A stretch of DNA of 22,742 bases from a virus: the IMG/VR virus record IMGVR_UViG_3300034418_008765, positions 1 to 22,742 of that record; one strand, 5' to 3'. Of this stretch, positions 1 through 22,742 are shown piece after piece. A program made the position numbers and the translations under genes. The notes under the pieces are model-generated. The model did no database searches. It saw only the letters and a program-made list of their open reading frames with translations, and was not told where the DNA came from. Position 1 is the stretch's first letter. Each line of letters opens with the position of its first letter.

Positions 1-402
1 TGTGGATGTGATATTCTTAACGAAAGAATCACAAAAGGAGCACTTAAAAAATGGTGTAGTGAATCTTGTAGAGCAAAATGGAGGTATAAAAATGATCCTG
101 TAATCAAAGATAGGAACACTTATACCAAACAAAAAGCAAGAGGTTATTCTAATAAATGGAAAGCACTTCAATACAAAGGTGGTAAGTGTCAAACTTGTGG
201 TGAAGATAGACCCGCAACTCTATGTTTTCATCACAGAGACCCATCCCAAAAAGAGTTAAAACTTGATGGGAGAAGTTTCGCAAATAGAAAGTGGGAATTT
301 GTTAAGGAAGAAGTTGATAAATGCGACCTTCTTTGCCATAACTGCCATCATATGATACACTATGGAGGTAGTTGGGAAGAATTCCTAAACGAGCAGGTTT
401 AG
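1..402 (+). CDS. HNH homing-type endonuclease, 5' end outside window
   Basis: An open frame runs from the first base to a TAG stop, giving the last 133 residues of a protein whose start lies outside the window. It has Cys-x2-Cys pairs at residues 63-66 and 112-115, His-His-Arg-Asp at 77-80 and His-His at 116-117 followed by His120. This is the layout of a zinc-stabilised HNH nuclease, in which paired cysteines frame the His-centred active site. A further Cys cluster near the visible N-terminus (Cys1, Cys3, Cys19, Cys23) may be another zinc finger. Free-standing HNH genes of this kind are common in T4-like phages and usually act as homing endonucleases that cut the equivalent site of a related phage. 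The last codons overlap the downstream tRNA gene by 10 bases. Family is fairly sure; the target is unknown. Confidence 0.85.
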   Translation, partial: CGCDILNERITKGALKKWCSESCRAKWRYKNDPVIKDRNTYTKQKARGYSNKWKALQYKGGKCQTCGEDRPATLCFHHRDPSQKELKLDGRSFANRKWEFVKEEVDKCDLLCHNCHHMIHYGGSWEEFLNEQV

Positions 403-466
403 CAATCTGGTTGAATGCTCCGTTCTCATAAAGCGGCTAAGAAGGGTTCAATTCCCTTAACCTGCA
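393..466 (+). tRNA. tRNA with CAT anticodon (Met elongator or Ile2)
   Basis: A full cloverleaf can be drawn. The 7-bp acceptor stem pairs 393-399 with 459-465, and the discriminator is A466. The anticodon stem pairs 420-424 with 432-436 and the loop CTCATAA places CAT at 427-429. The variable loop is 437-441 and the T-stem pairs 442-446 with 454-458 around TTCAATT. The D-arm (402-418) is weak, with three good pairs and an A-A mismatch. CCA is not encoded. The G1-C72 pair and the anticodon stem lack initiator features, so it is elongator tRNA-Met or, if lysidine-modified by the host TilS, an AUA-reading tRNA-Ile. AUA codons are frequent in the neighbouring genes, which would suit the latter. 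The 5' end lies inside the end of the HNH gene. Confidence 0.88.
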
Positions 467-492
467 TAGGATAGAATACCATCCATCCTCTA

Positions 493-522
493 TTGACAGA
501 ACCCCTGTCAAACCCTTATAAT
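493..522 (+). promoter_or_regulatory. Sigma-70 promoter with internal inverted repeat
   Basis: TTGACA at 493-498 and TATAAT at 517-522 are both perfect hexamers with an 18-bp spacer, 22 bases before the start of the next gene. A perfect 7-bp inverted repeat (TTGACAG at 493-499, CTGTCAA at 505-511) covers the -35 element and most of the spacer, the right place for an operator bound by a dimeric regulator. It would drive the three small genes at 545-1262. Confidence 0.8.
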
Positions 523-544
523 ACTAAGGTCAACATTCAAGACA

Positions 545-760
545 ATGACTATCACTTCTAAATTCAAAAAAGACATTTCTACCCTTCGTTCCGCAGTTGA
601 CGGAGACTTCTTTCTTGATGTAAAGAATCCGAAACTTTACAAAAAAGTTCGTAGGTTTTACGAAAATGGTGGAGTAGCTTTTTCTGGTGATCCTCTTGAT
701 GATTATGACATTCTTCTTGACTGTCTTGCTGAAGATCTGAAATCCTTTGAGGTTGCTTGA
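545..760 (+). CDS. Small phage protein of unknown function (71 aa)
   Basis: This is the first gene after the strong promoter at 493-522, with an AAGGT ribosome-binding-like sequence at 526-530 that is rather far from the ATG. The product is 71 residues, mixed-charge and soluble, with a basic first half and an acidic C-terminal part rich in Asp and Leu. No family is recognised. Its TGA stop is followed within three bases by the next ATG, so the two are probably co-translated. Position after a host-type promoter suggests an early gene that might act on host metabolism or macromolecular synthesis; that is inference from context only. Confidence 0.7.
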   Translation: MTITSKFKKDISTLRSAVDGDFFLDVKNPKLYKKVRRFYENGGVAFSGDPLDDYDILLDCLAEDLKSFEVA

Positions 761-762
761 AC

Positions 763-996
763 ATGAATGTTCTTCTTGAAAGATTTCCTTATCGTTATGT
801 TGAGAGTGGTGTTCTAGAGAATGGAAACCCAGATTATCGTATTCAAAAAGCAAATGAATATACTAATCGTTACTCTGACATGTACCTTCTTGACAATCAG
901 ATGCAACTTCTGACTGCTATGGAAGACCTTGATTATACTCTCTGGCTAGACCCTGCTGGAGTGCCTTGTTATGTCAGAGATAAAGTTTCTAAATAA
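763..996 (+). CDS. Small phage protein of unknown function (77 aa)
   Basis: I chose the ATG at 763 because GAGG at 749-752 lies ten bases upstream; an in-frame TTG at 757 would overlap the previous stop but sits too close to that site. The product is 77 residues, soluble, with several Tyr residues and an acidic middle. No domain is recognised. It follows the 545-760 gene without a gap large enough for a promoter, so the two and the next gene probably form one early transcript. Confidence 0.7.
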   Translation: MNVLLERFPYRYVESGVLENGNPDYRIQKANEYTNRYSDMYLLDNQMQLLTAMEDLDYTLWLDPAGVPCYVRDKVSK

Positions 997-1016
997 ATCT
1001 AGAATTGGAAATTTTC

Positions 1017-1262
1017 ATGGCAACAACAAGAAGAAAAACTTCTACAACTTCTGAAAGTGGGGCATATATGTCTCAGTATGATCAAGAAGTAGAACAAAGA
1101 CTGAAAGTTATCGAGGCAAAACTTGAAGAACTTTCAAATCAAAAATCAGAATCTTCGACTTCAGATACTTCTGAATTGGAAAAAAAGTTTGATGTTTTGA
1201 TTGAAGTTCTTAAGAAAACCCCTTCTTTAAATATTGGGAAACTTTCAAAAGGTCTTCTTTGA
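1017..1262 (+). CDS. Small coiled-coil phage protein (81 aa)
   Basis: The product has a Thr/Ser/Arg-rich N-terminus (about residues 1-16), then a charged helix with heptad-like spacing of Leu, Val and Ile (about 20-43), a Ser-rich break, and a second amphipathic helix (about 52-68). This suggests a small oligomeric or partner-binding protein. The ATG at 1017 is preferred over an in-frame TTG at 1005; GGAA at 1007-1010 is the only ribosome-binding-like sequence. It is the last gene of the early set. The 5' arm of the endonuclease leader hairpin begins 17 bases after its stop, so readthrough RNA from this gene would contain that hairpin. No family is recognised. Confidence 0.65.
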   Translation: MATTRRKTSTTSESGAYMSQYDQEVEQRLKVIEAKLEELSNQKSESSTSDTSELEKKFDVLIEVLKKTPSLNIGKLSKGLL

Positions 1263-1278
1263 ATCTCGGAAGGACTAT

Positions 1279-1321
1279 AACTACCCTGCTTTATAAATAG
1301 ATATAAGTATCTAGGGTAGTT
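1279..1321 (+). promoter_or_regulatory. Late promoter inside a start-sequestering hairpin
   Basis: A 9-bp perfect inverted repeat (AACTACCCT at 1279-1287, AGGGTAGTT at 1313-1321) ends one base before the ATG of the endonuclease. Between the arms lies the T4-type late promoter TATAAATA (1292-1299). A second, inner inverted repeat pairs 1298-1303 with 1308-1313. The only Shine-Dalgarno-like sequence, AGGG at 1313-1316, is in the 3' arm. RNA reading through from upstream would fold and hide it. A late transcript starting about 13 bases after the first T of the promoter would begin near 1305 and lack the 5' arm. Confidence 0.75.
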
Positions 1322-1819
1322 ATGCGTCATTTTTACACTTATTGTTATTTCGATACAAATAACAAACCATATTATATTGGAAAAGGTAAAGGACGCAGAG
1401 CATATCGTGTTCATGGTAATGTTTCTGTCCCCCCGAAAGACAGAATTCTTATTCTGAAAGATAATCTTACAGAACAGGAAGCATTTATGCATGAAATGTA
1501 TATGATATTTTTGTTTGGAAAGAAAACTGAAGGTGGTTTATTAGAAAACAAAACAGATGGTGGAGAAATAAATAATAATCTTCCATCTTGGACTGGTAAA
1601 AAACATTCAGATGAATCTAAAAAGAAAATATCAAAATCTGTGAGTGGAGTTAATCATCCACAATATGGAAAACCTCTAACTGAAGAACATAAGAATAAAA
1701 TCAAAGAAACGAAGAAGAAAAATCCTCAAAAATTTTCTTCAGAAACAAGATTAAAATTATCTCTTGCTAAAAAACAATACTGGGCAAGAAAAAGGTTAGA
1801 GAGACATGGAGAGTCGTAA
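1322..1819 (+). CDS. GIY-YIG homing endonuclease with NUMOD3-type DNA-binding tail
   Basis: This 165-residue protein starts with a GIY-YIG nuclease domain: a Tyr-Thr-Tyr strand near residues 5-7, the PYYIGKGKG motif at about 16-24, then the conserved Arg-containing helix and a Glu-rich segment ending in the DGGE sequence. Residues from about 90 onward carry two NUMOD3-like segments (Gly-Lys-Lys-His-Ser-Asp-Glu and Gly-Lys-Pro-Leu-Thr-Glu-Glu-His), which contact the DNA minor groove in I-TevI relatives. It is free-standing; no intron core is visible. It is a clear paralogue of the protein at 20750-21382, and both share an unusual leader (1279-1321 here). The stop codon lies at the start of a run of eight A's (1818-1825) that leads into a possible gene remnant. 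Confidence 0.92.
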   Translation: MRHFYTYCYFDTNNKPYYIGKGKGRRAYRVHGNVSVPPKDRILILKDNLTEQEAFMHEMYMIFLFGKKTEGGLLENKTDGGEINNNLPSWTGKKHSDESKKKISKSVSGVNHPQYGKPLTEEHKNKIKETKKKNPQKFSSETRLKLSLAKKQYWARKRLERHGES

Positions 1820-1982
1820 AAAAAACTGGTCGGTGAAGGATCCCCTTCAATCCCGAAGTCATGGAGAGACTTTAAAAATCCTGGTGGAGTCATTAATGAC
1901 CCTATTAATAGTTTCTTGTTTCAATAAAACAAGTGGTGCGGATGGAGATAACACTCCCGCTCAGTTTCTTACTTCTGGTTAA
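1806..1982 (+). pseudogene. Possible gene remnant or 58-aa small ORF
   Basis: Two overlapping frames after the endonuclease both look protein-like. One opens at an ATG at 1806 inside the endonuclease gene and runs 58 codons to TAA at 1980-1982, with a hydrophobic stretch ending in Ile-Val-Ser-Cys (lipobox-like) and a tail that reads NTPAQFLTSG. The other is the endonuclease's own frame past its stop, open to TAA at 1923-1925 and ending in SWRDFKNPGGVINDPINSF. Both use the T-ending codons typical of the region. They could be one ancient C-terminus broken by a single-base frameshift between about 1905 and 1923, left behind when the endonuclease inserted. Alternatively the segment is a structured RNA. 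Function unknown. Confidence 0.35.
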
Positions 1983-2021
1983 AAAGTAAGTGGCGTGCAT
2001 GAAAAAACCTAAGTTTATGGT
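1834..2021 (+). other. Hairpin-rich segment between endonuclease and glycan operon
   Basis: Four inverted repeats follow each other before the terminator: TGAAGG/CCTTCA (1834-1849), the 12-base palindrome GTCATTAATGAC (1889-1900), CTTGTTT/AAACAAG (1915-1933) and CTTACTT/AAGTAAG (1968-1990). The last two are each followed by a similar sequence beginning AAGTGG. This could be a structured RNA; it overlaps the candidate remnant at 1806-1982, and the two readings compete. Confidence 0.35.
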
Positions 2022-2049
2022 GAGGGGTTGTCATAACCCCTCTTTTTTT
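2022..2049 (+). terminator. Rho-independent terminator
   Basis: An 8-bp perfect stem GAGGGGTT/AACCCCTC (2022-2029, 2035-2042) with loop GTCAT is followed by seven T's (2043-2049). It closes the upstream endonuclease region and is fused to the next promoter, whose -35 element lies in the loop. Confidence 0.88.
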
Positions 2050-2056
2050 GTATAAT
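2028..2056 (+). promoter_or_regulatory. Sigma-70 promoter embedded in the terminator
   Basis: TTGTCA (2028-2033, five of six consensus bases) lies at the tip of the terminator hairpin. After exactly 17 bp comes a perfect TATAAT (2051-2056). Transcription would start near 2063, about 20 bases before the first gene of the glycan operon. No other clear promoter is seen inside that operon. Confidence 0.72.
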
Positions 2057-2082
2057 ATATATTGTGTGAGATTTAAAATTTA

Positions 2083-3141
2083 ATGTCTGATTATAAAAAG
2101 ACGGCACTTGTACTTGGTGCTGGTGGTTTTATTGGAAGTCATATGGTAAAGAGGCTTCGATCTGAAGGATACTGGGTGAGAGGTGTTGATCTTAAGCGTC
2201 CTGAGTTTTCTGAAACTGAAGCAAACGAATTCATTCAGGGTGATCTACGTGACGTAGATTTCGTTTCTCGTTGTCTTGAATATAAAGGTGAAAGAGGAAA
2301 CTTCTACAATTCAGTTCCTTATCTTTATATTCAACCATTTAATGAAATTTATCAGTTTGCTGCTGATATGGGTGGTGCTGGATTTGTATTCACTGGTGAA
2401 AATGATGCAGATATTATGCACAACTCTGTTTCTATCAACCTCAATGTTCTTGAACAACAACGTATTTTTAATGATAAATATGGAGTGAATAGAACTAAGA
2501 TCTTCTATTCTGGTTCTGCGTGTATGTATCCAGAACATAACCAACTTGACCCTAACAACCCCGATTGTCGTGAAGAATCAGCATATCCAGCAGACCCAGA
2601 TTCGGAATATGGATGGGAGAAACTCTTTAGTGAGAGACTATACCTTGCATACAATCGCAATTATAATATTCCTGTTCGCATTGCTAGGTATCACAATATC
2701 TTCGGTCCTGAGGGAACCTGGGACGGTGGAAGAGAGAAAGCACCTGCAGCAATTTGCAGAAAGATAGCTTCTGTTCCTGATGTTGGTGGTGCAATTGAGG
2801 TTTGGGGAGATGGTGAACAGACCAGATCGTTCCTTTATATTGACGAATGTATTGAAGCTACTAGAAGATTGATGGATTCCGACTTCATGGGACCTGTGAA
2901 TATTGGTTCTGAGGAAATGGTATCTATTAATGAATTAGTTCGTGTTATCTCTAAGGTTTCTGGTAAAATAATTCAGAGAAGGCATAGACTTGATGCACCT
3001 CTTGGTGTTCGTGGACGTAATTCCAATAATGACTTAATTCGTGAGAAACTTAACTGGGATTACGAAATGACACTTGAGGAAGGAATTACTAAAACCTATG
3101 AATGGATTAATGAACAATTAAGAATTAAAATGAAACTATGA
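2083..3141 (+). CDS. GDP-mannose 3,5-epimerase-like enzyme
   Basis: An extended short-chain dehydrogenase of 352 residues. The NAD-binding GAGGFIG motif is at residues 12-18, and the AADMGG segment (about 93-98), typical of GDP-mannose 3,5-epimerase (GME), follows the Rossmann core. The catalytic YxxxK is Tyr176-Lys180. The GME acid/base pair is conserved: Cys147 in SGSACMYP and Lys219 in GGREKAP match Cys145 and Lys217 of the plant enzyme. The C-terminal part keeps the family's WGDGEQTRSF and GVRGRNS segments. GME turns GDP-D-mannose into GDP-L-galactose (and GDP-L-gulose). It is first in the operon, 27 bases after the -10 box, and overlaps the next gene by ATGA. No ribosome-binding site is evident. 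Specificity is inferred from similarity. Confidence 0.88.
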   Translation: MSDYKKTALVLGAGGFIGSHMVKRLRSEGYWVRGVDLKRPEFSETEANEFIQGDLRDVDFVSRCLEYKGERGNFYNSVPYLYIQPFNEIYQFAADMGGAGFVFTGENDADIMHNSVSINLNVLEQQRIFNDKYGVNRTKIFYSGSACMYPEHNQLDPNNPDCREESAYPADPDSEYGWEKLFSERLYLAYNRNYNIPVRIARYHNIFGPEGTWDGGREKAPAAICRKIASVPDVGGAIEVWGDGEQTRSFLYIDECIEATRRLMDSDFMGPVNIGSEEMVSINELVRVISKVSGKIIQRRHRLDAPLGVRGRNSNNDLIREKLNWDYEMTLEEGITKTYEWINEQLRIKMKL

Positions 3142-3938
3142 CTGTAGGATTTAATTACTTAGGAAAATTGGGACAACTAGGAAACCAGATGTTCCAATAT
3201 GCTTCTACAAAAGGTATTGCATCATATCATGGAGTTCCTTTTACGATTCCTAATCATGATGAAGTTTTAGTTGATGTTTTAGGAAATAAACTTCATATTG
3301 AGTTGTTTAATTGTTTTAAAATCGAACTTCTTAATGAAGGTTTTATAAATGGAGAGGAACTTCGTGAAGAAGGGTTTGAAGTAAACCGTAAATATTTTAA
3401 TTTTGATAAAAGATTTGACTATAATCTGGTTGGATTTTTTCAATCGGAGAAATATTTTAAATATATTAAGGATGAAATTAGAAAAGATTTTACATTTAAG
3501 GATGATATTGTTGTAGAGTGTTTGGATATTATAGATTCTCATTATGATAATCCCATTGCCTTACATGTTCGAAGAGGAGATTTTTTAAAGAACTCTAGTA
3601 ATCATCACAATCTTTCAATCGACTATTATAAAGAGGCTTTAAGTAAGTTTGATTCGAATCGACAAGTCATAGTATTTACAGATGATCCTCGATGGGCTAT
3701 GGAAGAGCCACTATTTGATGATGATAGGTTTATTGTTTCTACTGGAAATAGTTCTTATCATGATCTATATTTGATGTCTCAATGTAATGATTTTATTATT
3801 GCAAATTCTACTTTTTCTTGGTGGGGTGCTTGGTTGGCAAATAAAGGTAAAGTGATTGCACCATCTAAATGGTTTGGCCCCAATAATTCACACCTGAATA
3901 CTAAGGACTTGTATCCTGATGAGTGGGAAGTTATATGA
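3138..3938 (+). CDS. GT11 alpha-1,2-fucosyltransferase-like glycosyltransferase
   Basis: A 266-residue GT11-family glycosyltransferase. The N-terminal LGNQMFQYA motif (about residues 14-22) and ALHVRRGDF (near 140-150) form the GDP-sugar binding region, and STFSWWGAWLA lies near residue 225. Known members use GDP-L-fucose to make alpha-1,2 linkages. Here the gene overlaps a GDP-mannose 3,5-epimerase gene by ATGA, and no GDP-fucose synthesis genes (GDP-mannose 4,6-dehydratase, fucose synthase) are seen in the window. Its donor may therefore be GDP-L-galactose, which differs from GDP-L-fucose by one hydroxyl at C6. The fold is cytoplasmic with no signal peptide or membrane segment. Family is clear; the donor is inference. 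Confidence 0.88.
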   Translation: MTVGFNYLGKLGQLGNQMFQYASTKGIASYHGVPFTIPNHDEVLVDVLGNKLHIELFNCFKIELLNEGFINGEELREEGFEVNRKYFNFDKRFDYNLVGFFQSEKYFKYIKDEIRKDFTFKDDIVVECLDIIDSHYDNPIALHVRRGDFLKNSSNHHNLSIDYYKEALSKFDSNRQVIVFTDDPRWAMEEPLFDDDRFIVSTGNSSYHDLYLMSQCNDFIIANSTFSWWGAWLANKGKVIAPSKWFGPNNSHLNTKDLYPDEWEVI

Positions 3939-4636
3939 AAATATCTATTGCAATTCCAACATGGGAATGTTATGGTAAAGGTGGTGAGTTTCTTGATGAC
4001 TTATTAAGAACAATTGAGATACAAACATTTAAAAACTTTGAAGTTTGTATCTCTGATCATAGTAAAGATGATAAAGTGTTTAATAAGGTCAAAGAATTTC
4101 AGAATAAATTTGATATTATCTATTCAAGAAACGAAGAGAACAGAGGAAATGGACCATTCAATACAAATAAATCAATAGAGATGTGTTCTGGTGATATTAT
4201 TAAAGTAATGTTTCAAGATGATTTTTTCTATGATGATGAGTCACTAGAAAAGATTCATAATGAATTTGAAAATAGTGATAAAATGTGGTTGGTGAATGGT
4301 TGTAATCATACCCAAGATGATGGCCATTCTTTTTACTGGGAAATGTACCCTACTTGGAACAATAAGTTACTTGAGGGTGTAAATACGATCAGCTCTCCAT
4401 CTGTTTTATCTTTCAGAAAAGAAGTTGAGAATAGATTTGATGAAACTCTTGTCTACTTTATGGACTGTGAATTTTATTATGGAATGAATGAGAGGTATGG
4501 TAGACCAATATTTTTGAATGATGTCTTGATATCGAATAGAGTTGGAGATCATCAGATTTCTTCTCAAGTTAATAAACGTAGAGAAGAATATGTTTCTAGA
4601 GAAACTGAATATTGTATAAAAAAATATAAGTTATGA
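3935..4636 (+). CDS. GT2-type (GT-A fold) glycosyltransferase
   Basis: A 233-residue family-2-like glycosyltransferase. It opens with the SIAIPTW strand and a flexible loop, has a DHS nucleotide-binding segment near residue 45, and QDD near residue 96 stands for the metal-binding DxD motif. The start at 3935 is set by an ATGA overlap with the preceding gene. An in-frame GTG at 3923 exists but would lengthen the overlap and spoil the short strand that opens GT-A proteins. A later segment (near residues 165-175) with Asp-Cys-Glu resembles the acceptor side of GT2 enzymes. Donor and linkage cannot be told from sequence. Confidence 0.75.
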   Translation: MKISIAIPTWECYGKGGEFLDDLLRTIEIQTFKNFEVCISDHSKDDKVFNKVKEFQNKFDIIYSRNEENRGNGPFNTNKSIEMCSGDIIKVMFQDDFFYDDESLEKIHNEFENSDKMWLVNGCNHTQDDGHSFYWEMYPTWNNKLLEGVNTISSPSVLSFRKEVENRFDETLVYFMDCEFYYGMNERYGRPIFLNDVLISNRVGDHQISSQVNKRREEYVSRETEYCIKKYKL

Positions 4637-5307
4637 GAATCGCTGTAGTAACATCTTCTATTGGATCTAATGAATTAATCACCCCATTTTCTTTTGAGGG
4701 AGTTGACTATCATGCATTTGTGGATGATACAAGTAAACCAAATGGGTGGAATGTACATTCTGTAATTCCATTTTCAAGTGATCTAAGATATAAAAATCGT
4801 AGGAACGCTAAGGTTTATAAAATTCTTCCTTTTGCATTCCTCCCCGAGTATGATTATTTCTTCTGGGTAGATTCTACTCACCGATTAGAAACTGATCCCT
4901 ATGAAGTGGTGAATAAATATTTGAAAGAAACTGATGTTGCAGTATTCAAACACCCCAGTCAGAACTGTGTATATGATGAAGGAAAAGAAGTCATAAGAAT
5001 CAATTTCGATCATCAAAACTTGGTAGAAGATCAACTTTCATTCTATCAGGATATGAAGTACCCGAGAAAGAATGGTTTATATGAACTACCAGTGAGAGTA
5101 CAGAGAAACACTCCATTGACTCAAAGGATGGGGTGGATGTGGTGGGAACAGATTTGTATGTTCTCCTCTAGAGATCAAATTAGTTTCCCTTTTGTTTGCC
5201 ATCAACTTGGAATTAAACCATCAATTCTTCCAGGAAGAGCAAACACAATCAGAGGTAATGATATTATGCCTCAAATCGTTTATTCAAATCATAGTCGTAC
5301 AACATGA
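4633..5307 (+). CDS. DUF616 (TOD1/MUCI70-like) putative glycosyltransferase
   Basis: A 224-residue protein whose layout fits DUF616: an N-terminal VVTSSIG strand, a VDDTSKPNGW loop, then the FFWVDSTHRL segment with an Asp in the metal-binding position and FKHPSQNCVYDEGKEV, the best-known signature of the family. Plant DUF616 proteins (TOD1, MUCI70) are assigned to polysaccharide and glycan synthesis, and the domain is classed as glycosyltransferase-like. It sits between ATGA overlaps on both sides in a glycosyltransferase operon, which supports the role. Activity and donor are not known. Confidence 0.68.
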   Translation: MRIAVVTSSIGSNELITPFSFEGVDYHAFVDDTSKPNGWNVHSVIPFSSDLRYKNRRNAKVYKILPFAFLPEYDYFFWVDSTHRLETDPYEVVNKYLKETDVAVFKHPSQNCVYDEGKEVIRINFDHQNLVEDQLSFYQDMKYPRKNGLYELPVRVQRNTPLTQRMGWMWWEQICMFSSRDQISFPFVCHQLGIKPSILPGRANTIRGNDIMPQIVYSNHSRTT

Positions 5308-5882
5308 ACATTTTAGAACAGATTACAGCAAAAGCAGAAAGAGGTGACACAGGAATGTCTCTTCACTATGGATTTCTGTATTCATGTGTGAGAGGTTTGG
5401 AGTCTAAGCAAGTCTTTGAATTTGGATCAGGATTTTCAACTCATGTAATTCTTCATGCATTGGAAAAGACAGGTGGTGTATTGACAAGCTGTGATGTCAC
5501 TAATTATAGTGACAATCCAAATGTGACTGAGTATACAAAGTCCAGTAATCAATGGAACTTTTATCATGGAAACAGTACAGAAATCTTTGATGATATTGAG
5601 TTTGAACAGTATGATTTAATTCTTCATGACGGTTCTCATATTGGAGAAGAAGTTTTAGTTGACTTGAATAACATCTATCCTTATCTGAAACACGATGGTA
5701 TTCTCATCACTCACGATACAAGACATCATTCTCTTGGAGAAGGTATGTCTAAAGCAGTAGAAGAATTTGCTAAAGATAAGGATCTTGAAATGTGCACTCT
5801 TCCCTATGGTTATGGTCTTACATTCTTTAGAAATAAGGGAAACCCTGACAATAAAGTCAATTTGACTTGGAAAAAACGATGA
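5304..5882 (+). CDS. Class I SAM-dependent methyltransferase
   Basis: A 192-residue protein with a class I methyltransferase fold. The FEFGSGFSTHV motif I (about residues 39-49) binds S-adenosylmethionine, SCDVT follows as the acidic end of strand beta-2, and DLILHDGSH (about 103-111) forms motif IV with an Asp-Gly-Ser-His that in related O-methyltransferases helps bind metal and substrate. A later DGILITHDTR strand (about 130-139) is also typical. In this operon it most likely O-methylates a sugar of the growing glycan, though small-molecule or protein substrates cannot be excluded. Overlaps neighbours by ATGA on both sides. Confidence 0.78.
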   Translation: MNILEQITAKAERGDTGMSLHYGFLYSCVRGLESKQVFEFGSGFSTHVILHALEKTGGVLTSCDVTNYSDNPNVTEYTKSSNQWNFYHGNSTEIFDDIEFEQYDLILHDGSHIGEEVLVDLNNIYPYLKHDGILITHDTRHHSLGEGMSKAVEEFAKDKDLEMCTLPYGYGLTFFRNKGNPDNKVNLTWKKR

Positions 5883-6805
5883 AGGTATTATTTTGTGAAC
5901 ATCCAAATAAACCATTAAGAGGTGGTTATTGTTCTTACTATAGTGAAATCTTTCATGCATTGAAAAGTGAGTTTGATATTGAATTCAAAAACTTTGTTCC
6001 AAGAAAGACTAGTGAGTTTGATGGATATGATGCCGTGTTTCTTGGATTTGGACACACTGATTGTGGAGAAGGTAAACCACAGACTCTTATTAGAGATAGT
6101 AAAGTTAAGTTGTTTCCAATTCTCAATAAAGAATATACAGGATTGAAGAATAAACTTGATTGGATTAGAGAGATGAGAGCAACTGCTGCTTTGAGTGTCC
6201 ATCATGATGTTGATAAATTCATGTCTCAGACTTCTATTCCATTTCATAGAATTATGTGGTCTGCTAATGAAAAACAGTTTAGAGACTATGGTGGAGATTA
6301 CAAACATGATCTATTCTTTTCTGGTGTAACTAGACCTGAACAGTCAGAGAATCTTAGAGAAAGAGTTTTATCTGAATTGAATAGACTCAATGGTGAACTT
6401 GGAAACTTTATCAATGCAAGGTCACATAGAAACAATTATTCTGGTACTATGTTTACTGATGATGAGTATGCTCGTCATCTTTCCAACTCAAAACTATGTC
6501 TTGTAACTACTGGACCTGCTGATCTTGTTGGTACAAGATTTTTTGAGATCTTTGCTGGTAATAGGAGTCTTGTAATCTGCAATAGAATGGATGAGAAGAC
6601 CTATGGTGATATGATCATTGATGAAGTAAACTGTGTCATGTTCTCTACAGTAGATGAATTCTATGAGAAGGCACAATACTACCTCGACAATGAAGATGAG
6701 AGAATCAAGATCATCAATCGAGCTTATGAATATTTCAAAGAAAAACAAACCTGGAATGTAAGATCAAAAGAAATCAAAGAAATTATTGAAGGGTATCTAA
6801 AATGA
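5879..6805 (+). CDS. GT-B glycosyltransferase, CgeB-like C-terminal domain
   Basis: A 308-residue protein with two Rossmann-like halves as in GT-B glycosyltransferases. The C-terminal half contains the family's donor-site region: YARHLSNSKLCLV, then GTRFFEIFAGN, then DEVNCVMFSTVDEFYEKAQY with a final helix ending in EIKEIIEGYL. This is the CgeB-like Glyco_trans_1_2 pattern. The start at 5879 is set by an ATGA overlap with the upstream stop; an in-frame TTG at 5867 is less likely. Substrates are unknown. No membrane segment, so it would act in the cytoplasm on a carrier or protein acceptor. Confidence 0.75.
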   Translation: MKVLFCEHPNKPLRGGYCSYYSEIFHALKSEFDIEFKNFVPRKTSEFDGYDAVFLGFGHTDCGEGKPQTLIRDSKVKLFPILNKEYTGLKNKLDWIREMRATAALSVHHDVDKFMSQTSIPFHRIMWSANEKQFRDYGGDYKHDLFFSGVTRPEQSENLRERVLSELNRLNGELGNFINARSHRNNYSGTMFTDDEYARHLSNSKLCLVTTGPADLVGTRFFEIFAGNRSLVICNRMDEKTYGDMIIDEVNCVMFSTVDEFYEKAQYYLDNEDERIKIINRAYEYFKEKQTWNVRSKEIKEIIEGYLK

Positions 6806-7656
6806 AAAGGGGATGTATATTTTTAATTTCTGCTCGTAAAAATTTACTGAAAGAATGTCTTGAATCTCTTGATAAAAATTATAACTCAAGATATAATTAC
6901 CCAATTCTTATCTTCTATCATGGTGATAGATATGATGATGAACAATATCGAAACACTATAAGGAAGATTAATCCTGATACGGAGTATCGGTTCCATAGTA
7001 TAGAAGGGAAGATTCCTGAACACCTTGAAGATAAGGATTTGTTCTGGAACTATCCAAATAACTATGCAAGATCATTTAGTAGACAGAGAGTTGGTTATCT
7101 TCATGCCAATTACTTCTGGAATAACTTCATGAATTACAAAGAGTTGGATGAATTTGACTATCTTCACAGAATTGATGATGACTCATGGTTTAAGGAAGAA
7201 ATACCTTTTAACTTCTTTGATGAGTTAGATAAGAATGATTGTTATTTTGGTACAGGTCTAACCTGGAATCACTTCCATCCCAATCATCTTGACACAAGAG
7301 CCAACCTATTTGACTGGATTAAATATTATGTCAACAAATACAATGTCGATGTTAAAAATGAACAACTTCGACAAAGTTTAGATGGAAAAGTAGATAATGA
7401 AATGTTCCATACACTGAGATGGAACTGTGGAAACTGTAACATCTATAATAGAAAGATGTTTGAAACTCAGGAGTGGAGACAATATCTTCAAGAGTTTAAT
7501 GATTTGGCAGGTGGATATAGATATCGATGGGGTGACATTGAAGTCATCGGATTGTTTGCTTATATTCATCTCGATAATCCAATCTTAGATTTCAAACTAA
7601 AAGAAAAAGGAATCTATCAAGGTAAAATTCCTCACGCACAAATGGTATTTTCGTAA
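6802..7656 (+). CDS. GT15-like alpha-1,2-mannosyltransferase (Kre2/Mnt1 family)
   Basis: A 284-residue protein that resembles the catalytic domain of fungal Kre2/Ktr/Mnt1 mannosyltransferases (GT15). Matching landmarks are FDYLHRIDDDSWF (metal-binding acidic cluster, about residues 120-132), the NCGNCNIYNRKMF acceptor-side segment (near 210), and GGYRYRWGDIEVIG (near 240), equivalent to the RWGDAPVH block of yeast members. GT15 enzymes use GDP-mannose to make alpha-1,2-mannosyl links. The family is best known from fungi, where it has an N-terminal membrane anchor; this copy has none and would be cytoplasmic. It overlaps the upstream gene by ATGA. Family call is by motif only; GDP-mannose use would match the operon's other GDP-sugar genes. 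Confidence 0.72.
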   Translation: MKRGCIFLISARKNLLKECLESLDKNYNSRYNYPILIFYHGDRYDDEQYRNTIRKINPDTEYRFHSIEGKIPEHLEDKDLFWNYPNNYARSFSRQRVGYLHANYFWNNFMNYKELDEFDYLHRIDDDSWFKEEIPFNFFDELDKNDCYFGTGLTWNHFHPNHLDTRANLFDWIKYYVNKYNVDVKNEQLRQSLDGKVDNEMFHTLRWNCGNCNIYNRKMFETQEWRQYLQEFNDLAGGYRYRWGDIEVIGLFAYIHLDNPILDFKLKEKGIYQGKIPHAQMVFS

Positions 7657-7657
7657 A

Positions 7658-8317
7658 ATGAATGAATTAATGAAAATCTTTGACAAGTATGGTACAGATA
7701 AATCAACCTTTCATGAGTATTATGGGCCATATGATGAAAACTTCTCATATAGAAGGGAACATAAAATCAATCTTTTAGAAATTGGAGTAAGAGATTGTAA
7801 AAGTTTACGATCTTGGAAAGAATATTTTCCAAAGGGTAAGATTTATGGAATGGACATTGATCCATCATGTAAAAGTTTTGAATCTGAAGGATTTAAGATA
7901 GTTATCGGTGATCAAGGAAATGAAAATGACTTGAAAAAATTTGGTGATACGAAATTTGATATCATCATCGATGATGGAAGTCACTTTACCGAACACATGG
8001 TAAGTACTTTTAGATATATGTTCGAACATCATCTCAAATCTGGTGGTGTTTATGTGATTGAAGATCTTGGATGTTCTTACATTAAAGATTTTCACTCTAC
8101 AACAAAGACTATGAGTAATTCAAAAGGTCAAAGTCTAAACAAGGACGGTATGATTAATGAACGTCATCATATTACAGATCTTTTTGAAAGTATTCATCAA
8201 AATATGGACATCCATGATTGGAACAATCGTTATGGATATAACAAAGATGGTCCAAAAAAACTTCTTTATGATAGAATGGTCAGCTACAGAAGAATAGTTT
8301 TTATCTACAAGTCATGA
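7658..8317 (+). CDS. Sugar O-methyltransferase-like class I methyltransferase
   Basis: A 219-residue protein with the layout of the MycE/macrocin-type sugar O-methyltransferases: IFDKYGTDKS near the N-terminus, NLLEIGVRDCKSL as motif I (about residues 38-50), IYGMDIDPS as the acidic strand, DIIIDDGSHFTEHM (about 101-114) holding metal-binding acidic residues and a catalytic His, and VYVIEDLGCSY as a later strand. Known relatives methylate hydroxyls of deoxysugars. It is the second methyltransferase of the operon, one base after the upstream stop, and overlaps the GT8 gene by ATGA. Together with the 5304-5882 gene it suggests that the glycan is methyl-capped at one or more positions. Confidence 0.82.
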   Translation: MNELMKIFDKYGTDKSTFHEYYGPYDENFSYRREHKINLLEIGVRDCKSLRSWKEYFPKGKIYGMDIDPSCKSFESEGFKIVIGDQGNENDLKKFGDTKFDIIIDDGSHFTEHMVSTFRYMFEHHLKSGGVYVIEDLGCSYIKDFHSTTKTMSNSKGQSLNKDGMINERHHITDLFESIHQNMDIHDWNNRYGYNKDGPKKLLYDRMVSYRRIVFIYKS

Positions 8318-9012
8318 ACGCATACATTACTTACAGTTGTAGTGATTCTTACATTCCTGGAATCGTTGCACTTTATAAATCTCTAAGACATTCTGGCAAT
8401 ACAAAAGATCTCATTGTTATGGTGACAGATGATGTCACTGATAAAGGAAAAGAACTTTTAAAGGACTTTGATATTAAGTTCTTTGATGTAGATAAGATTC
8501 ACTACAAGGGTGGTGGTAAAGTATTGAGTCGATATAAAGACAATGCTTGGAAGATGTTTACTAAGTTAAACATCTGGAAACAAACTGATTATGAGAAACT
8601 TGTCTATCTTGATGCAGATACACTAATTCTCAAAAATATCGATGATTTATTTGAGTATGATGAGTTATCTGCAGTACATGGTGGATCACAAATGTTGGGA
8701 TACAGTGGTATCGAAGGTGGAATCTTAGTTATTAAACCCAGTGAAGAAACGTTTGATAAGCTTATCGAATCACTAGATAGTGATGAATATGACATTAGAA
8801 TGTCTGATCAATCATTCTTAAATGATTACTTCACAAGACACGGAAAGATAACTCATCTTCCGGAAACTTATAATAGAAGGTGGAAAAAGAGAAAGGACTT
8901 CGACACCTGTCACATTTATCATTTCAATGCAGATAAACCTTGGATATGTCCCGAACGTATTGATCAGAATTCTCTTTCACTCTGGAATTATTACTTTAAT
9001 TTAGAATTATGA
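8314..9012 (+). CDS. GT8 family glycosyltransferase
   Basis: A 232-residue GT8 (glycogenin/galactinol synthase-like) enzyme. Seen in order: ITYSCSDSYIPG near the N-terminus, LVYLDADTLILKN with the DAD metal site (near residue 100), the GYSGIEGGILVIKPS segment (near 130), MSDQSFLNDYF (near 165), and HIYHFNADKPW, the C-terminal HxxGxxKPW-like block. GT8 members are retaining enzymes that use UDP-glucose, UDP-galactose and related donors. The next gene is a probable UDP-sugar 4-epimerase, which could supply UDP-galactose or UDP-GalNAc. ATGA overlaps on both sides. Family is confident; donor is inference from the neighbour. Confidence 0.88.
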   Translation: MNAYITYSCSDSYIPGIVALYKSLRHSGNTKDLIVMVTDDVTDKGKELLKDFDIKFFDVDKIHYKGGGKVLSRYKDNAWKMFTKLNIWKQTDYEKLVYLDADTLILKNIDDLFEYDELSAVHGGSQMLGYSGIEGGILVIKPSEETFDKLIESLDSDEYDIRMSDQSFLNDYFTRHGKITHLPETYNRRWKKRKDFDTCHIYHFNADKPWICPERIDQNSLSLWNYYFNLEL

Positions 9013-9905
9013 AAACTTCTCTTGTAACTGGTGGTGCTGGATTTATTGGATCACATCTTGTAGATAAACTTCTTAGTTTGGGTCACAATGTGATTGTTAT
9101 TGATAATGAAAGTTCTGATGGCCATGACGATTATCATTGGAATGATGATGCAGAAAACTATCCTATAGATATTAGGAACTTTCATCAAATCGTTGACAAA
9201 TTCAAAGGTGTTGATTATGTGTATCACCTTGCTGCAAAAGCAAGTGTTCAAGCATCGGTAGATAATCCTATTCCTACAATAGAAACTCAAGTGATGGGAA
9301 CTGTGAATGTTCTTGAAGCTGCACGAGCGAATGGTGTAGAGAAGTTCATTTATTCTTCTACCTCTGCCTGTTATGGAAATAGAAATCCTATTCCTAATGT
9401 TGAGACTATGAGAGAGGATCCTCTAAACGCCTATGCCATTGGCAAATTATCTGGTGAACAATTAGTCAAATCTTATTATGGATTATATGGTATGAAGACT
9501 GTTGCTTTCAGGTATACTAACGTTTATGGTGAAAGAGCTCGTCATGTTGGAACTTATGCACCTGCAGTGAGTAAGTTTCTTAAGATGCGTAAGGAAGGTA
9601 ATCCTCTTACTATTTTTGGTGATGGACTTCAACGTCGTGATTTTATTCATGTATCTGATGTTGTAAGTGCAAATGCTCTGATTAGTTTTGAAGAACTTGA
9701 AAATTGGGGAGAAGTATATAATATTGGATATGGTAAGAACTGGAGTATCCAAGAGATTGCTGATGCTATCTCTGAGGAACAGATCCATCTTTCAGGAAGA
9801 CCTGGAGAGATGAGAGAAACACTTGCCGATATTCGTAAATCAAAATCAGAATTGACATGGAAACCAAAAATTGATATTATAGAATGGATTAAAACACAGT
9901 TGTGA
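9009..9905 (+). CDS. UDP-sugar 4-epimerase-like NAD-dependent epimerase
   Basis: A 298-residue extended short-chain dehydrogenase. GGAGFIGSH at residues 8-16 binds NAD, HLAAKASV follows as the conserved HLAA strand, SSTSACYG carries the catalytic Ser/Thr region (near 118), and YAIGK gives the YxxxK pair. RYTNVYGERA and FGDGLQRRDFIHV are the usual substrate-binding blocks. The overall pattern is closest to UDP-glucose/UDP-N-acetylglucosamine 4-epimerases, but it is shorter than GalE (about 338 residues) and dTDP- or GDP-sugar specificity cannot be ruled out. It shares only the general fold with the epimerase at 2083-3141. ATGA overlap with the GT8 gene; the next gene begins one base after its stop. 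Confidence 0.83.
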   Translation: MKTSLVTGGAGFIGSHLVDKLLSLGHNVIVIDNESSDGHDDYHWNDDAENYPIDIRNFHQIVDKFKGVDYVYHLAAKASVQASVDNPIPTIETQVMGTVNVLEAARANGVEKFIYSSTSACYGNRNPIPNVETMREDPLNAYAIGKLSGEQLVKSYYGLYGMKTVAFRYTNVYGERARHVGTYAPAVSKFLKMRKEGNPLTIFGDGLQRRDFIHVSDVVSANALISFEELENWGEVYNIGYGKNWSIQEIADAISEEQIHLSGRPGEMRETLADIRKSKSELTWKPKIDIIEWIKTQL

Positions 9906-9906
9906 T

Positions 9907-10614
9907 ATGAAAAAAATTACAATTAATCTTTCATTCTATAATCAGAATGACGTACTTATAAAACAAGTTGAAAGTTGGAATTCCTGGTCTCAAGAAATTA
10001 GAGACCAGTTTTCTTTTTGCATAGTTGACGACTGTAGTGAAACTTCTGCACTGGAAATTCTTTCAGAAACCAATCTAGAGAATCTTGACCTATCAATTTA
10101 TAGAGTCAAAGAAGACTTATATTGCAATATTGCCGGTGTTAGAAATCTTTCAGCTCAAGAATGTAAAACAGACTGGATGGTCATTCTTGATATGGATACA
10201 TTTGTATCTGAAGAATTAGCAAATAGTATGTTAAAGTTGTCAACAAGTAGAAAAGGAGAGTGTTTTAAATTTAATAGGAGAGTTCCTGGATATCCCAATC
10301 ATCCAAAGAATGGACAACCTCATCCAGCAGTTTGTCTTCTCCGTGTAGATGATTATTGGAATGTAGGTGGATGTGAAGAAGATTTAGTCGGTCATTATGG
10401 ATGGACAGATCCAAGTTTTTGGTATAGGTCGATTGGAAAACTTCATGTATGTACATACACTGATTTATATTTGGATTATGTTCCAGAAGGTGAATCTGAT
10501 ATTAATAGAGATAATTCACACAACCATAAATTATTTGAGAGTAAAAAAATAACAGGTAACTGGTCAACAGATTTTGTAAGATTTGATTGGGAGAAGATCT
10601 ATGGATCGAAATAA
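9907..10614 (+). CDS. GT2/GT7C-like (GT-A) glycosyltransferase
   Basis: A 235-residue GT-A type glycosyltransferase. TINLSFYNQ opens the fold, CIVDDCS (near residue 40) is the nucleotide-binding acidic loop, and VILDMDTFV (near 97) carries the DxD motif. A later GGCEEDLVGHYGWTDPSFWYR segment is like the GG-x-D/E-E...GW-x-D block of the galactosyltransferase C-terminal family, where the acidic residues act in catalysis. Donor unknown; UDP-galactose would suit that family and the adjacent epimerase. Its 3' end overlaps the start of the next gene by 14 bases. Confidence 0.75.
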   Translation: MKKITINLSFYNQNDVLIKQVESWNSWSQEIRDQFSFCIVDDCSETSALEILSETNLENLDLSIYRVKEDLYCNIAGVRNLSAQECKTDWMVILDMDTFVSEELANSMLKLSTSRKGECFKFNRRVPGYPNHPKNGQPHPAVCLLRVDDYWNVGGCEEDLVGHYGWTDPSFWYRSIGKLHVCTYTDLYLDYVPEGESDINRDNSHNHKLFESKKITGNWSTDFVRFDWEKIYGSK

Positions 10615-11386
10615 ATCATTGTATAAATTGGATGGAATTGGCCCTATCTATTATTTGAACCTAGATGGACAGCCAGAGAGACGAGAATACATGGAAACCC
10701 AGTTTGACTACTGGGGAATCAAAAACTACACCAGAGTGTCCTCCTACGATGGTAGAGACGATGATTTGAGCCATATTCTTAAAGGAAGATATCCAGAAAA
10801 TATGAGTGGTGGTGAAATTGGTTGCACTACATCTCATCTTAATGCCATTAAACAGTTCTATGAAACTGGTGAGCCTTATGCAATTATGATGGAAGATGAT
10901 TGTAGTTTAGATCTTGTGAGGTTCTGGAATTTTACCTGGAAAGATTTTTATTCTCGTATTCCATATGATTGGGATGTTTGTCAGATTGCAATTATTTGTA
11001 CAGGAGATATTCATATCAAGGTACATAAAAGATTTGTCAATGAGTTTTCTACTGCCTGTTATCTAGTTACTAGACATCATGCTAAAAAATTGATTGATCT
11101 TCATTGTAGAGGTGACAAATATAAATTGGACAATGGTGTAAGACCACGACCAGTAGCTGATGATTTGATTTATAATTCAGGTAATACATATGCACTTCCA
11201 CTTCTTCTTTATAGAACAGAGTTGGGTTCCAGTATTCATCAGGATCATGTGGAAGTATTTCATAAATCAAACTTCGAAGCTCAAATGAATTTTTGGCAAC
11301 AGAGGGGAGCTCAAATGACCATTCAAGAGATGATGGATTATGATCCTTATCTCGGAAGAGTTACGGAATCTACGAATAAGAGTTGA
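10601..11386 (+). CDS. GT25 family glycosyltransferase (LPS type)
   Basis: A 261-residue GT25 (LPS glycosyltransferase) protein. The N-terminal YYLNLDGQPERREYM block is diagnostic, followed by the SSYDGR segment, GGEIGCTTSHLNAI (about residues 73-86) and YAIMMEDDCSLD with the EDD metal site. I chose the ATG at 10601 because GGGAG at 10589-10593 lies seven bases upstream; this gives a 14-base overlap with the previous gene. Relatives transfer galactose or glucose to LPS core, or to collagen in animals. It is the last gene of the operon; its TGA stop lies inside a TTGACA that may be the -35 of the next promoter. Confidence 0.85.
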   Translation: MDRNKSLYKLDGIGPIYYLNLDGQPERREYMETQFDYWGIKNYTRVSSYDGRDDDLSHILKGRYPENMSGGEIGCTTSHLNAIKQFYETGEPYAIMMEDDCSLDLVRFWNFTWKDFYSRIPYDWDVCQIAIICTGDIHIKVHKRFVNEFSTACYLVTRHHAKKLIDLHCRGDKYKLDNGVRPRPVADDLIYNSGNTYALPLLLYRTELGSSIHQDHVEVFHKSNFEAQMNFWQQRGAQMTIQEMMDYDPYLGRVTESTNKS

Positions 11387-11416
11387 CACGGACACTCTTC
11401 CCTGATAGTATAAATA
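11383..11416 (+). promoter_or_regulatory. Late promoter and possible sigma-70 promoter
   Basis: TATAAATA (11409-11416) is a perfect T4-type late promoter. TTGACA at 11383-11388 overlaps the glycan operon's last stop codon and is 17 bp from TAGTAT (11406-11411), a weak -10. Transcripts from either would carry a leader of roughly 100 nt with three hairpins (11422-11442, 11455-11473, 11481-11498) before the next gene. Confidence 0.65.
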
Positions 11417-11520
11417 CATGGTCATGAAAGACAACTTCATGATCTGTAACAAACGAAGACACGTCGAGTCTTCTTTCATCTGTGGGTGAAATTCCACAAG
11501 TAAATAACGAGGTAACAAAA

Positions 11521-11886
11521 ATGATCAAATCTGTATTCGCAGCAACTGCTGCTCTGTCCATGTCCGCTGGTGCTGCTTTTGCAGGTCCTTACGTCAATGT
11601 GGAAGCAAACTCTGGTTTTGTTGGTTCTGATTACTCCGGAACTGTAACCGACCTCCACGTTGGTTATGAAGGTTCTGAAGGTGCTGTAGGATACTACGTC
11701 CAAGCAGGTCCTAGCCTCGTCTCCCCAGACGGTGCTGAGAGCGAGACCGTCTTCTCTGGTAAGGCAGGTGCTTCTATTGCTGCTACTGAGAATCTTTCAG
11801 TTTATGGTGAAGTTTCCTTCGCAACTGGCATCGATGGTGGTGATAACGGTTATGGCACCAAGGCTGGTGTTAAGTTCAATTTCTGA
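11521..11886 (+). CDS. Secreted outer-membrane beta-barrel-like protein
   Basis: A 121-residue protein with a clear signal peptide (Lys3, hydrophobic Ala-rich core, AGAAFA cleavage site near residue 21). The mature part is about 100 residues of alternating polar and aromatic or aliphatic residues in Gly-rich strands (for example GAVGYYVQAG, NLSVYGEVSF, YGTKAGVKFNF). The last residue is Phe, the C-terminal signature recognised by the outer-membrane assembly machinery. The start at 11521 is fixed by GAGGT at 11509-11513. Codons are more host-like (C-ending) than in the glycan operon, suggesting high expression. It probably inserts in the host outer membrane, where superinfection exclusion or altered permeability are possible roles. 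No exact family recognised. Confidence 0.75.
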   Translation: MIKSVFAATAALSMSAGAAFAGPYVNVEANSGFVGSDYSGTVTDLHVGYEGSEGAVGYYVQAGPSLVSPDGAESETVFSGKAGASIAATENLSVYGEVSFATGIDGGDNGYGTKAGVKFNF

Positions 11887-11915
11887 TAGATAATTGGAAA
11901 TAATCTAATCCTGTT

Positions 11916-11944
11916 AGGGTCCCTAAACAAGGGACCCTTTTTTT
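11916..11944 (+). terminator. Rho-independent terminator after the beta-barrel gene
   Basis: An 8-bp perfect stem AGGGTCCC/GGGACCCT (11916-11923, 11931-11938), a 7-base loop and seven T's ending at 11944. Confidence 0.92.
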
Positions 11945-11997
11945 GTCTCGACAAACATTAAGAATAAGTAAAAATACTCTATATATTGAGGTTTGTT

Positions 11998-12051
11998 CTT
12001 AAATTAACTTAACCGTATTTTAAAGACAAGAATTGAAAAGGATGTTATGAT
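11998..12051 (+). promoter_or_regulatory. Putative cyanobacterial Pho box and pstS promoter
   Basis: Three 8-base repeats lie exactly 10 bp apart: CTTAAATT (11998), CTTAACCG (12008) and TTTTAAAG (12018). They resemble the cyanobacterial Pho box (tandem PyTTAAPyPy-type repeats bound by PhoB/SphR). A -10-like TATGAT follows at 12046-12051, 20 bp after the last repeat, and no -35 hexamer is seen, as expected of an activator-dependent promoter. The untranslated leader to the pstS start is about 60 nt. Confidence 0.6.
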
Positions 12052-12118
12052 AATCTGGTCTTCAACGGACAAACTAAAAAACATTACAAAGGTAAAAACA
12101 AGTTCTGATATTATATAA

Positions 12119-13105
12119 ATGAAACTCAAAGCAATCGTTGCTGCCGCCTTGGCAGCACCCCTGATGGTAGCTTGCGCTTCTACTGAGAACAAAGAAGTCA
12201 GTCAAAAAGAACCATACAAACTGAATGGTGCTGGTGCTTCTTTCCCTGCTATGTTGTATAACAACATGCTCCAAGATCTTGCTAAGGTTACTGGCAACCA
12301 AGTCAATTATCAAGCAGTTGGTAGTGGTGCTGGTGTTCGTCAGTTCAAAGCAAAGACTGTTGACTTCAGTGCCTCTGATGGTGCTGTAAGTGACGCTAAG
12401 CAACCTGCTGAAGGTATGGTTCACATCCCCATGACTGGTGGTGCTATCGTTCCTACCTACAACTATCCTGGTTGTGAAGTCCAGATGACCCAAACTGATC
12501 TCGCAGATGTTTTCCTCGGCAAGATTACTAACTGGGCTGCTTTCGGCTGTAATAATAAGCGTATTACTACAGTTCACCGTTCGGACGGAAGTGGCACTAC
12601 CAAGGGGTTCACGAACTCCCTGTCGGCATTCTCTCCCGAATGGAAGAAGACTGTGGGTACAGGTAAGGCCGTGAAGTGGCCTGTTGGTGTTGGTTCTAAA
12701 GGTAATAGTGGTGTTGCTGCTACTATCACTAATACTCTTGGTTCTATTGGTTATGTAAACTATGGTTATGTGAAGGGTGACCTACAACAGGTTGCTATTC
12801 AGAACCGTTCTGGTAATTTTGTGAAAGCTTCTGCTCAGACTGCATCTGCTGGTCTTGGTGAGATCGTTCTTGACGATCAACTCCGTGGTGCTGATGCTAA
12901 CCCTGCTGGTGATAACGCCTATCCTATCGTCTCCTTGACTTGGATTCTGGCATACCCTGAGTATGAAAAGAATGATGATGTGAAGGACATGCTTCGTTGG
13001 ATGTTGACACCTACTCAGCAACAGAAGGCAGACTCTCTTGGTTATGTTCCTCTTCCTGAAGAACTTCGTCAGAAAGCACTTGCTGCTGTTGATACCCTAA
13101 AGTGA
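12119..13105 (+). CDS. pstS: PstS phosphate-binding lipoprotein
   Basis: A 328-residue phosphate ABC-transporter substrate-binding protein. A lipoprotein signal peptide ends in Val-Ala-Cys with Cys19 as the lipid-modified residue. Phosphate-site motifs are in place: GAGASF at 37-42, VGSGAG at 67-72, DFSASDG at 82-88 and RSDGSGTT at 154-161. It would be exported and tethered, then pass phosphate to the host PstCAB permease; no permease genes are present in the window. Cyanophage pstS genes are known to be induced in phosphate-starved hosts through the host PhoR/PhoB system, matching the Pho-box-like repeats upstream. No ribosome-binding site is near the ATG; AAAGGT at about 12088 is too far. 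A strong terminator follows. Confidence 0.96.
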   Translation: MKLKAIVAAALAAPLMVACASTENKEVSQKEPYKLNGAGASFPAMLYNNMLQDLAKVTGNQVNYQAVGSGAGVRQFKAKTVDFSASDGAVSDAKQPAEGMVHIPMTGGAIVPTYNYPGCEVQMTQTDLADVFLGKITNWAAFGCNNKRITTVHRSDGSGTTKGFTNSLSAFSPEWKKTVGTGKAVKWPVGVGSKGNSGVAATITNTLGSIGYVNYGYVKGDLQQVAIQNRSGNFVKASAQTASAGLGEIVLDDQLRGADANPAGDNAYPIVSLTWILAYPEYEKNDDVKDMLRWMLTPTQQQKADSLGYVPLPEELRQKALAAVDTLK

Positions 13106-13124
13106 TTCGGTATAAATGACTATA

Positions 13125-13152
13125 AAAGACCTCTTGACAGAGGTCTTTTTTT
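13125..13152 (+). terminator. Rho-independent terminator of pstS
   Basis: A 9-bp perfect stem AAAGACCTC/GAGGTCTTT (13125-13133, 13140-13148), a six-base loop TTGACA and a run of seven T's (13146-13152). The loop is exactly the -35 hexamer of the next promoter. Confidence 0.92.
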
Positions 13153-13162
13153 ACTATATAAT
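13134..13162 (+). promoter_or_regulatory. Perfect consensus sigma-70 promoter for the hli operon
   Basis: TTGACA (13134-13139) and TATAAT (13157-13162) with a 17-bp spacer match the consensus fully. The -35 is the whole loop of the pstS terminator, and the spacer contains the 3' stem arm and the T tract. It lies 27 bases before the first hli gene. Confidence 0.88.
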
Positions 13163-13189
13163 ATGTAAAGTTTTATAACAAATTGTAAT

Positions 13190-13408
13190 ATGACTGTAAC
13201 AACTGAAGATGGTGGAAGGCAAAATATGTTTGCCCGAGAACCACAAATGTACATCTCTAAAACAGATGCGGAGAGATATGGTTATGAAACATATGCAGAA
13301 CGTGCTGAAAAACTGAACGGTCGTACAGCAATGTTAGGATTTGTAGCAGCAGTAATTTCTTATGTTACAAGTGGTAGTGTATTTTTCTTTGGTGTATTTG
13401 GTTTCTGA
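13190..13408 (+). CDS. hli: High-light-inducible protein (Hli)
   Basis: A 72-residue one-helix chlorophyll-binding-like protein. The diagnostic block AERAEKLNGRTAMLGFVAAV (about residues 37-56) contains the Glu, Asn/Arg and Met of the ExxNGRxAMxG motif, followed by the rest of the transmembrane helix to residue 60 and a hydrophobic tail. The N-terminal 36 residues are soluble. Hli proteins sit in the thylakoid membrane and protect photosystem II from excess light; phage copies are thought to extend photosynthesis during infection. First gene after a perfect promoter; its stop overlaps the next ATG (TGATG). Confidence 0.95.
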   Translation: MTVTTEDGGRQNMFAREPQMYISKTDAERYGYETYAERAEKLNGRTAMLGFVAAVISYVTSGSVFFFGVFGF

Positions 13409-13521
13409 TGGCTGAATTACTTTTTACAGCAACTAGTATTGCATTTTTTGTATTACTGAGTTATTCCGTACAACAACTTATTCCAACTTACATTTCAATC
13501 GAGGTAAAAGAAAATGAATGA
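13408..13521 (+). CDS. Single-helix membrane microprotein (37 aa)
   Basis: A 37-codon gene whose ATG overlaps the hli stop (TGATG) and whose end overlaps the next hli gene by eight bases. The product has one transmembrane helix (about residues 4-27, rich in Leu, Phe, Ala) and a short acidic tail. Size and position between two hli genes recall low-molecular-weight photosystem or cytochrome subunits, but I cannot match it to PsbM, PsbX, PsbY, PetG, PetN or similar. It contains the ribosome-binding site (GAGGT, 13501-13505) of the following gene. Confidence 0.68.
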   Translation: MAELLFTATSIAFFVLLSYSVQQLIPTYISIEVKENE

Positions 13522-13621
13522 AAACGCAGAACGTATTAATGGTTGGGCAGCAATGCTCGGAGTAATTGCAGCAATGGGAGCTTATGCTGTCACAGGGCAA
13601 ATCATTCCAGGCATTTGGTGA
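13514..13621 (+). CDS. hli: Minimal high-light-inducible protein (35 aa)
   Basis: Only 35 residues, almost entirely the Hli helix: NAERINGWAAMLGVIAAMGA carries the ExxNGxxAMxG chlorophyll-binding pattern, with Trp in place of the usual Arg. A short hydrophobic tail ends in Pro-Gly-Ile-Trp. Cyanophages often encode such minimal Hlis. The start is set by GAGGT at 13501-13505. It overlaps the microprotein genes on both sides, so the four genes from 13190 to 13698 form one translational unit. Confidence 0.93.
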   Translation: MNENAERINGWAAMLGVIAAMGAYAVTGQIIPGIW

Positions 13622-13698
13622 TGACTACCGAAACTATCTTACAGATATTTTCGAGTATTGCTATTTTAGGTATTATTAGTATAATGATTAAAAATTAA
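13621..13698 (+). CDS. Single-helix membrane microprotein (25 aa)
   Basis: A 25-codon gene starting at the TGATG overlap with the second hli gene. Almost the whole product is one hydrophobic helix (Ile, Leu, Ser, Gly, about residues 5-22) ending in Lys-Asn. The tight overlap and clean helix argue that it is translated. It could be a small thylakoid or photosystem-associated peptide; no known subunit is recognised. A terminator follows. Confidence 0.6.
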   Translation: MTTETILQIFSSIAILGIISIMIKN

Positions 13699-13712
13699 AA
13701 TACTGATTTGTG

Positions 13713-13740
13713 AGGGAGGTCAATTGACCCCCCTTTTTTT
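13713..13740 (+). terminator. Terminator fused to a late promoter
   Basis: A stem with the core GGTCAATTGACC (13718-13729), extended by a GGG/CCC stack around one A-C mismatch, then seven T's (13734-13740). The last T is the first base of the next late promoter. Confidence 0.85.
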
Positions 13741-13747
13741 ATAAATA
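13740..13747 (+). promoter_or_regulatory. T4-type late promoter
   Basis: Perfect TATAAATA starting in the T tract of the preceding terminator and exactly 30 nt before the ATG at 13770. It would drive the 13770-15957 cluster late in infection. Confidence 0.8.
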
Positions 13748-13769
13748 ATTTTTCCTACTACCAATAACC

Positions 13770-14084
13770 ATGATCAAAAAGGATAAGGAAAAAGATCATG
13801 ATGAAAGTAGAGAATGGTTAAGTGATCTCGTTAAAATTTCAATTTTAATTTGGTCTGCATCATTACTTACATTTTCCTATGTAAGGATGCCTAATGGACA
13901 AAAGATTTTAGATTTTGATCCAACTTTTATTGCTTCAGTTTTTTCTGGATCATTAGCAGCTTTTGGTTTATCCCCTGCTAAAAATGGTCAAGCCAATCAA
14001 CAACAAAAGAAAAAAGAAGAAAAAGATCTTAAGGTTATTTCTGCAATAGAACCAAAGGGTAAGGGAATCAACACAAATACTTGA
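13770..14084 (+). CDS. Small membrane protein, holin-like in shape (104 aa)
   Basis: The product has a highly charged N-terminus (residues 1-17), a first transmembrane helix (about 20-39), a short loop with Pro, Asn and Gly, a second helix (about 52-68), then a long Lys/Glu/Gln-rich tail. Size, two helices and charged ends are compatible with a phage holin, which would permeabilise the inner membrane for lysis, but no endolysin is nearby and no holin family is recognised. Expressed from the late promoter at 13740-13747. No Shine-Dalgarno sequence is seen. Confidence 0.7.
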   Translation: MIKKDKEKDHDESREWLSDLVKISILIWSASLLTFSYVRMPNGQKILDFDPTFIASVFSGSLAAFGLSPAKNGQANQQQKKKEEKDLKVISAIEPKGKGINTNT

Positions 14085-14106
14085 TTCTAATCAATAAAAT
14101 GTTTAT

Positions 14107-14137
14107 ATAGTAAGAGTTACTACGCAACTCTTACTAT
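14107..14137 (+). repeat. 12-bp inverted repeat covering a start codon
   Basis: Perfect inverted repeat ATAGTAAGAGTT (14107-14118) and AACTCTTACTAT (14126-14137) with a 7-base loop. The 3' arm includes the A and T of the next start codon (14136-14138). No T tract follows, so it is not a standard terminator; a translational control hairpin or a regulator site is more likely. Confidence 0.75.
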
Positions 14138-14324
14138 GGACTATTATTCAAGTATAGTTTGGTCTGTAAATATATTATGTGGACTTCTCATTTTGATGGT
14201 TTCTCTTGTAGTGATATATATACTTCGTCTAGCATATATGGAGACACAAGATGGCTGCAATGGTTCCACCGAGCAGGAAGAGTTGCTACAACTTTCGAGT
14301 GATCGAGATCAACAGAGTTCTTGA
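14136..14324 (+). CDS. Single-pass membrane small protein (62 aa)
   Basis: The first 38 residues form a short N-terminus and one long hydrophobic helix (about 8-31). The rest is Gln/Glu/Ser-rich and is read out of frame from the first 74 bases of the nuclease gene, so the end may be of little importance. The start codon is part of a 12-bp hairpin and has no ribosome-binding site, suggesting control of translation. The nuclease's ribosome-binding site lies inside this gene, so the two may be coupled. No family is recognised. Confidence 0.6.
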   Translation: MDYYSSIVWSVNILCGLLILMVSLVVIYILRLAYMETQDGCNGSTEQEELLQLSSDRDQQSS

Positions 14325-14712
14325 TGGAGATACGCTGGATGTCACGATCGATTTGGGATTCGATCTTTACAAGAAAGAAAGAGTCAGAGTTGCAGGAGTG
14401 GATACTCCGGAGAAGAGAACCAGAGATCTTGAGGAAAAAGAACTCGGATATGATGCAACCAACTGGCTCAAAGAGAAACTGGAAGGTGCTGTGGCTGGTG
14501 ACGATGATCTTATTATCCGCACTGAACTTGTCGGTGGCGTCGGCAAGTATGGTCGTCTTCTTGGGTGGTTATACATTGGGGACTCAGACGTGTCTCTCAA
14601 CGAACAAATGATTACTGAAGGATATGCTTGGGCATATGATGGGGGTACAAAACAGAAGAACTTTGAAGAGTTGAGAGAAATTCGTAGACAACACGGTACT
14701 TTAGTAGAGTAA
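14251..14712 (+). CDS. Staphylococcal-type (thermonuclease-like) nuclease
   Basis: A 153-residue SNase-domain protein. The calcium-binding and catalytic residues of the family are visible: VLDGDTLDV (first Asp cluster), VRVAGVDTPEKR with the catalytic Arg and the Glu general base, and GKYGRLLGWLY with the second catalytic Arg. These enzymes cleave DNA and RNA to 3'-phosphate products in the presence of calcium. There is no signal peptide. The start at 14251 is fixed by GGAG at 14240-14243. It overlaps the upstream membrane-protein gene by 74 bases. A role in host DNA breakdown or in processing phage DNA is possible. Confidence 0.9.
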   Translation: MAAMVPPSRKSCYNFRVIEINRVLDGDTLDVTIDLGFDLYKKERVRVAGVDTPEKRTRDLEEKELGYDATNWLKEKLEGAVAGDDDLIIRTELVGGVGKYGRLLGWLYIGDSDVSLNEQMITEGYAWAYDGGTKQKNFEELREIRRQHGTLVE

Positions 14713-14716
14713 TCAA

Positions 14717-14971
14717 ATGCAAAAAGTCATTAACACAATCGCACTTCTTTCAGGACTTGTATCACTATCAGTAGTTGGTGGTGGTGTTTATCTTTACAAG
14801 AATGCTGATACCCTGATTGAAGATGCAAGAGGTAAAGTAATCGAAGAAGTTACAGAGACTATTCCAAAAATTGTAGAAGGATTACTACCTAATGTATCTG
14901 AACTACCAACGATGACTGGTCCTGCCATCCCTTCAACACCTAGTGTAACTGGTCCTGCTATTCCATTTTGA
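14717..14971 (+). CDS. Membrane-anchored Pro-rich small protein (84 aa)
   Basis: An N-terminal hydrophobic segment (about residues 5-26, ending in Tyr-Leu-Tyr-Lys) could be a signal anchor. It is followed by an amphipathic Glu/Val-rich helix (about 32-53) and a tail with a twice-repeated Thr-Gly-Pro-Ala-Ile-Pro motif. The Pro-rich tail resembles the Pro-rich protein two genes downstream, and the two may interact. It starts four bases after the nuclease stop. No family is recognised; a small virion or lysis protein are both possible. Confidence 0.65.
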   Translation: MQKVINTIALLSGLVSLSVVGGGVYLYKNADTLIEDARGKVIEEVTETIPKIVEGLLPNVSELPTMTGPAIPSTPSVTGPAIPF

Positions 14972-14991
14972 ATAAAAATTTGGTGAGTTTA

Positions 14992-14999
14992 GTTAAATA
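14992..14999 (+). promoter_or_regulatory. Late-promoter-like element
   Basis: GTTAAATA resembles the late promoter TATAAATA (six of eight bases) and lies 28 nt before the ATG at 15020, close to the 30-nt spacing of three perfect copies in the window. Confidence 0.4.
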
Positions 15000-15019
15000 G
15001 TAAAAAATTGGAGAATACT

Positions 15020-15133
15020 ATGGCTCAATCTACTTATCGTAAAAAAGTGAAGAAAGATGCATCAGATCAATTCTTTCTTTACGTTGCTTTTCATTCTGCT
15101 TGGACTTCAATTTTAAATTTCTTTAATGACTAA
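15020..15133 (+). CDS. Small basic-hydrophobic protein (37 aa)
   Basis: A 37-codon gene with a good GGAG at 15010-15013 six bases before its ATG. The first half is basic (several Lys and one Arg), the second half aromatic and hydrophobic (FFLYVAFHSAW and a final Phe-Phe pair). Its TAA overlaps the next ATG (TAATG), so it is translationally coupled to the Pro-rich protein gene. Function unknown. Confidence 0.68.
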   Translation: MAQSTYRKKVKKDASDQFFLYVAFHSAWTSILNFFND

Positions 15134-15957
15134 TGGAAATTCCTGATATTATTACTGGTGACATTCAAATTAGGAAATTGGATATACCTGAGATTGGTGA
15201 GTGGTTGATATCACCACCTCAGGCAATACCTCCTGTTCCTCCTGTAACACAACAGATTGGTGTACCTATAGTCAATATCCCTGGATGTGTAGAAGCTAAT
15301 AAGGAAAAAAATCCAAAAAATACATCATTATTGGAGGACGATCCGAAAGGAACGATTACCCTTTGTGATGCTGGAACTCCTAGTTTCAATCCTATTGATT
15401 ATGATCCTGAACAAATTATTCCTACAACTCCAGCACCTGTTGCACCTGTTCCAAAAACAACTACACCAGAAAAACCAGAAAGTCTTCCTACTCCTGAAGT
15501 GAAGGCACCAGAAGTTCCTATCAATACTGCTAATGTAGAGTGTCCTACACCAGGACAACAAGCAAAAGAACCTGTTGGAACATACTTAGAGGGGTTTAGA
15601 AAGAAGGTTGTTGCCTATGAATTGAAAGGTAACGAGTGTGTCCAGATAACAGAAAAAGTCCCACTACCTCAACAGGTGGTAGCAGGACTTCCTAGTGGTG
15701 GACAAGTTGTTCAGGTGGGTGGTGTTGCTGTTGTCGCGACTACTTCAGCACTACTTGCAAAACCTCTTGCCGATCTTCTATTGAAAGCAATGAAACCTGC
15801 AGTGAAGAAAGTGATAAAGAAGATCTCCACTCTAAGAGGCAAAAAACCTCCTATTTTATCTGTAAGGGAGCGCCAAGCAGAGCAGCGTCAGATGAATCAT
15901 GCAGTGAAGGCATTACGGTCTGTTTTCCCGAGACGGAAGAGGAAACGGAAGAGATAG
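15133..15957 (+). CDS. Proline-rich probable structural protein (274 aa)
   Basis: The protein is extremely Pro-rich between residues about 27-50 and 95-140 (repeated Pro-Val, Pro-Thr, Ala-Pro), has four scattered Cys, then a Gly/Val hydrophobic stretch (about 190-212), a Lys-rich helical part and a strongly basic C-terminus (final residues almost all Arg and Lys). This looks like an extended linker or baseplate/neck-type virion component that contacts DNA or RNA through its tail, but no family is recognised. Start by TAATG coupling to the previous gene. Its last 107 bases overlap, on the opposite strand, the end of the minus-strand gene that stops at 15851. Confidence 0.72.
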   Translation: MEIPDIITGDIQIRKLDIPEIGEWLISPPQAIPPVPPVTQQIGVPIVNIPGCVEANKEKNPKNTSLLEDDPKGTITLCDAGTPSFNPIDYDPEQIIPTTPAPVAPVPKTTTPEKPESLPTPEVKAPEVPINTANVECPTPGQQAKEPVGTYLEGFRKKVVAYELKGNECVQITEKVPLPQQVVAGLPSGGQVVQVGGVAVVATTSALLAKPLADLLLKAMKPAVKKVIKKISTLRGKKPPILSVRERQAEQRQMNHAVKALRSVFPRRKRKRKR

Positions 15958-16738
15958 CATGGACGTGTGGGTGCTTGTGTCCTGGTGGATTATTCACTAC
16001 GACATCAGCACACACTTTATAGTAAGGGCTCTTGGGATGGAATTGAATTCCACGTAACATCAAATCTCCACAATTCTTGAGTCTGGCAATTTCAAAATCC
16101 AATCTCTTGTTAGCAGTGAGTTGAGCATTCAATTCGATCTGAGTTTCTGCTGCTTTCTTACACAGATCCTGCATCTTCTTGTCAGTTGGTGTACTCCACG
16201 TCATGGAGAAACCGACACCTAGACTATAGTTATCCTTCTGTCCAGTTCTTGTTTTCTTTTTAAAGAGAATGTCTCCTGGGTTATCAATTAATCCATCATC
16301 GTTCAAATCACTGATATCATAAACAGGATCCATATAATATGGTTCATATGGTTTTGATGCTGATGCAGTTCCTGTTACATAAGGTGTAAAGTTTCGAGTG
16401 GGACCTTGACATTGGATACCACCTCCGTAGGTGTTAGTAATGTATGGTCCCTGAAGGACCTGAATAGCTTGGTTTGTAACGGAGCCTGAACTATTAGCGA
16501 CAGGAGAAGCAGTAGCAGAAACACCACCAACAGTTTCAGCAAATGATGAAGATGGAAATAATGCACTTAAAATTATTGCGTAAAAATACTTGTTGTATCT
16601 GTGACGCTTTGTATTTCTGTTGTTCTTTGAATGATTGTTTGATTGCTTAAACCAGGACCCGAGTACGTTTCTGTAAACTGAAACGTTGCTCCTGGTGTTA
16701 CCTGTTTGTATTTTGGTGTTGATGTTACTCCTGTCCAT
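15851..16738 (-). CDS. Secreted protein of the minus-strand module (start uncertain)
   Basis: The open frame reaches 295 residues from an ATG at 16738, but the first 55 or so residues are read out of frame from the upstream gene and look unlike a real N-terminus. A signal-peptide-like segment (KYFYAIILSALFPSSSFA then Glu-Thr-Val) begins just before the upstream stop at 16573. No ATG, GTG or TTG lies near it, only ATT overlapping that stop. The mature part is Ser/Thr/Gly-rich, then has an acidic Asp-rich DLNDDGLIDNPGD segment that could bind calcium, a GVGFSMTW strand, a Lys/Glu/Asn helix, five Cys in all and a His-rich HKHPHVH. Probably exported or on the virion surface. Family not recognised. 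Confidence 0.6.
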   Translation of the reverse strand: MDRSNINTKIQTGNTRSNVSVYRNVLGSWFKQSNNHSKNNRNTKRHRYNKYFYAIILSALFPSSSFAETVGGVSATASPVANSSGSVTNQAIQVLQGPYITNTYGGGIQCQGPTRNFTPYVTGTASASKPYEPYYMDPVYDISDLNDDGLIDNPGDILFKKKTRTGQKDNYSLGVGFSMTWSTPTDKKMQDLCKKAAETQIELNAQLTANKRLDFEIARLKNCGDLMLRGIQFHPKSPYYKVCADVVVNNPPGHKHPHVHAISSVSSSVSGKQTVMPSLHDSSDAALLGAPLQIK

Positions 16739-17019
16739 GATGATGTCACTCCATTAATAGTTACATTTATATTCCCAGTTGTGGGACTTAATGTCCCATT
16801 GGTTGTTTCGATACCACTTCCTGTAGCAGAATATTGATATCCGGTGTTGTAGTCCATCGAGTTGATGGTTTCTGTTACTTTACTTGTAGTTTCTGTACGA
16901 CTGGTCATGGAGCCCCGTGTGAAGTTAGGGACCACGGGCACTGACCATGCAGGTGCAGTTAACCCGTGGATTACACCAAGAACCAATCCGAGACCGATTG
17001 CTTCTTGTAGGTTAGTCAT
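16573..17019 (-). CDS. Ser/Thr-rich secreted protein (148 aa)
   Basis: An N-terminal hydrophobic segment (about residues 7-24) with a likely cleavage after Ala-Trp-Ser precedes a mature region rich in Thr, Ser and Gly and low in charge, of the kind seen in beta-rich fibre or surface proteins. The start ATG overlaps the upstream stop (TGATG), so the two are co-translated. It ends inside the long frame of the next gene. The codon string ATT TTT ACG CAA TAA just before the end has a run of five T's. Function unknown. Confidence 0.7.
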   Translation of the reverse strand: MTNLQEAIGLGLVLGVIHGLTAPAWSVPVVPNFTRGSMTSRTETTSKVTETINSMDYNTGYQYSATGSGIETTNGTLSPTTGNINVTINGVTSSWTGVTSTPKYKQVTPGATFQFTETYSGPGLSNQTIIQRTTEIQSVTDTTSIFTQ

Positions 17020-17525
17020 CAGTCGATTACAGTGATTTCCGAAACGAATTGACCCGTTGCAGTTGTACCTGCTCCACCAGCTGTTAGTGTTGTAGCATGA
17101 GAACTATCAACAGTACCTGCCAGAGAACCTGCAGTTCCAGCTGTATAAGAAGTGATGGAACCGAAATTAGGAACATCTCCTACTGTAGGAGCACTGGTTG
17201 GGATTGCATCACCTTGTGTATAAGAAGCAGTAAAGGTGAAAGCATCACCACTTGTTGCTTGAGATGCTGTGACTACACTGGCAGCACCAGTGAAACCATC
17301 ACTGGTCATCAATACAGAGTTACCAACAACACCTGATGTAGTTCCATCGGTGGTACTTACCCCACTACCAGAGATTGACATACCATGAGCAATTCTTGTG
17401 GCGGTAGACCTAGCGGAATCGACAGTCAGTTGAACACTAGAAGCGTGTTTAGTAATAAGTCCGCCAGCATTTGAAACACTTGCGGTCATCAGTAACATTC
17501 CAAAAGCAACTAGTACTTTTTTCAT
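17019..17525 (-). CDS. Secreted Ser/Thr/Gly-rich repeat-like protein (168 aa)
   Basis: A classic signal peptide (MKK, hydrophobic core, cleavage after Ser-Asn-Ala at about residue 20) is followed by a 148-residue Thr/Ser/Gly/Ala-rich chain with very few charged residues, loosely repetitive in SGxxSTTDG and TAGGAGT-like stretches. This suggests a beta-structured, possibly self-assembling surface or fibre protein. First gene of the minus-strand operon. A TCTAAATA late-promoter-like sequence (minus strand, 17560 to 17553) lies 35 bases before the ATG. Export of a phage protein through the host Sec system implies a cell-envelope or extracellular role. Confidence 0.75.
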   Translation of the reverse strand: MKKVLVAFGMLLMTASVSNAGGLITKHASSVQLTVDSARSTATRIAHGMSISGSGVSTTDGTTSGVVGNSVLMTSDGFTGAASVVTASQATSGDAFTFTASYTQGDAIPTSAPTVGDVPNFGSITSYTAGTAGSLAGTVDSSHATTLTAGGAGTTATGQFVSEITVID

Positions 17526-17552
17526 TTGGATGAATATACTTTACACCAAATG

Positions 17553-17560
17553 TATTTAGA
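17553..17560 (-). promoter_or_regulatory. Late-promoter-like element for the minus-strand operon
   Basis: On the minus strand the sequence reads TCTAAATA, seven of eight bases of the late promoter TATAAATA, 35 nt before the ATG at 17525. The surrounding 17526-17663 stretch is very AT-rich and divergent, and contains no other clear element for this strand. Confidence 0.4.
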
Positions 17561-17635
17561 AATTTTAAAATTTTTTAATGTATGTCAGGATAAGTTAATA
17601 TATTATTGTTATTTTATTTTTTTCCGAATATCATG

Positions 17636-17643
17636 AGTAAATA
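17636..17643 (+). promoter_or_regulatory. Late-promoter-like element
   Basis: AGTAAATA resembles TATAAATA and begins 28 nt before the ATG at 17664, close to the spacing of the perfect copies. Confidence 0.35.
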
Positions 17644-17663
17644 GTATACGATTCCAAAATTAC

Positions 17664-17924
17664 ATGGAAGAAAAAGAACTATCTAATTTTTCATTAGAAA
17701 GAAAAGAATGTCCAAGATGCGGAGCTATTTGGTTAAATGGTAGACATTACTGGAGCGGCACTGGTAAGCCTGGAGATCCTGAAACCTTATCTAATCTTGT
17801 TTGTGGTCTTGTAGAAGATCCAAAATGTATTAATCCTTCCCATAAAAAAGGTCACATTTATGGGGAAAAGGATACTTGGAATAAAAGACAAAGATTTATA
17901 GATGAAAAATTTAAAAGTAACTAA
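17664..17924 (+). CDS. Small putative zinc-binding protein (86 aa)
   Basis: The N-terminal third contains a Cys-Pro-Arg-Cys-Gly knuckle (residues 16-20), followed by Trp/Tyr residues, GTGKPGDPET, a third Cys at about 47 and a fourth at about 55 with His residues after it. The layout suggests a zinc-ribbon or a small zinc-stabilised domain. The C-terminus is basic. Located 138 bases from the divergent secreted-protein operon and upstream of psbA. Function unknown. Confidence 0.72.
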   Translation: MEEKELSNFSLERKECPRCGAIWLNGRHYWSGTGKPGDPETLSNLVCGLVEDPKCINPSHKKGHIYGEKDTWNKRQRFIDEKFKSN

Positions 17925-17935
17925 TAGAAAATTTT

Positions 17936-18091
17936 ATGCCAAGAAATCGACTCAGTAAAGATGAAATTAAATGTTTTGTCTTGAAACTAAAAGATGAACT
18001 TTATAAAGAAAGATACACTGAAGGAATGACTTTTATTACTCATAAGTACTTAGATAAAATTCTAAGTAAAATTGATGAATATAGGTATTAA
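17936..18091 (+). CDS. Small helical phage protein (51 aa)
   Basis: A 51-residue product, mostly two charged helices (about 7-28 and 35-50) with alternating Lys/Glu/Asp and Leu/Ile and ending in Glu-Tyr-Arg-Tyr. It begins 11 bases after the previous stop. No ribosome-binding site is obvious. The even codon quality and typical T/A-ending codons suggest that it is translated. Function unknown. Confidence 0.65.
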   Translation: MPRNRLSKDEIKCFVLKLKDELYKERYTEGMTFITHKYLDKILSKIDEYRY

Positions 18092-18159
18092 TAAGCTATA
18101 AGTTATCCTTCAAACCAGACAAAGGTATTCTAGACACTTTTTAAACTGGTGTCAAGAGG

Positions 18160-18193
18160 TTGACGGATTCGAGTAACTATAGTATTATAAATA
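18160..18193 (+). promoter_or_regulatory. Overlapping sigma-70 and late promoters of psbA
   Basis: TTGACG (18160-18165) and TATTAT (18183-18188) with a 17-bp spacer form a host-type promoter. A perfect late promoter TATAAATA (18186-18193) overlaps its -10 box. Both would start near 18199 and give a leader of about 160 nt. Confidence 0.75.
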
Positions 18194-18199
18194 AGTCAA

Positions 18200-18358
18200 C
18201 ACATTAAAGAATGTAAAGTTTTTTAATGGTTTCAAAACACCCCTCAAACCGAGACCTATAGGGTGTCTAAATAACGTCTCTCATACCTCTACCTGAGGGT
18301 GGTAGAGGAATAGTAAAACCACCATTTCCCTGATGGTCTTACTTTCTGTTAAATTCAA
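18200..18358 (+). other. Structured psbA leader
   Basis: The leader can form at least three hairpins: ACACCC/GGGTGT spanning about 18237-18266, a perfect 8-bp CCTCTACC/GGTAGAGG (18286-18293, 18301-18308) and ACCAT/ATGGT near 18322-18338. There is no clear Shine-Dalgarno sequence before the ATG, so these folds may set stability or translation of psbA mRNA. Confidence 0.55.
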
Positions 18359-19438
18359 ATGACTACACTTTCACGTCAACAAACACAATCGAATACTTGG
18401 GAACAATTTTGTCAGTGGGTTACAAGCACCAACAACCGTCTGTATGTTGGTTGGTTTGGTACACTGATGATTCCAACTCTGTTGGCAGCAACCATCTGTT
18501 TCATCGTTGCGTTCATCGCTGCTCCTCCTGTGGACATCGATGGCATCCGTGAACCCGTCGCAGGTTCACTTCTCTACGGTAACAACATCATTTCTGGTGC
18601 TGTCGTTCCTTCTTCCAACGCAATTGGACTTCACTTTTACCCCATCTGGGAAGCTGCATCTCTTGATGAATGGCTTTACAACGGTGGTCCTTACCAACTC
18701 GTTGTCTTTCACTTCCTCATTGGTGTCTTCTGCTACATGGGTCGTGAGTGGGAACTCTCCTACCGCCTGGGCATGAGACCTTGGATCTGTGTTGCATATT
18801 CTGCACCTGTTGCAGCAGCATCTGCAGTCTTCCTCGTCTACCCATTCGGGCAAGGTTCGTTCTCTGACGGTATGCCTCTTGGAATCTCTGGTACATTCAA
18901 CTACATGCTTGTCTTCCAGGCAGAACACAACATCCTGATGCACCCCTTCCACATGTTGGGAGTCGCAGGTGTCTTCGGTGGTTCACTGTTCTCAGCGATG
19001 CATGGTTCACTTGTTACATCTTCACTCGTAAGAGAAACAACTGAAACTGAGTCCCAGAACTATGGTTACAAGTTCGGTCAAGAAGAAGAGACCTACAACA
19101 TTGTTGCCGCTCACGGTTACTTCGGTCGTCTTATCTTCCAATATGCATCGTTCAACAACTCACGTTCACTTCACTTCTTCCTGGCAGCATGGCCTGTCAT
19201 TGGAATCTGGTTCACTGCACTTGGTGTGTCCACCATGGCATTCAACCTGAACGGTTTCAACTTCAACCAGTCCATCATTGATGGTCAGGGTCGCGTTCTG
19301 AACACTTGGGCAGATGTCCTCAACCGTGCTGGTCTTGGAATGGAAGTTATGCATGAGCGTAACGCACACAACTTCCCACTTGATCTTGCAGCAGCTGAGT
19401 CCACACCTGTGGCCCTGACTGCTCCTAACATCGGTTGA
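18359..19438 (+). CDS. psbA: Photosystem II D1 protein
   Basis: A full-length, intron-free D1 of 359 residues. All key ligands are at canonical positions: Tyr161 (redox-active YZ), Asp170, Glu333, His332, His337 and Asp342 of the manganese cluster, His190, the chlorophyll ligand His198, His215 and His272 for non-haem iron, and Ser264 at the QB site. Residue 130 is Glu, the high-light type. Processing would occur after Ala344. Replacing the fast-turnover host D1 keeps photosystem II working during infection, as known for cyanophages. Codons are markedly richer in C-ending forms than in neighbouring genes, consistent with high expression and acquisition from a cyanobacterium. Confidence 0.99.
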
Positions 19439-19458
19439 TACGATATACAACCTAACCT

Positions 19459-19485
19459 TAGGGTCCTTCGGGACCCTATTTTTTT
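19459..19485 (+). terminator. psbA terminator with UUCG loop
   Basis: Perfect 8-bp stem TAGGGTCC/GGACCCTA (19459-19466, 19471-19478) closed by the hyperstable cUUCGg tetraloop, followed by seven T's (19479-19485). Confidence 0.95.
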
Positions 19486-19503
19486 CTCCTCAAATGTAAA
19501 GTT

Positions 19504-19644
19504 ATGATAACTTCGGAGACACCTTACAAATTTGCCGAGATCATTCGTGATACTTGGCCACAACTGTTTTACTTAAGAAAGGAAAATAACAATGGTAGCA
19601 AGCACTATGACTCCTCCAAGAAGGGGGTGGTTCGATGTCCTTGA
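19504..19644 (+). CDS. Candidate 46-aa ORF overlapping psbD
   Basis: This frame opens with ATG 18 bases after the psbA terminator and runs through the psbD leader, ending 53 bases inside psbD in another frame. The first 29 residues (for example [19 protein letters not shown]) have a balanced, protein-like composition; the rest is psbD read out of frame. It could be a leader peptide coupled to psbD, the remnant of a gene truncated when psbD arrived, or chance. It has no ribosome-binding site. Confidence 0.35.
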
Positions 19645-20647
19645 TGACTGGCTTAAACGAGATCGCTTTGTCTTTGTGGGTTGGTCTGGACTCCTTCTTT
19701 TTCCCACTGCTTATTTGGCAATTGGTGGCTGGCTTACTGGCACGTCGTTTGTTACAAGTTGGTATACACATGGGTTAGCCAGTTCATATTTGGAGGGAGC
19801 TAACTTTTTAACGGCCGCAGTCAGTACCCCTGCTGACGCTATGGGTCATTCTCTTCTTCTACTTTGGGGTCCTGAGTCTCAGGGAGATTTCGTCAGGTGG
19901 TGTCAACTTGGGGGACTCTGGAATTTTGTGGCACTCCACGGAGCCTTTGCTCTCATAGGTTTCATGTTACGTCAATTCGAAATTGCTCGTCTCGTCGGTA
20001 TTCGTCCCTATAATGCGATTGCTTTTTCAGGTCCTATTGCCGTATTTGTTAGTGTATTCCTCATCTACCCTCTCGGACAATCCAGTTGGTTCTTTGCGCC
20101 GTCCTTTGGTGTTGCGGCGATATTCAGATTTTTGCTGTTCCTCCAAGGCTTTCACAATTGGACACTCAACCCGTTCCATATGATGGGTGTTGCTGGTATA
20201 CTTGGAGGGGCACTCCTATCAGCAATTCATGGAGTGACTGTAGAGAATACGTTGTATCAAGATGGTGAACAAGCAAACACTTTCAAGGCATTTGACTCTA
20301 CCCAAGAGGAAGAGACTTATTCAATGGTTACGGCTAATCGTTTTTGGTCTCAAATCTTTGGTATTGCATTCTCCAATAAAAGATTCCTACATTTTCTGAT
20401 GCTTTTCGTGCCTGTCACAGGTCTCTGGATGTCATCTATTGGTATCATTGGATTGGCATTTAATTTGAGGTCTTATGAATTTGTGAGTCAAGAAATCCGT
20501 GCTGCTGAAGATCCTGAATATGAGACATTTACAACAAAGAACATACTTCTCAATGAAGGAATCCGTGCTTGGATGGCTCCAGTAGATCAGCCAGGAGAGC
20601 GTTTTGTCTTTCCTGATGAGGTTTTGCCGCGTGGTAATGCCCTCTAA
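19592..20647 (+). CDS. psbD: Photosystem II D2 protein
   Basis: A full-length D2 of 351 residues. It carries the [16 protein letters not shown] opening, the Tyr in VFLIYPLGQ (residue 159, equivalent to Tyr160, YD, in D2 numbering), the His ligands in [14 protein letters not shown] and in SAIHG, and the EDPEYETF and [10 protein letters not shown]-terminal blocks. The N-terminus before RGW is phage-specific (MVASTMTPP). AAGGA at about 19576-19580 is the ribosome-binding site. It pairs with D1 in the reaction centre; carrying both genes is typical of Synechococcus myoviruses. Codon use is less C-biased than in psbA. Confidence 0.99.
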
Positions 20648-20655
20648 ATAATAAT

Positions 20656-20747
20656 GCTTGTTTGTGGTTATTCAAGCAAACGAAGGGGTCCATAAGACCC
20701 CTTTTTTAATGTAAACTTGTATAAATAACTATAACCACAAACAAAGC
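20656..20747 (+). promoter_or_regulatory. Long inverted repeat enclosing terminator and late promoter
   Basis: TTGTTTGTGGTTAT (20658-20671) and ATAACCACAAACAA (20731-20744) are a perfect 14-bp inverted repeat, extendable by a GC/GC pair around one bulged A (20656-20657 with 20746-20747). The 3' arm ends two bases before the endonuclease ATG at 20750. Between the arms lie the psbD terminator and a perfect late promoter TATAAATA (20720-20727). A late transcript would start near 20733 and lack the 5' arm, whereas RNA reading through from psbD would fold over the leader. Confidence 0.78.
20683..20707 (+). terminator. psbD terminator
   Basis: An 8-bp stem AAGGGGTC/GACCCCTT (20683-20690, 20696-20703) with loop CATAA and a T tract to 20707. 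It lies in the loop of a larger inverted repeat (20656-20747). Confidence 0.9.
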
Positions 20748-20749
20748 AG

Positions 20750-21382
20750 ATGGAATACTACACTTACGCATATTTGCGTGAAGACGGCACACCTTATTAC
20801 ATTGGTAAAGGTAGGGGAAATAGAATAAATCGTAAACATAGAAGGCGCAATACAAAACATTTTAGTCCTCCAAAAGATAAAAATAGAATCATTTTTCTAA
20901 AACAAAACATTACAGAAGAGGAAGCATTTAAACACGAAAAATATATGATTTTTGTGTTTGGTAGAAAAGATTTAGGGACAGGTATTCTTCGTAATATGAG
21001 TGATGGTGGAGAAGGATCTTCTGGATTTGTTATGAGTGAAGAAGCAAAAAGAAAATTGAGTATTTCTCATACTGGAAAAACTAAATCACTTGAAACCAGA
21101 ATAAAAATGAGTGCTGCCAGTAAAGGTAGGAACATTGGAAGAAAGCATTCTGAAGAAGATAAGATAAAAATGAGAGGGAATACTGAAGAAAAATGTATTC
21201 ATTCTAAAACTTATAGAATAACTTTTAATAATGGTTATGTAATTGAAAGGAATAGTGTATATCGTTGGGCAAAGAGTGAAGGATATAGTCCACACCACAT
21301 ATATGCTATGGCATCTGGCAAAAGAAATAAACATAAAGATATTGTATCTGTGGAAAAAGTAGAAAATCTGGAAGCACTATAA
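20750..21382 (+). CDS. GIY-YIG homing endonuclease, second copy
   Basis: A 210-residue protein with the same plan as the endonuclease at 1322-1819. A YTYAYL strand leads to TPYYIGKGRGNR (GIY-YIG motif, about residues 15-26), then NITEEEAFKHEKYMIFVFGRK, which is nearly the same in both, and the DGGEGSSG end of the catalytic domain. NUMOD3-like segments (HTGKTKSLETRIKMS, then GRNIGRKHSEEDK) and a C-terminal helix-turn-helix-like part (about 155-195, with VYRWAKSEGYSPHHI) would read the DNA target. It has no intron. Placed directly after psbD, it may cut psbD or its flank in competing phages. Its leader holds the hairpin-late-promoter element at 20656-20747. Confidence 0.92.
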   Translation: MEYYTYAYLREDGTPYYIGKGRGNRINRKHRRRNTKHFSPPKDKNRIIFLKQNITEEEAFKHEKYMIFVFGRKDLGTGILRNMSDGGEGSSGFVMSEEAKRKLSISHTGKTKSLETRIKMSAASKGRNIGRKHSEEDKIKMRGNTEEKCIHSKTYRITFNNGYVIERNSVYRWAKSEGYSPHHIYAMASGKRNKHKDIVSVEKVENLEAL

Positions 21383-21434
21383 CTTTTAATAAGCATTTCT
21401 CTTATTAAAGGAAACCCACTAAACCTTTAATAAG
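21383..21434 (+). repeat. Three-arm repeat able to form alternative hairpins
   Basis: CTTTTAATAAG (21383-21393), CTTATTAAAGG (21401-21411) and CCTTTAATAAG (21424-21434). The middle arm can pair with the first (one G-T wobble) or perfectly with the third over 11 bp, so the two hairpins exclude each other. The segment follows the endonuclease stop directly. Confidence 0.6.
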
Positions 21435-21489
21435 ACCACTTCCCAAACCGTCCACCATCTGACTTATAGGACACCAGATGCCCTATAAT
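21433..21489 (+). promoter_or_regulatory. First copy of the AGACCACTTCC cassette with -10 box
   Basis: AGACCACTTCC followed by a diverged CAAACCGTC matches the start of the two cassettes at 21789 and 22541. Here the hairpin is CATCTG/CAGATG (21455-21479 region) without a T tract, and a perfect TATAAT lies at 21484-21489, 24 bases before the next start. The best -35 candidate (CTGACT) is 19 bp upstream and weak. Confidence 0.5.
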
Positions 21490-21512
21490 ACATTCATAAG
21501 CAAACAACTCCA

Positions 21513-21856
21513 ATGAAGGACAAAGACCTTAGGATTCAAGAACTTGAGGAAGAAAACAAACGACTTAAAAAACTATTGGAATCACGAACATTATCAAACT
21601 TTGTAGAGAAATATTTATCGACAGCAGAAGACTTTCCCATAGTTACCATGGCTGTTACACAGGTGCTGGTCTTTGGGGTGGATCTGATCTTGAGTTTGCT
21701 ATTCTTGAGAATGCTAATCTTGAGTGTGCCAATCTGAAGGGTGCTGATCTTGAAGGTGCTGATGTAATTAATACCATTCTTGATAATAAGACCACTCCCA
21801 CAACTGTCACAGCACTCCTTGACTGGGTGCTTTTTTATTGTATGATACTCTTGTAA
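21513..21856 (+). pseudogene. Frameshifted pentapeptide-repeat gene
   Basis: The frame from ATG 21513 encodes 74 residues: a charged coiled coil (LEEENKRLKKLLE, about 11-23) and then a hydrophobic tail that looks non-native. In the -1 frame, from about 21650, the sequence encodes consecutive A(D/N)Lxx pentapeptide repeats (for example ANLECANLKGADLEGADV). Pentapeptide repeats form a right-handed beta-helix; coiled coil plus such a helix is a plausible original protein. The -1 frame is closed upstream by TAA at 21566-21568, so the shift must fall between there and 21650. The shifted frame runs through the downstream cassette to 21856, suggesting that the true stop is also lost. A decayed gene is most likely; programmed frameshifting is possible but no good slippery heptamer is seen. 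Confidence 0.6.
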
Positions 21857-21868
21857 TCAATCAAACTA
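21789..21868 (+). repeat. Intergenic terminator-promoter cassette, copy 2
   Basis: This 80-base segment is a near-duplicate of 22541-22622. It contains a terminator (GCACTC/GGGTGC, 21812-21830, six T's to 21836) whose 7-base loop includes the -35-like TTGACT (21819-21824); TATGAT (21841-21846) follows after 16 bp. It ends directly before the ATG at 21869. Confidence 0.8.
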
Positions 21869-22180
21869 ATGACTGAACAAATCACACTCGAAGAGGCACT
21901 TCAACTCGTCACGTTTGAACAGACCTATGACGGTCAATGGTTCATCCTCAATGTCTGTGGCAATGTCGGCAATATCGATGGCAATGTCTGTGGCAATGTC
22001 AATGGCAACGTCTGGGGCAGTGTCAAAGGTAATGTTGATGGCACTATCCGGGGCACCATCAACGGTAAGGAGTGGACTTATGTCGTCGAGACACCCAAAC
22101 ACAGACTGAAGCGTCTAATCGAAGAAGGTGCTGCCACCGAGAAACTCATCAAAGCATTTAACCGACTGGAGGAAAACTGA
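21869..22180 (+). CDS. Tetrapeptide-repeat protein (103 aa)
   Basis: Residues 28-66 consist of ten consecutive four-residue units of the form [NST]-[VI]-x-G (for example NVCG, NIDG, NVWG, SVKG, TIRG), with one unit shortened to three residues. In DNA this is a 12-base period (21950-22066). Such regular Val/Ile and Gly spacing suggests a narrow beta-solenoid or stacked turns. Before it is a soluble acidic N-terminus; after it come a Trp-Thr-Tyr strand and a charged helix (about residues 76-103). The four-residue period differs from pentapeptide (five) and hexapeptide (six) repeat folds. Function is unknown; it lies after a host-type promoter among early-type genes. Confidence 0.8.
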   Translation: MTEQITLEEALQLVTFEQTYDGQWFILNVCGNVGNIDGNVCGNVNGNVWGSVKGNVDGTIRGTINGKEWTYVVETPKHRLKRLIEEGAATEKLIKAFNRLEEN

Positions 22181-22182
22181 TT

Positions 22183-22542
22183 ATGTCTCTTGATATTTGG
22201 TTGGGAATGGACGTTGACACTGGTGGTGAAGAACCTTATTTCCTTGAATTATTTGATGCTAATATCACTCATAATTTAGGAGAAATGGCAGATAAGGCAG
22301 GAATTTACACTGTTTTATGGAGACCAGAGGAACTTCTTGACTGGGAGGCAAACCCGACTGCTGGTATGCTAATTGATCCTCTTGAGGAGGGGTTGGAGAA
22401 ACTAAAATCCAATCCCGACCATTTCAAGAAGTTTGACTCTCCTAATGGTTGGGGAGTTTATGACCACTTTGTCCCTTTTGTTGAGAAAGTATTGGATGCC
22501 TGTAAGAAGTATCCAAAGGCAACTGTGTTCACCAGTCGTTAG
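22183..22542 (+). CDS. Conserved-looking phage protein of unknown function (119 aa)
   Basis: A soluble acidic protein. It opens with SLDIWLGMDVDTGGEEP and LFDANITHNLGEMADKAGIY, a distinctive block I associate with a small protein family seen in phages and bacteria but without known activity. A Trp-rich middle (LWRPEELLDW) and a C-terminal helix with Cys follow (YDHFVPFVEKVLDACKKYP). GGAGG at about 22168-22172 is a good ribosome-binding site. Its TAG stop overlaps the first base of the next cassette copy. It is co-transcribed with the tetrapeptide-repeat gene two bases upstream. Confidence 0.8.
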   Translation: MSLDIWLGMDVDTGGEEPYFLELFDANITHNLGEMADKAGIYTVLWRPEELLDWEANPTAGMLIDPLEEGLEKLKSNPDHFKKFDSPNGWGVYDHFVPFVEKVLDACKKYPKATVFTSR

Positions 22543-22622
22543 ACCACTTCCACAACCGTCACAGCACTCTTTTACGGGGGTGCTTTTTTTATTGTATAAT
22601 ACTTTTATAGTCAATCCAAACT
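22541..22622 (+). repeat. Intergenic terminator-promoter cassette, copy 3
   Basis: This 82-base segment matches 21789-21868 over nearly its whole length. It contains a terminator stem GCACTC/GGGTGC (22564-22569, 22578-22583), seven T's (22584-22590) and a perfect TATAAT (22595-22600). The -35 candidate TTTACG (22571-22576) is again in the loop, 18 bp upstream, but is weaker than in copy 2. Confidence 0.82.
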
Positions 22623-22637
22623 GAATGGAGTAGCATA

Positions 22638-22742
22638 ATGGGTATGTTCGACTATGTGAGGAGTTCTTATCCTCTGGGTGAAGAGTTTTCTGGTGTATGT
22701 CAAACAAAAGACATTGAAGATGGTATTGGTGGCACAATGTCT
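22638..22742 (+). CDS. Small phage protein, 3' end outside window
   Basis: The first 35 codons of a gene that runs off the window. GGAG at 22627-22630 is seven bases before the ATG. The visible N-terminus (MGMFDYVRSSYPLGEEF, then CQTKDIEDGIGG) resembles a family of small phage proteins that start MGMFDYV, of unknown function. It is driven by the cassette promoter at 22595-22600. Confidence 0.78.
   Translation, partial: MGMFDYVRSSYPLGEEFSGVCQTKDIEDGIGGTMS

Follow-up and report, generated by a model that had tools for sequence, protein, structure and literature searches.

The window (the whole stretch of DNA analysed here, a 22.7-kb viral record) comes from a T4-like cyanophage and contains psbA, psbD, and the PhotoRC-II and wcaG RNAs; the wcaG RNA (Rfam; 1907–2004) precedes an epimerase gene, and the PhotoRC-II RNA (Rfam; 18224–18321) precedes psbA. 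It also contains two free-standing genes for GIY-YIG endonucleases, the GIY-YIG domain of the first being assigned through the conserved YTYxY, PYYIGKG and R in an alignment. In front of each gene, at what we refer to as site 1 and site 2, a pair of complementary segments, or arms, flanks a late promoter. The two genes and the features at site 1 are as follows.

493..522, + strand: sigma-70-type promoter, TTGACA-18-TATAAT, with 12/12 consensus matches; likely source of early read-in to site 1
1017..1262, + strand: small ORF (MATTRRK..), directly 5' of the site-1 device
1263..1290, + strand: left copy of element E, a repeated intergenic element that contains the 5' arm and into which gene 1 is inserted
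1277..1287, + strand: site 1 5' arm, ATAACTACCCT, 100% complementary to 1313–1323, with 25 nt between the arms
1292..1299, + strand: site 1 late promoter, TATAAATA, between the arms and 22 nt before the ATG
1313..1323, + strand: site 1 3' arm, AGGGTAGTTAT, which contains a Shine-Dalgarno-like AGGG and ends on the A and T of the ATG
1322..1819, + strand: free-standing GIY-YIG endonuclease gene 1, 165 aa (Pfam NUMOD3, 2e-10)
20750..21382, + strand: free-standing GIY-YIG endonuclease gene 2, 210 aa

The leader of the first endonuclease gene

The sequence-only reading had described, in front of gene 1, an inverted repeat whose 3' arm holds the AGGG and reaches the ATG, with a late promoter between the arms. 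The repeat is real and perfect, although its arms are 11 nt long rather than the 9 nt originally given; the AGGG (1313–1316) ends 5 nt before the ATG at 1322, the A and T of which lie inside the 3' arm, and the promoter lies between the arms as described (the cyanophage late promoter has been published as NATAAATA; PMC2984593). Among 20,000 dinucleotide shuffles, a fraction of 1e-4 produced an unbroken complementary run of 11 nt or longer across the promoter. In RNA folding, the segment 1270–1330 reached −21.0 kcal/mol (z −4.6, with 0 of 200 shuffles as stable) and had its ATG paired, whereas RNA from 1305, the expected late start, reached just −1.6 kcal/mol (z +0.7), in keeping with the hairpin logic that had been put forward.

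Because the promoter at 493–522 matches the consensus so fully and the interval from there to 1277 yielded no strong terminator (one weak candidate lies at 584–605), early read-in to site 1 from this predicted promoter is plausible. Such read-in RNA would hold both arms, fold, and bury the AGGG together with the ATG; RNA started from TATAAATA at 1292–1299 would be without the 5' arm. Hairpins that involve a late promoter and a ribosome-binding site have been described for I-TevI, I-TevII, I-TevIII, segB, e and soc of T4 and for mobE of Aeh1, and hairpin control of free-standing endonucleases has already been reported, in the cases of T4 segB and Aeh1 mobE (PMC2988022, PMC3014915). As in the T4 I-TevI group, where a late promoter lies between or beside the arms and the hairpin sequesters the ribosome site in upstream-initiated RNA, at site 1 a late promoter stands directly upstream of the endonuclease gene, and the stem pairs the ribosome site and the start codon, with the 5' arm upstream of the late start. 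Unlike that group, the endonuclease genes here are hosted by cyanophages, and the gene at site 1 is free-standing within an intergenic element. We consider it quite likely that site 1 is a cis-acting hairpin switch of the I-TevI type, best read as a kind known for free-standing endonucleases, here in cyanophages.

Among close relatives of gene 1 in IMG/VR the leaders have diverged and the arrangement has been retained. RNAalifold, run on a MAFFT alignment of the site-1 leaders, gave no consensus structure and was then replaced by counting pairs in a named, hand-drawn structure; in this structure 84.6% of cells were paired, as against 80.1% after shuffling and 23–51% after sliding. Covariation in homologues had been set beforehand as the test of the device, its absence to be taken as refutation, and compensatory changes were found: four pairs change on both sides (for example, from C-G to G-C in two leaders). 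Single-sequence folds placed the ATG region within a stem in 8 of 10 relatives (z −1.7 to −3.7), and left it open in the remaining two, L006 and L040. Together, the comparisons argue with modest strength that the stem is retained in homologues despite changes in the arms. Because mismatches break the stem in most relatives, leaving it perfect in the window's type alone, and because RNAalifold returned nothing on the raw alignment, we regard the support at site 1 as good but not overwhelming.

Element E is a stretch of ~28 nt consisting of a 3–4-bp hairpin closed by a 7-nt YGGR loop, an A-rich segment and CTGGTCGG. Copies lie on both sides of gene 1 (at 1263–1290, ~1802–1833 and ~1857–1887 of the window), and an empty copy is found in the phage S-SRM01 behind the homologue of the window ORF at 757–996. 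Since the left copy supplies the 5' arm, the guest leader in the site-1 family is complementary to its own insertion site. The final codons of gene 1 (HGES-stop) are themselves written within the right-hand copy, and the element also occurs at L044:7172–7245 and L165:15613–15650.

The leader of the second endonuclease gene

The arrangement had been held to occur twice in the window. A second pair of complementary arms does flank TATAAATA in front of gene 2, but its anatomy is different.

20644..20650, + strand: P1 of site 2, CTAAATA, a box of the late type that overlaps the stop codon of psbD and ends four nt before H1
20655..20678, + strand: site 2 H1, small hairpin TGCTTG..CAAGCA, with the 5' arm in its loop region
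20658..20671, + strand: site 2 5' arm, TTGTTTGTGGTTAT, 14 nt, 100% complementary to 20731–20744
20682..20707, + strand: predicted strong intrinsic terminator between the arms, a 9-pair stem followed by a T-run
20720..20727, + strand: site 2 P2, late promoter TATAAATA
20731..20744, + strand: site 2 3' arm, ATAACCACAAACAA, beginning 4 nt past the end of P2 and ending 5 nt before the ATG

For the site-2 arms, shuffling gives a chance probability below 5e-5, and H1 appears in the minimum-energy fold of 20652–20709 (z −4.6). An I-TevI-type hairpin has only a promoter and a loop between its arms, whereas here the terminator at 20682–20707 intervenes, and the 3' arm stops short of the ATG. Transcription entering the site (from psbA–psbD, with TATAAATA at 18186) looks late, not early. 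The idea that site 2 works by the same logic as site 1 is not supported, in view of this apparently late read-in, the terminator in the loop, the second late-type box and the local hairpin, and we rejected site 2 as a copy of site 1. What the site does have is the property expected of same-strand antisense control, namely, an upstream RNA segment complementary to the target leader, and we slightly favour the view that site 2 is an antisense RNA unit. No Rfam 15 family was detected over the devices at gathering thresholds.

Complementary arms in other nuclease leaders

From viral contigs we assembled 117 distinct GIY-YIG leaders. Of the 85 that bear TATAAATA, 61% show unbroken complementarity over 10 nt or more across the promoter, compared with 2% when the arms of the same leaders were exchanged between genes; those 'other late genes' that score highly are mostly other nucleases (several judged by eye). 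In a set of 93 different arm pairs, the commonest start of the 3' arm is after 4 spacer nt past TATAAATA, which is near the expected transcription start. When 31 arm pairs that share a register are compared, 97.7% of cells are paired (63.7% after shuffling and 28–32% after sliding by 1–3 columns), with changes on both sides at 9 of the 11 positions. Note that these 31 rows were picked for complementarity, so the population test on 85 leaders is the fair one; the two agree. Mismatches that would be wobble pairs in the message sense number 25, as against 11 of the A-C kind, a modest excess (p = 0.03) that mildly favours pairing of RNA over DNA. We hold it very probable that RNA pairing is the feature under selection.

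Devices with their arms far apart (class b) share the order late box, hairpin with antisense loop, terminator, TATAAATA, target, ATG. (An automatic terminator caller missed many clear terminators, and class counts derived from it are excluded.) The motif TAAATA ends 1–12 nt, and nearly always 6–12 nt, before the 5' arm in 80 of 82 class-b devices, in the selection of which this box played no part; the background is 1% per 13 positions from genome frequency and 8% near gene ends generally, and the late boxes are short and AT-rich, P1 being partly supplied by a TAA stop codon in some cases. The hairpin stem around the arm recurs with varied sequence (TGCTTG/CAAGCA, ACCTG/CAGGT, GCCTTA/TAAGGT and CTCTAA/TTAGAG), and a stem score of at least 6 is reached around the arm in 40% of cases, as against 8% after permutation. 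Reading from the box to P2 yields 80 candidate short RNAs of 49–73 nt, all 80 with a second, terminator-type hairpin after the arm; the arm is exposed in a hairpin loop in 52 of the 80 predicted folds and is not so exposed in 28. Duplexes between hairpin and leader average −22.0 kcal/mol for cognate and −10.3 kcal/mol for non-cognate pairs. We considered orthogonality as a proof of action in trans and rejected it, since non-cognate duplexes within a genome (−10.3 kcal/mol) equal those between genomes and give no indication of selection over and above drift. The arm of many class-b leaders stops 9–15 nt short of the ATG, so that the ribosome site is only partly covered. The class-b layout fits a putative tandem antisense RNA gene, with an RNA of ~55 nt, that would be mobile together with the endonuclease gene.

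In a further group, class c, the loop that holds the 5' arm belongs to a terminator-like hairpin, the stem of which is conserved. A search of IMG/VR with this stem alone (GGGCAGCAA N14–36 TTGCGTAAGTCCC), which is blind to arms and genes, returned 90 stretches, and together with those collected before there are 54 distinct copies. A late box follows within 110 nt in all 54, and in 53 the loop is complementary to the next leader, with 19 different arms represented; the genes that follow include GIY-YIG and HNH-like endonucleases. A sigma-70 match of at least 9/12 lies upstream of 31% of class-c hairpins, as against 2.5%, among loci that are related and many of which have TAAATA-like boxes instead. 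In some class-c copies a good sigma-70 promoter stands immediately before the hairpin, and the antisense RNA would then be an early one. The stem GGGCAGCAA..TTGCGTAAGTCCC has an unpaired GUAAG-type side (for example, at L091:549 and L221:8827).

The complete genome of the cultured phage S-SRM01 has 27 genes behind a perfect TATAAATA, 14 of them nuclease-like (GIY-YIG, HNH and endonuclease VII types, assigned by PHROGs or by eye) and 13 not (among them tail sheath, scaffold and baseplate genes). Arms with a score of 9 or more precede 11 of the 14 nuclease-like genes and none of the 13 others (p = 3e-5; permuted background 6%). Armed leaders of this Synechococcus phage (MW015081) include those of genes at record positions of about 48536, 51348, 56059, 62515 and 77663. 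The device extends beyond GIY-YIG genes and across several nuclease families. The same genome also has a simple hairpin without a terminator and with a 20-bp stem. The HNH-like ORF at the left end of the window (1–402) has, in an overlapping contig and in S-SRM01, its own short arms around TATAAATA (L003:1649 and L157:13579; scores 8 and 9). Only one kind of non-nuclease late gene stands out for upstream pairing, namely, HSP20, with high-scoring TATAAATA leaders at L050:5261 and L089:4347. In S-PM2, which has few nuclease-like late genes, arm scores are at background only. F-CphI of S-PM2 was considered as a characterised example and rejected, its leader (L291:2085–2215) having a terminator and TATAAATA and no arms.

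The unit starts immediately at the upstream gene's stop codon. The arms found behind psbD in the window recur unchanged in L134 and L093 behind two unrelated genes, and psbD of Sf-CH5 has no unit, which together indicate that the arms move with the endonuclease gene. The proposal that a shared device travels with these endonucleases is supported by the excess of perfect runs, by the contrast within S-SRM01, by the stem-only search and by the same arms behind unrelated genes. The arms, boxes, terminator and their order, the covariation, the association with nucleases and the recurrence behind unrelated genes are all features of the sequences themselves.

Same-strand antisense RNA as a candidate mechanism

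We think it probable, on balance, that both sites are brakes acting at the level of RNA, site 1 in cis and site 2 mainly as a tandem antisense unit. In both, the start of the endonuclease message would be complementary to a same-strand segment just upstream, and the gene's own late promoter would start the message past that segment, so that only transcripts from this promoter would be freely translated. In the site 2 type, P1 would fire and start an RNA of ~55 nt comprising H1 and the intrinsic terminator, the loop of H1 being antisense to the first 10–15 nt of the endonuclease message that P2 starts. This short RNA, were it to accumulate, or the 3' end of the terminated upstream message, which carries the same H1, would pair with the 5' end of the message, hinder ribosome loading and so lower translation; as a second effect, read-through RNA would be silenced in cis through the same pairing. 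The whole unit would travel with the endonuclease gene.

The strongest competing explanation is that both sites are I-TevI-type hairpins that act only in cis, with the terminator at site 2 restoring the 3' end of the upstream gene, the site-2 5' arm silencing read-through RNA, and P1 and H1 having no role. This would suit the very stable fold of 20655–20752 (−33.7, z −6.1), the position of the unit directly behind upstream stop codons, where a guest would part a gene from its terminator, and the occurrence of simple terminator-less hairpins in the same genomes, such as the 20-bp stem in S-SRM01. Yet it leaves unexplained why a late-type box precedes H1 by a few nucleotides in nearly every class-b unit, why the H1 stem recurs with changing sequence, and why the 5' arm lies before or inside the terminator and not between terminator and promoter. 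Because silencing in cis alone explains neither box nor hairpin nor this order, we favour the tandem antisense unit at site 2 and judge the purely cis-acting explanation rather unlikely. It is improbable that the duplex instead shields the 5' end of the message from decay and so raises endonuclease expression: many class-b arms do cover the first nucleotides of the message and end well before the ATG, but the arm reaches or includes the ATG in class c and at site 1, and at site 2 it ends inside the ribosome footprint. Still less probable is that the inverted repeats are DNA operators for the endonuclease or another dimeric protein. Such repeats suit dimers, and I-TevI is a known autorepressor that binds over its own late promoter (PMC2988022); however, arms that lie 50–90 bp apart with a terminator between them are unlike an operator, their sequence varies widely though the encoded proteins are similar, wobble is favoured over A-C mismatches on the message strand, and transcription is expected to begin where the 3' arm mostly starts. 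That chance, or the common descent of a few leaders, has been taken for a device can be dismissed as extremely improbable, since, although many leaders are related and were chosen as homologues, complementarity is retained across dozens of different arm sequences and several nuclease families, emerges from a search with the stem only, and distinguishes nuclease genes from other late genes across a whole genome.

The c4 RNA of phages P1 and P7 is an antisense RNA encoded on the same strand upstream of its target, with short segments complementary to the ribosome region, and is cut out of one common transcript. The tandem unit resembles c4 in having its antisense segment upstream of the target on the same strand; unlike c4, the candidate RNA here is bounded by a separate late-type box and an intrinsic terminator, and it has no Rfam match. 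(For c4, Citron and Schuster 1990 is cited in PMC12197685.) The antisense RNA CfrI of S-PM2, ~225 nt in length, is transcribed from the opposite strand and overlaps psbA and F-CphI (PMC2984593). Like the candidate RNA here, CfrI is tied to a cyanophage homing endonuclease next to psbA; the device described here would be same-strand with an RNA of ~55 nt, and the F-CphI leader is without arms; given that CfrI overlaps F-CphI, a different antisense RNA may replace the device there. Like the T4 I-TevI group, the site 2 type has a late promoter between its arms; unlike that group, it also has a terminator between them, a second late-type box and a local hairpin that presents the arm. In a search of the open-access literature, we found no report of a tandem unit of antisense RNA and endonuclease gene.

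Beyond T4, it is still to be explained how a phage is spared harm from the selfish endonuclease genes it carries. We regard it as an evenly balanced proposition that cyanophage homing-endonuclease genes of several families travel as cassettes, each with its own same-strand tandem antisense RNA gene, and, since each cassette would have its own arm sequence, many separate antisense pairs could coexist in one phage genome. Such a cassette would bring with it numerous candidate phage antisense RNAs, from an abundant group of marine and freshwater viruses, and it is testable in the cultured phage S-SRM01, with its roughly eleven armed leaders. A self-supplied RNA brake that keeps its complementarity despite drift, in front of GIY-YIG, HNH and endonuclease VII-type genes alike, would be a general solution.
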